Source of the DNA: Paracoccaceae bacterium
GTDB taxonomy: Bacteria; Pseudomonadota; Alphaproteobacteria; Rhodobacterales; Rhodobacteraceae
Reading direction: 5' to 3'
Length of the DNA: 64,000 bases
NCBI GenBank assembly: GCA_018223125.1
Contig: JAAEZA010000006.1
Span: 1 to 64,000 of the forward strand
Shown: one piece after another, positions 1 to 64,000 of the stretch
Layout: each line of letters begins with the position of its first letter
Numbering within the stretch: position 1 is the first letter of the stretch
The notes under the pieces: generated by a model
Seen by the model: only the letters and a program-made list of their open reading frames with translations
The model's database searches: none
Told to the model about the DNA's origin: nothing
Made by a program: the position numbers and the translations under genes

Positions 1-410
1 ACCTGAACATTCGCATGGATCCGCGCAGCATATTCCTGAACATAGGTGATGGTCGGCCCCTGCGCCCCCCAAACAGCAACCGACACCATCAACCCGAGAC
101 TGTCCGCCAGATCGGCCACCTGTGCGATGGTATCGCGATAGGCATTCTGTCCACGCAGTCGTGCCAGTCCGATATGCAGTGCAAACGGTCCGAGTTGATA
201 GGTTCCACGGGCTGTCTGCTCCACCATCTCCATAGCCCGAAAACTGACGAGGTAGGGGTGAAGCTGTGCCGGAGCCACGTTCATCAGCTCTGCCAGATCC
301 CGCAGTTTGATCGGCCCCTGCGCATTTGCCAGTTCCCGCAGGATACGGCCCCCCGTTTCAATGGATTGCACCCCCCGCGAGGCAGGTTCGGATCTGGCGG
401 ATTTGGGCAT
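1..410 (-). CDS. IclR-family transcriptional regulator (partial, N-terminal part)
   Basis: The gene starts at an ATG on the complement (408-410) and leaves the window at base 1, so only about 136 residues are visible. Residues about 12-65 form a winged helix typical of IclR regulators: the opening VQSIETGGRILRELA, then LRDLAELMNVAPAQLHPYL as the recognition region. From about residue 70 (GTYQLGPFALHIG) the linker and start of the effector-binding domain are seen. IclR proteins bind small metabolites and control catabolic genes, but the target is not visible here. A good promoter lies 50-75 bp upstream. The upstream gene on the same strand is a MarR-type regulator 191 bp away. Confidence 0.85.
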   Translation of the reverse strand, partial: MPKSARSEPASRGVQSIETGGRILRELANAQGPIKLRDLAELMNVAPAQLHPYLVSFRAMEMVEQTARGTYQLGPFALHIGLARLRGQNAYRDTIAQVADLADSLGLMVSVAVWGAQGPTITYVQEYAARIHANVQ

Positions 411-431
411 GATCGGGCCTTATGTAACAGA

Positions 432-486
432 GCCGGTCAACACCGGCCAATTCCACTTTATTATACATTAAACACATAAATTCCAA
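432..486 (-). promoter_or_regulatory. Promoter and leader hairpin of the IclR gene
   Basis: On the complement there is a perfect TATAAT (460-465) preceded 15 bp away by TTGGAA (481-486). A perfect 6-bp inverted repeat with a 4-base loop (GCCGGT/ACCGGC, 432-447) lies just inside the expected transcript start. The hairpin could be an autoregulatory operator or a leader structure; the sequence alone cannot decide. Confidence 0.5.
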
Positions 487-568
487 AGGGTTTGCGACTG
501 GTTTCGCCTGTTTTCGGGATGTTGCGTTACGGCAATTTGAGCGGGAAGCGATCTTAGACGCTACTGCG

Positions 569-582
569 TTCCCAATTGGGAA
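569..582. promoter_or_regulatory. 14-bp perfect palindrome, possible operator
   Basis: TTCCCAATTGGGAA reads identically on both strands. It lies between the stop of the MarR-type gene and the start of the IclR gene, about 160 bp upstream of the latter. IclR and MarR regulators both bind palindromes of about this size, so it is a candidate operator, but nothing shows which protein uses it. Confidence 0.3.
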
Positions 583-601
583 TTAGGCTGCTCTGAAATA
601 A

Positions 602-1060
602 TCACCGGTCCCGCGATCGGAGCTCTGAAAACTCTTGCAGCAGATCCAGCAACTGCTCCATTTTCTCGGCACTGAAGCTTTTTTCAATTTCGCTGTACAT
701 GTCGTTTGACGCCTCCAGACAATCCGCCATCAGATCATGCGCCTTTTGCGTCGCTTTTACCCAGGAACGGCGCGAATCATGCGGGTCGCGCCGGCGTTCA
801 ATCATTCCGATGTCTTCCAGCACCTGTAAAATACGTGTTACGCTTGGCATGTGCATTGCCGTGGCTTCTGCCAAGCTGCTGATATCAATGCGATCTTTCT
901 CGGCAACCACGCGCATCACCCGCCATTGCTGTTCGGTAAAGCCGATTTCGGTCAGCTTCGGCCGCCAGTAGTGCAGCAAAGTATCCCGTGCGCGGGACAA
1001 CAGTATTGGAAGTGTTCTGTTCATCGGCCTAAACCCAGCCAAGGCATTTCGATCTTGCAT
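602..1060 (-). CDS. MarR-family regulator, HpaR-like
   Basis: A 152-residue winged-helix repressor. The segment FTEQQWRVMRVVAE followed by the DNA-binding stretch ISSLAEATAMHMPSVTRILQ and the wing MIERRRDPHDSRRS is typical of MarR proteins. The opening NRTLPILLSRARDTLLHYWRP resembles HpaR, which represses homoprotocatechuate degradation and senses the aromatic substrate. No aromatic catabolic genes are in the window, so the HpaR role is only a resemblance. The ATG at 1060 was chosen because AGAAGG lies about 10 bases upstream; a TTG at 1108 would add 16 residues. The gene is divergent from the L,D-transpeptidase gene. Confidence 0.8.
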   Translation of the reverse strand: MQDRNALAGFRPMNRTLPILLSRARDTLLHYWRPKLTEIGFTEQQWRVMRVVAEKDRIDISSLAEATAMHMPSVTRILQVLEDIGMIERRRDPHDSRRSWVKATQKAHDLMADCLEASNDMYSEIEKSFSAEKMEQLLDLLQEFSELRSRDR

Positions 1061-1372
1061 GATCGTCAAACCTTCTGTGAGAGCGCCAGCATCGTCCGCA
1101 TTCAACAAATCGACGCAATAAGCCTTTCTGAATCAAAGGGCTGCACCGGAAAGACGCATAAAAACTTTGTTGGTTGAAAGGCGTGGAATACTTTAGATGA
1201 TAATCATTTCTTTGCAAAATGCAATGCTTTTCGGCTTTAGACGCCTTATTTTCTTGGCTCCATCGCTTGTCCCGCAACCGGCGCCAAAAGCCACACACGC
1301 CAGAAAACCGCTGTAATTTATTTACAAATGCCTGACGACAGCTAGATTTCGATTATCAGTAGAGGGAAAAGT
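1061..1372. promoter_or_regulatory. Divergent intergenic region with two small palindromes
   Basis: This 312-bp AT-richer stretch separates the MarR-type gene from the L,D-transpeptidase gene and holds no ORF I would defend. Two short symmetric sites lie close together: ATGATAATCAT (1197-1207), which resembles the core of a Fur-type box, and TTGCA-AAA-TGCAA (1212-1224). Either could be an operator for one of the divergent genes. Assignment to Fur, Mur or the MarR protein is guesswork. Confidence 0.3.
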
Positions 1373-1990
1373 ATGAAACGACGCGAATTTATAGCTGGAA
1401 CAGTTGCCGTTGGGGCTTGCGCCGCAAGTCCGGTTTTTGCTTACGACAATACCATTGCAAAAGAGCCGCCAATTCCGGACGTGCTTGCCCCGCGGGTTGT
1501 GAACATCAAAGGGGGCGCACCGGGCGAGGTGCACGTGGTGCCGGACCATTATTCGCTCTACCTGATGTTAGAGGACAACAAGGCGATCCGCTATTATGTC
1601 GGCGTCGGGCGGGATTCCCTTTACGAAAGCGGCAGTTTTTATGTGGGCGCCAAGAAGAAATGGCCAAGCTGGACACCAACACCCGAAATGATCGAGCGTG
1701 ATCCCAAATCTTACAAGAAGTTCGAAGACGGGATGCCAGGCGGTCCCAACAACCCGCTCGGGGCACGGGCGCTCTACCTGTTCTATCCGGGCCGCGGTGA
1801 CAGCTTCCTGCGCATCCATGGCACCAACAAGCCCAAAACCATCGGACTGGATGTCTCCAACGGCTGCGCCCGTCTGGTGAACGCCCATATGGTGGATCTC
1901 TACCAGCGCGTGCAGATGAAATCCAAAGTGGTGCTGCATCCCAAGGGGCTTTATCCGAAAAAGCCGATCGGGTCTGACGTCACCAGTTAA
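1373..1990 (+). CDS. L,D-transpeptidase (YkuD/ErfK family), exported
   Basis: A 205-residue periplasmic enzyme that probably forms 3-3 cross-links in peptidoglycan or attaches proteins to it. Residues 1-23 are an export signal with an RR pair (MKRREF) and a hydrophobic core ending ASPVFA, so Tat or Sec export is possible. The YkuD catalytic signature is complete: HGTN with His149, then SNGCAR with the nucleophile Cys165, then the conserved Arg. The length fits small single-domain members of the family. It is transcribed alone, with a strong shared terminator after it, convergent with aspS. Confidence 0.9.
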   Translation: MKRREFIAGTVAVGACAASPVFAYDNTIAKEPPIPDVLAPRVVNIKGGAPGEVHVVPDHYSLYLMLEDNKAIRYYVGVGRDSLYESGSFYVGAKKKWPSWTPTPEMIERDPKSYKKFEDGMPGGPNNPLGARALYLFYPGRGDSFLRIHGTNKPKTIGLDVSNGCARLVNAHMVDLYQRVQMKSKVVLHPKGLYPKKPIGSDVTS

Positions 1991-2005
1991 ACCCTGATCA
2001 CAAAA

Positions 2006-2046
2006 GAAAAAAGGCGCGCGAGGATCACTCCCCGCGCGCCTTTTTC
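2006..2046. terminator. Bidirectional intrinsic terminator between ldt and aspS
   Basis: A long GC stem (GGCGCGCG/CGCGCGCC) with a 12-base loop is flanked by an A-run on the left and a T-run on the right, so it can terminate both the rightward L,D-transpeptidase transcript and the leftward aspS transcript. Confidence 0.9.
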
Positions 2047-2061
2047 TTTGAGTGGACCGGA

Positions 2062-3843
2062 TCAGTTTTCCTGCGGCAGCACCCGAAGGCCCAATTCGCG
2101 GAGCTGTTCGTTTGTCGGCTCGGACGGTCCGCCCAGCATCAGGTCTTCGGCCCGCTGGTTCATCGGGAACATGATGACCTGACGGATGTTGTTTTCATCT
2201 GCCAGCAGCATCACCAGACGGTCGATCCCTGTGGCACAGCCGCCATGGGGCGGGGCGCCGTAAGTGAAGGCATTGACCATACCGCCGAAGCGCTTGTCCA
2301 CTTCTTCTGCCGGATAGCCTGCAACCTCGAAAGCCTTGTACATGATTTCCGGCTTGTGGTTCCGGATCGCACCAGAGATCAGCTCATAACCGTTACAGGC
2401 CAGATCGTACTGGTAGCCCAGAATCTCCAGCGGGTCCTTATTCTCAAAATCCGCCATTCCGCCCTGCGGCATGGAGAACGGGTTGTGCGAGAAATCAATC
2501 TTGCCGGTTTCTTCGTCTTTTTCGTACATCGGGAAATCGACGATCCAGCAGAACTCGAACTTGTCCTTGTCAGTCAGGCCCAGCTCTTCACCGATCACGT
2601 TACGCGCGCGCCCTGCAACACCTTCAAAGGCGCTTGGCTTGCCGCCAAGGAAGAAGGCCGCGTCGCCCACACCAAGGCCAAGCTGCTGGCGGATTGCTTC
2701 GGTGCGTTCGGGGCCGATATTCTTGGCCAGCGGTCCGGCGGCTTCCATGCCTTCGCCCTGATCGCGCCAGAAGATATAACCCATACCCGGCAGGCCTTCC
2801 TGCTGGGCGAATTTGTTCATCCGGTCGCAGAACTTGCGGCTGCCGCCTGTCGGGGCTGGAATGGCGCGGACTTCGGTGCCCTCGTTTTCCAGCAGGGAGG
2901 CGAAAATCTTGAAGCCGGAGCCAGCGAAATGCTCGGACACCACCTGCATCTTGATCGGGTTGCGCAGGTCCGGTTTGTCCGTACCATACCACAGCGCCGC
3001 ATCTTTATAGCTGATCTGCGGCCAGTCCTGATTGACGGGACGCCCACCGCCGAATTCGTCCATCACCCCCTTCAGCACAGGTTCGATGGTGTCGAACACA
3101 TCCTGCTGGCTGACGAAGGACATTTCCATATCGAGCTGGTAAAAATCGGTCGGGGAGCGGTCTGCACGGGGATCTTCATCGCGGAAACAGGGCGCGATCT
3201 GGAAGTATTTGTCAAAACCCGCCACCATGATCAGTTGTTTGAACTGCTGGGGGGCTTGTGGCAGGGCGTAGAACTTGCCCGGATGCAGACGGCTTGGCAC
3301 CAGAAAGTCGCGCGCCCCTTCAGGGCTGCTGGCGGTGATGATCGGGGTCTGGAATTCGTTGAACCCCTGCCCTTCCATGCGCCGGCGGATCGACGACACA
3401 ACCTTTGAACGCAGCATGATGTTGTCGTGCAGACTTTCACGGCGCAGGTCGATAAAGCGGTATTTCAGGCGGGTCTCTTCAGGGTATTCCTGATCGCCAA
3501 AGACCGGCAGCGGCAGTTCGGCTGCTTCGCCCAGAACTTCCATATCGCGGATGAATACTTCAACCTCGCCGGTGGGCAGCTTGGGATTCACCAGTTCAGG
3601 GGAACGCGCCATGACGGTGCCATCAATACGGATCACCCATTCGGAGCGGACTTTTTCCACGTCCTTGAATACAGGGCTGTCCGGGTCTGCCAGAACCTGC
3701 GTGATGCCATAATGATCCCGCAGGTCGATGAACAGGATGCCGCCGTGATCGCGGACGCGGTGCACCCAGCCCGAGAGCCGCACGGTATCACCCACGTTCG
3801 ACGCGTTTAGTTCGGAACAGGTGTGGCTGCGATAGGCGTGCAT
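2062..3843 (-). CDS. aspS: Aspartyl-tRNA synthetase (probably non-discriminating)
   Basis: A 593-residue class II aminoacyl-tRNA synthetase of the long bacterial type. It has the N-terminal OB-fold ([18 protein letters not shown], about residues 26-43), class II motif 2 ([17 protein letters not shown]) and motif 3 ([17 protein letters not shown], from about 539), with the bacterial GAD insertion between. The anticodon-binding loop carries His where enzymes specific for tRNA-Asp usually carry Leu (RDHGG rather than RDLGS). This feature is associated with non-discriminating AspRS, which also charges tRNA-Asn for conversion by GatCAB. The inference fits alphaproteobacteria that lack AsnRS but is not proven here. 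Confidence 0.97.
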
Positions 3844-3993
3844 TTGGATATCCTTCAGGCGTCTTTGTACAGGGGTTAAATCACTCTGCGCATTGACCGC
3901 GTCAAAGCCCAGTTGTCAAGGGAACCTTGGGGTTTTGCCCTGAAATCCGCGCGAAACCTTGCAATTCTTGCCCATTCTGGCAATCCTAGCCCC

Positions 3994-4638
3994 ATGTCGG
4001 AAAAAAGATCCTCCACAGAGCTTCTGGAAGGTGCCTACAGGATAGAGACGCCTCAGGATTCTGTAAGCTATTATCAGGAATTCGCGGATCACTACGATAC
4101 GGAATTCGCGCAGGAACTGGGGTATGTTTACCCCCGCATCATCGCCGATCATTATCACAGGGCTGCCACCCCTTTCGACCGGCCGGTTGCAGATATCGGC
4201 TGTGGCACCGGACTGGTGGCAGAAGCCCTGAACCTGCCTCGCGCCGAAATCGAAGGCTTTGACATTTCACCCGAAATGCTGGAGCGGGCACAGGGAAAGG
4301 CGCTCTATGGGGGGTTACATCAGGTGGATCTGACAAAACCGCTTATACCACCGACGGCCCCGTTCGGTGCGGTCGTTTCTGCGGGCACCTTTACCCACGG
4401 GCATCTGGGACCGGCGCCGCTGGAAAACCTGCTGGCACTTGCCCGAAAGGATGCGCTGTTCTGTATCGGGGTCAATGCGCAGCACTACAGGGCACGGAAT
4501 TTCGGTGCTTTCCTTGATAAACTGCGCCGCACGGGCCGGATCACAAGGCCGAAACTAAAAAGCGTGCCAATCTATTCCGATCCGGACAGCGCCCATGGTG
4601 CGGATACTGCGCAGGTTTTGATCTATCGCAAGCTGTAG
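3994..4638 (+). CDS. Class I SAM-dependent methyltransferase
   Basis: A 214-residue protein with the Rossmann methyltransferase fold: motif I VADIGCGTG, then the acidic end of beta-2 (IEGFDISPEML) and a motif IV-like VVSAGTFTHGHLG. It resembles small, uncharacterised trans-acting methyltransferases with an N-terminal cap (SVSYYQEFADHYDTEF) that closes over the substrate. The substrate is unknown. The ATG at 3994 was preferred to one 27 codons upstream, because the extension would have unlikely composition and reach back toward the aspS promoter. It stands alone, convergent with the pabC end. Confidence 0.8.
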   Translation: MSEKRSSTELLEGAYRIETPQDSVSYYQEFADHYDTEFAQELGYVYPRIIADHYHRAATPFDRPVADIGCGTGLVAEALNLPRAEIEGFDISPEMLERAQGKALYGGLHQVDLTKPLIPPTAPFGAVVSAGTFTHGHLGPAPLENLLALARKDALFCIGVNAQHYRARNFGAFLDKLRRTGRITRPKLKSVPIYSDPDSAHGADTAQVLIYRKL

Positions 4639-4643
4639 CTGGG

Positions 4644-5279
4644 TCAGACAATCTGCGCAGGGATCAGACCGCGCAGGGAATTACCAACAAAAACCGGATT
4701 GTCTTGAAGGTCCGGCACCGTCAACACCGCCTCTTGCGCGCGGCCTGTTTCCAGCAGTTCCTGCCGCAATACGCCCGCCAGCAGACCACAGGAGAGCGGC
4801 GGCGTAAGAAGCTTACCGTCCCGTTCAACGAAAAGATTGGTAATGGTGCCTTCGCACAGTTGCCCGTTTTCATTCAGAAACAACAGTTCGTCCACGGTAT
4901 CAGGCATCGTTTCCCGAGCAGCATCATAGATTGCCCTGTTTGACGTTTTCACCCTTAACCACGGATCATCCGAGCGCAACGCCACTTCGCTGATGCCGAC
5001 CCGCCAGACATCCGGCGGCGGGGTCATTTCGCTTGTACTCACCCCGATGCGCCCGTTCAGATCGACGGTCATGCGCACCCGCGCAGGCAGCATATCAACA
5101 GAGGTACCAAGACTGTGCAGCGCCTCTCCCCGATCAAAGGGAATATCAAGCCGCGCACAGGTGGACTCAACACGGTCCATATGCAGACCGAGCCGTGCAA
5201 ACCCGTCCTTCGGGGTAAAACCCAGTGTTTCGATGACTACCAGACCGGCGGGAGCAGTGTCGCGTAGCGTGCCTTCCAT
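4644..5279 (-). CDS. pabC: Aminodeoxychorismate lyase-like, class IV aminotransferase
   Basis: A 211-residue PLP enzyme of fold type IV. The PLP lysine is in RVKTSNR (Lys111), followed by ELLFLNENGQLCEGTITNLF and the signature LLTPPLSCGLLAGVLR. Next to pabB its likely reaction is removal of pyruvate from 4-amino-4-deoxychorismate to give p-aminobenzoate for folate synthesis. A strong ribosome-binding site (GAGGAGG) precedes the ATG at 5279, which lies 43 bp inside pabB, so the two genes are translationally coupled. Other class IV enzymes (branched-chain or D-amino acid aminotransferases) are less likely given size and context. Confidence 0.9.
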   Translation of the reverse strand: MEGTLRDTAPAGLVVIETLGFTPKDGFARLGLHMDRVESTCARLDIPFDRGEALHSLGTSVDMLPARVRMTVDLNGRIGVSTSEMTPPPDVWRVGISEVALRSDDPWLRVKTSNRAIYDAARETMPDTVDELLFLNENGQLCEGTITNLFVERDGKLLTPPLSCGLLAGVLRQELLETGRAQEAVLTVPDLQDNPVFVGNSLRGLIPAQIV

Positions 5280-6397
5280 AAAGCCTCCTCATATTCGGAC
5301 GGGGCGGTGCTGTCATAGACCACGCCACCCCCGACATTCAGCCGCGCCGTGCCCTCCCCGTCCAGCGACAGGGTGCGGATCGCCACGTTAAAGGCCGCAG
5401 CACCATCCGGCGCGATCCATCCGATAGAGCCGCAGTAGATGTCCCGCGGGCCGTATTCCAGATCGTTGATCACTTCCATCGCACGGATTTTCGGTGCGCC
5501 GGTGATGGACCCGCAGGGAAACAGGGCCGTGAACAGGTCGGACAGCCCCACATCACGGCGCATCCGTGCGGTGACGAGCGATGTCATCTGGTGCACGGTG
5601 GCATAGCTTTCGACGGTGAACAGCTCTGGTACTTTTACCGTGCCGAGTTCCGCGACACGGCTGATGTCGTTGCGCAGCAGATCGACGATCATCAGGTTCT
5701 CGGCCCGATTCTTTACGTCATTGGCCAGAAACGCTTTCAATTCCGCATCCTCGGCCTCTGTCTTGCCCCGCGGCACCGTGCCTTTCATCGGGCGGGTGGT
5801 AATCTGCCCGCTGTTATCTACACGAAAGAACAGTTCGGGAGAGCGCGAGACAATCGCATCCCCGACCCCGAGATTGACAATCCCGCCGTAATTCACCGGC
5901 TGCACCCGCGCCAAAGCACCGTACAACCCTTCCGGCGTGCCAGACCATCTGGCGCGCATCGGAAAGGTCAAATTGGTCTGGTAGAAATCGCCCGAACGGA
6001 TGTATTCCGCCACCTGATCAAACGCATAGGCATAGGTCGCCCCGTCCCAGAGCGGCTCGGGCGCTGATAATCCGGCACGGGGTTCGTCATTGCGGGATTT
6101 TTCCAGCACAGCCGCGGTTGCGGACTCATCCGGCCCGTCGAACACTCCGAAACACAGCAACGGCGCGCGGCGGTTCTGCGGCATTCGCGCGGCCAGTTTC
6201 GGTTCCAGCGCATAGCCCAGTTCATAGCTCGCAAATCCTGCCAGCCAGCGCCCCGCGTCCTTGGCAGCCTGAAGGGCTGTAAATGCGGCAGGCACGTCCT
6301 GCGGATCACGGGCCACGATCAGATCATCAGGGCGCGCAAAGGCCTGCGCCCTGTTATCAGGGCCGAAATCCACGAGTATATAGGGCGCATCAGTCAT
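5237..6397 (-). CDS. pabB: Aminodeoxychorismate synthase component I
   Basis: A 386-residue chorismate-binding enzyme that aminates chorismate to 4-amino-4-deoxychorismate, the first step to p-aminobenzoate. The C-terminal chorismate-binding domain is complete: SGDFYQTNLTFPM, SRSPELFF, RPMKGT (the PIKGT-type nucleophile motif), NLMIVDLLRNDISR and PCGSITGAPK. The ATG at 6397 was chosen over a start six codons upstream because residues from there match the family start. It overlaps pabC by 43 bp. The glutamine amidotransferase partner PabA/TrpG is not in the window. Confidence 0.95.
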   Translation of the reverse strand: MTDAPYILVDFGPDNRAQAFARPDDLIVARDPQDVPAAFTALQAAKDAGRWLAGFASYELGYALEPKLAARMPQNRRAPLLCFGVFDGPDESATAAVLEKSRNDEPRAGLSAPEPLWDGATYAYAFDQVAEYIRSGDFYQTNLTFPMRARWSGTPEGLYGALARVQPVNYGGIVNLGVGDAIVSRSPELFFRVDNSGQITTRPMKGTVPRGKTEAEDAELKAFLANDVKNRAENLMIVDLLRNDISRVAELGTVKVPELFTVESYATVHQMTSLVTARMRRDVGLSDLFTALFPCGSITGAPKIRAMEVINDLEYGPRDIYCGSIGWIAPDGAAAFNVAIRTLSLDGEGTARLNVGGGVVYDSTAPSEYEEALWKARYATLLPPVW

Positions 6398-6449
6398 GCC
6401 CCTGCCATAGCCCAAGGTGCAAGCTTTGGGAACAGGAACAAGCGACAGT

Positions 6450-6938
6450 TCAGGAGACGAGTCCGGTCTCTTTCAGCATTCCGCGCCGTTTGGCCTCGTA
6501 GTAATAACCCCTTGAATACCATTTCACCGCCGTGCCGTGATCCCCGTCCGACAGCAGCCATGCCCCCCGCAGGTATTTCACCGCGAATTGCAGATTGGTG
6601 TCCGCATCCAGAAGATCGCTCGGCTTTCCGCGGAACCCCATGGTGCGGGCGGTCTGTGGCAGGATCTGCATCAGCCCGTAGTAGGGACCGTTGCGGGCAT
6701 AGGGGCGGTGAGTGCTTTCGCGTACGATCTGCCGCTGCACCAGAGAAACCGGCACATCATAATGCCTGGCCCATTTCACAATCAGCTTTCGCAGGGCAGG
6801 TGTTTCATTCGGATAGAGCGGCGCGTCATAGGCCTTTGACACCTGTACACGGGTCACGCCGGCATCCCGCCCGCCACCACACCCTGCCAGACCGAATGCA
6901 ATCAGGCCGAGTGCTGTTCTTCTGGAAACCTTGTCCAT
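6450..6938 (-). CDS. Lytic transglycosylase lipoprotein (SLT domain)
   Basis: A 162-residue outer-membrane-type lipoprotein. Residues 1-19 are a signal peptide with twin Arg, ending in the lipobox LAGC (Cys20). The SLT domain follows with catalytic Glu74 (VREST), GLMQILPQTAR and the NLQFAVKYLRGAW helix. It would cleave glycan strands to anhydromuropeptides from the periplasmic face. It lies 52 bp upstream of pabB on the same strand, with no obvious functional tie. Confidence 0.9.
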   Translation of the reverse strand: MDKVSRRTALGLIAFGLAGCGGGRDAGVTRVQVSKAYDAPLYPNETPALRKLIVKWARHYDVPVSLVQRQIVRESTHRPYARNGPYYGLMQILPQTARTMGFRGKPSDLLDADTNLQFAVKYLRGAWLLSDGDHGTAVKWYSRGYYYEAKRRGMLKETGLVS

Positions 6939-7004
6939 AATTTCCTCTTGTACACGTCTCTAAAAACCCAAGTTGTGTACCATCCTGAGAAGATCGGACC
7001 AGAT

Positions 7005-7658
7005 TTAAATCAAAGTACGAGCATGAACCCGCTCAGGGCTGTCCAGATGGGGGGTCGCGCAAAATTGCAGCAGGTGCAGATCATCCCCGACCATTTCGAA
7101 TTTGTGAACAGATGTATGGGCAATGCGCAGGAAAACTTCGGACTTGCGCCGGATGTCCAGATCAAGTGCAACCGCCATCAGTGTTGCAATCACGCCGGTC
7201 GAACTGACAACGATCACACGATCCTGCGCCGCTGCGATATCGCGCACCGCCCCAAGTACACGACCACGGAAATCCGCATAGCTTTCCAGATCGCCCCCGA
7301 CCTCTGCACGGGACCATGCGCCCAGCACTTCGGCAACATGGGTCTGGAATTCCAGCTGGCTGGTGGGGGTGGCCAACCCGTGGGAGTTTTCCAGAACTCC
7401 GGCCAGACCGAAATAGTCCATTTCGTTCAGCCGCGCGTCTGTCTGGTAATCGACCCCATCCAGCCCCATCGAAAGACCGGTTTGCATCTGACGGCGCATC
7501 TTGCCGGTTACAACGCGGTCAAAAGCGTGATCCGCCCCCAGATATTCCCCCAGCCAGCGGGCCTGCTGATGTCCCAGATCCGACAGGTTGTCATAACTTG
7601 CTTCGTCTTTTGCCCCGGTCTGCGCCTGTCCGTGGCGCACCATGATAATCTCTGCCAT
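7005..7658 (-). CDS. Histidine phosphatase family protein
   Basis: A 217-residue phosphoglycerate mutase-like phosphatase. The catalytic RHG is at residues 8-10 (MAEIIMVRHGQAQ); a conserved Arg follows in RRQMQT, and VIVVSSTGVIATLM stands where the second catalytic His usually sits. That motif is normally SHG but here reads SSTG, so the second histidine appears to be missing. Activity on a phosphoester is therefore uncertain. The ATG at 7658 is used because the longer reading would run into the carB start region and lacks family resemblance. Confidence 0.82.
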   Translation of the reverse strand: MAEIIMVRHGQAQTGAKDEASYDNLSDLGHQQARWLGEYLGADHAFDRVVTGKMRRQMQTGLSMGLDGVDYQTDARLNEMDYFGLAGVLENSHGLATPTSQLEFQTHVAEVLGAWSRAEVGGDLESYADFRGRVLGAVRDIAAAQDRVIVVSSTGVIATLMAVALDLDIRRKSEVFLRIAHTSVHKFEMVGDDLHLLQFCATPHLDSPERVHARTLI

Positions 7659-7833
7659 ATTGTCCTGCCAATTCCTTATACGGCTTCTTGCCAAATTAGC
7701 AGGGAATCCACAACCAATTCCCCTTGAACCGTCTGTCTTGTCCACTATAACCACGACAATTTGCAATCGCCCCCCGAATCCGCCGCGCATTACTGCGCCG
7801 TGATGACGGGCGGGCCAAGCCTTGGGGCCGTCC

Positions 7834-10800
7834 ATGCCAAAAAGAACCGATATCGACACCGTAATGATCATCGGAGCCGGGCCTATTATTATTGGTCAGG
7901 CCTGCGAGTTCGACTATTCCGGCGCACAAGCCTGTAAGGCACTGCGCGAGGAAGGCTATCGCGTTGTGCTCGTGAACTCCAACCCTGCAACCATCATGAC
8001 CGACCCGAATATGGCAGACGCCACTTATATCGAGCCGATCACACCGGATGTTGTCGCCAAGATCATCGAGCGCGAGACCAAAGCCCGCCCGAGTGAAAAA
8101 CTGGTACTGCTGCCGACCATGGGTGGCCAGACAGGTCTGAACACCGCGCTGGCGCTGGACGAGGACGGGACGCTTGAAAAGTTCGGCATCGAACTGATCG
8201 GCGCAGACCGCAAAGCCATTGAAATGGCGGAAGACCGCAAACTCTTCCGCGAGGCCATGGACCGTTTGGGTATCGAAAACCCCCGCGCCACAATCGCTGA
8301 AAGCATGGAAGAAGCGATGGCGGCGATTGACGAAGTCGGCCTGCCCGCGATTATCCGCCCCGCCTTTACCATGGGCGGCACCGGCGGTGGTATCGCCTAT
8401 AACCGCAAGGACTATGAAGAAATCTGCGCCAGCGGTCTGGATGCCTCTCCGGTGAACCAGATCCTGATCGACGAAAGCCTGCTGGGCTGGAAGGAATACG
8501 AAATGGAAGTGGTCCGCGACAAAGCGGATAACGCCATTATCGTGTGTGCCATTGAAAACGTGGACCCGATGGGCGTGCACACAGGCGATTCCATCACCGT
8601 GGCCCCTGCCCTGACCCTGACGGACAAGGAATACCAGATGATGCGGACCCACAGCATCAACGTGCTGCGGGAAATCGGCGTGGAAACCGGCGGGTCGAAC
8701 GTGCAGTGGTCTGTGAACCCTGCGGACGGCCGTATGGTTGTGATCGAAATGAACCCGCGCGTGTCCCGCTCTTCGGCGCTGGCCTCCAAGGCGACAGGCT
8801 TTCCGATTGCAAAAGTTGCTGCGAAACTGGCTGTCGGCTATACGCTGGATGAACTGGACAACGACATCACCAAGGTCACGCCGGCCTCTTTCGAACCGAC
8901 CATCGATTATGTCGTAACCAAGATCCCGCGGTTTGCCTTTGAAAAATTCCCGGGCGCCGAAGCCACGCTGACCACGGCAATGAAATCCGTGGGCGAGGTG
9001 ATGTCCATCGGCCGCTCCATCCACGAGAGCATGCAAAAGGCGCTGACGTCGATGGAAACCGGACTGACCGGCTTTGATGATATTGCCATTGAAGGGTGTC
9101 CTCCGCTAAGCAGCTGCGTGCGCGAAGATGATCCGGATCAAAGTCTGCCATTCATTCTGCGCGGTGCCAATGCGGACGATCAGACCGCCATCGACAAATC
9201 CGTAACCCGCGCGCTGGCCCTGCAAACGCCAGACCGGATGCGTACCATCGCACAGGCGATGCGCTATGGTTTCTCTGATGATGAAATCAACGAGATCACC
9301 AGCTTTGATCCGTGGTTCCTGCAACGCATCCGCGAAATCATCGCCATCGAAAAAGACATCCTCCTCAATGGCCTGCCTGAAACCGCCAAGGAACTGCGCC
9401 GCCTGAAAACATTCGGCTTTACCGATGCACGTCTGGCCAAACTGACCAGTCAGAGCGAGCGGGACGTGCGTATCACCCGCACCAAGCTGGGTGTCACGGC
9501 CGTGTTCAAACGGATCGACACCTGTGCTGCCGAATTCGAGGCACAGACACCCTATATGTACTCCACCTACGAAATGGATGCGATGGGCGAAGTGGAATGC
9601 GAAGCCCGCCCCACCGACCGCAAGAAAGTGGTCATTCTGGGGGGGGGACCGAACCGGATCGGTCAGGGGATCGAGTTTGACTACTGCTGCTGTCACGCCT
9701 GTTATGCGCTGACGGATGCGGGCTATGAAACCATCATGGTCAACTGCAACCCCGAAACGGTTTCCACCGACTATGATACCTCGGACCGTCTGTATTTCGA
9801 ACCGCTGACACTGGAACATGTTCTGGAAGTCCTGCGGGTCGAACAGGAAAGCGGCAGCCTCCACGGTGTGATTGTGCAGTTCGGTGGCCAGACCCCGCTG
9901 AAACTGGCCAATGCACTGGAAGAGGAAGGCATTCCGATTCTCGGCACCACACCGGATGCGATTGATCTGGCAGAAGACCGCGAACGGTTCCAGAAGCTGC
10001 TGGACGAGCTGAAGCTGAAACAGCCCCATAACGGGATCGCCAGCACCGCCGAACAAGCCTTTGAAATCGCCAAAGACGTTGGCTTTCCGCTGGTCATCCG
10101 GCCGTCCTATGTGTTGGGCGGACGCGGCATGGAAATCGTGCGCGACCAACCCCATCTGGAACGCTATATCAACGAAGCGGTTGAAGTCTCCGGCGACAGC
10201 CCTGTGCTGCTCGACAGCTACCTGTCCGGCGCGGTCGAGGTGGACGTGGATGCCCTGTGTGACGGGGAAACCGTGCATGTGGCCGGCATCATGCAACATA
10301 TCGAGGAAGCGGGCGTCCACTCCGGTGACAGTGCCTGTTCGCTGCCGCCCTACTCGCTCGGTCAGGACATTATTGACGAGTTGAAGCGCCAGTCCACCGC
10401 CATGGCGCTTGCGCTGAATGTTGTGGGGCTGATGAACGTGCAATTCGCGATCAAAAACGGCGAGATCTTCATTCTGGAAGTGAACCCCCGTGCCTCGCGG
10501 ACCGTGCCTTTCGTGGCCAAGGCGGTGAACTCCCCGATTGCTGCGATTGCGGCGCGTATCATGGCCGGTGAAAAACTTGGCGGTTTCGATCTGAAAGATC
10601 CGCAAACCAAGCATTTCGCCGTTAAAGAGGCGGTGCTGCCCTTTGCACGCTTCCCGGGTGTCGATACCCTGCTCGGGCCGGAGATGCGCTCTACCGGCGA
10701 GGTGATGGGACTGGACAAGTCTTTCGACCGTGCCTTCCTCAAGGCGCAGATGGGCGCTGGGCACACACTGCCATCCGACGGGACCGTGTTCATTTCGATC

Positions 10801-11169
10801 AAGGACGAAGACAAGACCCCGCAAATGATCGAAGCGGCGCAAATCCTGAAAGAGGCCGGTTTCAACATTGTGGCAACACGGGGCACGGCAGCGTTTCTGC
10901 AAGAAGCCGGAATCGAAGCCGAAGTCGTCAACAAGGTTTACGAAGGCCGCCCCAACGTGGTGGACCGCCTGCGCAACGGCGACATCAATCTTGTGTTCAA
11001 TACAACCGAAGGTGCCGATTCCATTCAGGACAGCCGTGCGATTCGCTCCGAGGCGCTCTATGGCAAGATTGTGTACAACACGACCGCCGCAGCAAGTTAC
11101 GTGGCGGCCCGTGCGATCCGCAACATCCGTGAAGGTGATTTGGAAGTTTCCCCGCTTCAAAACTACTAA
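7834..11169 (+). CDS. carB: Carbamoyl-phosphate synthase large subunit
   Basis: A 1111-residue enzyme making carbamoyl phosphate from bicarbonate, ammonia (from CarA) and two ATP, for arginine and pyrimidine synthesis. Both ATP-grasp halves are visible: the first from [19 protein letters not shown] with [17 protein letters not shown], the second from [19 protein letters not shown] with [17 protein letters not shown]-terminal allosteric MGS-like domain follows ([19 protein letters not shown]). The ATG at 7834 gives the usual MPKRTDI start. carA is not adjacent in the window. A strong terminator follows 22 bp after the stop. Confidence 0.98.
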
Positions 11170-11191
11170 ATACCTGTAAAATAAACCTATT

Positions 11192-11228
11192 CACGCCCCG
11201 CGATACTATCGCGGGGCGTGTTTTGTTA
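11192..11228 (+). terminator. Intrinsic terminator after carB
   Basis: A perfect 13-bp inverted repeat (CACGCCCCGCGAT / ATCGCGGGGCGTG) with a 3-base loop is followed by TTTTGTT. It separates carB from the GNAT-LuxR pair. Confidence 0.92.
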
Positions 11229-11272
11229 TGGGGCTACCCAACCCCAAATAGAGTCATTCGCAATATTTCTGC

Positions 11273-11302
11273 CACATTTCGAACAAAATACGCGCACATT
11301 TC
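11273..11302 (+). promoter_or_regulatory. Two direct CACATTTC repeats upstream of the GNAT gene
   Basis: CACATTTC occurs at 11273-11280 and again at 11295-11302, 22 bp apart, which puts both copies on the same helix face, 54-83 bp before the GNAT start codon. No classical lux box was found. The repeats are a candidate binding site for the LuxR-type product downstream, or simply part of an AT-rich promoter. A good ribosome-binding site (TAGGAGAG) precedes the ATG. Confidence 0.3.
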
Positions 11303-11355
11303 AAAATTTGCAGGTAGTTTTGCAGATATAGAACCGCTCAACGTAGGAGAGTATC

Positions 11356-11904
11356 ATGCAAACCTCAGAAACCAGTGTTTCGATGATCAAAGATCTGTCG
11401 GAAATGCAAATAGCCCACGACATCCGCAGACAAGTCTTTGTGATTGAAGGAGAAGAATCAGAAGACGTGGAATTCGACGGCAACGATTTCTGCGCCGCCC
11501 ATCTATTGGCCTATTGGAAAGGCGAACCCGTCGGCACCATGCGTCTGAGGATTGTTTCGGGCAGTGAAGGCGGCACAATCATCTGGGAACGGATGGCTAT
11601 TCTTAAAGACGCCCGTGAGCGCAACCCCTGGATCTTTAGAGCCTTGATGAACAGCGCGCGCCACTATACTGATATTATGGGGCTGAAAAACGTGATCGGA
11701 ATCGTCGAGAACCCGAAGTTGATGCGGTTTTGGCAGATTTACGGTGGCAAAGAGACCGGAGAAGAACCTTTGGAGTTCCGTGGGCATACCTATCGCCCTA
11801 TCCGCCTGACGATCCAGCGGGACGAGCCGCAGGAAGAACTGACACTGCGTCAGGCAATTATGGCGGTCCCCGAGGTTTTTGATGAAACAAGGAAGAATAC
11901 GTGA
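11356..11904 (+). CDS. GNAT-superfamily N-acyltransferase, autoinducer-synthase-like features
   Basis: A 182-residue acyltransferase. Residues 24-80 show IRRQVFV, then E39-x-D41-x-x-D44, LLAYWKGEPVGTMRLR (Arg63) and WER at 77-79. This order (R..VF, ExDxxD, RLR, WE) is the one seen in LuxI-type acyl-homoserine lactone synthases, but it also occurs in ordinary GNAT acetyltransferases of the ElaA/YitF type. The last 45 residues (GHTYRPIRLTIQ onward) are not assigned. It overlaps the next gene, a LuxR-type regulator, by 4 bp (GTGA), so the two are made together. Substrate and acyl donor are unknown; a signal-synthase role is an inference from context. Confidence 0.75.
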   Translation: MQTSETSVSMIKDLSEMQIAHDIRRQVFVIEGEESEDVEFDGNDFCAAHLLAYWKGEPVGTMRLRIVSGSEGGTIIWERMAILKDARERNPWIFRALMNSARHYTDIMGLKNVIGIVENPKLMRFWQIYGGKETGEEPLEFRGHTYRPIRLTIQRDEPQEELTLRQAIMAVPEVFDETRKNT

Positions 11905-12599
11905 CAGTAAGCTTCGCCCTATTGATGGAGCGGCTGTGGCAGTCGGATAGTCCCGAGACCACTCGGGACATAATCCTCAGCCTCGGTTTTAACGGCCTGG
12001 TCTTCCAGCGCTGGTCGCCCGACTATATCGAGAACTGGGAGGGTCGGATCGCCGAGGGCTTTCTGGAGCATTACTACGGTGCGCAACTCGACCAGCATTG
12101 CCCGATTGCCAAGGCCATACACACATGGTCCCGCAGCTACACCTTTACCCAGGCACGCAGCCAGCCAGGGGCGGACACAGAGAACGCACAGCGCGTGGAA
12201 CGGCTGTTCCAGCAGTTCGGCATGCATGACGGAGTCGTCTTGCTGACGGGGCCGAACAATCTGCGCTCCTCAGTCATTCTGACAAGTTCCGGTCCGGTAG
12301 ATAAAGAATTCGAAATGTTTGGCGGGATGCTCTATTTCGCGGCAGACAAGCTGACACGGCAGTTGGGGCCAGACCACCCCCTGCTGACCCATGTCCCCCG
12401 TGAGAACCCAACTCTGTCCGATATGCAGACAAAAATCCTGCAAATGCAGATTGACCATCCGGAGCTGAGCAAGAACGAAATGGCGCTGGCTTTGGGGCTC
12501 TCCCCGAAAACTCTGCATGCGCATCACAAAAAAATTGCCAAAAAGAATGGCGTAACCACTTTTGCAGGTGCTGTAATAAAAAAATTGAAAGAGTCCTGA
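11901..12599 (+). CDS. LuxR-type regulator with autoinducer-binding-like domain
   Basis: A 232-residue protein starting at GTG inside the GNAT stop. Residues about 1-160 resemble the autoinducer-binding domain: Tyr58-Tyr59, Asp64, Pro68 and Trp76 stand where LuxR/TraR proteins have their Tyr, DP and Trp ligand contacts, though DP is split (DQHCP). Residues 171-228 form a GerE-type helix-turn-helix (LSKNEMALALGLSPKTLHAHHKK region). It has Gln where most members have the conserved Glu of LTxRE, and a 2-3 residue insertion before the recognition helices. It probably senses a small ligand, plausibly one made by the coupled GNAT enzyme, and controls genes not identified here. Confidence 0.82.
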   Translation: MTVSFALLMERLWQSDSPETTRDIILSLGFNGLVFQRWSPDYIENWEGRIAEGFLEHYYGAQLDQHCPIAKAIHTWSRSYTFTQARSQPGADTENAQRVERLFQQFGMHDGVVLLTGPNNLRSSVILTSSGPVDKEFEMFGGMLYFAADKLTRQLGPDHPLLTHVPRENPTLSDMQTKILQMQIDHPELSKNEMALALGLSPKTLHAHHKKIAKKNGVTTFAGAVIKKLKES

Positions 12600-12628
12600 G
12601 ATTCCGACCTACGCGGGATCTTGGGACG

Positions 12629-12667
12629 CAAAAACCCCGGCTGACTTTGCAGGCAGCCGGAGTTTCT
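12629..12667 (+). terminator. Terminator after the LuxR-type gene
   Basis: A perfect 7-bp stem CCGGCTG/CAGCCGG (12637-12643, 12654-12660) extends through ACTCC/T-rich flanks and ends near TTTCTT. The A-run on its left side would also let it work for the leftward XRE gene. Confidence 0.7.
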
Positions 12668-12747
12668 TACTCATTTACTCGATACAAACCGGATCACGTC
12701 CAGCGACAAACGCGACGGGGCGGCATTTTCTGCCGCCCGAAACAGGA

Positions 12748-13089
12748 TCAGGTGCAGGCTTTGATCAGGCCGACAATCTGGTTTTTGACAGCTTCGTTCG
12801 GGATCTGGTTGATCTGTGTTGCCAGTTCGATTGTGCGTGTGGAAATCTCTTCGATCTCTTGGCCTTCGCCACCGTCAGCGCCATCAAAGAAAAAGGAAAC
12901 CTGAACGCCCAGTGCTTGGGAGACTTCCCACAGACGGCTGGCGCTGATGCGGTTGATGCCGCGCTCGTATTTCTGAAGCTGCTGAAAGCTGATACCCAGC
13001 ATTTCGCTAAGCTTTTGCTGGCTGATACCGCGGGAAGCCCGTGTAAGGCGGATTTTTGTACCAACGTGAACGTCTACTGGATGAGGCAT
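12748..13089 (-). CDS. XRE-family helix-turn-helix regulator
   Basis: A 113-residue DNA-binding protein. Residues about 10-64 are a Cro/C1-type helix-turn-helix with the alphaproteobacterial signature GISQQKLSEMLGISFQQLQK followed by YERGINRISASRL. A C-terminal helix (about 85-112) may dimerise. Such regulators are widespread in Rhizobiales and Rhodobacterales chromosomes and often act in development or stress, so it need not be phage-derived. TAGGAG precedes the ATG, and the 5' leader can fold into a small CCCC/GGGG hairpin. It faces the GNAT-LuxR pair convergently; a functional link is not shown. Confidence 0.88.
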   Translation of the reverse strand: MPHPVDVHVGTKIRLTRASRGISQQKLSEMLGISFQQLQKYERGINRISASRLWEVSQALGVQVSFFFDGADGGEGQEIEEISTRTIELATQINQIPNEAVKNQIVGLIKACT

Positions 13090-13838
13090 ATTCGGCTCCT
13101 AAAACTGGGATCGCCCCTGTGGGGGTCACTCATAATGTTAAAGATTAGCCGAGGGTCGCTGCCGACGGAGCGCCGTTGTGATTGAGTTCACTTGGCGGTG
13201 TGTAACGACAGGTTTAAACCGAACGCTGCTAAAAAGCAATAATTAATATGAAAATTTTGCAACCCAAGATAGCTACCTCAAAAGTTGTTGGGCTGTTCGC
13301 TAAAATCTCCCTCCGGTTGATTTACTCTGAACACCCGAATTCTCCCGAGCCGAACCTGCAATGGAGGGTCCCCTCGACCGATCAATCAAAATGCGTCTCC
13401 AATTATGTCAAGACTCTCAAAAGTATAGGATGTAAAAGAGTCAAAAACCCTTTAAATACATACGCTAATTGCGAAAACCCCCTTGTGTTCAATAGGTGAA
13501 TAATCCGCCCCCCGCACAACCTGACAATCACCACTTTACGTAACGGAAAGAAATTCAATCCTCTTCTGTCAGAAGTAGATGACGGAGGAACGGTAAATCC
13601 CGCCCATGCGAATCCCCCTGTTTCTTGGCATGATTGTGGTGCCGGCGCGACAAATAGATACTACTTTAACGTGTTATTGACCACGACATCGATACAGTTC
13701 GGTTTTCATTTTGGAAACAATCCGGCAGCCCCATAAAAAATGAAAAAAAATTTCTGCGCCAGGCTGTGGCTGAGTCGAACAAAAGCGGGCCAAAACGAAT
13801 CTCTTGAACCGCCTTCGTCTGCGGGTAAAAGTCCGGCC
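13090..13838. other. 749-bp stretch without a recognisable gene
   Basis: This region separates the XRE gene from tdk and is noticeably richer in A and T than its surroundings. ORFs here are short and lack any recognisable composition or motif. I see a 6-bp inverted repeat GACTCT/AGAGTC with a 19-base loop (13412-13442), and AT-rich tracts near 13230-13260 and 13735-13750. It must hold the divergent promoters, and may hide a small RNA or a decayed gene, but nothing specific can be supported. Confidence 0.5.
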
Positions 13839-14429
13839 ATGGCAAAGCTCTACTTCCACTATTCGACCATGAACGCCGGCAAATCCACGGCGCTTTTGCA
13901 GGCCTCGCACAATTACCGCGAACGGGGAATGGAGACCTACCTCCTGACTGCACGCTTTGACGATCGCAGCGGGCTCGGCGAGATCGGCTCGCGGATCGGT
14001 ATTTCCGCCAAAGCAGACGGGTTTGACGGTGAAAGCGATCTGTTCGGGATGATCGAGAAACGGATGAAGAGCAGCACGCTGGCCTGCGTTTTTATCGACG
14101 AGTCGCAATTCCTGTCATACGAACAGGTCTGGCAACTGGCGCGGGCTGTGGACGATCTGAACATTCCGGTGATGTGTTACGGCCTTCGGGTGGATTTTCT
14201 CGGCAAACTCTTTCCGGGATCGGCTGCTTTGCTGGCGATGGCCGATGAAATGCGCGAAGTGCGTACCATCTGCTTTTGCGGCAAGAAGGCGACGATGGTC
14301 GTGCGGCAGGACGGCGATGGCAATGTGATCACTGAAGGGGCGCAAGTGCAGATCGGCGGGAACGAAACCTATGTGTCCCTGTGCCGCCGTCACTGGCGGG
14401 AAGCCACCGGAGAGCGTTCCTCGCTGTAA
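13839..14429 (+). CDS. tdk: Thymidine kinase, type II
   Basis: A 196-residue salvage enzyme phosphorylating thymidine with ATP. The P-loop is NAGKST (residues 12-17), the catalytic base is Glu88 in FIDESQF, and the C-terminal lasso carries zinc-binding cysteines in CFCGKKA and SLCRRH. The length matches type II enzymes. The ATG at 13839 is the family start; an upstream in-frame ATG at 13740 would add 33 residues with no resemblance. Confidence 0.96.
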   Translation: MAKLYFHYSTMNAGKSTALLQASHNYRERGMETYLLTARFDDRSGLGEIGSRIGISAKADGFDGESDLFGMIEKRMKSSTLACVFIDESQFLSYEQVWQLARAVDDLNIPVMCYGLRVDFLGKLFPGSAALLAMADEMREVRTICFCGKKATMVVRQDGDGNVITEGAQVQIGGNETYVSLCRRHWREATGERSSL

Positions 14430-14531
14430 TCCGGGGGGCACAGCCCCGCGCCCGAATGACAGTTCGATCCGGTCCCTGTTGATCCGCAATCCCCTGCCCT
14501 GTGCCCGTATTACACACGACCAATCAAACGC

Positions 14532-14560
14532 AAAAAAACGACCCCGAAGCATCGGAGCCG
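14532..14560 (-). terminator. Intrinsic terminator of rpmB
   Basis: On the complement, CGGCTCCGA and TCGGGGTCG form a 9-bp stem with one G-U pair and a short loop, followed directly by a run of seven T. It lies 33 bp past the rpmB stop. Confidence 0.85.
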
Positions 14561-14592
14561 TTTGAAATTTTCAATCGCGGGGGCAGATGCCC

Positions 14593-14880
14593 TTAAGCGG
14601 CGGCAGTTGCCTTGGCGATTTCTTTCTTCACTTTCAGAGCGGCGTCCGAAAGTTCAGCGTCTTTGGCTTTGGCCATGAACGCATCCAGACCACCACGGTG
14701 ATCAACAGTGCGCAGAGCAGCCGCAGAGATGCGGAATTTGAAAGACCGGCCCAATGTATCGCTGGTCAGCGTCACATCGTTCAGGTTTGGCAAAAACCGG
14801 CGACGGGTTCTGTTTTTGGCGTGGCTGACATTGTTGCCAGACATTGGGCCTTTGCTTGTAAACTCACAACGACGAGACAT
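14593..14880 (-). CDS. rpmB: 50S ribosomal protein L28
   Basis: A 95-residue basic ribosomal protein opening [20 protein letters not shown] and continuing [13 protein letters not shown], the unmistakable L28 start. The C-terminal extension ([17 protein letters not shown]) is typical of alphaproteobacterial L28. rpmG (L33) is not adjacent. It is monocistronic, convergent with tdk, with its own terminator. Confidence 0.98.
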
Positions 14881-15041
14881 CGCGTATATCCTTACTCTCT
14901 TGTCGCGCGCCCGAAGTGGCCTGCGCGGACATTTGAAATTCGAGCCGCTTCTTTAGGCGCGATTGTCCGCCCCGTCAAGGGCAGCACGCGATCTAACAGC
15001 AGTTGCGTTCGTTTGGGGCTTTTGCGCCCGAAATACAACCT

Positions 15042-16040
15042 TTATCCGCCCTGATTTGCAGTTTTTAATGCCAAAAGCACTTTTGCAGCGGCTGCATCAG
15101 GGCTCAGATCACCATTGGTGACCTTTTCACGCAGTTCGGACTGGAGATTCTGCAAGGCTTCGTCCTGATCCAGTTGCGCCAGAATGCCTCTGCGAATCTC
15201 GTCCTGAAACCAGATGTCCGCCTGACGGGCGCGATTCGCATCAAAAGCGCCATCCGTCTTACGCCAGTCGGTCAGGGCCTGAATCTCGGTCCACACCTGT
15301 TCCAGCCCCTCCTCCTCCAGCGCGGAAACCGTCATCGCCTTCGGGAAACCCTTGGGGTCTTGAGGCCGCTTGCGCAACAGGCGCAAAGCACCAGCGTAAT
15401 CCGCGCAGGTGCGCACGGCTGTTGTTTTCAGATCTCCGTCTGCTTTGTTCACCAGAATAAGGTCGGCGATCTCCATGATCCCCCGTTTGACGCCTTGCAA
15501 CTCGTCCCCGCCGGCCGGGGCCAGCAGGAGAAGGAACAGATCGGTCATATCTGCGACCATCACTTCGGACTGGCCTACGCCCACGGTTTCCACCAGCACC
15601 ACGTCAAAGCCGGCAGCTTCACAAAGGGTTATCGCCTCACGGGTGCGCCGTGCGACACCGCCCAGCGCCGCGCTTGACGGGGAAGGCCGGATGAAAGCAT
15701 TGGGATGGCGGGACAGATTATCCATGCGGGTTTTATCCCCGAGGATGGACCCTCCGGAGCGTTTGGACGAAGGATCAACCGCAAGGACCGCGACCTTCAG
15801 CCCCTGCTCTACCAGCATCATCCCGAAACTCTCGGTGAAGGTGGATTTCCCGACGCCCGGCGTGCCGGACAGGCCGATCCGCAGCGCCGAACGTCCCTTC
15901 TGTGTCAATCGGTCAATCAGCGTCACCGCTTTTGCGCGGTGATCCGCCCGTGTGCTCTCTACAAGGGTGATGGCGCGGGCCAAAATCCGCCTATCCCCGT
16001 CAAGGATCGCCTCAACCATTCCGGCATCAACTTCCAACAT
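15042..16040 (-). CDS. meaB: Methylmalonyl-CoA mutase-associated GTPase MeaB
   Basis: A 332-residue G3E-family GTPase that protects and reloads adenosylcobalamin-dependent acyl-CoA mutases. The P-loop is GTPGVGKST (59-67); DPSSKRSGGSILGDKTRM, VVLVETVGVGQSE and LVNKADGD supply the remaining switch, G3 and G4 motifs. The C-terminal arm used for dimerisation is present. No mutase subunit lies next to it. Together with the B12-dependent nrdJ at 44-48 kb it points to a cobalamin-using organism. Confidence 0.95.
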   Translation of the reverse strand: MLEVDAGMVEAILDGDRRILARAITLVESTRADHRAKAVTLIDRLTQKGRSALRIGLSGTPGVGKSTFTESFGMMLVEQGLKVAVLAVDPSSKRSGGSILGDKTRMDNLSRHPNAFIRPSPSSAALGGVARRTREAITLCEAAGFDVVLVETVGVGQSEVMVADMTDLFLLLLAPAGGDELQGVKRGIMEIADLILVNKADGDLKTTAVRTCADYAGALRLLRKRPQDPKGFPKAMTVSALEEEGLEQVWTEIQALTDWRKTDGAFDANRARQADIWFQDEIRRGILAQLDQDEALQNLQSELREKVTNGDLSPDAAAAKVLLALKTANQGG

Positions 16041-16206
16041 GCTGAAAACACTCCTGAATTATCGGTATGGGCGAGTTTTGGCGGATTTCCACCTGTTACA
16101 CCCTCCCCTGTTTCCCCAAGTCTTAGTCAATCTTAAACCTGTGGGAAAGCCAGCCACGGAAAAAACCAGCCGTCACAATCGCCCATCCCCGAACGAGCCC
16201 TTTGCA

Positions 16207-16932
16207 ATGCGCCTGATCTTCTTGACCCTCGCCCTGTTTGGCACCGGCCATGCGGCCCTAGCCGATGAAATCGACCAGACCTACGGGTTCTACGTGGCAG
16301 GATTGAAGGCGGGGACCATTCACATAACCGGCACGGTTCCCGAGACCGGAATCCAAAGCGGTTACATGTTGGAAGGAACGTTAAGCCCGACCAGCATCAT
16401 GCGACGCTTCCACGACATCAGGTTTGACGGTCGGGTTGACGGGCGCGTCACCCCTGACGGAACACTACACCCTGCCCGCTATGAAGGGTTCAGCCGTTCG
16501 GACACGAAAGAATCCGAAGTGCAGCTTGTCTATGACGCAGGCAAGCCGCAGGTGGTCCGCCATGCGCCGGAACGGGCACCGCAGCCCTTTGACATCATAC
16601 CCGCCAAACAGAAAGGGACGCTTGACCCGTTAAGTGCCGCATATCTGTTGTTTCAGGACCAGCCGCTCGACAGGCTGTGCGACCGCAGCTTTTCCCTGTT
16701 TGACGGGCGCAGGCTTTCACGTCTTGAAGTTGGCGCACCTGATGTAACGGCGGCAGAAGCCCTTTGTGAAGGCCGTTACACCCGTGTTGCGGGATTTTCG
16801 CCCGAAGAGATAGAAGAACAGGTGACCTTTCCGTTCACCCTTGTATACACCAAAGGCGATGCAGACGTTTATTCACTTTCCTTTTTCAAGACCGACACAA
16901 CATTCGGCCCTGCCGAGGCAGCGCGGAAGTAA
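16207..16932 (+). CDS. DUF3108 domain protein, exported
   Basis: A 241-residue periplasmic protein. The first 19 residues (MRLIFLTLALFGTGHAALA) are a Sec signal peptide with an AxA cleavage site. The mature part begins DEIDQTYGFYVAGLKAGTI, the lipid-binding-like beta fold typical of DUF3108 proteins. Function is unknown; outer-membrane or cell-envelope roles have been proposed for relatives. It ends 6 bp before hrpB, so the two are probably co-transcribed. It is divergent from meaB across 166 bp. Confidence 0.8.
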   Translation: MRLIFLTLALFGTGHAALADEIDQTYGFYVAGLKAGTIHITGTVPETGIQSGYMLEGTLSPTSIMRRFHDIRFDGRVDGRVTPDGTLHPARYEGFSRSDTKESEVQLVYDAGKPQVVRHAPERAPQPFDIIPAKQKGTLDPLSAAYLLFQDQPLDRLCDRSFSLFDGRRLSRLEVGAPDVTAAEALCEGRYTRVAGFSPEEIEEQVTFPFTLVYTKGDADVYSLSFFKTDTTFGPAEAARK

Positions 16933-16938
16933 GCGGAC

Positions 16939-19401
16939 ATGACCGGCCTGCCGATTGAAGAGGCCCTGCCGGAACTGGCAGAGGCATTGCAATCGCGCGG
17001 GATGGCGGTTCTGCAGGCCCCGCCCGGTGCAGGCAAAACCACACGGGTGCCCCTGTTCCTGCTGGAACGCGGGCTGGTGGCGGGGCGTATCCTGATGCTG
17101 GAACCCCGCCGCCTTGCCGCCCGCGCGGCTGCGGAACGGATGGCTCAGACACTGGGGGAACCTGTCGGGCAAAGCGTCGGATACCGGATGCGGGGTGACA
17201 GCAAGGTCGGCCCGCAGACGCGAATCGAGGTGATCACCGAGGGCATCCTGATGCGGGTGATCCAGAATGATCCCGAACTGGCCGGTGTCGGCTGCATCAT
17301 CTTTGACGAATTTCACGAACGCAGCCTGCAAGCGGATACCGGTCTGGCCTTTGCGCTGGAAATCCGCGAGGCGCTGCGCCCCGATCTGGTGCTGATCGCC
17401 ATGTCCGCAACGCTTGACGCGGCGCCGGTTGCAGCCCTTATGGGGGATGCGCCGATGGTCACGTCAGCGGGGCGCAGTTTTCCGGTGGAAAGCCGTCATC
17501 TGGCCGAGCCGTGGAACCGTCCCAACCGGCGCGGACCAAGATTTGAAGAAGCCGCAGCGGATCTGATTGCACAGGCTGCCCGTGAAACCGCGGGCGGTAT
17601 TCTGGCGTTCCTGCCCGGTGAAGGGGAAATCCGGCGCGTGCAAGGGCTGCTTCAGGGAAAGCTGCCCCAAGGAAGCAACCTGCGCCCGCTTTATGGCGCG
17701 CTGCCCTTTGCCGAACAGCGCCGCGCCGTGCTGCCGGATCAGGAGGGACGCAAGATCGTGCTGGCCACCTCTATCGCGGAAACCTCGCTGACCATTCAGG
17801 ATGTATCGGTCGTTGTAGACGGCGGTCGCGCCCGCCGCGCACGGTTTGATGCGGGCTCCGGCATGTCGCGGCTGGTGACAGAGCGCGTGACCAAGGCCGA
17901 AGCCACCCAGCGGCAGGGGCGTGCCGGTCGCGTGGAAGCAGGCATCTGTTACAAGCTTTGGACCAAAGGCGAAGAAGGCGGGTTTACGCCCTTCCCGCTG
18001 CCTGAAATCCTGTCCGCCGACATCACAAATCTGGTTCTGGAACTGGCGGCATGGGGCACGAGCACCCCTGCCGATCTGCCATTTCTGGACCAGCCCCGCA
18101 GCAGCGATGTCGAACGGTCGCAGGAATTGTTGCGCGGGCTTGGTGCGCTTGATCCGGCGAACAGGATCACGGATCACGGCCGTGCCCTGTTGCGCCACCC
18201 GCTGCACGTGCGACTGGCCCATATGCTGGAAAAGGGCGGGCCGGATGCGGCGCCGCTGGCCGCGCTTCTGGAAAACCGCGATCCCCTGCCCCGCACTGCG
18301 CCAAGCGATTTGTCCTTGCGCCTTGAAGCCATCCGCGACCCGCGCCGGTTCGCGGACGCCCATCCGTTTCAGGCAAATGCTGCCGCGGTAAAAGCCATCA
18401 AAGCCGAAGCCAAGCGCCTGAGAACCGGAACCGCAACATTTTGTGCGACCGAAACGCTCGCACTGGCTTATCCGGACCGGATCGGCTTGCGCCGCAAGGG
18501 AGATGCGCCGCGCTTTGTGCTGTCTGGGGGCAAAGGTGCTGTATTCAACGATGACGATCAAACCGGTGCAACCCGTCTGGCGGTGATCCCCTCTCTGGAC
18601 GGGGATGGCCGCGAAGCCCGCGTCCGTATGGCATTGCCTTTGACACAAAGCGAACTGGCCGCAGTCTATGGCGACCAGTTCGAAACCCGCCACCTCTGTG
18701 AATGGTCCAAACGGGAGCGTCGCGTGCTTGCCCGCAAGCACCTGTGTTTCGGCGCGTTGGTACTCGAGGACCAGAACTGGAAAGACTGCCCAGCAGATGC
18801 CTCGAACGCGGCCATGTGTGAAGGGGTAGCGGATCTCGGGCTCGGGTGCCTGCCGTGGAGCCAACCCGCAACCCTGTTCCGCGCCCGCGCGCAATGGCTG
18901 CGCAATCAGGGACACCAGATGCCGGACCTGTCGGATGATGCGCTTCTGGCAGGACTGCACGACTGGCTTGAACCCCATCTGGGCGGAATTCGCACACCCG
19001 ACGGGCTGCGCGGGCTGGACCTGCATGCGATCCTGCGCAACCAGCTGGATTGGGAGGCGCTACAAGTCCTCGACCAACTGGCACCGGCGAGCATTACAGC
19101 ACCGACAGGCACCAGACTGCCCATCGACTATGGCGCTGCACAGCCGAAAGTCTCTGTCCGCCTGCAAGAACTGTTCGGCATGACGATCCACCCCACAGCC
19201 GGTCCCAAACGCATCCCCCTGCTGATAGAACTGCTGTCGCCGGCGCGGCGTGCTGTTCAGACAACAGCCGATTTGCCGGGGTTCTGGAAAAGCTCTTATG
19301 CAGATGTGCGCAAGGACATGCGCGGGCGGTATCCGCGGCATCCCTGGCCCGAAGACCCGACACAGGCAGAACCGACGCGACGGGTGAAACCGCGAGGCTG
19401 A
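16939..19401 (+). CDS. hrpB: ATP-dependent helicase HrpB
   Basis: An 820-residue DExH-box RNA helicase-like protein of the HrpB type. The P-loop is APPGAGKTT (27-35), motif II is DEFHERS, motif III MSATLD, and motif VI QRQGRAGR. HA2 and OB-fold regions follow, then the HrpB C-terminal domain (ARRAVQTTADLPGFWKSSYADVRKDMRGRYPRHPW, where the last two parts are diagnostic). Its cellular role in bacteria is unclear. It follows the DUF3108 gene with only 6 bp between. Confidence 0.95.
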   Translation: MTGLPIEEALPELAEALQSRGMAVLQAPPGAGKTTRVPLFLLERGLVAGRILMLEPRRLAARAAAERMAQTLGEPVGQSVGYRMRGDSKVGPQTRIEVITEGILMRVIQNDPELAGVGCIIFDEFHERSLQADTGLAFALEIREALRPDLVLIAMSATLDAAPVAALMGDAPMVTSAGRSFPVESRHLAEPWNRPNRRGPRFEEAAADLIAQAARETAGGILAFLPGEGEIRRVQGLLQGKLPQGSNLRPLYGALPFAEQRRAVLPDQEGRKIVLATSIAETSLTIQDVSVVVDGGRARRARFDAGSGMSRLVTERVTKAEATQRQGRAGRVEAGICYKLWTKGEEGGFTPFPLPEILSADITNLVLELAAWGTSTPADLPFLDQPRSSDVERSQELLRGLGALDPANRITDHGRALLRHPLHVRLAHMLEKGGPDAAPLAALLENRDPLPRTAPSDLSLRLEAIRDPRRFADAHPFQANAAAVKAIKAEAKRLRTGTATFCATETLALAYPDRIGLRRKGDAPRFVLSGGKGAVFNDDDQTGATRLAVIPSLDGDGREARVRMALPLTQSELAAVYGDQFETRHLCEWSKRERRVLARKHLCFGALVLEDQNWKDCPADASNAAMCEGVADLGLGCLPWSQPATLFRARAQWLRNQGHQMPDLSDDALLAGLHDWLEPHLGGIRTPDGLRGLDLHAILRNQLDWEALQVLDQLAPASITAPTGTRLPIDYGAAQPKVSVRLQELFGMTIHPTAGPKRIPLLIELLSPARRAVQTTADLPGFWKSSYADVRKDMRGRYPRHPWPEDPTQAEPTRRVKPRG

Positions 19402-19720
19402 ATTGTCGTTTCCAACGTCAGACCAAAAACCGCAAGCCATTATGTCAAAACAATTTAATTCTTTAACATACTGCACATATGAAGCTTCTTGTAAGACGCT
19501 TCATATTTGCAGGGTCACCCCGCGACGATTGCAACGCTTCGGCCTGAACCGCCATTGCCTGCCAATGCAGGCTGCCGCCGCGATAACACACCTTTCCGCG
19601 TCACCCCGCACTGGGGCGAAGTTGCAACAGACCTGTGCTTTTGGCGCATCCCGCTGTGCCGAATCGCTTCCACTTCCGAAGGCTGTGGTATGAATTTGTC
19701 AAAAAAGCCGGAGCAGTACC
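19402..19720. other. 319-bp hairpin-rich intergenic region
   Basis: No credible gene lies here. Three inverted repeats are visible: ATATGAAGC/GCTTCATAT (19477-19506, perfect 9-bp arms), GCCTGC/GCAGGC with a 4-base loop (19557-19572), and CCCC/GGGG (19604-19616). GTCACCCCGC also occurs twice, at 19514 and 19600. The region may be a structured leader of the glycosyltransferase gene or a small RNA; no terminator-like U-run was seen. Confidence 0.4.
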
Positions 19721-20857
19721 GTGACTCATATTGACCGCAAATTCTTGCGTCTGCGCAGAACTCCTGCGCCGCCTGCGCATTTTACACTGGTAGCCACCGC
19801 CAAGAACGAAGGCCCGTATCTGCTGGAATGGGTCGCCTACCACCGCTCTATCGGCTTTAACGACATCATCATTTTCCAGAACGATTCAGAAGACTACACA
19901 GGCAAGATTCTCGCCTGCCTCGATGAAATCGGTGCTGTGCGCTACCGCTACAATCAGGCCAAACGCGGCGGCCATCAGATCGCGGCTTACAACCGCAGCG
20001 TCCGCCATTCAGAATACCAATCCGCCGATTGGGCGATGGCGCTGGATCTGGACGAATTTCTTGTGATTAAAACCGGCGATGGCACCCTGCCTGCGCTTTT
20101 GTCCGCCGCACCGAAGTTCCACAGGATGCTGATCAACTGGAAACTGTTCGGCAGTTCCGGTGTCGAAACAATCCAGAGCGGGCTTGTTACAGATCGCTAC
20201 TCGCTGGCCGAAAAGGACAGTTTTATCAGTAAGTTCGTCCAGCCTTACAAGACCCTGTTCAAACGGGACGCCTTCCTGCGCCCGGGTGTTCACAAGCCGA
20301 GCAAGTTCCTGCTGGATGAAGAAATGATTACGGTGAACGGCTCCGGTCTAAGTGATAAAGCTTTTGAAATCCGTAATTTCCAGTCTACCGATCCGGGGCT
20401 GCGCTGCCTTGCACAGGTGAACCATTATATCGTGAAGGACCCGCAAAGCTTTGTGCTGAAATCGGCCAAGGGTAGTGCCCATCAGGCCAACCGCGACATC
20501 GGTGAAACCTATTGGGAGAAGCGGAACAAGAATCACGAACCAGACCACAGCATTCGCGCAAACCGCCCCCGTCTGATCCGTGAAATGAAGCGCCTGAACA
20601 ACCTCTCAGGCGGGCGACTTCGCGCCCTGACCGATCAGGCGGTGGCGTATCACCGCGAGAAATTCGATGCGATGCGCAAGGACCCTGATCTGGCCAAGCT
20701 CTATGACTTCTGTGCGACCCGCAGCGGGGTAACGCCGCCTGAACCGCGCCGGATTTCGAACTTCCCGATAAAAGGCGTGCGCCTGACCACCGGTGTGAAG
20801 AAAACAGATTATGGCGGGTTCCGGATACTTGATATCAACCGGTCCCGCGCTTCCTGA
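19721..20857 (+). CDS. Glycosyltransferase family 2/92-like protein
   Basis: A 378-residue GT-A fold protein. FTLVATAKNEGPYLLEWVAY (21-40) is the nucleotide-sugar opening, and the DxD metal motif is in DLDEF (109-113). A second half with HKPSKF, VNHYIVKDPQSFVLKSAKG and a basic C-terminus resembles the DUF23/GT92-like enzymes common in Rhodobacterales surface polysaccharide loci. No transmembrane segment is evident. The start is a GTG preceded by GGAG. Acceptor and sugar are unknown, and no other polysaccharide genes adjoin it. Confidence 0.8.
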   Translation: MTHIDRKFLRLRRTPAPPAHFTLVATAKNEGPYLLEWVAYHRSIGFNDIIIFQNDSEDYTGKILACLDEIGAVRYRYNQAKRGGHQIAAYNRSVRHSEYQSADWAMALDLDEFLVIKTGDGTLPALLSAAPKFHRMLINWKLFGSSGVETIQSGLVTDRYSLAEKDSFISKFVQPYKTLFKRDAFLRPGVHKPSKFLLDEEMITVNGSGLSDKAFEIRNFQSTDPGLRCLAQVNHYIVKDPQSFVLKSAKGSAHQANRDIGETYWEKRNKNHEPDHSIRANRPRLIREMKRLNNLSGGRLRALTDQAVAYHREKFDAMRKDPDLAKLYDFCATRSGVTPPEPRRISNFPIKGVRLTTGVKKTDYGGFRILDINRSRAS

Positions 20858-20864
20858 TCCGGTC

Positions 20865-21740
20865 TCAAGCCGCTTCGGGCAGCCTGTTTTGCAGGGGACG
20901 GTTTGCCCGTTGACCGGCCCATACCGCCCCCAAAACTATTACCGCGCCTGCAAATTGAACCGGAGTGAGCGACTGACCGAGCCACCCCCACCCGAGCACC
21001 ACAGCGGTTACCGGACTCATCATCCCCAGCATGGAAACAGCGCCCGGCTCCAACCGTGCCACACCGCGAAACCACAAGGCATATGTCGCCGCAGCCCCCA
21101 CAAGCCCGAGCCATGCCAGACCAGCGAGATTTGTCGCCGTCAAAGGCGGCAAGGGTGGCTCAACCAACAGGGCCACAGGCAGCAGGATCAAACCACCCGC
21201 CGTCAGTTGCCATGCCGTAAAGCTGAGCGCAGAGACCGGCGGCTGCCATTTCCGGCTGAGCACTGTACCTGCCGCCATTGACGCAGCACCGCCCAGCCCC
21301 GCAGCCACGCCAATCGGATCAAGGCTGGCTTCAGGACCGATCAGCAGCAATCCGACACCGGCAACACCCGCCACAGCAGCCGCGACAGCGCCACTTTGTA
21401 CCGGCGTCCCGAGCCATCCCCGCGCCATCAGGATCACCATCATGGCCTGAAGCGCCCCGAGTGTGGCCGCCACCCCGCCCGGCAGGCGATAGGCCGCAAC
21501 AAACAGAAGTACCCAGAAGACCGAGAAATTCAGGCTCCCGAGCAGAAAGCTCCGCCCGAGCCAGCCCCGCGATGGCAGACAGCGGGTAATCGCCAGCAAC
21601 AGCAGGCCCGCAGGCAAGGCGCGCAGCACCGCAAGGGTGACAGGATAGCCTTCCGGCAAAGCCTCGGTGGTAACAAGATAGGTGCTGCCCCAGATCGCAG
21701 GGGCAAGGGCAGTCAGTAAAATATCAGCCGTTCGTGACAT
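20865..21740 (-). CDS. EamA/DMT-family transporter
   Basis: A 291-residue inner-membrane protein with about ten hydrophobic helices arranged as two EamA repeats (starting ILLTALAPAIWGSTYL and about residue 150, GLGGAASMAAGTVLSR). Family members export metabolites or amino acids; the cargo is not predictable. It lies downstream of wrbA on the same strand but beyond a terminator-like hairpin, and its stop faces the glycosyltransferase stop 7 bp away. Confidence 0.85.
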   Translation of the reverse strand: MSRTADILLTALAPAIWGSTYLVTTEALPEGYPVTLAVLRALPAGLLLLAITRCLPSRGWLGRSFLLGSLNFSVFWVLLFVAAYRLPGGVAATLGALQAMMVILMARGWLGTPVQSGAVAAAVAGVAGVGLLLIGPEASLDPIGVAAGLGGAASMAAGTVLSRKWQPPVSALSFTAWQLTAGGLILLPVALLVEPPLPPLTATNLAGLAWLGLVGAAATYALWFRGVARLEPGAVSMLGMMSPVTAVVLGWGWLGQSLTPVQFAGAVIVLGAVWAGQRANRPLQNRLPEAA

Positions 21741-21754
21741 GGGAAACGTCCTCT

Positions 21755-21790
21755 TTAAAAAGGGAACCGGCCCGTCGAAGCCGGACCGGC
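21755..21790 (-). terminator. Terminator-like hairpin between wrbA and the EamA gene
   Basis: On the complement CCGGTCC and GGGCCGG pair (one mismatch) around a GGCTTCGAC loop, followed after a short gap by CCCTTTTT. It would end or attenuate wrbA transcription before the EamA gene. Confidence 0.6.
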
Positions 21791-21806
21791 ACCAGTAATC
21801 AGGCCG

Positions 21807-22430
21807 TCAGGCCGCAGCCTTCACACCCGCGCCCGCTGCCAGTCTTGCGGCGATTTCAGCCACATGGGCGCCTTGGAAACGGGCGCCTGCAAGATCGGTC
21901 TCTGTCGGGCTGCGCGACCCGTCTGCCCCTGCAATCGTGCCCGCGCCATATGGGGCACCGCCGATGATTTCCGTCGCAGTCGTCTGGCCTGCAAAACTGT
22001 AGGGCATCCCCGCAACCAGCATCCCGAAATGCTGTAGCGGAATTTGAAAGGACAAAAGCGTGGCCTCGTGCCCGCCGTGCTGCGAACCGGTGGAAGTAAA
22101 GACACCGGCCACCTTTCCAACCAGCGCATTGCGCGCCCACAAGCCTCCTGCCTGATCCAGAAAGCTTTTCATCTGTCCGGCCATCATGCCGAATAACGTC
22201 GGTGTCCCGAACAGGATGGCGTCATAGTTTTCCAGATCGGCAGGGCTGGCCAGCGGCGTGTCGTCTGCTTTGAAACCGGCTTTTGTACGCACCGCTTCAG
22301 GGACGGTTTCAGGCACGCGGCGCAGATCAACGCGGGTGCCCGCGACGCTGCGCGCACCTTCCGCCTCTGCCTCGGCCAATGCGCGGACGTGGCCATAGCT
22401 GGAATAGTAAAGAACAAGAATTCGGGTCAT
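21807..22430 (-). CDS. wrbA: NAD(P)H:quinone oxidoreductase, WrbA type
   Basis: A 207-residue flavodoxin-like FMN enzyme that reduces quinones by two electrons and guards against oxidative stress. The FMN phosphate loop is YYSSYGHV (9-16); [20 protein letters not shown] and [15 protein letters not shown] are the WrbA-specific flavin and active-site segments. A LysR regulator lies 104 bp upstream on the same strand and may control it. Confidence 0.95.
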
Positions 22431-22534
22431 GGTATCCTCGGGGGTAAAAGTTTCATTGCCCTGAAAATGGCCAAAGACCCCCGCGGGATTAACCGCCTCC
22501 CTGTCACTTCATAATTTACGCCGGTTGAAGAATG

Positions 22535-23422
22535 TCACGGTGTAAGGGCCCTGCGCAGATAATCCAGAAAGGCTGTGACCCGCGCATCCATCCCCAGCCG
22601 TGACGTGGTGATCGCGAAAATTTCCGGTGCGGGCAGTTCCCAGTCCGGCAGGACACGCACCAGCGCACCGCTGCTTTCTGCATCGCGGGACACAAAATCG
22701 GGCAAGGTGCCGATCCCGTACCCCGAAGCCAGTAAATCCCGCAACACAAGGCTGTTGCCCACCCGCACCGCCGGAGACACCTCGATCCGGTGGTGGACAC
22801 CGTCATTCCGCAAGTCCCAATTTGTCAGATGATCCGCTAACAGGAATCCGACCACCCTGTGAGCGGCAATATCAGCAGGGCTTTGCGGAACGCCTGCTTT
22901 TTCCAGATAGGACGGCGCCGCGAAAATCCGCTGCCGTGTCGTTCCGATCTTGCGCGCCACCAGTGCGGAATCCGGCATGGCAGAACGGATGCGGATCGAC
23001 ACATCAAAACCGCCTTCCACCATATCCACCACCCTGTCATCGAGAGACAGGGTCAGTTGCAAATCGGGATAGGCGGCCAGAAACTCCGGCAGGAAGGGCG
23101 CGATTACCGTCTGCCCGAACGAACTGGACGCATTCACCCGCAGATGTCCCTGCACGGCCCCTGCCCCCTCGCGGATGCGGTTTTCTACACCGCTGACAGC
23201 GTTCAGGATGCCTGAGGCTTCGTCGTAATAAAGCCGCCCCGCATCCGTCAGCGCCATGGACCTCGTGGTGCGGGTCAGCAGGCTGCAGCCGAGGCTTTCT
23301 TCCAGCAGTTTGACTTCACGGCTTAACAGTGCAGGGGACACCCCGAGATCCTCTGCCGCACGGGCAAAACTGCCCCGCTCTACAATGCGGCGGAAGGCTT
23401 GCATGACCGATAGTTTATCCAA
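22535..23422 (-). CDS. LysR-family transcriptional regulator
   Basis: A 295-residue regulator. Residues 1-60 are the LysR helix-turn-helix (FRRIVERGSFARAAEDLGVS, then LSREVKLLEESLGCSLLTRT), and a periplasmic-binding-protein-like effector domain starts near residue 90 (GHLRVNASSSFGQTVIAPFL). The start is TTG at 23422 (MDKLSVMQAF), chosen because it matches the family start; the first ATG, six codons in, would trim it. It belongs to the CrgA/AaeR-like group whose members often regulate an adjacent oxidoreductase, here wrbA. Confidence 0.9.
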   Translation of the reverse strand: MDKLSVMQAFRRIVERGSFARAAEDLGVSPALLSREVKLLEESLGCSLLTRTTRSMALTDAGRLYYDEASGILNAVSGVENRIREGAGAVQGHLRVNASSSFGQTVIAPFLPEFLAAYPDLQLTLSLDDRVVDMVEGGFDVSIRIRSAMPDSALVARKIGTTRQRIFAAPSYLEKAGVPQSPADIAAHRVVGFLLADHLTNWDLRNDGVHHRIEVSPAVRVGNSLVLRDLLASGYGIGTLPDFVSRDAESSGALVRVLPDWELPAPEIFAITTSRLGMDARVTAFLDYLRRALTP

Positions 23423-23486
23423 CGTTCAATACCCTGTCTTGTTCGCGGCCAGTCTATACCAGAATCCGCAGGCAGGTAACGGTCGA

Positions 23487-24356
23487 TCAGGGAGTGACAG
23501 GACGGCGGTGTTCGCGGGCGGCCAGACCGCAGACCACGATAATCGCGGCCCCGATCAATTCGCGCAAGGTGGGTATTTCTGCGAACAGGAAATATCCGAT
23601 GGCCAGCGCAAAAAACAGCCGGATGTAGGGAAAGGTCGCAAGGGCCGAAACCTCGCCATAGCGGTAGGCTTCAACCGTGAACAACATCCCGAGCGTGCCA
23701 AGCAAACCTGCCGTTACAAGGATCGCAAGATCGGGAAGAGTAACGCCGGTCCAGCCTGTCACGGCACCGGGCAAGGTTCCTGCCGTAGCAACAAGGCCGA
23801 TCCAGAACATGATTGTTGCGGTGTGCTCGGTGCGGGCCAGAACCCTGTTCTGAAAGATCAGAACCGCCGCCGCCAGCGCAGAGCCAAGCCCCAGAAGAAC
23901 GCCGGTTTCCAGCACCAGCCCGCTTACCCCGCTGGCAAGAATTACGCCGAAGAAACCGACCCCCGTGGTCAGCTTGCGCAACATGTCTATCTTTTCGCCC
24001 AGCAACAGCGGCGCCAGCCCCACCACAAACAACGAGGTCGTAAACGTCAGGGTCGAAGCCAGCGCAAGGTCGAGCTTTTGAAAGCTCGCATAGTAGAGCC
24101 ACCAGCATACAAGGCTTGTTAGCCCCCGCAGGACCAGCTTGCCCCAGCGGGACGAACCATAAAGCGCAGGGTTTTTCCAGCCAATCCAGAGCGCCACAAT
24201 CACAAGCTGGCATAACGAGCGGAAAAAGATGATCTGCGCAAAGGGAACATCTGGCGAAAGGAACCGAAGAACAGTGACATCAGCCGTGTACAATCCGGCT
24301 GCCGCCACAAGCAGGGTCGCACCGTATCTGTTGTTTACCTCTGCCGGACCGGTCAC
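23487..24356 (-). CDS. EamA/DMT-family transporter of the MarR-controlled operon
   Basis: A 289-residue membrane protein with about ten helices in two EamA halves (the first from LLVAAAGLYTADVTVLRFLS, the second from LLGLGSALAAAVLIFQNRVL). It starts with GTG overlapping the M20 peptidase stop by 4 bp, so it is the last gene of the five-gene leftward set under the MarR regulator. It could export a product or take up a related compound; its cargo cannot be read from sequence. The LysR gene starts 64 bp downstream. Confidence 0.85.
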   Translation of the reverse strand: MTGPAEVNNRYGATLLVAAAGLYTADVTVLRFLSPDVPFAQIIFFRSLCQLVIVALWIGWKNPALYGSSRWGKLVLRGLTSLVCWWLYYASFQKLDLALASTLTFTTSLFVVGLAPLLLGEKIDMLRKLTTGVGFFGVILASGVSGLVLETGVLLGLGSALAAAVLIFQNRVLARTEHTATIMFWIGLVATAGTLPGAVTGWTGVTLPDLAILVTAGLLGTLGMLFTVEAYRYGEVSALATFPYIRLFFALAIGYFLFAEIPTLRELIGAAIIVVCGLAAREHRRPVTP

Positions 24357-25765
24357 TTGCGTCGGTACGCTGCAAAGTCCGCAGGGGACAGTTTCGCAAT
24401 CTCGCGCAGGATCTGCACCCAGGACGCCAGCCCGTCAGGGATCGAGGACAGGCGGAAGAATTCATTCGGCGCGTGAAAATTTTCATCCGACAATGCAAAA
24501 GAGAACATCACTGTATCAAGCCCCAGAATGCGCGAGACAATCTCGGTCAGCGGCAGGGACGCACCAATGCGTACCTTCAGCGGCGTCTCGCCCGAGGTAT
24601 GTTCCAGCGCCGCCACTGCCGCCGCCAGCAAGGGATGATCCGCCGGTACGGCATAGGCGCCGCCCTGCCCGCGTTCTCCGGTAATTTCCAATGTCGCTTC
24701 GGGGGGCAGGCGGTGGCGCAGGTGGTTGATCACCGCCTCTTTTGCCTTTTGGGGATCCTGTCCGGGCACCAGCCGCATGGTCAGTTTGGCAAAGGCTTCG
24801 TTCGGGATCACGGTTTTGGACCCCGCCCCGATGTAACCGCCCCACATGCCGTTCACATCCAGTGTCGGCCGCATCCACAGCCGTTCCAGACTGTTATAGC
24901 CGGCCTCGCCGCTGGGCTGCGCACCGATCGCTCCGAATGTTGCCTTTTCATCAAAAGGAATCGCTGCGATTTCCGCGCGCTCTGCCTCTGTCGGCTCGGC
25001 CACTCCGTCATAAAATCCGTCCGCCGCGATATGCCCGTTTTCGTCATGCAGGCTTGCGATCAGGGATGACAAAACATGAAGCGGGTTGGCAACGATCCCG
25101 CCGTAACGGCCCGAATGCAGGTCTTGCGCGGCGGTTTGCACCCGCACCTCGAACCCTGTGTTCCCGCGCGACCCGACATTCAGGGCCACCAGATCAGGCC
25201 GCCACCGCGCCCCGTCCGCCGACAGCACCGCATCCGCGGCCAGCGCATCACGGTGGGTTTCCAGAATTGCAGGCAGCGAGGGCGAACCTGTTTCCTCTTC
25301 CCCTTCGATCAGTAATTTGACGTTCACCGGCAGCTTGCCTTCGACTTTGATGAAGGCCGCAAGGGATTCGAGCGCGATCAGCATCGGCGCCTTGTCATCG
25401 GAAATCCCGCGCCCGAACAGGCGGCCGTCCCGTTCCACCGCTTCAAACGGGGGCGTATCCCATTTTTCAAGCGGGTCTGCCGGTTGCACATCGTAATGGG
25501 CATAAATCAGAATCACCGGCTTCCCGGGCGCGTCCATGCGTTCGCCGTAAAGCGCCGGCTCTCCGCTGCCGTCTGGCGGCGTCAGCCTTTGCATGTTCTC
25601 GAACCCCATAGCCGACAGGCGGGATTCGATCAGGGTGCGGGCGTCTTCCATACCCTGTGCCATCGCCGGATCAGCCCCGACCGAAGGACAGGCAACAAGG
25701 GTTTTCAGGGTTTCGATCAAACGTGGCTCTTGCTCCAGAGCATGGGTAACAACTGGGTCTGTCAT
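24353..25765 (-). CDS. M20-family metallopeptidase (CNDP-like dipeptidase)
   Basis: A 470-residue zinc hydrolase. The first metal motif is HYDVQP, the bridging Asp lies in GRGISDDK, and the catalytic Glu pair is in EGEEETGS. A lid/dimerisation domain (HSGRYGGIVANPLHVLSSL) interrupts the catalytic domain. The size and HYDVQP form fit the CNDP/dipeptidase group rather than ArgE. In this operon it could split an amide or peptide released by, or feeding, the creatininase-family enzyme. It starts 11 bp after the SDR stop and overlaps the transporter gene by 4 bp. Confidence 0.9.
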   Translation of the reverse strand: MTDPVVTHALEQEPRLIETLKTLVACPSVGADPAMAQGMEDARTLIESRLSAMGFENMQRLTPPDGSGEPALYGERMDAPGKPVILIYAHYDVQPADPLEKWDTPPFEAVERDGRLFGRGISDDKAPMLIALESLAAFIKVEGKLPVNVKLLIEGEEETGSPSLPAILETHRDALAADAVLSADGARWRPDLVALNVGSRGNTGFEVRVQTAAQDLHSGRYGGIVANPLHVLSSLIASLHDENGHIAADGFYDGVAEPTEAERAEIAAIPFDEKATFGAIGAQPSGEAGYNSLERLWMRPTLDVNGMWGGYIGAGSKTVIPNEAFAKLTMRLVPGQDPQKAKEAVINHLRHRLPPEATLEITGERGQGGAYAVPADHPLLAAAVAALEHTSGETPLKVRIGASLPLTEIVSRILGLDTVMFSFALSDENFHAPNEFFRLSSIPDGLASWVQILREIAKLSPADFAAYRRK

Positions 25766-25776
25766 GGGTCTTCTCT

Positions 25777-26520
25777 TCAGGTTACGCCGCCATCAACGCT
25801 CAGGATCTGGCCGGAGATCCATCCTGCCTCTGATCCGGTCAGAAAAGATGCGGCGGCGGCAATATCTTCGGGTGTGCCAAGTTTGCGGGTGTGAATCCGT
25901 TTAACCAGTTGCGCCTGTCCCTCTGGCCCGAAAGCCTCCCACTGGCGTTGTGTAGCAGGATTGGACAGGATGAATCCCGGTGCGATGGAATTCACCGTAA
26001 TCCCGTGCTGGCCGAGTTCAAGGCTAAGCTGTTTTGTCAGCCCGACCAGCGCATGTTTGGCGGCAGTATAGGCGTGGATGCCTGTCAGACTCGGGCGCAA
26101 TCCGGCACCTGAACTGATCGTGACGATCCGCCCCCAGCCTGCAGTTTTCATAGCCGGAACAAGGGCTTGTGACAGGTATAGCGTGGCGTCCACATTGACT
26201 GCAAAGATCCGGTGCCAGTCAGCAGGCTGCACCTCTTCCAGCGGTGTGCCCACCTGATTGCACACGCCCCCCGCAGCATTCACCAGAATATCGGGTGCGC
26301 CGTGGTCGGCGGTGATCTGCTGCACCATCTCTTGCACTGATGCGGTGTCGGTCAGATCGGCTGCAACGGCAGGCAGCCCCAGTTGCCCTGCCGCTTGGGT
26401 TAACCCGTCACCGGCCAGATCGGTCACAACAACCTTGGCACCTTCAGCGGCCAGACGGGCGGCAATCGCCGCGCCGATACCACCGACAACTCCGGTAACA
26501 AGTACAATACGTCCGCTCAT
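25777..26520 (-). CDS. SDR-family oxidoreductase (operon member)
   Basis: A 247-residue Rossmann enzyme. The cofactor loop is TGVVGGIG (9-16), the catalytic Ser lies in ISSGAG and the pair Tyr-x3-Lys in HAYTAAKHAL. The C-terminus (GWISGQILSVDGGVT) is that of FabG-type SDRs. It probably interconverts a hydroxy and keto group on an intermediate of the unknown pathway. Its ATG overlaps the stop of the ketopantoate reductase-like gene by 4 bp. Confidence 0.9.
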   Translation of the reverse strand: MSGRIVLVTGVVGGIGAAIAARLAAEGAKVVVTDLAGDGLTQAAGQLGLPAVAADLTDTASVQEMVQQITADHGAPDILVNAAGGVCNQVGTPLEEVQPADWHRIFAVNVDATLYLSQALVPAMKTAGWGRIVTISSGAGLRPSLTGIHAYTAAKHALVGLTKQLSLELGQHGITVNSIAPGFILSNPATQRQWEAFGPEGQAQLVKRIHTRKLGTPEDIAAAASFLTGSEAGWISGQILSVDGGVT

Positions 26521-27536
26521 GCCAGCACCTTGGTCAGTTCGTGGAAGGTTTCCTGTGACATCTCGCGTCGGCCATCCTCTATGTCATGGATCAGTTCCAC
26601 CAGACGCCGCAGCAAAGGTGTTTCCACGCCGTGTCTTGCTGCGATTTCCGCCACCGCCCCCACTTGCGGGTCCACCTCTGTCTTGCGTTTGCGCACCGCC
26701 AGATCACGGTAAATCCCCGTATGGGTCTTTGCGGTTTTGGAGTTGAATTCCGCAAGATCCGACAGGCTCTTGAGCGCGGCAGCATCACCGGCACCCGGCA
26801 TGAAAGCTGCCGGTTCGAACCCGTTGAAGGGCTTGGGATCAACCCCTTCGGCCACGGCTGTACGCATCACCTCCCTTGCCAGCCCCATCAGAGCCGGCCC
26901 ACGGGCCGGATCGGCAAAATTCTCGGTCATGCTGTCTGGCGTCAGGGCGGTGGCAAACAACATGGCCCCGTAGCCGAGCTTGCCCCAGAGATAGGCCCAG
27001 ATGTCATCGCTCAACACGGCGTCAGGTTCGAAAATCTGCAACAGCTTGAACATCTCTTGCGTGCGCGGACGGATGCTGTTGTCGATTTCCCCGACCACCA
27101 CTGCGCCGCGGTTGCCAAACAGGATGCGCCCTGCCCCGACCCAGTCCGCGCCGTAGTTCACAAAGGCGCCCATTGTGCGCTCCGGCCCGACGTGCCGCGC
27201 GATTGTGTGTTCGTTCAAGCCGTTCTGTGCCGACAGAACATAGCCATCCGCCGCCAGATGCGGTTTCAACTGCTCCAGCGCGGCTTCACTCGCCTGTGCC
27301 TTAACGGCCAGAACAATGCGGCTGTAGGTGCCTTGCAACTGCTCCGGCGTCACGCAAGGCACGACCTGCGTAAAGGTCTCGACCGGCCCTTCGATTGACA
27401 GACCCGTCGTGGAACAGGCTGTCACATGCTCTGGCACGATATCGACCATCAGGACTGGCACACCCGCCCGCGCCCAATAGGCCCCGAGAATACCGCCGAT
27501 TGCCCCGGCGCCCCAGATCAGAACCGGTTCAGTCAT
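26517..27536 (-). CDS. Ketopantoate reductase-like (PanE/ApbA family) oxidoreductase
   Basis: A 339-residue NADP-type oxidoreductase. The Rossmann loop is GAGAIGG near the start (VLIWGAGAIGG), and WGKLGYGAM contains the conserved Lys of the family. The C-terminal helical domain (ETPLLRRLVELIHDIEDGRR) is present. Location in a catabolic operon, not beside panB or panC, suggests it acts on another 2-oxo or 2-hydroxy acid rather than making pantoate, so no panE symbol is given. The ATG at 27536 gives an 8-bp overlap with the creatininase-family stop. Confidence 0.85.
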   Translation of the reverse strand: MTEPVLIWGAGAIGGILGAYWARAGVPVLMVDIVPEHVTACSTTGLSIEGPVETFTQVVPCVTPEQLQGTYSRIVLAVKAQASEAALEQLKPHLAADGYVLSAQNGLNEHTIARHVGPERTMGAFVNYGADWVGAGRILFGNRGAVVVGEIDNSIRPRTQEMFKLLQIFEPDAVLSDDIWAYLWGKLGYGAMLFATALTPDSMTENFADPARGPALMGLAREVMRTAVAEGVDPKPFNGFEPAAFMPGAGDAAALKSLSDLAEFNSKTAKTHTGIYRDLAVRKRKTEVDPQVGAVAEIAARHGVETPLLRRLVELIHDIEDGRREMSQETFHELTKVLA

Positions 27537-28248
27537 TCTTACCAAGCTCCGGCCATGGCCCCTCCAGCGCAGCGCGTGTTTCAGCTACGCCGACATCCCA
27601 GATCGCCTGCATTTCGTCATCCGGGCGCTGCCAGCGACCACCAAAAGAACCGTCGCCCAGCATCTCACGGACTTGCGCAGGCGGGGCGGCTTTCATCAGC
27701 CCCATATCCACACCCTGCTTTTCCCCTTCCGGTGCCGCCGCATGGGCCAATCGGGTCCACGGGAAGTTTTCCATCCAGTTGGCGTGGGATCCCGTCGGAT
27801 CGGTTTCCTGAATTTTTGCCCATGTCCCGGGTGCATTCCACCAGTTGTGGAACCGGATCGAAATATCACCGTATTCCGACATCAATTCCTGCGCCAGCGC
27901 ACCGACCGGATTGTTACCGCCATGCCCGTTCACAATCAGGATCTGGCGAAAACCGGAGCGGCGCAAAGAGGCCACAATATCACGCACAACCGCCATCAGG
28001 GTTTCCACCCGAAGACAGACCGTTCCCGGATAGGCATTAAAATAAGGAGCCAAGCCGTAGGGCATCACCGGAAACACCGGAATTTCCAGAGGCGCCGCCG
28101 CGTCTGTAGCGACTTTTTCTGCCAGAATCATATCCACGCAAAGGGAAAGCTGTGCGTGTTGCTCCGTCGATCCGATCGGCAGGATACAGCGCGGATCTCT
28201 GGCGGCGGCCGCCTCGACATCACGCCAGTTCATATCGGCAACATTCAT
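27529..28248 (-). CDS. Creatininase-family amidohydrolase
   Basis: A 239-residue metal-dependent amidohydrolase. Metal ligands typical of creatininase are all present: Glu29 and His31 (GSTEQH), Asp39, and the later pair His155 and Glu160 in GSHANWMEN; NGHGGN (107-112) is the family's signature loop. The family includes creatininase, the GTP-derived formamide hydrolase ArfB and the mycofactocin peptidase MftE, so the bond cut is an amide but the substrate is open. It is the first enzyme gene after the MarR regulator, overlapping it by 4 bp (ATGA). Confidence 0.9.
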   Translation of the reverse strand: MNVADMNWRDVEAAAARDPRCILPIGSTEQHAQLSLCVDMILAEKVATDAAAPLEIPVFPVMPYGLAPYFNAYPGTVCLRVETLMAVVRDIVASLRRSGFRQILIVNGHGGNNPVGALAQELMSEYGDISIRFHNWWNAPGTWAKIQETDPTGSHANWMENFPWTRLAHAAAPEGEKQGVDMGLMKAAPPAQVREMLGDGSFGGRWQRPDDEMQAIWDVGVAETRAALEGPWPELGKND

Positions 28249-28835
28249 TGCGTCTCTCCTTTGGTATTTCTGGTGGAGCCCTTTGCTCCGGCTTGGGGCA
28301 GATCATCCGCCCAGTCCTCTGCCCCGACTACGACTTTGGACATCAATTCGAACAGGATCTGGCGCTCCCCTTTGGACAGGGGAGTCAGCATTCTTTCTTC
28401 ATAGGATTCGAACACGGGCACGGTTTCGTTGAACAGCTTCCAGCCTTTTTCAGACAGGCGCAGTGCTTGCCTGCGACCGCCACCCGGTGCCTTGCTACGT
28501 TCCTCCAGCAGCCCCATGAGCTCCAGCCGCTTGACCGCGCGGCTCAGGGTATTTTTGGGAAAACCGGACGTGCGCGATATATCCCGCGCACTACCACCAT
28601 TGGCCAAAGCCAGTGAATAGATCACGACGTACTCATGCCGCTTCAACCCGTATGTATCCTGAATCCATGAATAAAGCGGCGTATTATACAGCAGCGCGAG
28701 ATAGTTGATCCGGAAGGTAAACGGGCACGGGTTCTCCCACAGCTTTGCCTCAAGCATGTCCGGCAGATCATCCAAATCCTGTGCGGATTCAGAAGTGCCA
28801 ATCTTTTGTTCAGAAGCGCCGCTTGCAGCTGCCAT
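28245..28835 (-). CDS. MarR-family regulator of the divergent catabolic operons
   Basis: A 196-residue winged-helix protein with an N-terminal extension of about 45 residues. The DNA-binding part runs YVVIYSLALANGGSARDISR, then SGFPKNTLSRAVKRLELMGL and a basic wing EERSKAPGGGRRQAL. It heads the leftward operon and faces the ABC-transporter operon. Two matching palindromes in the shared promoter region are its likely operators, so it probably represses both operons and itself until an inducer binds. The final 4 bp overlap the creatininase-family start. Confidence 0.88.
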   Translation of the reverse strand: MAAASGASEQKIGTSESAQDLDDLPDMLEAKLWENPCPFTFRINYLALLYNTPLYSWIQDTYGLKRHEYVVIYSLALANGGSARDISRTSGFPKNTLSRAVKRLELMGLLEERSKAPGGGRRQALRLSEKGWKLFNETVPVFESYEERMLTPLSKGERQILFELMSKVVVGAEDWADDLPQAGAKGSTRNTKGETQ

Positions 28836-28867
28836 AATACAATCAATCCCTTAATGCACCTAAGTAA

Positions 28868-28934
28868 GTTCCAAATTGAACTTGACTACGATGTTAACTC
28901 ATCACATTGTGGGATTACAAGTTCCAAATGGAAC
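28868..28934. promoter_or_regulatory. Twin palindromic operators bracketing divergent promoters
   Basis: Two 14-bp sites differing at one base, GTTCCAAATTGAAC (28868-28881) and GTTCCAAATGGAAC (28921-28934), lie 53 bp apart, about five helical turns. Immediately inside the left site is TTGACT (28882-28887) with a weak CATTGT 17 bp on, reading rightward. Immediately inside the right site is TTGTAA on the complement (28915-28920) with TTAACA 17 bp on, reading leftward. Each operator thus abuts one -35 element and covers the start region of the other promoter. The MarR gene alongside is the obvious binder; this is inferred. Confidence 0.75.
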
Positions 28935-28995
28935 ACAAATTCAAATAAATCATCGGATAGGGCACAGTGCAGCTATCCTCCAACGGGAAGGGAAA

Positions 28996-30585
28996 ATGAT
29001 GAAGTACACAAAATTCCTTGCACCACTTGCTGTCACGATCGGGCTGACTGCGGCTGCTGCCGCATCAGCGCAAACGCTGACAATGGGTGTGCGCGGCGGA
29101 CCGGAATCCATGGATCCGCATTTCTCTGCGCTTGGTTCGCACGCGGAAGCGGCCAAGCATATCTTTGACACGCTTGTCTGGTCCGGCACCGACCTGCAAA
29201 TCGAACCGGGGCTGGCTACAAGCTGGAAACCTGTGGACGAAGACACATGGGAATTCAAACTGCGCGAAGGCGTGAAGTTCCATGACGGTTCGGATTTTGA
29301 TGCAGAAGACGTTAAATTCTCGATCGAGCGCATTCCGGTTGTCACCGGTCCGACGACAACAACCATCTATGTGCGCCGCGTTGCCGGTGTCGACATCATC
29401 GATCCTCACACAATCCACATTCACACAGACGGTCAGGCAGCGACCCTGCCAAACGACTTCATCCGCCTGTTCATTGTCTCTTCCGAGGCTGCAGCGGATT
29501 ATTCCACCCCTGAAACCGCGGCCGAGGGCTTCAACTCCGGCAAGGCGGCCATCGGAACCGGCCCTTACAAATACGTAAGCTGGGAGCCAAAAGGCGATCT
29601 GGTGCTGGAACGTAATGACGACTACTGGCGCGGCAAGGGCGCATGGGAAAAAGTTATCCGCAAGGAAATCCCGAACGACAGTTCCCGTCTGGCTGCGCTG
29701 AAAGCCGGTCAGGTCGATGTCATCAACTATGTATCCTCCGTTGACTATCTCGCGCTGGAGCGTGATTCGAGCGTGGATGCGATCAAGGGTGACAGCGTTT
29801 ACGTGATGAACCTGCAACTGGACCAGCGTGAAAAGACGCCACTGGTGCGGGCCAAAGACGGATCCGAACTGGCAGAAAACCCGCTGCGCGATCTGAAGGT
29901 CCGTCAGGCCATCGACCATGCAATCGACCGCGAAACCATGGTTGATATCGTGCTGGAAGGGCTTGGGAAACCGGCCAACCAGATGATGCCTCCCGGGTTC
30001 TTCGGTTCCAGCGAAGACATCCCGATGCCGGAATACAACCCTGCCAAAGCCAAGGAACTGCTGGCTGAAGCAGGCTATGCGGACGGGTTCGAGGTTGATC
30101 TCTACTGCACAAGCGACCGCCTGCCGGGTGATGGCGCAATCTGTCAGGGCCTTGGCCAGATGCTGACCCAAGTTGGCATCGACACCAACGTCAACGCAGT
30201 CTCCAAAACCGTGTATTTCCCTGCCCAGTCCCGTCTGGAATATTCCATGTTCATGAACGGCTGGGGCACGCTGACAGGCGAGGCATCCTACACTTTGGGC
30301 GGTCTGGCACACTCCAACAATCCAGAGGTTAAACTGGGCGCGTTCAACCGCATCGCCTACAAGAATGACGATGTGGACCGGCTGCTGCAAACCGGCGCAA
30401 CCATGATGGACGAGGACGAACGCCGCGCAACCTACGAAGAAGCAATGGAAAAGGTTATGGCCGACAAAGCCTATATCTCTCTGGTGCAGCTTCAGACTGT
30501 CTGGGGTGCCAAGGCGGGCTCGGTGGAGTTCACACCGCGCTTTGACGAAGACACTCTGGCATTCTTTATCAAACCGGCGAATTGA
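28996..30585 (+). CDS. ABC transporter substrate-binding protein, peptide type (SBP family 5)
   Basis: A 529-residue periplasmic solute-binding protein. Residues 1-26 (MMKYTKF...AAAAASA) are a Sec signal peptide; there is no lipobox Cys. The mature part starts QTLTMGVRGGPESMDPHFSA and holds FKLREGVKFHDGSDFDAEDV, the SBP_bac_5 signature. It would capture a di- or oligopeptide-like ligand for the importer encoded next. GGAAG precedes the paired ATG codons at 28996/28999. It is the first gene of the rightward operon. Confidence 0.95.
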   Translation: MMKYTKFLAPLAVTIGLTAAAAASAQTLTMGVRGGPESMDPHFSALGSHAEAAKHIFDTLVWSGTDLQIEPGLATSWKPVDEDTWEFKLREGVKFHDGSDFDAEDVKFSIERIPVVTGPTTTTIYVRRVAGVDIIDPHTIHIHTDGQAATLPNDFIRLFIVSSEAAADYSTPETAAEGFNSGKAAIGTGPYKYVSWEPKGDLVLERNDDYWRGKGAWEKVIRKEIPNDSSRLAALKAGQVDVINYVSSVDYLALERDSSVDAIKGDSVYVMNLQLDQREKTPLVRAKDGSELAENPLRDLKVRQAIDHAIDRETMVDIVLEGLGKPANQMMPPGFFGSSEDIPMPEYNPAKAKELLAEAGYADGFEVDLYCTSDRLPGDGAICQGLGQMLTQVGIDTNVNAVSKTVYFPAQSRLEYSMFMNGWGTLTGEASYTLGGLAHSNNPEVKLGAFNRIAYKNDDVDRLLQTGATMMDEDERRATYEEAMEKVMADKAYISLVQLQTVWGAKAGSVEFTPRFDEDTLAFFIKPAN

Positions 30586-30603
30586 TCGTCTAACGTGACA
30601 CAG

Positions 30604-30634
30604 GGCCGGGCAGCAGAGATGCCGCCCGGCCTTT
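30604..30634 (+). promoter_or_regulatory. Intercistronic GC hairpin after the binding-protein gene
   Basis: GGCCGGGC and GCCCGGCC (30604-30611, 30624-30631) form a perfect 8-bp stem followed by only TTT. Such hairpins after binding-protein genes commonly stabilise the upstream message or attenuate transcription, so that binding protein exceeds permease. It may act as a leaky terminator. Confidence 0.65.
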
Positions 30635-30656
30635 GCTTGGCCCAAAGGGAGCACCC

Positions 30657-31631
30657 ATGCTCGGCTTCATCATCCAACGTTTTTTGCAGGCCGTCGTTGT
30701 CATGGCTGTTATGTCGGTCATCGTGTTCTGCGGTGTTTATGCCATTGGCAACCCGATCGACATTGTCATCCCGCCCGAGGCCACACAGGAGATCCGCGAA
30801 GCTGCGATCCGGCGGCTTGGCCTCGACCTTCCTTTGTACAAACAATACTTCATTTTCATGGGCAATCTGCTGCAAGGCGATCTGGGGCGCTCCTTTGTTT
30901 ATAACGTGCCCGTCCTTGAATTGATCGGAGGCCGCCTGCCCGCAACACTGGAGCTGGTCCTGATCTCTGTCATCTCGGCCACGGTTCTGGGCGTCAGCCT
31001 TGGCGTTTACGCAGGCTATCGCCCCGAAAGCTGGATTTCCAAAACCATCATGGGGGTGTCCGTGCTCGGGTTTTCGGTGCCTTCCTTTTGGGTCGGCCTG
31101 ATTTTAATCCTGTTTTTTGCCGTCAATCTTGGCTGGCTGCCCGCAGGCGGGCGCGGTGAAACCGTGGAAATCTGGGGCGTGGCATGGTCCTTCCCCACAC
31201 TTGACGGGCTTTCCCATATCGTGCTGCCAGCGGTCAATCTGGCACTGTTCAAACTGGCCATGATGATCCGGCTGGCCCGTGCGGGCACCCGCGAGATCAT
31301 GCTGACAGACACCATCAAATTCGCCCGTGCTGCGGGTATCTCCGAAGGCACGATCCTGCGCCGCCACCTGCTGAAACTGATCTCGATCCCGATCCTGACG
31401 GTCTTTGGCCTCGAACTCGGCTCGACACTGGCCTTTGCGGTTGTGACCGAAACGATCTTTTCATGGCCCGGTGTGGGCAAGCTGATCATCGACAGTATCG
31501 GCGTTCTGGACCGCCCTGTCATGGTGGCCTACCTGATCCTTGTGGCCTTCCTCTTCGTTACCATCAACTTTGTGATTGATCTGGTCTTTGCCCTGATTGA
31601 TCCGCGCGTGCGTCAAGGGGCGACATCATGA
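30657..31631 (+). CDS. ABC transporter permease, DppB type
   Basis: A 324-residue inner-membrane permease with six predicted helices. It opens MLGFIIQRFLQAVVVMAVMS like DppB/OppB proteins, and the cytoplasmic coupling loop with EAA-type motif is REIMLTDTIKFARAAGISEG. The ATG at 30657 has AAAGGGAG just upstream; an ATG eight codons earlier lies inside the hairpin. Its stop overlaps the next permease start by 4 bp (ATGA). Confidence 0.93.
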   Translation: MLGFIIQRFLQAVVVMAVMSVIVFCGVYAIGNPIDIVIPPEATQEIREAAIRRLGLDLPLYKQYFIFMGNLLQGDLGRSFVYNVPVLELIGGRLPATLELVLISVISATVLGVSLGVYAGYRPESWISKTIMGVSVLGFSVPSFWVGLILILFFAVNLGWLPAGGRGETVEIWGVAWSFPTLDGLSHIVLPAVNLALFKLAMMIRLARAGTREIMLTDTIKFARAAGISEGTILRRHLLKLISIPILTVFGLELGSTLAFAVVTETIFSWPGVGKLIIDSIGVLDRPVMVAYLILVAFLFVTINFVIDLVFALIDPRVRQGATS

Positions 31632-32509
31632 AGACAGCAAGCACACCGCTTGGCCGTTTCTGGGCCGAATTCCGCGAAAACAAAGTGGCCGTCGTCGCAC
31701 TGGTTGTTGTGATCCTGATGATGCTGCTGGCCCTGTTTGCCGCCTTTGTCTCGCCACAGAATCCCTATGACATGGCAAACCTGTCCCTGATGGACAGCCG
31801 CCGCCCCCCCGGTTTTGTCGGCTCGGGGGGGTATACCCACCTGCTGGGCACGGACCCGCAGGGGCGTGATCTGCTGTCGGCCATTTTCTATGGCTTGCGC
31901 ATTTCGATCCAGATCGGCCTTGCTGCGGGGATTGTGTCCCTCAGCCTCGGGACGACGCTTGGCATCCTTGCCGCCTATATCGGCGGGCGGGTTGAAACGC
32001 TGATCATGCGGGCCGTTGATCTGCAACTGTCGTTTCCGGCTATCCTGCTGGCACTGGTGATCGTTGCAATGCTCGGTCAGGGCAAGGCGCAGCTGATCGG
32101 GGCGCTGGTGGCGGCGCAATACGCCTATTTTGCCCGCACCGCCTATGGCGCGGCCAAGGCAGAGCGGGGCAAGGACTATATCGAAGCGGCCCTTGCCACC
32201 CCGATGAGCGGCCGTCTGGTGGTGCTGCGCCACCTGCTGCCCAACTGCACCCCGCCGCTGATTGTCGTGGCCACCGTGCAGATTGCCAATTCCATATCGC
32301 TGGAGGCAACACTCAGCTTTCTGGGGCTGGGGCTGCCTGTTACGGAACCCTCTCTCGGGATGCTGATCTCTAACGGTTTCCCTTACATGATGAGCGGCCG
32401 TTACTGGATTTCCTTCTACCCCGGTGTGGCCCTGATCATCCTGATTGTCGCGATCAACCTTGTAGGCGACCAGATCCGCGACCAATTCAACCCGAGGCTT
32501 CGCAAATGA
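31628..32509 (+). CDS. ABC transporter permease, DppC type
   Basis: A 293-residue second permease of the dipeptide-type importer. The N-terminal helix after FWAEFRENKVAVVALVVV, the TDPQGRDLLSAIFYGLRISI segment and the coupling loop around YIEAALATPMSGRLVVLRHL are typical DppC/OppC features. It overlaps its neighbours on both sides by 4 bp, so the whole importer is translated as a coupled set. Confidence 0.93.
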   Translation: MKTASTPLGRFWAEFRENKVAVVALVVVILMMLLALFAAFVSPQNPYDMANLSLMDSRRPPGFVGSGGYTHLLGTDPQGRDLLSAIFYGLRISIQIGLAAGIVSLSLGTTLGILAAYIGGRVETLIMRAVDLQLSFPAILLALVIVAMLGQGKAQLIGALVAAQYAYFARTAYGAAKAERGKDYIEAALATPMSGRLVVLRHLLPNCTPPLIVVATVQIANSISLEATLSFLGLGLPVTEPSLGMLISNGFPYMMSGRYWISFYPGVALIILIVAINLVGDQIRDQFNPRLRK

Positions 32510-33489
32510 GTGATCCCGTACTAAGCGTTAAAGACCTGAAAACCCATTTCTTCACCCGCGCCGGTGTGGTGAAGGCGGTGGATGGCGTGTCCTTTGATCT
32601 GGCCGAGGGCGAGATCATGGGACTGGTCGGGGAAAGCGGATCGGGCAAGACCGTGACCGGATTTTCCCTGCTGGGGCTGGTGGATGCACCCGGGCGGATC
32701 GTGAGCGGTTCGGTCAGGTTGAAAGGCACGGAACTGACAGCCCTGACAGACAGCGAATTGCGTAGCCGACGCGGCCATGACATTTCCATGATCTTTCAGG
32801 ATCCCATCGCCACACTGAACCCGATGCTGACCATCGGCCAGCAGATGCGTATGGCAATTGATGCCCATGAACGGCTAAGCGCGCGGGCCGCTGAATCGCG
32901 TGCAGCAGAGTTGCTGACGCAGGTGGGCATCCCGTCAGCCAAGGAACGGCTGCGGGCCTATCCGCACGAATTTTCCGGCGGGATGCGCCAGCGCGTGGCC
33001 ATTGCCATTGCACTGCTGCACCGCCCTGCCGTGATTGTCGCGGATGAGCCAACGACCGCGCTTGATGTCTCGATACAGGCGCAAATCCTGTTCCAGATGC
33101 GTGATCTGGCCCGTGAAACAGGAACGGCGATGGTGTGGATCAGCCACGATCTGGCGGTGGTCTCCAGTCTGGCCAGCAAACTGGCCGTAATGTACGCGGG
33201 CCGTATCGTGGAACAGGGTCCGACAGCGACCCTGCTGCGCGATCCCCGCCATCCCTATACGGCAGGGCTTATCGCCTCCCTGCCGGCAATGGCAGCCCCG
33301 GGCACTCCGTTGACGCAGATACCCGGCACGACACCGTCTCTGCTCTCCCTGCCTGCGGGCTGCCCCTTTGCACCGCGTTGTGACCGCGCTACGGACCTGT
33401 GCAAGGCAGATCCGGACATGACCCACCAAGACAATCGCGGCTGGCGCTGTTTCCACCCAGTCACCCGCACAGCAGAGGTTCCCGCATGA
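32506..33489 (+). CDS. ABC transporter ATP-binding protein, DppD type
   Basis: A 327-residue ATPase. The Walker A loop is GESGSGKT, the signature is [15 protein letters not shown] and Walker B is [12 protein letters not shown]. The C-terminal oligopeptide-transporter extension carries the iron-sulfur-type cysteine pattern [14 protein letters not shown]. It forms a heterodimer with the next ATPase to power the importer. Its stop overlaps the following start by 4 bp. Confidence 0.94.
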
Positions 33490-34496
33490 GCAGTTTTCTC
33501 AGCATCGACAATGTGTCCCGCCTGTTCGGCCCGAACCTGACCACCGGCGAAAAGATCGCAGCGAAACTGGGCAGCAAGGTGGAAACCCGCTCTGTGCGGG
33601 CGGTATCCGATGTGTCCCTGTCAGTGCGCAAGGGGGAGACTCTGGGACTGGTCGGGGAATCCGGCTGCGGGAAATCCACGCTTGGCCGGTTGATCGCAGG
33701 CATCCTGCCACCCACATCCGGCAGTGTCACCATTGACGGCAAGCCGGTGATGGAAAGCGGCACCAAGGTAACAACCCGCGTTCAAACCGTGTTTCAGGAT
33801 CCCTTTGCCAGCCTTGATCCCCGCATGAAGGTGGGGGACACCGTGGCCGAAGGCCCCATTGCCCACGGTCTGACCACCAAGGGCGCGGCCCGTGATTATG
33901 TAGCAGGATGGTTTGAACGGGTCGGGCTCGATCCGGTCTGGGCAGACCGCTACCCGCACCAGTTTTCCGGCGGCCAGCGCCAGCGCATTGCCATTGCCCG
34001 CGCACTGGCCATGCAGCCCGATGTGCTGATCTGCGATGAACCCGTTGCCTCGCTTGACGTGTCCATTCAGGCGCAGATCATAAACCTGTTTCTGGAACTG
34101 ACCCGCGATCTGGAACTAACCTGCGTTTTCATCAGCCACGATCTGTCCGTGGTGCAACACGTCAGCGACCGTGTGGCGGTGATGTATCTGGGACGGATCG
34201 TCGAACTTGGCCCTGTGGCAGAGGTGTTCGGAACCCCTGCCCACCCCTATACCTCCGCGCTGTTTGGCAGTGTGCCCAAACTGGTACTGGATGCGGACGA
34301 ACTGGTACATTTCGAAACGATAGACGGCGAGGTTCCCTCTCCGCTGTCGCCCCCGTCGGGCTGTTACTACCATCCGCGCTGCCCGCTGGCGAGCGCGCAG
34401 TGCAGCGCGCAGCAACCCGCCACGCAACCCGTCGCAGAACTGCGCGCCGTGGCCTGCCACCATTTCGAACAACAGCTTGCCAAAGCCTCTGCCTGA
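33486..34496 (+). CDS. ABC transporter ATP-binding protein, DppF type
   Basis: A 336-residue ATPase partner of the preceding gene. Walker A is GESGCGKST, the signature is [15 protein letters not shown], and Walker B is [12 protein letters not shown]. The C-terminal extension has [14 protein letters not shown], again the four-Cys pattern of oligopeptide ATPases. The insertion [20 protein letters not shown] before the Walker A is longer than in many DppF proteins. The ATG at 33486 overlaps the DppD-type stop; the longer upstream reading is out of keeping with the family. Confidence 0.93.
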
Positions 34497-34512
34497 ACAG
34501 AAAGCCCCCGCG

Positions 34513-35004
34513 ATGACCCAGGACTTTTCCACTGCCGATCTGTTTGATGCACAGCCCGATCTTCTGCAGACCTGCGACCTTCAGTTTCGGTCGTTCGGAA
34601 AGCATATGTGTTTTTCAGGTGCCTGCGTCACCGTCGCGGTGTTTGAAGACCATCGCCCCGTACTGGAAATCCTTGAAACCAAGGGCGAGGGCCGCGTTCT
34701 GGTTGTTGACGGGAAAGGCTCTCTGCGGGTCGGGGTGTTGGGCGACAGGCTGGCAGAAATCGCCGCGAACAACGGTTGGGCGGGTGTTGTGATCAACGGC
34801 GCTGTCAGGGACAGCAGCGGCATAGATGCGCTGGAAATCGGGGTAAAAGCACTCGGCACCACGGCGCGGCGCGGGCCAGCGCCAAATCCCTCCAGCGGCG
34901 GCATCCCCGTTGTGATCGGGGGCGCAACTGTCCAGACCGGCAACTGGATTTATGCGGACCGCGACTGTGTTATCGTCGCGCCCCGCGCACTGGATATATC
35001 CTAA
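34513..35004 (+). CDS. RraA-family protein, probable class II pyruvate aldolase
   Basis: A 163-residue protein closely like E. coli RraA in length and opening (STADLFDAQPDLLQTCDLQF), with the core GKGSLRVGVLGDRLAEIA and GGATVQTGNWIYADRDCVIV. Unlike E. coli RraA it keeps Asp (in LGDRL), then exactly 20 residues, then Arg-Asp (AVRD), the metal and substrate motif of 4-hydroxy-4-methyl-2-oxoglutarate/oxaloacetate-type aldolases. In this operon an aldolase or decarboxylase acting on a 2-oxo acid is more likely than control of RNase E. It starts 16 bp after the ATPase gene and meets urtE tail to tail with a 4-bp overlap. Confidence 0.85.
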   Translation: MTQDFSTADLFDAQPDLLQTCDLQFRSFGKHMCFSGACVTVAVFEDHRPVLEILETKGEGRVLVVDGKGSLRVGVLGDRLAEIAANNGWAGVVINGAVRDSSGIDALEIGVKALGTTARRGPAPNPSSGGIPVVIGGATVQTGNWIYADRDCVIVAPRALDIS

Positions 35005-35696
35005 AGCGCAAGATCCGCCATCAGAGCATCCTTGCTGTAATCCGCCTTGTCCGCACTGCGTTTGACGCGCCCCTGTTCCATCACCACGAATGTATCGGCA
35101 ATGCGATAGGCAAAATCCGCGTTCTGTTCGACCAGCACAATCGCCATTTCACCCTGCCCCCGCAGGGTTTCCAGCGCGTCCCCGATTTTCTGGATCACAT
35201 TAGGCTGGATGCCTTCTGTCGGTTCGTCCAGCAGCAGCACCTTCGGTCTGGTGATCAGTGCGCGGGCAATCGCAAGCTGCTGTTGCTGCCCGCCGGACAG
35301 ATCCCCGCCACGGCGCTTTTGCATGTCTTTGAGGACGGGAAACAGATCAAAAATGTCATCAGGGATATGGTGTTCGGCTTTTGGCAGGCAGGCAAATCCG
35401 GTTTCCAGATTTTCCAGCACGCTCATCATCGGAAACACCTCACGCCCTTGGGGTACATAAGCAATCCCCGCATGGGCCGCCTGAAACGCCGAACGGAGCG
35501 TTACCACCTCTCCGGCCACCGCAACAGACCCGCCCCCCAGCGGATGCCGGCCCGAAACCGCTTTCAACAGGCTGGTCTTGCCGACTCCGTTGTTGCCCAT
35601 CACCGCCGTAATCCGCCCGACATCTGCGCGCAGACAGACATCAAAGAGGATCTGGCTCTGACCGTATTTCAGCGTAACATCTTGCACATCAAGCAT
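35001..35696 (-). CDS. urtE: Urea-type ABC transporter ATP-binding subunit UrtE
   Basis: A 231-residue LivF-like ATPase. Walker A is GNNGVGKTS, the signature LSGGQQQQLAIARAL, Walker B VLLLDEPTEGIQ. The specific NVIQKIGDALETLRGQGEM context is that of UrtE. The ATG at 35696 (MLDVQDVTLKYG) overlaps the urtD stop by 8 bp. It is the last gene of urtABCDE. Confidence 0.93.
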   Translation of the reverse strand: MLDVQDVTLKYGQSQILFDVCLRADVGRITAVMGNNGVGKTSLLKAVSGRHPLGGGSVAVAGEVVTLRSAFQAAHAGIAYVPQGREVFPMMSVLENLETGFACLPKAEHHIPDDIFDLFPVLKDMQKRRGGDLSGGQQQQLAIARALITRPKVLLLDEPTEGIQPNVIQKIGDALETLRGQGEMAIVLVEQNADFAYRIADTFVVMEQGRVKRSADKADYSKDALMADLAL

Positions 35697-36438
35697 GGGA
35701 CCGTCCCAAATAAACATCAATAACCGTCTGATCCGAAGTGACGTGATCCAAGCTTCCCTCGGCCAGGACCGAGCCTTCGTGAAGTACCGTCACCTTGCAG
35801 TTCAGACGGCGCACAAATTCCATATCGTGCTCCACCACCACAACCGCACGGGTTTTGGCGGCCTCGCGCAGAATATCGGTGGTTTTTTCCCGTTCCTCGG
35901 ACGTCATACCCGCGGCGGGTTCATCTACCAGCATCAAACGGGGCTCCTGTGCCAGCAGCATCCCGATCTCCAGCCATTGTTTTTGCCCGTGGCTCAACTC
36001 TCCGGCGCTGCGGGTCAGACTGTCGGCCAGTCCGATCTGTTCGGCCACGGCCTCTATCCTTGCGCCGTTCGCTTTGGTCTTTTTGTGCATCAACACCGAA
36101 AACGGCCCGCGGGGTGTCTTCAGCGCCATCGCAAGATTCTGCCGCACCGTCTGGGCCTCGAACACGGTGGGTTTCTGAAACTTGCGCCCGATCCCCTCCC
36201 GCGCGATCTGGCTTTCGGACATGCCAAGCAGCGAAATGTTCCGGTCTCCCCAGATGACTGTGCCTTCATCCGGTTTGGTCTTGCCGGTGACAATATCCAT
36301 GAAGGTTGTCTTGCCCGCCCCGTTCGGCCCGATGATCGCACGCAATTCTGTCGGGGCAAAGTTGATCGACAGGTTATTAATGGCGCGGAACCCGTCAAAA
36401 GTAACGCTGACGCCATTCACTTCCAGCAACATGCTCAT
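35689..36438 (-). CDS. urtD: Urea-type ABC transporter ATP-binding subunit UrtD
   Basis: A 249-residue LivG-like ATPase with Walker A GPNGAGKTTFMDIVTG, signature LSHGQKQWLEIGMLL (the SHGQKQW form marks UrtD) and Walker B MLVDEPAAGM. It overlaps urtC by 4 bp. It pairs with UrtE to energise urea or short-chain amide uptake. Confidence 0.95.
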   Translation of the reverse strand: MSMLLEVNGVSVTFDGFRAINNLSINFAPTELRAIIGPNGAGKTTFMDIVTGKTKPDEGTVIWGDRNISLLGMSESQIAREGIGRKFQKPTVFEAQTVRQNLAMALKTPRGPFSVLMHKKTKANGARIEAVAEQIGLADSLTRSAGELSHGQKQWLEIGMLLAQEPRLMLVDEPAAGMTSEEREKTTDILREAAKTRAVVVVEHDMEFVRRLNCKVTVLHEGSVLAEGSLDHVTSDQTVIDVYLGRSHA

Positions 36439-37601
36439 GAGGGTTTCCTCACCAGATAGTCAAACAGCCCGCCTATGCCCTTGGGGAAGTACAAGGTTAC
36501 GGCGACGAACGACATGCCTAGCAGCACCAGCCACCAATCGGTCCATTGAATGGTGTAGAAGCCCAGATTGATGTCCGGCGCCCCCCCGCCGGTAAACCAA
36601 CTGGACAACAGCGAGACGAACACCGCGCCGATTACAGCACCATAGAGCCGCCCCCGCCCGCCAATCGCGACCCAGACCGCCAGATAGATCGACGCGATTG
36701 GTGCGACTTCTCCGGGGTTGATGATACCGGCCTGCGGGTAATAAAGCGCACCGGCGATGCCAGCGGCGACAGCAGTGGTGGTGAAGATGAACAGTTTGTA
36801 GCTTTCCACATGATAGCCCAGAAACCGGACGCGGGCTTCGTTGTCGCGGATGCCTTGCACGATGCTGCCCATCTTTCCCGACACAATCCACGCAAAGCCG
36901 ATATAGGCCGCGCCCAGCGCAAAGGCGGATGCGATAAAAAAGGCAATCGACACTTTGGCCTGTGAAGTCTCCTCGAACCCCGGAATGTTTTGCAGACCGG
37001 ACAGACCGTTGTTGCCCCGCAACCCGCTGTCGTTCTGGAACAGATACAGCGCCAGCGCCAGTGTCATCGCCTGCGTCAGAATCGACAGGTAAACCCCCGT
37101 CACGCGGCTGCGGAATGCCAGCCAGCCGAACACCAGCGCCAGCAGTCCGGGCACAAGAACCACCATCAGCAATTGCACAAACAGATTATCCGCAAATGCC
37201 CAGATCAGCGGGAATTCGGAACTGCCGACCACGCCGAAAATCTGGTTGCCAATCGCATCGGAAATCTCGGCCGGTGTGGGTGGCAGGGGCTGGCTTGCGA
37301 GGCTTGTCATCACTATGCCTTCAGTGCGCGCATACATCAGCCACATGCCGATCGCATAGCCGCCGATCCCGAAAAAGGCGAAATGCCCGAGCGAGAGAAT
37401 TCCGCAATACCCCCAGACCACATCCATCGCGATGGCAACCAGCGAAAGACACAGGGTCTTGCCCAGCGTTTTCACGAAAGACGTAGAGATCAGCCCCACG
37501 CCGGTCACTTCCGACAAAAGCGTTACCGCAAAGGTAAAAACAGCCAGCAGCGCAATGAAGATCAGCACCGAAGGGTTTTGGGAGAGAAAGGTTTTGCGCA
37601 T
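36435..37601 (-). CDS. urtC: Urea-type ABC transporter permease UrtC
   Basis: A 388-residue LivM-like permease with about ten hydrophobic segments. Characteristic pieces are DVVWGYCGILSLGHFAFFGI near residue 62 and LRGNNGLSGLQNIPGF, plus RDNEARVRFLGYHVESYKLF as the coupling loop. It starts 3 bp after the urtB stop and overlaps urtD by 4 bp. Confidence 0.95.
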   Translation of the reverse strand: MRKTFLSQNPSVLIFIALLAVFTFAVTLLSEVTGVGLISTSFVKTLGKTLCLSLVAIAMDVVWGYCGILSLGHFAFFGIGGYAIGMWLMYARTEGIVMTSLASQPLPPTPAEISDAIGNQIFGVVGSSEFPLIWAFADNLFVQLLMVVLVPGLLALVFGWLAFRSRVTGVYLSILTQAMTLALALYLFQNDSGLRGNNGLSGLQNIPGFEETSQAKVSIAFFIASAFALGAAYIGFAWIVSGKMGSIVQGIRDNEARVRFLGYHVESYKLFIFTTTAVAAGIAGALYYPQAGIINPGEVAPIASIYLAVWVAIGGRGRLYGAVIGAVFVSLLSSWFTGGGAPDINLGFYTIQWTDWWLVLLGMSFVAVTLYFPKGIGGLFDYLVRKPS

Positions 37602-37604
37602 GGT

Positions 37605-39578
37605 TTAATCCGCCGCGGCACGCCCCTTAAGGGCAACAATACCCTTGGGCCGGAATTGAATGAAAAGGATGATGAACAGGATCATATAAGTTTGCGCGGC
37701 CAGCGTATTCGACGGGTTCAGCCACTCGATCCCTTTTTGCAGGAATCCGATCAGCGATGCCCCTGCCAGCGTGCCCCAGACATTGCCAACGCCGCCCACA
37801 ACCACGGTCATAAAGCTTTGCACGATATAATCCGCGCCCATTTCCGAAGTCACTTTGGCATAAAGCCCGATCGCTACCCCCGCGATGCCTGCAATGCCGG
37901 ACCCCAGCCCGAAGGTCATCATATTGATCCGGTCGGGATTGATCCCCATGGATGCCGCCATTCCGGGGTTCTGGGTCACAGCCCGTACTTCCAGCCCCAG
38001 ACGGGTGCGTTTCAGAACGAAAAGGATCAGCATCAAAAACAGAAGCGCCAACACAAAGATCGCGATACGGATGTAGCTGATTGCAATCACATCGTTGAAC
38101 ACCAGCGCCCCGTCCAGCCACTCGGGCGAGGTCAGCGGCCGTGCCTGTGTACCAAAGATGTTCTTTGCCAGTTGTTGCAGCGCAATGGAAATCCCGAAAG
38201 TTGCCAGCAGCGTTTCAAGCGGGCGGTGGTAGAGATGCCGGATCACCAGCCGCTCCATCGCCACCCCTGCGGCAAATGTGATGGCAAAGGCCAGCGGCAG
38301 GGCGATGATGATCGACACAGTATAATCGGGCACGAACTGCTGCACCACATACCCCGTATAAGCCCCCATCATGATAAATTCACCATGGGCCATATTGATG
38401 ACCCCCATCACACCAAAGGTAATGGCCAGGCCAATCGCTGCCAGAAAATAGATCGAGGCGAGCGAGAGCGCATCAAGACCGAGATCCACTGTCTGACTGA
38501 GCGCCACACTGGTTTCGATCCCGTTCAGGGCCGCGCGCGCAGCCTCTGTAATGGAAGGATCGGCTTCGACATATTCCAGATAGAACTTATGGGCGGCTAC
38601 GGCATTGGAACGGGCGGCTTCGCTGACACGGGGCGGAACCAGCCCGTCTTCTGCAAGCCGGTCATAGGCTTTTGCCCGCATGGCATCACTGCCAAGCGCG
38701 GATAGCGGAATGCCCCCAACGCTGCCCCCGTCCATACGGGCCAGCAGGGCATCGCGGATTGCAGCTTTGCTGACAGGCGCAGGCGCAAGGTTTTTCGCGA
38801 CCAGACGGCTATAGGCCTCTTGCGGTGAAATATCCTCTCCGACGGTCAGAACCTTCGCAAGGTTTTCCCCTTCGGGCAGCGTTTGGGACACGGCGGCATT
38901 TGTCGCCAGAATCGTGTTAAGCACTGCGCGTGTATCGACGGACAGATCCCCTGACAGCCCGTCAATCGCCGCAATCCGCTCCTGCGGTGTTTCGCCAAAT
39001 GTGGCCACCAGCATGCCGGCAAGCCGTTGCTTCACACGTTTAAGCTCTGCATCCGTTTCCCCTGCAACAGAGGCCTGAAGCGGGCCAAGCTGGCTTGCAT
39101 CCATGCTGCGGGCGATGGCACCAACGGCGGCCTGTCGCTTGATAATATCAGGATCGGAAAGCTGGAACTGTACCAGAGCATCCCCGATGGCGCGACGCAC
39201 CCCGCCATTGGGACGCACTTTCTGCAAATCCTCGTTTTCTGCTGCGATCATCTCGCCACTGTCGAGATCCAGTAATTGCACTTCACCGGCACTCTCCATG
39301 CTGCGAAAGAACAGCCCGTCGCTTTCCCGCCGCACGATTTCACGGTCGCGCCATGCCTCCAGAAAGGGCAGCGCTTGTGGCAACCCGCTTGCAACCAGAT
39401 CATCCAGAACCACACTGACACTGCTGCGGGACGGTTTGGCCACCTCTGCTGCATGGGTTTGCAAAATATCCTGCAGCGATTGTGCAAAGAGGGAGGAGGA
39501 CAGCAGCAGCCAGAAGGATACAGCCAGCGAAAACAGACGGAACATAAGGGAAAGCCGATCTTTCAAATCACGGATCAT
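37605..39578 (-). CDS. urtB: Urea-type ABC transporter permease UrtB
   Basis: A 657-residue permease. A signal-like hydrophobic stretch (SLAVSFWLLLSSSLFAQ) is followed by about 330 residues of helical, periplasmic repeat-like sequence, the extra domain that marks UrtB among LivH proteins. The permease part begins near DLGLDALSLASIYFLAAIGL with INMAHGEFIMMGAY. The ATG at 39578 is used; an ATG 11 codons further in (39545) would place the signal peptide at the very N-terminus and is an alternative. Confidence 0.94.
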   Translation of the reverse strand: MIRDLKDRLSLMFRLFSLAVSFWLLLSSSLFAQSLQDILQTHAAEVAKPSRSSVSVVLDDLVASGLPQALPFLEAWRDREIVRRESDGLFFRSMESAGEVQLLDLDSGEMIAAENEDLQKVRPNGGVRRAIGDALVQFQLSDPDIIKRQAAVGAIARSMDASQLGPLQASVAGETDAELKRVKQRLAGMLVATFGETPQERIAAIDGLSGDLSVDTRAVLNTILATNAAVSQTLPEGENLAKVLTVGEDISPQEAYSRLVAKNLAPAPVSKAAIRDALLARMDGGSVGGIPLSALGSDAMRAKAYDRLAEDGLVPPRVSEAARSNAVAAHKFYLEYVEADPSITEAARAALNGIETSVALSQTVDLGLDALSLASIYFLAAIGLAITFGVMGVINMAHGEFIMMGAYTGYVVQQFVPDYTVSIIIALPLAFAITFAAGVAMERLVIRHLYHRPLETLLATFGISIALQQLAKNIFGTQARPLTSPEWLDGALVFNDVIAISYIRIAIFVLALLFLMLILFVLKRTRLGLEVRAVTQNPGMAASMGINPDRINMMTFGLGSGIAGIAGVAIGLYAKVTSEMGADYIVQSFMTVVVGGVGNVWGTLAGASLIGFLQKGIEWLNPSNTLAAQTYMILFIILFIQFRPKGIVALKGRAAAD

Positions 39579-39617
39579 CAAGGGCGCAGGCCGGACCCGC
39601 GCCCCCGAACGTTCTGC

Positions 39618-40898
39618 TTAGTAGTTGGATGTCAGCTGAACACAGGTCTTGGTTTCTGTGTTGTACATACCGCAGCCAAGCTCTTTCCAGTCAGAGGTCA
39701 GAACCGCTGATTCAGGCAGGTAGTCGGTCCAGGCATCGCCGGGTACTTCTTCGGTCTGGCTGACAATGTCAAACTGACCCTCGGCCGTGATCTCGCCAAT
39801 CAGAACCGGTTTGGCCAAATGGTGGTTGGGCAACATAACAGCAGTGCCGCCTGTCAGGTTCGGGAATTCCTGCCCGTACATCGCCTCGCGCACGGCATCC
39901 ACATCCGTTGTGCCTGCCTGCTTGACTGCGTTCACCCACATGTTGAAGCCAATGTAATGGGCCTCCATCGGGTCATTGGTCACACGATCTTCGCCCATTT
40001 TGGCCTTCCACGCAGCAACCCATTTTTCATTTGCTTCTGATTCCGCAGACTGGAAGTAGTTCCAAGCGGCCAGATGACCGACCAGATCGGATGTATCCAG
40101 ACCGGAGAGTTCTTCTTCCCCGACAGAAAAGGCAACAACCGGCAGATCATCCGCAGACACGCCCGCAGCAGCCAGTTCCTTATAGAAACCGATGTTGGCA
40201 TCCCCGTTAATGGTTGAGATCACGCCAACCTGCTTGCCGTCTGCACCCAGCGCAACCACATCAGCCACAATCGTGGCCCAGTCGGAATGACCGAATGGCG
40301 TGTAGTTCACAAAGATGTCTTCTTCTGCGATGCCTTTGGATTTCAGGTAGGATTCAAGGATGTTGTTTGTTGTGCGCGGATAAACATAGTCCGTCCCGAG
40401 CAGCGCAAATTTTTCAACGCCCAGTTCTTCGAGGAAATAGTCGGTCGCCGGAATCGCCTGCTGGTTCGGCGCTGCACCCGTGTAAAACACGTTTTTGGAG
40501 CTTTCTTCACCTTCGTATTGAACCGGATAGAACATCAGCCCGTTCAGTTCTTCCAGAACCGGCAGCGCGGATTTGCGGCTGACCGAGGTCCAGCTGCCAA
40601 AGATCACGTCGACTTCGTTCACTGTCAGCAATTCGCGCGCTTTTTCGGCAAACAGCGGCCAGTCGGACGCCGGATCAACCACGACAGTTTCAATCTGGCA
40701 GTCCAGCAATCCGCCCGCTGCATTCTGGTTTTCAACCAGCAGTTCCATTGTGTCTTTGAGAGTCGTTTCAGAAATCGCCATCGTACCGGACAAGGAGTGC
40801 AGGACACCGACTTTGATCGGATCAGCACATTCAGCAGCGGCCAGTGTCGTAGAACCGAGCAAGGCAGCAAGAACCACCCCGGAAGTTTTGTAAGTCAT
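39618..40898 (-). CDS. urtA: Urea-type ABC transporter substrate-binding protein UrtA
   Basis: A 426-residue periplasmic protein. Residues 1-22 are a signal peptide (MTYKTSGVVLAALLGSTTLA). The mature part starts DPIKVGVLHSLSGTMAISET, nearly diagnostic for UrtA/FmdD-type urea or amide binders, with VFYTGAAPNQQAIPATDYF and NGDANIGFYKELAAAG further on. The ATG at 40898 has GGGGAA upstream. First gene of urtABCDE; no urease or amidase genes follow within the window. Confidence 0.96.
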   Translation of the reverse strand: MTYKTSGVVLAALLGSTTLAAAECADPIKVGVLHSLSGTMAISETTLKDTMELLVENQNAAGGLLDCQIETVVVDPASDWPLFAEKARELLTVNEVDVIFGSWTSVSRKSALPVLEELNGLMFYPVQYEGEESSKNVFYTGAAPNQQAIPATDYFLEELGVEKFALLGTDYVYPRTTNNILESYLKSKGIAEEDIFVNYTPFGHSDWATIVADVVALGADGKQVGVISTINGDANIGFYKELAAAGVSADDLPVVAFSVGEEELSGLDTSDLVGHLAAWNYFQSAESEANEKWVAAWKAKMGEDRVTNDPMEAHYIGFNMWVNAVKQAGTTDVDAVREAMYGQEFPNLTGGTAVMLPNHHLAKPVLIGEITAEGQFDIVSQTEEVPGDAWTDYLPESAVLTSDWKELGCGMYNTETKTCVQLTSNY

Positions 40899-41351
40899 CA
40901 AAATAAATTCCCCGTTTTCGCCGCGGGTCGCTGCAAAGGTGCTCGCGCCCCTTTCCAACGGTGGACCAACTTAATAGGCTGGACCCGCAACAGTTGTGTT
41001 GTGGTCGTGTGGCGGGAAACATCTGCCAGGATAGCCCGTCACGCGACGCCCGAGTCATTCGGGCACCCACAGCACATGCCGCAACGCAGCGAATGGCTAG
41101 AAATTAATCCGTTCCGGAATGCGGGCTGACCGAAATGCCCATTTATTTCGCAGGAGACTCGCCCCCTGCCCAATAACCCGACACATTAAATGTCATTTCA
41201 GCATCCGCCGTCGGCATAACCGGACCTGCTACCACAGCGCAAAACCGGCGAAAACAGCTCCTGTTCCGGTGGAACCAAACCGGCACTTTCATTTTGTAAA
41301 ATTGCCCCCTTGCAGAACGTCCGGTTTCGGGGCAATTGAAGAAATCTGAAA
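40899..41351. other. 453-bp region upstream of urtA, before tRNA-Thr
   Basis: This stretch must hold the urtA promoter on the complement and the tRNA-Thr promoter on the top strand. No gene is credible. A GCCCGA/TCGGGC hairpin lies at 41048-41064, and a 9-bp inverted repeat AATTGCCCC/GGGGCAATT with a 20-base loop at 41300-41337. I looked for a sigma-54 (-24/-12) element facing urtA, as nitrogen control would predict, and did not find a convincing one. Confidence 0.45.
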
Positions 41352-41427
41352 GCCGCTGTAGCTCAGCTGGTAGAGCACGTCATTCGTAATGATGGGGTCG
41401 GAGGTTCGAGTCCTCTCAGCGGCACCA
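41352..41427 (+). tRNA. tRNA-Thr (anticodon CGU)
   Basis: A complete 76-base cloverleaf with an encoded CCA end. The acceptor stem GCCGCTG/CAGCGGC is perfect, the D-arm is GCTC/GAGC, the anticodon loop TTCGTAA gives CGU (codon ACG), and the T-arm has GGTTCGAGTCC. It is a single gene. Confidence 0.97.
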
Positions 41428-41584
41428 GTATCCCTGCGGATCATTGTTTCCGGATTGTTGTAACTGTTGCAATCTCCGGCCATCGGCTTACAGGGCAGAT
41501 TTACCAGCCTTCGCAAAAACCGGCGGCGCTGGCAGCACAGGAAATCCGCTTCCCCTTCTCTGCGCCTTGGCCTAAACCGTAGCT

Positions 41585-42793
41585 ATGAATCTTATAGCTT
41601 TGCGTTCCCCCGAATTCCGTCTTTATTTCATAGGTGCCGTGGCAAATGTGAATGCCATGTGGATTGCAAGGATTATTCTGGGATGGCTGGCTTGGGATTT
41701 AACCCACAGCGCACAGTTTGTCGGGATTGTCGCGGCTTGCTCGCTGGTGCCCACACTTCTCGGCGGACCGTTTTTCGGCGTCATGGTAGACCGCGCGGAT
41801 GTGCGCAAGGCGGCGTATTGTACGAATATCTCGATGATCCTGTGCATCGGCGCGTTGCTATCGCTTCAGGCCAGCGGGATGATTTCCCATATCAGTCTGG
41901 TTCTCGTGTCTCTTGCCATAGGCACAGTGACCGCGGCCCATCATCCGGTGCGGCTGTCGCTTGGTCCGCGTCTGGTAGAGAAGGAGCATGTGTCTTCTGT
42001 CGTGGCACTGTCGGCGCTCAACTTCAATCTTGCACGGCTGATCAGCCCCGCTGTCGGGGGCATACTGATTGACGCCGTCGGCATAACAACGGCCCTGATT
42101 TTCACTGTGGTTATGTTCTTCCCCAACCTTGCGGTTTTGTTCCGCCTGCATCCGCGTGCCCTTGAAAAACACGGCACGGAGAGGTTTACCACCGCGATGG
42201 CCACGGGCCTGCGCTACATCCGGCAGCGGCGTGTGATCGTTGTGATCCTTTTGTCCACAACCGTCTTTTCCATCGCCCTGCGCGGTGTGCTGGAGGTTCT
42301 GCCCATTGTGGCTGATGGCGCCTTCGGGCGGGGGGCTGTCGGGCTCGGGCAGCTCGGCTCTGCTGTGGGGGGCGGTGCGCTGTGCTCTGCGGTTTATAAG
42401 ACGCTGCACCGGAGCGCGAAGCCCGCCAATACAGACGCGCTCTCGCCGTTCAATCTCGGGGTTGCGATTGCCGGACTGGTCGCGATCGGCCTGATCGGGA
42501 ATACCCAGTCCTGGACTGTCGCCCTGATCTGTGCCGCCGTACTCGGGGCCAGCGGCACTTTCTTCGGGGTAACAATGCAATCCCTGATCCAGACGGACCT
42601 GCCGGACGATATGCGCGGTCGGGTGATGTCAATCTGGGTGGTTGTCGGGCTCGGGTCTACCGCGCTCGGGGCATTTCTGCTAGGGGCGCTGGCGGATATT
42701 GCCGGTCTGTCCCTGTCAAGCGCGGGAATGGCCGTATTCGGGTTTGTCACCCTGATGTCCCTGTCACGCTATATCCACAGGAATGCAGGGTAA
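41585..42793 (+). CDS. MFS transporter (EntS/MFS_3-like)
   Basis: A 402-residue inner-membrane protein with about 12 helices. The opening LRSPEFRLYFIGAVANVNAMW and GPFFGVMVDRADVRKAAY (the loop 2-3 motif) match the MFS_3 group, whose members export siderophores or macrolides. A second symmetrical loop is DLPDDMRGRVMSIW. Cargo unknown. It is alone on its strand, downstream of tRNA-Thr, and faces the RTX gene. Confidence 0.85.
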   Translation: MNLIALRSPEFRLYFIGAVANVNAMWIARIILGWLAWDLTHSAQFVGIVAACSLVPTLLGGPFFGVMVDRADVRKAAYCTNISMILCIGALLSLQASGMISHISLVLVSLAIGTVTAAHHPVRLSLGPRLVEKEHVSSVVALSALNFNLARLISPAVGGILIDAVGITTALIFTVVMFFPNLAVLFRLHPRALEKHGTERFTTAMATGLRYIRQRRVIVVILLSTTVFSIALRGVLEVLPIVADGAFGRGAVGLGQLGSAVGGGALCSAVYKTLHRSAKPANTDALSPFNLGVAIAGLVAIGLIGNTQSWTVALICAAVLGASGTFFGVTMQSLIQTDLPDDMRGRVMSIWVVVGLGSTALGAFLLGALADIAGLSLSSAGMAVFGFVTLMSLSRYIHRNAG

Positions 42794-42847
42794 CAGGGCA
42801 ACCGGCAGACCGGCGCAGCGCGCCCGCCTGCCAGGCTGGGATCGTGA

Positions 42848-44008
42848 TCAGACAGGCACCAGCGCCACTTCATCCGCGGTAAGCCCTGCACCACCGCTCA
42901 CCACCGCGACAGCCGCACCATTCACCAGAACGGTTGCGCCGGAACCGTCTTCAAGGTCTTCAACCTCAACCAGAGGCACGCCTGCTGCTGCATCGTAGTC
43001 AATGAAGATCGAATCCTCGCCCGCGACAAAATCCTTGATCACGACAGCGGTCTCAATGTCCTCTCGCACATCAATTGCAAAGCCGTCATTCCCGTCACCA
43101 CCGGTTCCGCTGTCACCATCCTGCAGGATCATCAGATCATCGCCGTCACCGCCATAAAGATCATCCGCAGCGCCGTCGTTCAGCACCAGATCAAAGCCCG
43201 TCACACCGGATTCCGCCGCTGCGAGATTAAAACCAGCGCCCGTGATCAGATCGTTTCCGGCACCGCCGTAGATTTCATCGCGACCGCCCTCTCCATACAG
43301 AACATCCGAACCATCTGCGCCATGCATGAAGTCTGCACCGGCACCGCCCAACAGGTCATCGTCACCGATGCCGCCGCGCAGTTCGTCTTCACCGAAACCG
43401 CCGAATATCGTGTCATTGCCAGCGTTGCCGTTGATCACGTCATCACCCGCACCGCCGGACAGTTCGTCCCAGCCGTTATCGCCGGAAATGGCATCATTGC
43501 CATCACCACCGCTGATCAGATCGGCATGTTCGCCGCCAAACAGCGTGTCATCTTCCGTGCCGCCGGAAATGTCGTCCTTGCCGTCGCCGCCATAGACCAG
43601 ATCGTTGCCCTGCCCGCCAGAGATCAGGTCATCACCGGCCCCGCCATAACCGATGTCGCGGAATTCGCCCATACGCAGCGTATCAGCGCCATTATTGCCG
43701 TAAAGCACATCGCGGCCCCAACCGCCGTCGATTGAATCATCTCCGTCACCGCCAGTGACCAGATCGTCACCTGTTCCGGCCAGAACCTCATCATCGCCGC
43801 CCAGCATATCTGCCGTGTCGTCGCCGCCGTTCAGGATCGCCAGTTCGTCCGCATCCGTGCCCTCAAATTCGTTTTCCCCGTCATCGCCAATGTATTCCGT
43901 CGGCCCGCCGGTGCTTGTACCTTTGTTGTCATCGTCATCGCGGGCTTCATCAATACCCCAGATAACGGCGCCAAGCCCTACCAGAGACAATAAAACAATC
44001 TCGATCAT
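42848..44008 (-). CDS. RTX calcium-binding repeat protein with N-terminal membrane anchor
   Basis: A 386-residue acidic protein. Residues 2-18 (IEIVLLSLVGLGAVIWG) are a membrane segment or uncleaved signal, followed by a very acidic linker (DEARDDDDNKG). From about 45 to 275 there are some 18-20 nonapeptides of the GGxGxDxLx kind that form calcium-filled beta-rolls. A C-terminal region contains the usual closing module IKDFVAGEDSIFIDYD. Related small RTX proteins are common in Rhodobacterales; function (adhesion, matrix, calcium buffering) is not known. No type I secretion genes are nearby. Confidence 0.88.
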   Translation of the reverse strand: MIEIVLLSLVGLGAVIWGIDEARDDDDNKGTSTGGPTEYIGDDGENEFEGTDADELAILNGGDDTADMLGGDDEVLAGTGDDLVTGGDGDDSIDGGWGRDVLYGNNGADTLRMGEFRDIGYGGAGDDLISGGQGNDLVYGGDGKDDISGGTEDDTLFGGEHADLISGGDGNDAISGDNGWDELSGGAGDDVINGNAGNDTIFGGFGEDELRGGIGDDDLLGGAGADFMHGADGSDVLYGEGGRDEIYGGAGNDLITGAGFNLAAAESGVTGFDLVLNDGAADDLYGGDGDDLMILQDGDSGTGGDGNDGFAIDVREDIETAVVIKDFVAGEDSIFIDYDAAAGVPLVEVEDLEDGSGATVLVNGAAVAVVSGGAGLTADEVALVPV

Positions 44009-44385
44009 AGCTATTCATTCTCCCAATCGCCAAAACCGGCGGTGTACACACTCTGTTGTCCCGTGACCGCAAGCAGTTGCAATCACTAAAAAGATTAACA
44101 AGTTTTAACCTAAAGGAACACAAATTCGACACATTGCTGCCGCTTTGCTACCAAAAATCGGTTCAACAGGCGCCGACTGTTTCCCGCATCCTGACAATGC
44201 TATTCTGGCTAGCAGATTGTTTTCAATAGAGGTCCAAGGTTTCGAATCAATTGCACCCGAACAAAAAAGAAGGGGAGCTGTTGCCCCCCTCGAGTCGTTT
44301 ATTCAGGCTTTTGATTTTCCGCTCGATCGGTTGCCTGCGCCTGAAGCCTTTGGGGGACGGCACGCCGTCCCCCTGTTCGTATATC
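44009..44385. other. 377-bp region between nrdJ and the RTX gene, with a strong hairpin
   Basis: It lies after the nrdJ stop and before the RTX start. A perfect 10-bp inverted repeat GGGGGACGGC/GCCGTCCCCC with a 2-base loop (44352-44373) sits 13 bp past nrdJ and may end its message, though no T-run follows on that strand. The rest is AT-rich near 44080-44110 and presumably carries the RTX promoter. No ORF is convincing. Confidence 0.5.
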
Positions 44386-47300
44386 CTAGCTGCACCCCGA
44401 GGTTGCACCGCAGGTGTTGCATTTCATACAGGTGCCGTTGCGCACCAGCGTGTAGTTTCCGCAATCCCCGCAGGCATCGCCCTCATAGCCCTGCATCTTG
44501 GCTTTCGCCCGGTCATCCATCTGAACGGGTGCTGCCGCAACTGCCGCCGGAGCAACCGGCGCTGCTGCTGCCGGTTCAGAGAAACCGCCACCCAGCGAAA
44601 CGTCCCGCTGCGCAGAGCCGAACAATCCGGTCTGACTGCCCTGAAGCACCATCAGTTCCTGCGGCATCCGGTGCCGGTGATAGCCCGGAGACACAACCTG
44701 TTTCAGCATGGCAACCGCATCATCAGACGCCGGACGCACGTTGCTGGTCCCTTCCTCCACGCCGCGGCCCAGATCGTCGAATGTAGTCCCTTTCGGTTTC
44801 ACATGGGCCAGATCGGTACGGTCCAGATAGGACACGGCCAGTTCGCGGAAGATGTAATCCAGAATAGAGGTCGCATTCTTGATGCTGTCATTGCCCTGCA
44901 CCATACCGGCCGGTTCAAAGCGGGTGAAGGTGAAGGCATCGACAAATTCGTCCAGCGGCACACCATATTGCAGCCCAACAGACACCGCGATGGCAAAGTT
45001 GTTCATCATGGCGCGGAAACCCGCCCCTTCCTTGTGCATGTCGATGAAAATCTCGCCCAGATTGCCGTCTTCGTATTCGCCGGTGCGCAGGTAAACCTTA
45101 TGCCCGCCAACGGTGGCTTTCTGGGTATAGCCCTTGCGCCGTTCGGGCAGTTTGGCCCGCGCCTGTGCCACTTCCTTGATGATGACCTTCTCGACAATCT
45201 TTTCGGCCAGAACCTGCGCGCGCTCCCCTGCGGGGGCTTCGGCCAGTGTCTCTTCCAGATCCTCGTCATCCTCGATCAATGCTGCGGACAGCGGCTGGCT
45301 CAGTTTGGAGCCGTCACGGTAAAGCGCATTCGCCTTTACACCCAAAGACCAGCTCAGTTCATAGGCTTTCTGGCAATCCTCGATGGTCGCATCGTTTGGC
45401 ATGTTGATCGTCTTGGAGATCGCACCGGAGATAAACGACTGTGCCGCCGCCATCATGGTGATGTGACTGTCGACCGAGAGGAACCGTTTGCCGATTTTAC
45501 CGCAAGGGTTGGCACAATCAAAGACGGACAGATGCTCTGCCTTCAGGAAGGGCGCCCCTTCCAGTGTCATCGTCCCGCAAACGTGGTTGTTGGCGGCTTC
45601 GATCTGTTTCCTGCTAAAGCCAAGGTGAGTCAGCAGATCAAAGGACGGATCGTTCAGCTGGGCCTCGGGAATGCCAAGCGTGCCCGCGCAGAACTCGGTC
45701 CCGAGCGTCCACTGGTTGAACACAAAGCGGATGTCAAAGGCGGTCGGCAACGCGGCCTCTACCTTTTTCAGTTCTTCGGGACCAAAGCCGTGGCCCGTCA
45801 GAGAGGTGTGGTTGATGTCCGGTGCATTGCCCATCGTGCCGTGCCCCACGGCGTAAGACACGATTTCTTCCACTTGCGATGTGGTATAGCCCAGCTTGAC
45901 CAGCGCCGCCGGTACAGACTGGTTGATGATCTTGAAGTAACCGCCACCGGCCAGTTTCTTGAACTTCACCAGCGCAAAGTCCGGCTCGATCCCTGTGGTG
46001 TCACAATCCATCACCAGACCGATGGTGCCGGTTGGTGCAATCACGGAAACCTGTGCGTTACGGTAGCCGTGTTTTTCGCCCAGTGCCACGGCTTCTTCCC
46101 AAACGGTCTTTGACAGGGCGGACAGGTCCTCATCAGGACAGTTGGCGTGATCCAGAGGAACCGGTTTCACATCCAGCCCTTCATAACCGTCTGTTGCCCC
46201 CTGGGCCGCACGGGCGTGGTTGCGCATGACCCGCAGCATGTGATCGGCGTTTTTCGCGTGTCCGGGGAATGCGCCCAGTTCTTTGGCCATTTCCGCAGAT
46301 GTGGCATAGGCCACCCCCGTCATAACAGCAGTCAGCGCAGCACACATGGCGCGGCCTTCGTCAGAGTCATAAGAATAGCCCATGTTCATCAGCAAGCCAC
46401 CGATATTGGCATAGCCCAGACCCAGCGTGCGGAATTTGTAGGACCGTTCTGCGATTTCCTTGGACGGGAATTGCGCCATCAGAACGCTGATTTCCAGCGT
46501 CATGGTCCACAGACGCGAGGCATGCATGTAAGATGGTGCGTCGAATTTGCCATCTGTGTAGAACTTCAGCAGGTTCATAGAGGCAAGGTTACAGGCGGTG
46601 TCGTCAAGGAACATATATTCCGAACAGGGGTTTGATCCGCGGATCAAACCGTCTTCGGGGCATGTGTGCCACTGGTTGATGGTGTCGTGATACTGAACAC
46701 CCGGATCGGCACAGGCCCAAGCGGCATGTCCGATGTCTTCCCACAGCTCCCGTGCGCTGACGGTTTCGGCCACTTCGCCATCGGTGCGGCGCAGCAATTC
46801 CCAAGGCTGGTCGTTTTCCACAGCGCTCAGGAAGGCGTTGGTGACACGGACCGAGTTGTTAGAGTTCTGCCCCGCGACTGTGCCGTAGGCTTCGCTATCC
46901 CAATCCGTGTCATAAGTGGGGAATTCGATGCTTTCAAATCCCTGCCGCGCATATTGCAGCACGCGGTTGATGTAGGTTTCCGGAATACGGGCCTTTTTGG
47001 CAGATTTGATCGCCCCTTTCAGACCGGCATTGGCTTTGGGATCAAACGCGCCCTCTTCGGAACCGTCCCAGGCCCGGATCGCGCCGAAAATCTCGTTCAG
47101 CTTGTCTTCGTGCATTTTGGAACCGGCAACGAGGGACGCAACCTTTTGTTCCTCGCGCACCTTCCAGTTGATGAAATCCTTGATGTCGGGGTGATCCATG
47201 TCGCAGATCACCATTTTGGCCGCACGCCGTGTTGTGCCGCCCGATTTGATTGCGCCGGCGGCTCTGTCCCCGATCTTCAGAAAGGACATAAGTCCCGAGG

Positions 47301-48045
47301 ATTTGCCGCCGCCGCCCAGTGGCTCGTTTGCACTTCGCAGGGAGGAGAAGTTAGTACCCGTGCCAGAGCCGTATTTGAACAACCGCGCTTCACGGACCCA
47401 AAGATCCATGATCCCGCCGTCGTTCACCAGATCGTCCGATACGGACTGGATGAAACAGGCATGGGGTTGCGGATGTTCATATGCTGACTTCGACTTGGTC
47501 AGCTTGCCGGTCTTGTAATCTACATAATGGTGCCCCTGGCTTGGACCATCAATGCCATAGGCCCAGTGCAGACCGGTGTTAAACCATTGCGGAGAGTTTG
47601 GTGCGGCCATCTGGTTGGCCAGCATGAAACGCATTTCGTCGTAATAGGCGCGCGCGTCCGCTTCCGTATCGAACATGCCGCCCTTCCAGCCCCAATAGGC
47701 CCAGGCGCCCGCAAGCCGGTCGAATACCTGTTTGGCCGAGGTTTCGCCGTCATAGGCGCCAGCGGTTTTTGCCGCTGCATCCGTCGCCGGAACAGAGCGC
47801 CACAGAAATTCCGGTACGCCCTTTTCCTTCACCTTTTCCAGCTTGGCTGCAACGCCCGCCTTGCGGAAATACTTTTGTGCGATCACATCCGCCGCCACCT
47901 GGCTCCAGTTTTGGGGAACCTCCACAGCATCCAGTGCAAAGACAACGGTCCCGTCAGGGTTCCGGATTTCCGAAGTTGTCGTATGGAACGCGATGTCCGC
48001 GTAAGCGTCCTGGTTTTCTTTGGTGAATCGACGGTCGATCTTCAT
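44386..48045 (-). CDS. nrdJ: Adenosylcobalamin-dependent ribonucleotide reductase (class II)
   Basis: A 1219-residue enzyme reducing ribonucleotides to deoxyribonucleotides by a B12-derived radical, oxygen-independently. The barrel motifs are visible: [34 protein letters not shown] with the active-site Cys, and [20 protein letters not shown]. The long C-terminus ends in a CxxC-rich zinc-like tail ([26 protein letters not shown]) usual in this large alphaproteobacterial form. The ATG at 48045 was chosen because AGGGGCAG lies just upstream; an ATG 16 codons earlier lacks a binding site. No class I or III reductase is in the window. Confidence 0.97.
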
Positions 48046-48614
48046 TTCTGCCCCTAAGCGTATCTTGTCGTTAAAACGTAATCGGAAAGGCAAAGGCCCT
48101 CCCCAAATGTCTCTGCTACCGATTACTGCACAAATTCAGCCCCTATGATGCGCCACAAAATGTAGTGGTGTCTTCGGAACGTCCACACAAACTGTACGAT
48201 GCTCGGGAATCCGTCAACCAAACTTTTTCGAAATTTGCGGGAATTTTATGTTGACTGTGCAGTTGCTGATTCACCGCTGTTACGCACTTGAATCATTGCT
48301 TCGCACGCGCCCTTGGATAACCGCGCCGGAACAAAGGAAAAATCAGAATCCCGTTCGCAGGCACCGGCTTGTTCAACGCAGAATCAACCCTGAGGCGAAA
48401 ATACCACAAGAGAAGACACCCAAGACAATCGGATATGCAAATACCGTTTCAAGTCACAAGGTAACGCAACGCCAATTTTATTCCCGGTCAGCTACAACGC
48501 CATCGCGACAGATCGAATCCGACCGGGCGAAAAGGACAGCAGAACGCAAAATCCCGACCGCCAGAGATAGATGTCTCCGGCGGGTCGTCACAATATGCAT
48601 GTGGGGGATTTTAC
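48046..48614. other. Region upstream of nrdJ, before tRNA-Pro
   Basis: The left part holds the nrdJ leader and the NrdR-type boxes described separately. The rest, about 48200-48614, contains only a weak ORF that runs on through the tRNA gene and is rejected. I found no pattern resembling a cobalamin riboswitch B12-box in the leader. Nothing else can be supported. Confidence 0.45.
48153..48200 (-). promoter_or_regulatory. Pair of NrdR-type boxes upstream of nrdJ
   Basis: CCACAAAATGTAGTGG (48153-48168) is an imperfect palindrome fitting the NrdR consensus ACACwATATaTwGTGT in its CAC...GTG core. A weaker match, ACACAAACTGTACGAT, starts 32 bp further on (48185-48200), the three-turn spacing usual for tandem NrdR boxes. 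Binding would let NrdR repress nrdJ when dATP is high. No nrdR gene is in the window. Confidence 0.6.
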
Positions 48615-48691
48615 TGGTCGGGGCGGCGAGATTCGAACTCACGACCCCCTGTACCCAAAACAGGTGCGCTACCAGACTGCGCCACGCCCCG
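48615..48691 (-). tRNA. tRNA-Pro (anticodon UGG)
   Basis: A 77-base cloverleaf on the complement with encoded CCA. Acceptor stem CGGGGCG/CGCCCCG is perfect, the D-arm is GCGC/GCGC, the anticodon stem CCTGT/ACAGG holds loop TTTGGGT (anticodon UGG), and the T-arm has GAGTTCGAATCTC. Confidence 0.97.
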
Positions 48692-48764
48692 ATCCAGTGA
48701 GATGCGATTTACACTGGCCTATCAGGATTGAAAACCCCAAAAATGAAGTGTTTTGGATTCAGTT

Positions 48765-49337
48765 TCAATTACAGGGCCAGATCGGGTCTGTTTCGGCAAA
48801 AGCAGGGTGACGCATCTCTGCCCCGACAGGCAGACCAAGCTTGGATGACAAGCCACCGTTCACCTCAAGCACAGCAAGGATATCGTCGCCTCCGGGAATG
48901 CTTTCCAAGCTGCCGGGTACGGCATTTTCATGGATGTTCTGCACAACACCGTGACGGTCCAGAAAAACCATGTCGAGCGGAATAAGCGTGTTTTTCATCC
49001 AGAAGGAAACGCTTAGCGGTTTTTCGTAGATGAAAAGCATCCCGCCATATCGCGGCAGGGATTCGCGAAACATCAAACCACGGGCGCGATCTTCGAATGT
49101 TTCGGCAATTTCAACTTTAAACCGGACAGAACCACCATCCCAGCGCAAATCCACGGCATCCCGTTCGCACGCGGCCTGTGCTGCGCCTGCTACGCATAAA
49201 AATACAATGAGAGCAGCTTTAAGCGTCCTGTGTCGCTTCGTAATCCCACGCGCGCACTTCAATCGCCATGCGGCCGCGCGGCCCCTGAGCGGTGCGCACA
49301 CAAATTGCTTCACCCTGCGCCAGTTCTGCCAATCCAT
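48765..49337 (-). CDS. DUF192 protein, exported; start codon uncertain
   Basis: The conserved part is a DUF192 domain: VRFKVEIAETFEDRARGLMF, MLFIYEKPLSVSFWMKNT and LPVGAEMRHP, preceded by a hydrophobic signal (LKAALIVFLCVAGAAQA) ending at AxA. Function is unknown. After the csp stop at 49219 there is no in-frame ATG, GTG or TTG before the signal core. The nearest ATG, at 49337 with GAGGG just upstream, lies 119 bp inside csp in another frame and gives an Arg-rich 39-residue N-region. GTG codons at 49313 and 49301 are alternatives. The csp-DUF192 order is usual in the group. Confidence 0.75.
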   Translation of the reverse strand: MDWQNWRRVKQFVCAPLRGRAAAWRLKCARGITKRHRTLKAALIVFLCVAGAAQAACERDAVDLRWDGGSVRFKVEIAETFEDRARGLMFRESLPRYGGMLFIYEKPLSVSFWMKNTLIPLDMVFLDRHGVVQNIHENAVPGSLESIPGGDDILAVLEVNGGLSSKLGLPVGAEMRHPAFAETDPIWPCN

Positions 49338-49737
49338 AAGCCCTCAAAACCTCCATATGGACAAACACATCCTCTGTGCTGCCAAAGAGGTTAACAAAAC
49401 CAAAGCCTTTTACTTTGTCAAACCACTTTACCCGTGAAGGGGTCAAAGGTTCGTCAGATTGCAGGCTGGACAAATCAATCCCCAGTTCCGGCACACCGCG
49501 CAAAACCACAGAGCTTTCGGCGTCAGGCAAATCCAGTTGCAGGATGTCTACCGCCTGCAAGCCCCGTGCGCTCTCGGCAACTTCAACATTGATCCGCGTG
49601 CCCTCTACGACTGAGCTGTGACCGTGATTACGCAAAACATTCGCATGCAACAGAATATCGCGCCCGCCTTCATCATCGGTAATGAAGCCAAAGCCTTTGG
49701 TGCTATCGAACCATTTCACGTTGCCGGTTTTAATCAA
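49219..49737 (-). CDS. Double cold-shock-domain protein
   Basis: A 172-residue nucleic-acid-binding protein with two CSDs: GNVKWFDSTKGFGFITDDEG (from residue 5) and RVKWFDKVKGFGFVNLFG (from about 103), each with RNP1 KGFGF, plus the RNP2 pieces DILLHANVL and DVFVHMEVL. The start is TTG, with GGAG about eight bases upstream; an in-frame stop just before excludes a longer form. It likely acts as an RNA chaperone. It overlaps the possible DUF192 start. Confidence 0.9.
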   Translation of the reverse strand: MIKTGNVKWFDSTKGFGFITDDEGGRDILLHANVLRNHGHSSVVEGTRINVEVAESARGLQAVDILQLDLPDAESSVVLRGVPELGIDLSSLQSDEPLTPSRVKWFDKVKGFGFVNLFGSTEDVFVHMEVLRAYGLAELAQGEAICVRTAQGPRGRMAIEVRAWDYEATQDA

Positions 49738-49882
49738 GATTATTCACTCCACCATCTGTTGAGTATTTTAGGTCAAAGTGGCTCAAACTCAAGAAAATAA
49801 GACCTTCCGTCCCTTCCTCCACGCTCACCCTCTCAACAGAACTCCCATCTTTTCGTGCATTTCGCCTTTAAAAGTTGACCTG

Positions 49883-50506
49883 TCAAGGATTGAGTCTGCT
49901 TACGGCCCATTGCGTTTCTTCTTCTGTTTTACGCCACACAAACCTGTCGTGCAGCCGGTCGGCGCCATCACACCAGAATTCTATTTCTACAGGTTTGATC
50001 CGGAACCCGCCCCAGAACGGGGGGCGTTCGGGATTGTCGCCCAGCTTTTCAGTCAGCTCTGCTGCCCTATTTACCAAAGTCTGGCGATTGTCCAGTGGCG
50101 AAGACTGGTCACTTGCCCAGGCCCCGATCCGGCTGAATACCGAACGGCTCAGGAAATAGGCGTCCGAGTCCGCTTCCGAAACAGTCGAAACAGCCCCGCG
50201 CACACGGATCTGGCGACGCAGGCTTTTCCAGTGCATCACAAAAGCGGCCTTGCCCGAACCGGTCAACTCTGCCGCTTTGGCACTGGTGTAATTGGTAAAG
50301 AAAACGAAACTGTCAGACTGGATTTCTTTCAAGAGCACCATACGGACATTGGGCAATCCGGTTTCATCCACAGTTGCAAGCGCCACGGCGTTCGGATCGT
50401 TTACTTCGGTTTCGCCCGCCTCTGACAACCAGTTGCGTGCGATTTCGAACGGGTCATCTCCTGCGAATAGCCCCTGCCTGTCCGACGATAAGTCGTTGGG
50501 TTTCAT
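49883..50506 (-). CDS. pdxH: Pyridoxamine 5'-phosphate oxidase
   Basis: A 207-residue FMN enzyme making pyridoxal 5'-phosphate. Hallmarks are [39 protein letters not shown] and the C-terminal [14 protein letters not shown] with the Arg and closing VSRLNP. The ATG at 50506 gives the normal length; the upstream extension reaches toward fabI and has no resemblance. It is divergent from fabI. Confidence 0.96.
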
Positions 50507-50750
50507 GTAATCAAAGCCTGTCTTTTCGTGCCGTTCCCGGTCGGCCTTCCCACCCCACAATATTTTTACTTGCAAAGCAAGTGCCTGAATCCCCGAAGAT
50601 TCCCGCCCGCCTGCAAAAAAGGGGCAGCGTTTTTCTGAAAACGATAACCAGGCCCCCCGCAGACCGCCAAGTGTCTGAAACCCCAGACTTGCGGCGGGGC
50701 CAGCCATGGATTAAATGTGGTTGACCGCAATACCTGCAAGGAACAAGGCA

Positions 50751-51569
50751 ATGACTTCTGGAATAATGCAAGGCAAACGGGGCCTGATCATGGGCGTCGC
50801 AAACGACAAATCAATTGCATGGGGCATTGCGAAAGCCTGCCACGAACAAGGCGCAGAACTGGCGTTTTCATATCAGGGCGAAGCCTTGGGCAAACGGGTC
50901 AAACCGCTGGCCGCAAGCGTCGGCTCTGATATGGTGCTGGAATGTGATGTGACCAACAGTGCTTCAATGGATGCACTGTTCACCACGCTTCAGGACAAAT
51001 GGGGCAAGCTGGATTTCGTGGTTCACGCCATCGGCTTTTCCGACAAGAACGAATTGCGCGGCCGTTATGTAGACACAAGTGCTGAAAACTTCCGCATGAC
51101 GATGGATATTTCCGTCTATTCCTTCACCGCCGTTGCCCAGCGCGCCGAACAACTGATGCCCGATGGCGGCGCCCTGCTGACGCTGACATATTACGGCGCC
51201 GAAATGGTGATGCCCCACTACAATGTTATGGGGATTGCCAAGGCCGGTCTGGAAGCCTCGGTTAAATATCTCGCCATGGACCTTGGCCCGAAGAATATCC
51301 GCGTGAATGCGCTGTCGGCCGGTCCGATCAAAACGCTGGCGGCCTCTGGCATCGGTGATTTCCGCTACATCCTGAAATGGAACGAGCTGAACTCTCCGCT
51401 GCGCCGCAATGTAACTACGGATGATGTGGGCAAATCCGGCATGTACCTGTGTTCTGATCTGGCTTCGGGTGTAACGGGTGAAAACCACCACGTGGATGCG
51501 GGGTATCATGTTGTCGGGATGAAGGCCGAAGACGCACCGGATATTGATGTGGTCACAGGGCGCAAGTAA
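50751..51569 (+). CDS. fabI: Enoyl-ACP reductase (NADH), FabI
   Basis: A 272-residue SDR-type reductase of fatty-acid elongation. The cofactor segment is GLIMGVANDKSIAWGIA; the catalytic pair Tyr157-x6-Lys164 (YNVMGIAK) and SAGPIKTLAASGI mark FabI. The ATG at 50751 has AAGGAACAAGG upstream. A perfect 8-bp inverted repeat (CAGGGCGC/GCGCCCTG, 51556-51578) spans the stop codon but lacks a T-run. It would be the triclosan-type target enzyme of this organism. Confidence 0.97.
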   Translation: MTSGIMQGKRGLIMGVANDKSIAWGIAKACHEQGAELAFSYQGEALGKRVKPLAASVGSDMVLECDVTNSASMDALFTTLQDKWGKLDFVVHAIGFSDKNELRGRYVDTSAENFRMTMDISVYSFTAVAQRAEQLMPDGGALLTLTYYGAEMVMPHYNVMGIAKAGLEASVKYLAMDLGPKNIRVNALSAGPIKTLAASGIGDFRYILKWNELNSPLRRNVTTDDVGKSGMYLCSDLASGVTGENHHVDAGYHVVGMKAEDAPDIDVVTGRK

Positions 51570-51640
51570 CGCGCCCTGACCAACGAAAACACTGGCGTTT
51601 CGATTGTTGCCGGGCTTCGGTCGAAACGCTTTAACGGGGC

Positions 51641-52384
51641 TTAAACCTCGTCAAATCCCTGATAGAAACGGTTCCATGTCGGCGAGATCAGTATCTCGTT
51701 CACACAGACGTGTGCGGGCATTTCCGCCACATAGCGCACGGTTTGGGCCAGATCGTCCACCTGCAACATCCGATCCATTTCGGCCTGAGACGGCGGCACC
51801 GGACGGTCTTTGAGAATATCGGTAGCGATTTCTCCGGGCATGATCACGGTAGAGCGGATCCCGTTACCCCCTTCTTCGCAGTTGATTGTCTCGCTCAGCG
51901 CGACGACCGCGTGTTTGGTGGCGGTATAGGCCGCACCTGTCAGGCGCCCAACGTGGCGGCCCGCCCAACTGGACACGATCACCACCAGACCGTCACCGCG
52001 CGCCCGCATCTGTGGCAGCACAGCATGGATCGGGTAGTAGACACCGTTCAGATTGACATTAACCACCTTGTCCCAATCGCCGCTCCCAAGTTTATCCAAA
52101 GACCGGTTCGGCACATTCAGTCCGGCGCTGGCGAGCAGAATATCGACGCGACCGATGTCGGCAGCGGCCTGTTCAACAGCCTTGGCGTCCGCCATATCCA
52201 CTGCAACGGCACTGGCCTTGCCACCTTTGGCAGTGATCTGTGCGACCACTTCTTCGAGCTTGTTGGCACGGCGGCCCGATACAATCACTTCTGCGCCCCG
52301 TCCGGCCAGTAACAAGGCCGATCCGGCGCCGATTCCGGTTCCCCCGCCAGTAATCCAGACCCGTTTTCCCGCAATTGATGACAT
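51641..52384 (-). CDS. SDR-family oxidoreductase
   Basis: A 247-residue NAD(P)-type dehydrogenase: TGGGTGIGAGSA cofactor loop, VSSWAG, and the YTATK catalytic pair. NWR-type C-terminus (ISPTWNRFYQGFDEV) is like SDRs annotated as serine 3-dehydrogenase-like or clavaldehyde-type enzymes; the substrate is not certain. The ATG at 52384 has a strong AGGAGGA site, so it has its own translation signal. It is 83 bp downstream of eda on the same strand. Confidence 0.88.
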   Translation of the reverse strand: MSSIAGKRVWITGGGTGIGAGSALLLAGRGAEVIVSGRRANKLEEVVAQITAKGGKASAVAVDMADAKAVEQAAADIGRVDILLASAGLNVPNRSLDKLGSGDWDKVVNVNLNGVYYPIHAVLPQMRARGDGLVVIVSSWAGRHVGRLTGAAYTATKHAVVALSETINCEEGGNGIRSTVIMPGEIATDILKDRPVPPSQAEMDRMLQVDDLAQTVRYVAEMPAHVCVNEILISPTWNRFYQGFDEV

Positions 52385-52467
52385 GACACTTCCTCCTGCT
52401 AAACGTTCCATTTGCAGGATGGGCAGACCCGTGGAGAAAGTAAAATTCTATTCTGCCGAACCCTACG

Positions 52468-53124
52468 TCAGTTAGATCCGCCAAGCTTTGTGCAAGCAGT
52501 CTTCGCCAGATCGGTAATCCGCTCCCAATCGCCGCTTGTCACAGCATCTTTGGGCGCAACCCAGCTTCCACCGACACACACAACATTGGGCAGCTTCAGA
52601 TAACTGCCTGCATTGTCCAACGACACACCTCCGGTAGGACAGAATGTAATCTGTGGCAGGGGTGACGCCAGAGAGCCGAGCGCCTTGGCCCCGCCTGCGG
52701 CCTCTGCCGGAAAGAACTTCTGCGTGGTATAGCCCCGCTCCAAAAGGCGCATCGCCTCGGTTGCTGTGGCAGCCCCGGCCAGCAGCGGCAGGCCTTCGGC
52801 TTCGCAGGCGTCGATCAGGGCGTCGGTGGCACCGGGGGATACGCCGAATTTTGCACCGGCCGCTTTTGCGTTTTTCACGTCTTGCGCGGTCAGCAGGGTT
52901 CCTGCCCCCACGATCCCGCCTTCGACCGCGGCCATTGCCGCGATCACATCCAGCGCCGCTTTGGTGCGCAGCGTGACTTCCAGAACTGGCAGCCCGCCCG
53001 TCACCAGTGCCTGACCGAGCGCGGCGGCTGTGTCCGCAGATTCCACCAGCAGCACAGGAATAACCGGCGCGGTTTTGCAAATCTCAAGCGTTTGTGCGCT
53101 CGCGGTTTTTGCGTCTATTGTCAT
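52468..53124 (-). CDS. eda: 2-dehydro-3-deoxyphosphogluconate aldolase
   Basis: A 218-residue class I aldolase splitting KDPG to pyruvate and glyceraldehyde 3-phosphate. The Schiff-base lysine is Lys136 in TTQKFFPAE; the other family marks are LEVTLRT, GAGTLLT and ITFCPTGGVS. It starts 3 bp after the edd stop, forming the Entner-Doudoroff operon. It could also serve 2-keto-4-hydroxyglutarate cleavage, as other Eda proteins do. Confidence 0.96.
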   Translation of the reverse strand: MTIDAKTASAQTLEICKTAPVIPVLLVESADTAAALGQALVTGGLPVLEVTLRTKAALDVIAAMAAVEGGIVGAGTLLTAQDVKNAKAAGAKFGVSPGATDALIDACEAEGLPLLAGAATATEAMRLLERGYTTQKFFPAEAAGGAKALGSLASPLPQITFCPTGGVSLDNAGSYLKLPNVVCVGGSWVAPKDAVTSGDWERITDLAKTACTKLGGSN

Positions 53125-53127
53125 GGC

Positions 53128-54945
53128 TCAGGCCTCCTCGAAGTTAAATACAGTTGCCCCGTCGCGGGCCGCGCCGACATTCTGGCGGAAAGCGGCGAAC
53201 AGTTCCCGCCCGAGACCGAACTCGTTGCTGCCTAGGTCGGGATGGGTGATCGCGCGTTCAAAGATGCTGACGTCTTGCGCGTCAAGATGGCCGTTTTCCG
53301 CGTCGACCGTTACGATGTCACCGTCCTGTAAATAGGCCAGCGGCCCACCGTCAAGCGCTTCGGGGCTGACGTGGATGGCCGCAGGCACTTTACCCGAGGC
53401 ACCGGACATGCGCCCGTCGCTGACCAGCGCCACCTTGATGCCGCGATCCTGAAGCACCGACAGGCAGGGCGTCAGACCGTGCAGTTCCGGCATCCCGTTG
53501 GCTTTCGGTCCCTGATAGCGAACGACGACAACCACGTCAGAGGTAAACTCACCGGCGCGGAAGGCCGCCAGCACCGCTTCTTGCGTGTGGAACACCCGCA
53601 CGGGCGCCGTCAGCACACGACGTTCCGGTGCAACGGCAGAAGTTTTCATTACGCCCCGCCCCAGATTGCCCGACAGGTTGGACAGACCGCCCGTGGCTTG
53701 GAAAGGTTCTTTTGTGCTCGCGATGATTTTGTCGTTCAGAGAGGCTTTCGCCCCGTCCTGCCAGCTTAGCACGCCGTCCACCAGCTTGGGTTCTTTGGTA
53801 TAGCGTTCCAGCCCCTGCCCCATCACCGTCAGCGTATCATCATGCAGCAAACCCGCATTCAGCAGTTCGCCAATCACCAGCCCGAGGCCACCCGCCGCAT
53901 GGAAATGGTTCACATCGGCCAGACCGTTGGGATAAATTCGCGTCAGCAGCGGCACCACTTGGGACAAGTCGGCAAAATCCTCCCAGTCGAGCACAATGCC
54001 CGAGGCCCGCGCCATTGCGATCAGGTGGATCAGCAGGTTTGTGGACCCGCCTGTTGCCATCAATCCGATAATCCCGTTCACATAGGCCTTTTCGTCCAGA
54101 ACATGGGACACAGGGGTGTAGGCATTGCCAAGATCGCTCAGCCCGAGGGCAATACGTGTTCCTTCGCTTGTCAAGGCTTCGCGCAGCGGCGTGTTGGGGG
54201 CGACAAAGCTGGAACCGGGCAGGTGTAGCCCCATAAATTCCATCAACATCTGGTTTGTGTTGGCGGTGCCGTAAAAGGTACAGGTGCCCGCGCTGTGATA
54301 GCTGGCCATCTCTGCCGCCATCAGCGCATCGCGGTCGCATTTACCTTCGGCAAACTCCTTACGCACCCGTGCCTTGTCGTCATTGGCCAGTCCGCTGGGC
54401 ATCGGCCCTGCTGGCAGGAACACCGCCGGTATATGACCGAAACGTGCCGCAGCAATCACCAGACCGGGAACGATCTTGTCACACACCCCGAGGTAGATCG
54501 AACTATCGAACACGTTATGGGACAGGCCGATCGCCGCGGACATAGCTATCGCATCGCGGGAAAACAGCGACAGTTCCATTCCCGTCTGGCCTTGGGTGAT
54601 TCCGTCACACATGGCTGGCACACCGGCAGCAACCTGCGCAGTGCCCCCGGCAGCCCGCGCCGTATCCTTGATCAGATCGGGATAGGCCTGAAACGGCTGA
54701 TGCGCCGACAGCATATCATTATAGGCGGTGATAATCCCGATATTCGGGCCGCGCTTTTCCACCATATCCGCCTGATCCTGTCCCATCGCCGCATAGGCAT
54801 GGGCCTGATTGCCACAGGACAGATGCGCGCGCTTTGGACCCTCGGAGCGGGCTTGCTCCATCTGGCGCAAATACGCCGCGCGGCTGCGTTCGGATTTTTT
54901 CGCGATCCGTGATGTGACCTCTGCCAAAGTGCCTGTGACCGACAT
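53128..54945 (-). CDS. edd: Phosphogluconate dehydratase
   Basis: A 605-residue iron-sulfur dehydratase turning 6-phosphogluconate into KDPG. Family marks are [38 protein letters not shown] with a cluster Cys, CDKIVPGL with another, [17 protein letters not shown], and [15 protein letters not shown] near the end. The ATG at 54945 has AGGGAGG upstream. Upstream lies a perfect LacI-type palindrome. Co-transcribed with eda. Confidence 0.97.
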
Positions 54946-54986
54946 GGGTGCCTCCCTCTCTCGTCTCAAAAGGTATTCGTCAAACC

Positions 54987-55004
54987 TACGTTAGCGATAA
55001 CGTA
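54987..55004. promoter_or_regulatory. Perfect 18-bp LacI-type operator upstream of edd
   Basis: TACGTTAGCGATAACGTA is a palindrome with 7-bp arms around GCGA, starting 42 bp before the edd start codon. GTTA-GCGA-TAAC is the form of operators used by LacI/GntR-type sugar-acid repressors. A gluconate- or glucose-responsive LacI regulator elsewhere in the genome would explain it; none is in the window. Confidence 0.65.
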
Positions 55005-55110
55005 AGGCAACCGGCCCTATAAAACAAGCCACAAAACTCGCCCTTTCCAAAGGATCATGCGCCATAGTATCAATCATGCACAACATTCAGAAAAAACGAG
55101 TCTCTTGCCC

Positions 55111-55614
55111 ATGTCAGAAAACCGTCTCCCGCACGAAAAAGGATTTCATATCTCCTGGGACCAGATCCATCGGGACAGTCGCGCACTTGCGTGGCGGCTG
55201 GACGGCCACGGGCCGGACGATGGCGCATGGCGCGCGGTTGTTGCGATTACGCGGGGCGGCATGGCCCCTGCCATGATCGCCGCAAGGGAACTGGACATCC
55301 GCACTGTAGACACGATTTCGATCAAATCCTACGACCACCAGTCACAATCCGAAGCGCGAGTGCTGAAGAAACCGGATGACGACCTGATGGGCGATGGCAC
55401 CGGCATCCTGATTATCGACGATCTGGTAGACAGCGGCAAAACGCTCGAAGTGGTGCGCAAATTGTACCCGAACGCCCATTTTGCAACCGTTTACGCAAAA
55501 CCCAAAGGCCGTCCGCAGGTGGATACATTCATCACCGAAGTTTCGCAGGACACATGGATTTTCTTCCCTTGGGATATGGCTCTGCAATATGTTGAACCCT
55601 ACAGGGGCAACTGA
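55111..55614 (+). CDS. gpt: Xanthine phosphoribosyltransferase
   Basis: A 167-residue purine-salvage enzyme. The PRPP-binding motif is [33 protein letters not shown] and the C-terminal [15 protein letters not shown] match E. coli Gpt. The ATG at 55111 is used; the earlier ATG at 55057 would add 18 residues of no resemblance. It abuts the following gene with no spacer. Confidence 0.94.
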
Positions 55615-56769
55615 ATGGCGCGCAAATCCAATACCCTTGCGCCGGAAACTCTGGCGGCCCAAGCCCTGCGCCATATAGACCCTGCCTCTGGCAGCGTGGT
55701 TCCGCCCATGGTGGCGGCATCGACCTTTGCGCGGGATGAAAACTATGATCTGCGTGAAGGCTATATCTATGCCCGCTACGGCAGTCCGACCACGGCCCAC
55801 GCCGAAGAGATCATCGCCACACTGGAAGGCGCGGATGAAAGCCTGCTGCTGAATTCCGGTATGTCAGCATCGGTTGCAGTGGTCGAAGCCCTGCCCCCGA
55901 ACGCCCATGTGGTGGCCCAGTCGATGATGTATCACGTCGGCTTGCACTGGCTGGACCGTCAGGCCCGACGCGGCGTGATCCGTAAGGATCTGTTCCCTGC
56001 CGGCGACCTTGACGCGCTGGAAGCCGCCTTGATACCGGGTGAAACCAAACTGGTCTGGATCGAAACCCCTGCCAACGGCGACTGGTCGATCACAGACATC
56101 GCCGCCGCCGCCGAACTGGCCCATCGTGCCGGCGCTGTCCTGATGGTGGACAGCACCGCCGCGCCGCCCTGCACGACGAAACCGCTGGATCTGGGGGCGG
56201 ATATTTCCTTCCATTCGGCAACAAAATACATGGGCGGCCATTCCGATTTCACCGCCGGTGTCCTGTCCGCCCGCAAGGACATGCCGCTCTGGGCTGACAT
56301 ACGCGAGGTGCGAAGCTTTCAGGGCACGATCCTGCCCGCGTTTGAATCCTGGCTGCTGATCCGCAGCCTGCGCAGCCTTCATATCCGCTACGAGGCATGC
56401 AGCCGCAATGCGATGGCTTTTGCGCAGCATTTCGCAGCCCATAAGGAAATCGAAGCGGTCCTCTACCCCGGCCTGCCGGATCATCCGGGCCATGATGTGG
56501 CCGCGCGGCAGATGAAAAACGGGTTTGGCGGGATGATGTCCATCCGCGTGAAGGGCAGTGACAGCCGTGCCTTCGAGATGGCAAAGCAGACCAGAGTGTT
56601 TATCCCTGCCACTTCGCTTGGCGGCGTCGAAAGCCTGATCGAACACCGCCGCACCGTTGCCGGAGAAGACAGCGGCATACCAGCAAACCTGCTGCGCATT
56701 TCTATCGGCATCGAAAATATCGACGACCTGATCGCGGATTTCGAACAGGCGCTGGCCGCTACTGCATAA
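55615..56769 (+). CDS. Cystathionine beta-lyase-like Cys/Met metabolism PLP enzyme
   Basis: A 384-residue fold-type I PLP enzyme. The PLP lysine is Lys204 in SATKYMGGHSD; YARYGSPTTAHAEEIIATLE and LLLNSGMSASVAVVEALPP are conserved upstream parts, and VFIPATSLGGVESLIEHRRT is the C-terminal signature. It most resembles MetC-type beta-lyases, but gamma-lyases and gamma-synthases cannot be excluded from sequence alone. The start directly follows the gpt stop, and a ridA gene follows 59 bp later. Confidence 0.9.
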   Translation: MARKSNTLAPETLAAQALRHIDPASGSVVPPMVAASTFARDENYDLREGYIYARYGSPTTAHAEEIIATLEGADESLLLNSGMSASVAVVEALPPNAHVVAQSMMYHVGLHWLDRQARRGVIRKDLFPAGDLDALEAALIPGETKLVWIETPANGDWSITDIAAAAELAHRAGAVLMVDSTAAPPCTTKPLDLGADISFHSATKYMGGHSDFTAGVLSARKDMPLWADIREVRSFQGTILPAFESWLLIRSLRSLHIRYEACSRNAMAFAQHFAAHKEIEAVLYPGLPDHPGHDVAARQMKNGFGGMMSIRVKGSDSRAFEMAKQTRVFIPATSLGGVESLIEHRRTVAGEDSGIPANLLRISIGIENIDDLIADFEQALAATA

Positions 56770-56780
56770 CTCCGTTAACC

Positions 56781-56806
56781 GGCGCCCTCGCAAACAGGTG
56801 GGCGCC
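56781..56806 (+). promoter_or_regulatory. Intercistronic hairpin before ridA
   Basis: GGCGCCC and GGGCGCC form a perfect 7-bp stem with a 12-base loop in the 59-bp gap. No T-run follows, so it is more likely a message-processing or stabilising hairpin than a terminator. AAGAAGGAACG then serves as the ridA ribosome-binding site. Confidence 0.45.
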
Positions 56807-56828
56807 CTGACCCAAGAAGGAACGATCC

Positions 56829-57176
56829 ATGTCAGAAATCACGCGCGCCCACGGAAACGGCCGGATGAGCCAGCTCGTCACCCACGGCGATACCATTTAC
56901 CTTGCCGGACAGGTGGGCACAGCCGGTGCATCGGTGACACAGCAAACACAGGACATTCTGGACAAGATTGACGCCCTGCTGGCAGAGGCCGGATCGGACA
57001 AGACAAAGATCCTGCAAGCGATCATCTGGATGGATGACATGGCGGATTTTGCCGAAATGAACGCGGTTTGGGATGCTTGGGTGCCCCAAGGCAACGAACC
57101 GGCCCGCGCCGCCGGTTCTGCCCATCTGGCAACGCCGGAATACAAGGTGGAAATCATCATCACAGCGGCAAAGTAA
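56829..57176 (+). CDS. RidA-family enamine/imine deaminase
   Basis: A 115-residue YjgF/RidA protein. IYLAGQVGTAG near residue 24 and the conserved Arg93 in NEPARAAGSAHLA mark the family, with Glu108 near the end (YKVEIIITAAK) in the usual place. RidA hydrolyses 2-aminoacrylate released by PLP lyases. Its place right after a C-S lyase gene suggests it clears enamines made by that enzyme, which is an inference. Confidence 0.9.
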   Translation: MSEITRAHGNGRMSQLVTHGDTIYLAGQVGTAGASVTQQTQDILDKIDALLAEAGSDKTKILQAIIWMDDMADFAEMNAVWDAWVPQGNEPARAAGSAHLATPEYKVEIIITAAK

Positions 57177-57230
57177 CCACCGCCACACACTCGTGCCTCC
57201 CGCCAAGGGCGGGCGGCGCCTATACCCCTC

Positions 57231-57842
57231 TCAGACGGCCTTTCGCGCCCTCAGCGCAGCCGAGATCGTCCCGTCATCGAGGTAATCCAGCTCTCCGCCA
57301 ATCGGAACACCCTGCGCCAGAGAGGTCACGGAAACCCCCGCCTCTTCCAGTTGCTCCGCGATATAATGGGCCGTGGTCTGCCCGTCCACGGTGGCATTCA
57401 ACGCAAGGATCACTTCGGTGATTTCCTCGTCCAGCACGCGGCGGATGAGGGCGGGAATGCGCAATTCTTCCGGCCCGACCCCATCCAGTGCAGACAGCGA
57501 CCCGCCCAAGACGTGATAGCGCCCTTTGAACACGCCGGAACGGTCCATCGCCCAAAGATCGGCCACATCCTCGACTACGCAAATCTGTCCGTTGGCACGG
57601 CGGGTATCCTCGCAGATATCACAGCGGTCCCGCGTGCCGATGTTGCCGCAGACCAGACACTCCCGCGCCGTGGCGGCGACTGCAAACATGGCATCCGCCA
57701 GCGGCGTCAGCAGCAGCGCGCGCTTCTTGATCAGATGCAACACGGCACGACGGGCCGAACGGGGCCCCATGCCGGGCAATTTTGCCATCAGGGCGATCAG
57801 CGCGTCAATGTCCTGGTTCTTACTGTCCAAGCCCGTCTCCAT
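57231..57842 (-). CDS. recR: Recombination mediator RecR
   Basis: A 203-residue protein of the RecFOR path. It has the N-terminal HhH ([19 protein letters not shown]), a C4 zinc finger ([16 protein letters not shown]) and a Toprim domain ([17 protein letters not shown]). The ATG at 57842 gives the usual length; a GTG 13 codons upstream would be another possibility. ebfC lies 79 bp upstream on the same strand, the usual neighbour. Confidence 0.96.
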
Positions 57843-57921
57843 TTTCGTCAAATATCCCCCGCGGAGCGATCCCGAAACCACCGGAACCGCACCGTGACAG
57901 GGAATTGACCACCCGACCGGA

Positions 57922-58266
57922 TCAGAAGGGCAGTTTCATACCTTCAGGCAGGTTTAACCCTTCGGTCACTTTGCCCATTTCCGCCTGCGCGGTTTCCGCA
58001 GCGCGGGCCTGACCATCCTTGATCGCCGCCACGATCAGATCCTCGACCACTTCCTTGTCATCGGCAACAAACAGGCTCGGGTCGATATTGATGCCTTTGA
58101 CATCGCCCTTGGCCGTCACGGTAACTTTCACCATACCGGCACCGGCTTCACCTTCGACGGTGATCTCGTCCAGTCTGGCCTGTGCCTCGGCCATCTTGCC
58201 TTGCATTTCCTGCGCCTGTTTCATGATCTTGGCCATGTCGCCAAGTCCGCCTAAACCCTTCAGCAT
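57922..58266 (-). CDS. YbaB/EbfC-family nucleoid-associated protein
   Basis: A 114-residue DNA-binding protein. The Met-rich coiled N-terminus ([20 protein letters not shown]) and the core [21 protein letters not shown] are the YbaB signature. It forms tweezer-like dimers on DNA. It sits just before recR, but dnaX, its usual upstream neighbour, is replaced here by a MATE transporter gene. Confidence 0.95.
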
Positions 58267-58358
58267 TGCTTTACTCCTGCAAATTCGATCCGCCTCTCAT
58301 TACCCTGCATCGCTGTGCGTCACAAGATAAGCTCTTAGGTAAGACGTTTGCGGGTGGT

Positions 58359-59726
58359 TCAACCCCGTGCATGCAGATTTCGCACAAAACGCGCGGCCCA
58401 GATCATCGCAGCAGTGCCCGCCAGAACCGCCGCCAGCGCCTGTCCGTAGACCACGCCTGGCGCGGCCAGCCATTTACCCATCAATACGCAGCATGGAAAG
58501 ATCAGCACGCCGTCACGCAGCCAGTTGCAGGCGGTGGAATAGATCGGGCGCCCCAGATTGTTAAAGGCCGCGTTGGACACAAACAGCGCACCGGTAAACA
58601 TATAGCCGCCTGCCCCGACCAGCATGAAAGCCATCAGCACTTCTGCTGCGGTTCCTTCCAGCCCGAACAATCGGGCAACAGGATTGCGCAGCAGGGCAAG
58701 AAGGCTCCAACTTACCAGCGTATAGAGCGCGCAGAACTTCAGCGCGTCCCGATAGGCCTGTTGGACACGGTCAAATTGCCCCGCCCCGAAATTCTGCCCG
58801 ATTATGCCGCCAATCGCCCCCGAGAGCGAGAATATGCCGCCAAAGGCCAGCACGGCCAGACGGCTGACCACCGCCCAGCCTGCCACGGCTGCATCGCCGT
58901 AGGCACTGATCACTTTGGTCAGGATGTAATTGCCGAACGGCGTGGACAACTGGGTCATAACAGCCGGAACGGCGATCATTAGGAAGGGGCGCAGCAACTG
59001 GCGCATCACGGTGCGGTTGACGGGTCCAACCATGTCATAGACGCGGATTACGAACCAGACGGACAGGGCCGCCGACAATCCGCGCGAGATGACGATACCC
59101 CAAGCGGCCCCGTCAAACCCCATACCAAGCCCGATGATCAGCACCGGATCAATCACCATAGCCATCAGCCCCGCGGACATGGTGACAGCCATAGAGCGCA
59201 CCGCATCCCCGATAGAGCGCAGCACGGCCGATCCGACCATGCCCAGCGCCATGAACGGCAGGCTCGGCACACTGATGGACAAAAACCGCGCGGCATCCGC
59301 CTGCGTTTGGCCTTCGGCCCCCGCAAAGGCGAGGATTTCAAAACGGAACACCAGAACCAGCGTCGCCATGACCATCTGGAAAACAAAGGTAAATATGGCC
59401 GCACTGGTGGTTTGCTGACGGGCCAGTCCGGTCTTGCCCTGCCCGATGGATTTCGAAACCAGCGCCATGTTGGCAATCATCAGCCCGATGCCGGTCGAGA
59501 TGGTGAAAAACTGGATGGTCCACGCAAAGCCCAGCGCCGCCACCAGCCCCTGGTCCCCCAGCGTACTAACCCAGAACAGCGTTGCCACATCCACAAGGAA
59601 CATGAACACCAGCCCGAGCGATCCTGTCAGCGTCATGACAACCACATGGCGCATGATCGATCCGGTCAGAAAGCGTGCCTTCTTGTCCGGCTCTTCTGCC
59701 GGCACATCGGTTTCGGTCCCTGACAT
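58359..59726 (-). CDS. MATE-family efflux transporter
   Basis: A 455-residue inner-membrane protein with about 12 helices in two homologous halves (first from LTGSIMRHVVVMTLTGSLGL, second from VNRTVMRQLLRPFLMIAVPA). IGQNFGAGQFDRVQQAYRDA is the conserved MATE loop. Such proteins use Na+ or H+ to expel cationic drugs or metabolites. The ATG at 59726 is adjacent to the stop of the MFS gene on the same strand, so the two are probably co-transcribed. Confidence 0.9.
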   Translation of the reverse strand: MSGTETDVPAEEPDKKARFLTGSIMRHVVVMTLTGSLGLVFMFLVDVATLFWVSTLGDQGLVAALGFAWTIQFFTISTGIGLMIANMALVSKSIGQGKTGLARQQTTSAAIFTFVFQMVMATLVLVFRFEILAFAGAEGQTQADAARFLSISVPSLPFMALGMVGSAVLRSIGDAVRSMAVTMSAGLMAMVIDPVLIIGLGMGFDGAAWGIVISRGLSAALSVWFVIRVYDMVGPVNRTVMRQLLRPFLMIAVPAVMTQLSTPFGNYILTKVISAYGDAAVAGWAVVSRLAVLAFGGIFSLSGAIGGIIGQNFGAGQFDRVQQAYRDALKFCALYTLVSWSLLALLRNPVARLFGLEGTAAEVLMAFMLVGAGGYMFTGALFVSNAAFNNLGRPIYSTACNWLRDGVLIFPCCVLMGKWLAAPGVVYGQALAAVLAGTAAMIWAARFVRNLHARG

Positions 59727-59727
59727 G

Positions 59728-60969
59728 CTATTCCGCAGCCTCCGCAGGCAGAACAGTTCGTGCAAAGACGGTTTCATACCCCATGCGCGGATGGCGCGGG
59801 ATCATCAGGGACAGGATCAGCGACAGCAGCGCAACAGATGCGGCAAAAATGAAGACTGCCGCCGGAGAAACCAGCCACAAATACCCCAGCATCGCAGGCA
59901 AAAGCACCGCGCCGATGTGATTAATTGTAAAGGCAACCGCTGCTGTAGGCGCAATATCGGAGGGGTGGGCGATTTTCTGGAAGTAAGTTTTCTGCGCAAA
60001 GGCCAGCGCAAAGAACAGGTGGTCGATCACGTAAAGCGCCGCAGCAACCAGAACGCCCCAACCGAACATGTAGATGCCCCCGTAGGCACAAAACACAAGG
60101 ATCAGCCCGATGTATTCAAACACCAGCGCGTTGCGCTCTCCGACGCGGGACACGAACTGCCCCATCAGCGGTGCAAAGATCATATTGGCGACATAGTTGA
60201 TCAGGAACAGCGCCGTGACCTCATGCACTTCAAACCCGAACCGTTCCACCATCATAAAGGCGGCAAAGACCATGAAGATCTGCCGCCGCGCCCCTGCCGC
60301 CGCCTGAAGGCTGTAATACAGCCAGTAGCGTTTGCGCAGGATCATCTTATTGTGCTGCTTATGGGGGGCTTCAAACGTGGGATAGGCCAGCCAGCAGAAC
60401 AGCGTCAGCACCACGGCCACACCGCCGCCGATCAAATAGATCGTGTTGTAATCCCAGCCCAGTATCTTCCAGACCAGCACGATAGAGCCATAGGCAATCA
60501 GCGAGGCCGCAGAGCCGATTGCCACCATCCAGCCGAGCACTTGGGGCGCGCGGTCCTTGCTGATCCATTGCAGTTCCAAGGACATCTTGACGGTCTCATA
60601 GTAGTGAAAACCGATAGAGCCGATCATCGTTGTTACCATCAGCCCCAAAAAGCTGGGGAACCAGGCTGTCACGGCGACAGCGATTCCCAGCGCCAGAAGC
60701 GATACCACCGCCAGCACCTGTTCGCGCACGAACCAAAGAACATAAATCACACCAATGGCGAGAAAGCCCGGAATCTCGCGAATCGAATGCAGCCAGCCGA
60801 TTTTTGATCCGTCGAAATGCGCCACTTCGATTACGAAGTTATTCAGCAGCGCCAACCACGTAGAAAAGGCCAGCGGCATGACAAAGGCCATAAGCCCGAG
60901 CAGGACCACGGGCCGCCGCCAGAGCGGGAGTTCATGGGCATCTGCGATTTTCACGGCTGTACTGTACAT
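59728..60969 (-). CDS. MFS transporter
   Basis: A 413-residue membrane protein with about 12 helices. A charged loop with KDRAPQVLGWMVAIGSAASL lies between helices 4 and 5, and FVSRVGERNALVFEYIGLIL is the second-half loop. It has no close resemblance to a known substrate group. The ATG at 60969 has AGAGGA upstream. Its last codon lies one base from the MATE start, suggesting joint expression. Confidence 0.85.
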   Translation of the reverse strand: MYSTAVKIADAHELPLWRRPVVLLGLMAFVMPLAFSTWLALLNNFVIEVAHFDGSKIGWLHSIREIPGFLAIGVIYVLWFVREQVLAVVSLLALGIAVAVTAWFPSFLGLMVTTMIGSIGFHYYETVKMSLELQWISKDRAPQVLGWMVAIGSAASLIAYGSIVLVWKILGWDYNTIYLIGGGVAVVLTLFCWLAYPTFEAPHKQHNKMILRKRYWLYYSLQAAAGARRQIFMVFAAFMMVERFGFEVHEVTALFLINYVANMIFAPLMGQFVSRVGERNALVFEYIGLILVFCAYGGIYMFGWGVLVAAALYVIDHLFFALAFAQKTYFQKIAHPSDIAPTAAVAFTINHIGAVLLPAMLGYLWLVSPAAVFIFAASVALLSLILSLMIPRHPRMGYETVFARTVLPAEAAE

Positions 60970-61090
60970 GGGTAAATCCTCTCCGGACCGTGATGCGCGG
61001 ACCGGAAATTTGTCCATCCCAAAACGGTTCTGCCTCTCCAATGACGGGAAATGGCAGATTAATCCAGACCAAAAGCCTCTGACACCCGAA

Positions 61091-61768
61091 TTACGCGGGG
61101 ACGATCTCGCCCGCTTCCAGCCGGACCATCCGGTCCATTCGCGCGGCCAGTTCCAGATTGTGGGTGGCAATCAAGGCAGCCATGCCCGAAGCCCGCACCA
61201 GTTCCATCAAGGCTGCGAACACCGTGTCCGAGGTGTTGGGATCAAGGTTGCCTGTCGGTTCATCCGCCAGCAGAAGCCGTGGCCTGTTGGCCAGCGCACG
61301 GCAAAAGGCAACACGCTGCTGTTCCCCGCCGGACAGTTCGCCCGGGCGGTGACTGGCGCGATCCTTCAGGCCGACCCGTTCAAGCAGTTCCTGCGCGTGT
61401 GCTTCGGCTTCAGACTTTGAAACCCCGTTAGCCAGTTGCGGCAGGACCACGTTTTCCAGTCCGGTAAATTCCTGCAACAGGTGATGGAACTGGTAAACAA
61501 ACCCCACATCCTGCCGGCGCAACCGTGTGCGTGCGCGATCCCCTCCACCGACAAGCTTGCCCCCGATCTTCACTTCGCCTGTATCAGGTGTATCAAGCAG
61601 CCCCGCAATATGCAGCAGCGTGGATTTACCCGCACCCGACGGGGCAACCATCGCCACCACTTCGCCTTCGGCCAGTGCCAGATCAACGCCGTTCAGCACG
61701 CGCACTTCTGTCGGTTTACCAAGATTGTACCCCTTGGTGATCCCGCTCAATTCAAGTGCCTTATTCAT
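61091..61768 (-). CDS. lolD: Lipoprotein-releasing ABC transporter ATP-binding subunit LolD
   Basis: A 225-residue MacB/LolD-type ATPase energising release of lipoproteins from the inner membrane to LolA. Walker A is APSGAGKST, the signature [15 protein letters not shown], Walker [13 protein letters not shown]. Its ATG (ATGAATAA context) and ribosome-binding site AGAGG lie inside the first copy of a 25-bp direct repeat shared with the end of lolC. 83 bp separate it from the lolC stop. Confidence 0.95.
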
Positions 61769-61859
61769 AGCGCAGCGCCTCTACACACAGGCAAACCTGT
61801 TTGCCTGATCCGCTCAATGGGGGACATTTCAGCCGTTTCACGCGAGACTTTTTATTCAT
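61761..61859 (-). CDS. Possible 32-residue micro-ORF between lolC and lolD
   Basis: Starting at the ATG inside the right repeat (61857-61859), a frame of 32 codons runs without a stop to the left repeat. It opens [11 protein letters not shown], begins like LolD (MNK) and ends VEALRYE-stop exactly like LolC. Both ends overlap the neighbours in an ATGAATAA, and the AGAGG site is kept. It may be translated as a coupling peptide or be a chance product of the duplication; there is no known relative. Confidence 0.3.
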
Positions 61860-61876
61860 AGCGCAGCGCCTCTACA
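61761..61876 (-). repeat. 25-bp direct repeat flanking a 66-bp spacer between lolC and lolD
   Basis: The same 25 bases occur at 61761-61785 and 61852-61876. The right copy encodes the last residues of LolC and its stop; the left copy carries the lolD ribosome-binding site and start. The spacer contains a perfect 20-bp palindrome (61788-61807; CAGGCAAAC/GTTTGCCTG around CT). This looks like a small segmental duplication or an insertion that pushed apart genes that once overlapped at ATGAATAA. Confidence 0.85.
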
Positions 61877-63135
61877 GGGTTCATGCGGGCGGCGCGGCGG
61901 GCGGGAAAATAAGTCGCTCCGAACGCCAGCCCGAGGGAGAGGATCACAGCACTTGCGACATCACCGAATTGCAGTTCCGCCGGAAGCGTAGACAACATGC
62001 GCACTGAAGGATCCCAGACGCCGCCACCGGCAACGAGATTAACAAAGTTGAAGATCGGGTCGATATAGATCGAAAACAGGCAGCCGAGGATCACCCCGAG
62101 GATTGTTCCCACCACGCCGATTGAAGCGCCGCAAATGAAGAAAACCCGCAGGATCGACCCTTGCGTCAGCCCCATCGTGCGCAGGATACCCACATCGCGC
62201 CCCTTGTTCTTGACCAGCATGATCAGGCCGGACACGATATTCATGGATGCGATCAGCACCAGAATGGAGAGGATAATAAACATGATGTTGTCCTCCATCT
62301 CCAGCGCCCGCAGGAAGCCGCCGCTGGCATTCTTCCATGTCCAGACCAGCGTATTGTCACCCGCTGCCGCCATAAGCGGCTCTACCATCCTGCCGATATC
62401 GTCAGGGTTTTCGACCTGCACTTCAAATTCGTCCACCACTCCGTCGCGGTTGAAATAAATCTGCGCCTCGCTCATCGGCATGTAGACGCGGGTGCGATCA
62501 ATGTCATAGCGCCCCACCCCGAAGATATAGACCACTTCAAAGGCGCTGACCCGCGGGCTGGTGCCAAAGGCGGTTTTGATCCCGTCCGGTGAAATCAGCG
62601 TGATCTTATCCCCGAGCGCAAGATCCAGTTCCCGTGCGATACCAAGCCCGATGGCAACGCCTTTGTTGAAATTCTCAAGATTGCCCAGTCGGGTTTCAGG
62701 GTTCACGACAAGGGGGATCGTCTTGATGTCCTCGAAACGCTCTCCAAAGACCTCGACGCCGGTGTTGCGCCCGTTGGCCGAAGCCATCACCTGCCCCTTC
62801 ACAACAGGGGCCGCCCGCACAACACCCTCCACCGCGCGCAGGTTCTCTGCAATCGGGTCGAAATCCGCAAAAGTGCGCACGGTGCGGTTGTTTTCATCCA
62901 GATGGGGCGAGACATAGACCGTGGCATGGGCATTCGCCCCAAGGATCGTGTTGGTAAATTCGGTGCGGAACCCGCTGCGCACGGCCATTGTCGCGATCAG
63001 CGCGAAGACCGCCAGCGTAATTCCGATCAGCGAAATCCACGTCATCACAGACACACCACCTTCGCGGCGTTTGGCCCGCAGGTAGCGCCACGCGATCAGC
63101 CACTCGAAAGGGGCGAAGGGAGGTGTTGTTCTCAT
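61852..63135 (-). CDS. Lipoprotein-releasing ABC transporter permease, LolC/LolE type
   Basis: A 427-residue membrane protein with four helices: one N-terminal (WISLIGITLAVFALIATMAV), then a large periplasmic domain (about 50-265), then three near the C-terminus (IMFIILSILVLIASMNIVSG onward). It opens FEWLIAWRYLRAKRREGG and contains NKGRDVGILRTMG, both typical of LolC/LolE. Alphaproteobacteria commonly use a single LolC/E-like (LolF) permease; only one is present here. The start overlaps the DUF2937 stop by 4 bp. Confidence 0.93.
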   Translation of the reverse strand: MRTTPPFAPFEWLIAWRYLRAKRREGGVSVMTWISLIGITLAVFALIATMAVRSGFRTEFTNTILGANAHATVYVSPHLDENNRTVRTFADFDPIAENLRAVEGVVRAAPVVKGQVMASANGRNTGVEVFGERFEDIKTIPLVVNPETRLGNLENFNKGVAIGLGIARELDLALGDKITLISPDGIKTAFGTSPRVSAFEVVYIFGVGRYDIDRTRVYMPMSEAQIYFNRDGVVDEFEVQVENPDDIGRMVEPLMAAAGDNTLVWTWKNASGGFLRALEMEDNIMFIILSILVLIASMNIVSGLIMLVKNKGRDVGILRTMGLTQGSILRVFFICGASIGVVGTILGVILGCLFSIYIDPIFNFVNLVAGGGVWDPSVRMLSTLPAELQFGDVASAVILSLGLAFGATYFPARRAARMNPVEALRYE

Positions 63136-63629
63136 GGTGTTACCTCTGACAGCGAGCGCTTGCGGCGGCCAAACAAAAGCCCCAAGCCACGCAAAAGGCC
63201 GAAGCCTGCAAGAAATCCGCCCATAGCGAAAATAAATCCGTCAATGGTAAGGGGTAAGGCAGGCCGGTAATCCTGCCATGCGCGGGTTGCAATCCGCGGG
63301 TCCGAGAAGCGGGTCACACGGGCCAGACGATCAAACGGACCGGCCCCCGCCAGAACCGCCAGATCTGCTTCCAGCCGTTCCAGACGGGTAAATGTTCCCG
63401 TCATGTCCCTTTGCCGCGCCTTCTGAAAGGCATTGCCGGTCATGGAATCGAGCGCCTGCTGACGTGTCAGCCCGACGCTCTGCGCGCTTTTGTCGAAATC
63501 CGCTGCAACCAGACGCAGTTCGTCCACGGCACCGCCAAGGCGCTGCACATATTGCTGCGTGTATTCAGGGAATTGCGATGCGGCAACCAACAGGATCACC
63601 CCACCTCCCAAGTTTAGTATCTGCCCCAT
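63132..63629 (-). CDS. DUF2937 membrane protein
   Basis: A 165-residue protein with a hydrophobic N-terminus (LNLGGGVILLVAASQFPEY), a helical soluble middle (about 30-120) and a C-terminal membrane segment (IDGFIFAMGGFLAGFGLL) followed by basic residues GRRKRS. This fits DUF2937, function unknown, found between proS and lolC in Rhodobacterales. It starts 13 bp after proS and overlaps lolC by 4 bp. Confidence 0.75.
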   Translation of the reverse strand: MGQILNLGGGVILLVAASQFPEYTQQYVQRLGGAVDELRLVAADFDKSAQSVGLTRQQALDSMTGNAFQKARQRDMTGTFTRLERLEADLAVLAGAGPFDRLARVTRFSDPRIATRAWQDYRPALPLTIDGFIFAMGGFLAGFGLLRGLGLLFGRRKRSLSEVTP

Positions 63630-63642
63630 GGGACCGCCTGTA

Positions 63643-64000
63643 TCAAGCGCCCGCGTAAATGTCCTTTACCCGTGCCACTGCTTCTGCCGGTGTCATTTCC
63701 GTGCTTTCCCCCGTCTTGCGCGAGGTGAGTTCGACAACACCGTTTTTCAAACCTCTGGGGCCTACTGTAATACGCCAGGGCAAACCAATCAAATCCATTG
63801 TTGCGAATTTGCCCCCTGCCCGTTCCTTGCGGTCATCATAAAGCGGTTCCAGACCGGCAGCGGTAAACTCTTTGTAAAGGCTTTCACATGCCGCATCGGC
63901 TTCTTCATCGCCCTGTTTCAGGTTCACAATACCGACGTGATAGGGGGTCACGCCCTCGGGCCAGATGATGCCTTTGTCGTCGTGGCTGGCCTCGATGATC
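63643..64000 (-). CDS. proS: Prolyl-tRNA synthetase (partial, C-terminal part)
   Basis: About 118 C-terminal residues are visible; the gene enters from the right edge. The sequence [20 protein letters not shown] is the start of the anticodon-binding domain, followed by [20 protein letters not shown] and [20 protein letters not shown], typical of ProRS. The short C-terminus without a zinc domain and the alphaproteobacterial context suggest the form lacking the editing insertion, but that region is outside the window. Confidence 0.93.

Follow-up and report, generated by a model that had tools for sequence, protein, structure and literature searches.

Enzymes of the LuxI family carry, according to the accessible part of one account (PMC5539150), a conserved Trp after R..F and the motifs R[LV].PT and E.[ST]R, and LuxR-type receptors line their ligand pocket with residues W57, Y61, D70, P71, W85 and G113 (available text of PMC4414361). 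Many receptors have no such partner: about 75% of proteobacterial luxR genes are reported to be solos, the functions of most of which are unknown (PMC10413115, in the portion available). The locus described here combines a gene of the LuxR type with a gene for a GNAT-fold enzyme that is not a LuxI. No GNAT–LuxR pair of this kind was described among the matches listed in a literature search of partial coverage.

The window, that is, the whole stretch of 64,000 nucleotides that was analysed, contains the following features in this region:

11192..11220, + strand: terminator of carB, which parts carB from the GNAT-luxR pair (-26.5 kcal/mol, z -7.8)
11330..11353, + strand: 24-base tract AGAACCGCTCAACGTAGGAGAGTA directly 5' of the GNAT start, invariant in six loci of the genus
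11356..11904, + strand: GNAT-fold acyltransferase of the EFDGND and WE type (ORF with ATG start, 182 aa)
11901..11904, + strand: GTGA overlap of the GNAT gene and luxR, with putative translational coupling
11901..12599, + strand: LuxR-type regulator with autoinducer-receptor architecture and an FYCPFG pocket, F54, Y58, C67, P68, F82, G111 (ORF with GTG start, 232 aa)
12632..12665, + strand: terminator-like hairpin after luxR, before the convergent XRE gene
12748..13089, - strand: XRE regulator (HTH_3 match), the convergent neighbour in six loci of the genus

The original prediction of a 182-residue GNAT overlapping a LuxR-type gene by GTGA holds, in that both ORFs are real and overlap at 11901-11904; the same 4-base overlap is present in all six loci of the genus. 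Given the carB terminator on one side and the hairpin after luxR on the other, the GNAT gene and luxR stand as a unit of two genes, flanked by carB and the convergent XRE gene. In the stem of the carB terminator, changes are seen by eye on both sides with pairing retained across the six genomes. The 24-base tract holds the ribosome-binding site and perhaps the end of a promoter too. It is invariant in the six genomes where the adjoining upstream DNA has diverged, and it exceeds what a ribosome-binding site needs. Both proteins are under strong purifying selection, with dN/dS values of 0-0.055 for the GNAT (8 of 15 comparisons among the six genomes having a finite dS) and 0.032-0.046 for LuxR (5 of 15). 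G000 and G295 (window 11356-11901 and locus L032) have the same GNAT protein despite a dS of 0.23, which points to very strong constraint.

Within the genus the intact pair occurs in 6 of 33 genomes (G000, G295, G297, G299, G313 and G321), always in the order GNAT, luxR directly behind and then XRE. The GNAT query matched ten of the 33 genomes at E<=1e-5; six matches are full-length with 86-100% identity, and the remaining four are short and to ordinary GNATs. Among named relatives, Amylibacter cionae has the closest GNAT (100% identical), followed by Neptunicoccus sediminis (98%). The neighbouring carB gene was found in 29 of the 33 genomes, and 23 of these 29 loci are without the pair in the flank examined, a count affected by some flanks being cut by contig ends. 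Conservation of the pair across Rhodobacterales, which had been proposed as a check, was not observed: the genus-level LuxR profile matched 4 of 390 genomes of the order, all of this genus, and a single-protein LuxR query matched 3 of 295 genomes of the family, namely the window genome and two partial matches that cover 120 and 58 of 232 residues in the C-terminal part.

A different picture emerges in the class. There the genus-level LuxR profile matched 6 of 385 genomes and a wider LuxR profile 7 of the same 385, the window genome being counted both times; these figures are lower bounds, with mostly no more than 7 candidates scored per genome. LuxR is present in 11 of the 14 genomes of family f105. 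In total 15 LuxR loci outside the genus were located by the LuxR profile alone, 13 of them places in f105 and the others in G865 and G650, and 13 of the 15 have a related GNAT gene immediately 5' of luxR and in the same orientation, in three other families of the class. The two loci devoid of a GNAT are L246 (G997:C2) and L229 (G997:C29), the latter a weak match of 48 bits; the weakest pair is that of G650, at 88 and 92 bits. The 4-base overlap recurs in L237, L241, L242, L244 and L249, and the other pairs comprise two larger overlaps, one abutting and five spaced by 9 to about 215 bases, all values based on mechanical ORF starts. The flanking genes vary (carB, ABC transporter genes, an EamA-like transporter and others, named by eye), and several of the f105 loci are closely related, so that the independent contexts number fewer than 13. 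The GNATs of the 13 distant pairs have 26-54% identity to the window protein. Distances between GNATs correlate with distances between LuxRs at 0.97 over 18 loci, mostly as a result of shared descent. LuxR gave no match in plasmids and the GNAT none in phages. An early reading, in which the pair is confined to one genus, was overturned by these class- and family-level searches. Uniqueness of the pair to one genome, which was to have spoken against the original prediction, is not what is found, as 13 of the 15 loci outside the genus keep the adjacency. The adjacency of GNAT and luxR is not due to chance.

The GNAT groups with SACOL1063, YjcF and ElaA by fold and by sequence. Its top Foldseek matches are 5jph, 5jq4, 1q2y and 3efa, which in fold and closest solved structures make it an ElaA/YjcF-type enzyme, and the family GNAT profile matches SACOL1063 at E 9.8e-13. 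More distant relatives are found next to another type of regulator, with a LysR gene near the GNAT in 65 of 73 loci; in 6 of the 8 misses the GNAT is located within 730 bases of the locus start. No LuxR lies beside the GNAT in any of the 73 (E<=1e-3), the three HTH matches being two LysR genes and one ORF 1.6 kb off. A recurring alphaproteobacterial cluster consists of a LysR gene, a gene of about 190 aa termed gene A, and an EFDGND GNAT (L048-L121, e.g. L100:4323-6567). Gene A was seen in 69 of 121 loci, in 38 of them in the same ORF as the GNAT. One separate copy has no Pfam or NCBIfam match at E<=1, and the idea that gene A is a degenerate GNAT was tested and found to be unsupported.

In the original prediction, the GNAT was said to carry motifs in the order found in LuxI enzymes. 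The residues are indeed present (R24..F28, E39-x-D41-x-x-D44, R63-L-R65 and W77-E78), but their order is not specific to LuxI: R..[VIAT][FY], [ED].D..D and [GA]..R follow one another in 20 of 20 ElaA-like GNATs and 28 of 28 LysR-type relatives, sets gathered by similarity to the window protein, which favours a shared motif order. The solved structure SACOL1063 has this order as well. Counted at any position of the protein stretch used, the letters WE are found in 5 of 5 genus members, in 3 of 28 LysR-type and in 0 of 20 ElaA-like GNATs, and among the LuxR-paired GNATs W77 is present in 17 of 18 and E78 in 16 of 18. WE is more distinctive than the R..VF and E-x-D-x-x-D parts of the motif. EFDGND is constant in 33 aligned rows, partly by construction, since EFDGNDFC was one of six scan patterns. 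The LuxR-paired GNATs were found via LuxR and are free of this search bias; here D41 and D44 are present in 18 of 18, and G42 and N43 in 17 of 18 each. The acetyl-CoA P-loop pattern [QR]..[GA].[GA] is seen in 19 of 20 ElaA-like GNATs, 0 of 5 genus members and 1 of 28 LysR-type relatives. Because the pattern is also missing in 27 of the 28 LysR-type relatives, its loss is not special to LuxR-paired GNATs.

The earlier description of the enzyme as not an obvious LuxI is borne out. The window GNAT has no match to PF00765 (LuxI) at E<=1, and none of the 18 LuxR-paired GNATs matches it at E<=0.01. Solved autoinducer synthases are reached by the family GNAT profile only at E 0.92, and a LuxI-type synthase is absent among the best 50 of 1406 fold matches of the GNAT. 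The LuxI Trp, R[LV].PT and E.[ST]R are each found in 0 of 5 genus members and in 21, 12 and 22 of 22 LuxI rows, the rows (22 of 31 loci tried) having been chosen partly by E.[ST]R and [ED].D.[YFH]D, so that those counts arise by construction. In trees, LuxI separates with supports of 100/99 and 100/100 and the GNAT does not fall inside the LuxI branch. The LuxR-paired group lies on one side of a 74/46 branch, and LysR-type and ElaA GNATs form a group at 81/63, in trees whose long branches may mislead; with supports of only 74/46 and 81/63, the attachment of the LuxI branch is left without firm placement. A LuxI identity is ruled out by Pfam, motifs, profile comparison and trees.

The profile of the LuxR-paired GNATs reaches the LysR-type GNATs at E 1.4e-41, ElaA at E 1.1e-20 and LuxI at E 1.7e-8 (score 59.6); a genus-only GNAT profile scores 34.6 against LuxI. 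Against the LuxI profile the LuxR-paired GNATs score 52-60; in equally large samples, LysR-type GNATs (18 rows) score 31.6-35.7 and ElaA GNATs 32.2-33.6. Controls matched for diversity, six sets of 9 LysR-type plus 9 ElaA rows, give 46.2-54.1 and all 48 rows together 50.8, while trimmed LuxR-paired sets give 61.8 (18 rows), 54.0 (10 rows) and 47.7 (7 rows). After these mixed controls the lean of the LuxR-paired GNATs towards LuxI proves to be mostly an effect of diversity, and it is not claimed here. Membership of the FeeM family was also considered. The window GNAT scores 15.2 bits against a FeeM cut-off of 27, FeeM stands at rank 12 in the fold search, and matches are obtained for 6 of 18 LuxR-paired and 6 of 28 LysR-type GNATs; as this does not discriminate between the two groups, FeeM membership was rejected. 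Matches to exosort_acyl (4 of 18 LuxR-paired vs 2 of 28 LysR-type), to the ElaA model (1 of 18 vs 21 of 28) and to Acetyltransf_1 (11 of 18 vs 26 of 28) were counted in the same sets. With FeeM matches similarly frequent, the P-loop loss shared and the LuxI lean a matter of diversity, nothing in the enzyme marks the GNAT as a long-chain acyltransferase.

By fold and family profile, LuxR consists of a ligand-binding domain and a GerE HTH, the architecture of autoinducer receptors. The top Foldseek matches of its model are RhlR, TraR, LasR, QscR and SdiA, with a modest model (mean pLDDT 69, pocket loop 43-72 below 50) that superposes poorly over the whole chain (TM about 0.4) and whose input alignment included canonical LuxR rows. 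Independently of the model, a profile built from 19 LuxRs of the family matches TraR at E 1.3e-8 over positions 20-228 (TraR residues 25-231). Single proteins are less readily recognised by Pfam, Autoind_bind matching 3 of 19 and GerE 8 of 19 at E<=0.01; the window LuxR lies below both cut-offs (20.8 vs 23 and 17 vs 23.5).

Aligned without gaps to the canonical LuxR of the same genome, the window LuxR has F54, Y58, C67, P68 and F82 at the pocket positions, and the sixth, G111, was assigned from alignments. WYDPWG thus reads FYCPFG, with three of six positions identical, and the pocket is not of the AHL type. The DP motif that had been thought split is not: Asp is replaced by Cys67, which P68 follows. 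F54, Y58, C67, D110 and G111 are constant in all 19 LuxRs compared (those of 18 pairs plus L246, with L229 and the G295 copy excluded), even in those that share as little as 21% identity with the window LuxR; P or A occupies position 68, and 17 of the proteins have F at position 82, giving a family motif FYC[P/A]FG. The constant Cys in place of a ligand-binding Asp gives the strongest indication that the ligand is unusual. In the HTH, LuxR proteins usually have LT.RE.E.L at the glutamate site, where the window LuxR has LSDMQTKIL; the DNA-binding domain does lack the usual Glu, as predicted. Other genes of the LuxI/LuxR type were seen in these genomes. The window genome has a canonical luxI/luxR on C55 and a second, divergent LuxI of 40 bits at L181:1346-2188 (G000:C65), with sensor-kinase-like genes alongside (by eye). 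In eight members of the genus (L167-L174), genes for two short LuxR receptors (about 160-260 aa) adjoin each other and are transcribed divergently, in several cases with a LuxI gene next to them.

The convergent XRE gene at 12748..13089 presumably resembles rhizobial PraR, HTH_3 being the match obtained. XRE genes like that of the window (at least 70 bits) are found in 6 of 13 pair loci outside the genus (157 kb) vs 5 of 74 LysR-type control loci (770 kb); the XRE-bearing loci L238, L239 and L243 are related, so that the six represent about four lineages. Across L236-L245, XRE genes thus occur near GNAT-LuxR pairs at a higher frequency than near the LysR-type relatives, with two back to back in three loci. 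Of 17 upstream regions, those of the window and L033 contain TTGCAA-like sites at two places close to the start, and four more (L034, L035, L240 and L242) have them in scattered locations. Such sites correspond to the PraR consensus, and Rhizobium uses PraR to repress raiR and rhiR, two genes of the LuxR type (both from the accessible text of PMC4149787); in Methylobacterium, a quorum system has a PraR acting downstream of it (PMC10790750, in the part available). No operator common to the 17 upstream regions was found, and inverted repeats are not shared.

We suggest, at about even chances, that GNAT and LuxR belong together as a dedicated enzyme–receptor module: the GNAT would produce or use up a small molecule other than an AHL, and LuxR would sense it. 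What underlies this suggestion is a conserved, co-directional and mostly overlapping gene pair, purifying selection, a GNAT of the WE subgroup, a receptor architecture and a constantly altered pocket. The coupled non-LuxI enzyme–receptor pair of the original prediction is retained and has gained in strength, with adjacency kept over several families and the pocket altered throughout. The adjacency in 6 of 6 genus carriers and in 13 of 15 other LuxR loci amid varied surroundings argues for such a module, as do the constancy of the pocket in all 19 LuxRs, the fold matches to RhlR, TraR and LasR, the profile match to TraR, the occurrence of LysR near most of the wider GNAT family and, mostly reflecting shared descent, the correlated GNAT and LuxR distances. 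PluR and PauR are precedents of LuxR receptors with an altered motif that bind non-AHL signals (excerpts of PMC4414361). Against it stand the lack of a shared operator among the upstream regions, the two LuxR loci of 15 (L246 and L229) with no neighbouring GNAT, an enzyme with no long-chain acyltransferase mark, the weak Pfam receptor matches and the poor model in the pocket loop.

In this module the GNAT would acylate or acetylate a small molecule, or remove such a group from it. LuxR would bind that molecule, the product being likelier than the substrate, in its FYC[P/A]FG pocket, with Cys67 standing where AHL receptors use Asp, and the ligand-bound LuxR might regulate its own operon and other genes, possibly jointly with the neighbouring XRE regulator. 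A regulator also accompanies the GNAT among the LysR-type relatives, which suggests that the molecules handled by these enzymes are ones that regulators sense; given the autoinducer-type receptor, an acylated product is plausible. Only tentatively would we go further and propose a second, LuxI-independent class of acyl-signal synthase and receptor in Alphaproteobacteria. Its synthase, a WE-type FDGND GNAT, would make an N-acyl compound other than an AHL; the cognate LuxR would read this compound through the constant-Cys pocket, with thiol chemistry perhaps involved, and a PraR-like repressor would often join the two as a third component.

It is rather unlikely that LuxR hears AHLs or a different signal from another source, such as a LuxI of the same genome, with the GNAT as a mere co-transcribed target, perhaps an acetyltransferase for detoxification or tailoring. 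All six genus carriers have a LuxI gene above the Pfam cut-off, and CerM of Cereibacter, which has an FYDPWG motif, works in an AHL circuit with CerN (available part of PMC11655674). However, all 19 LuxRs have Cys in place of the pocket Asp, and the equivalent D75 is required even in the non-AHL receptors PluR and PauR (PMC4414361, same excerpts). So constant a pairing with one type of enzyme would also be unusual for a mere target.

Coupling by modification rather than by a ligand, with the GNAT acetylating a protein, perhaps LuxR itself or the XRE regulator, is improbable. Acetylation of regulators exists as a protein modification, and the HTH of LuxR includes the lysine-rich HHKKIAKK; the ligand pocket is constant over the family, however, and these lysines are not (HHEKIAKK and RHADIARK also occur). 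The chance neighbourhood of an ordinary acetyltransferase and a LuxR solo is very improbable: it would fit the finding of LuxR in this genus only in the family and order searches, bar the two partial C-terminal matches, and the missing precedent among the literature matches, but it is contradicted by an adjacency that persists across four families although the flanks differ, and by the repeated 4-base overlaps, and a recent transfer of a single block is disfavoured by the divergence of the GNATs.

The conserved pairing of a GNAT with a pocket-altered LuxR points to a candidate maker of the ligand as well as to a receptor, so that the ligand can be searched for directly. Should the GNAT make the ligand, acyl signalling through LuxR receptors would reach an enzyme family outside LuxI.

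Compared with known systems, the pair has parts in common with several. ElaA, YjcF and SACOL1063 are the nearest solved structures and share R..[VIAT][FY], [ED].D..D and [GA]..R, but the window GNAT is without the P-loop pattern and has FDGND, WE and a partner receptor gene. The EFDGND GNATs near divergent LysR genes in Alphaproteobacteria are the closest by profile and share the EFDGND core and a mostly missing P-loop; their partners, by contrast, are LysR and mostly gene A instead of LuxR, and they mostly have L/FER in place of WER. FeeM and the exosortase-associated N-acyl amino acid synthases have the GNAT fold and give weak matches (FeeM 6/18, exosort_acyl 4/18), but the window GNAT is below the FeeM cut-off and the LysR-type controls match too (6/28 and 2/28). 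PluR and PauR resemble the window LuxR in their changed WYDPWG positions, and their non-AHL signals come from other types of enzyme; according to the accessible text (PMC4414361, PMC10134790) they keep both Tyr and Asp (TYDQxx), whereas the window LuxR keeps Tyr and has Cys for Asp. As in the LuxI/LuxR systems for AHLs, a GNAT-fold enzyme with WE adjoins a two-domain LuxR receptor. Here, in contrast, the enzyme does not match PF00765 and the LuxI Trp, R[LV].PT and E.[ST]R are missing in all five genus members, the receptor has Cys in place of Asp, and the enzyme gene is situated 5' of the receptor gene and mostly overlaps it.
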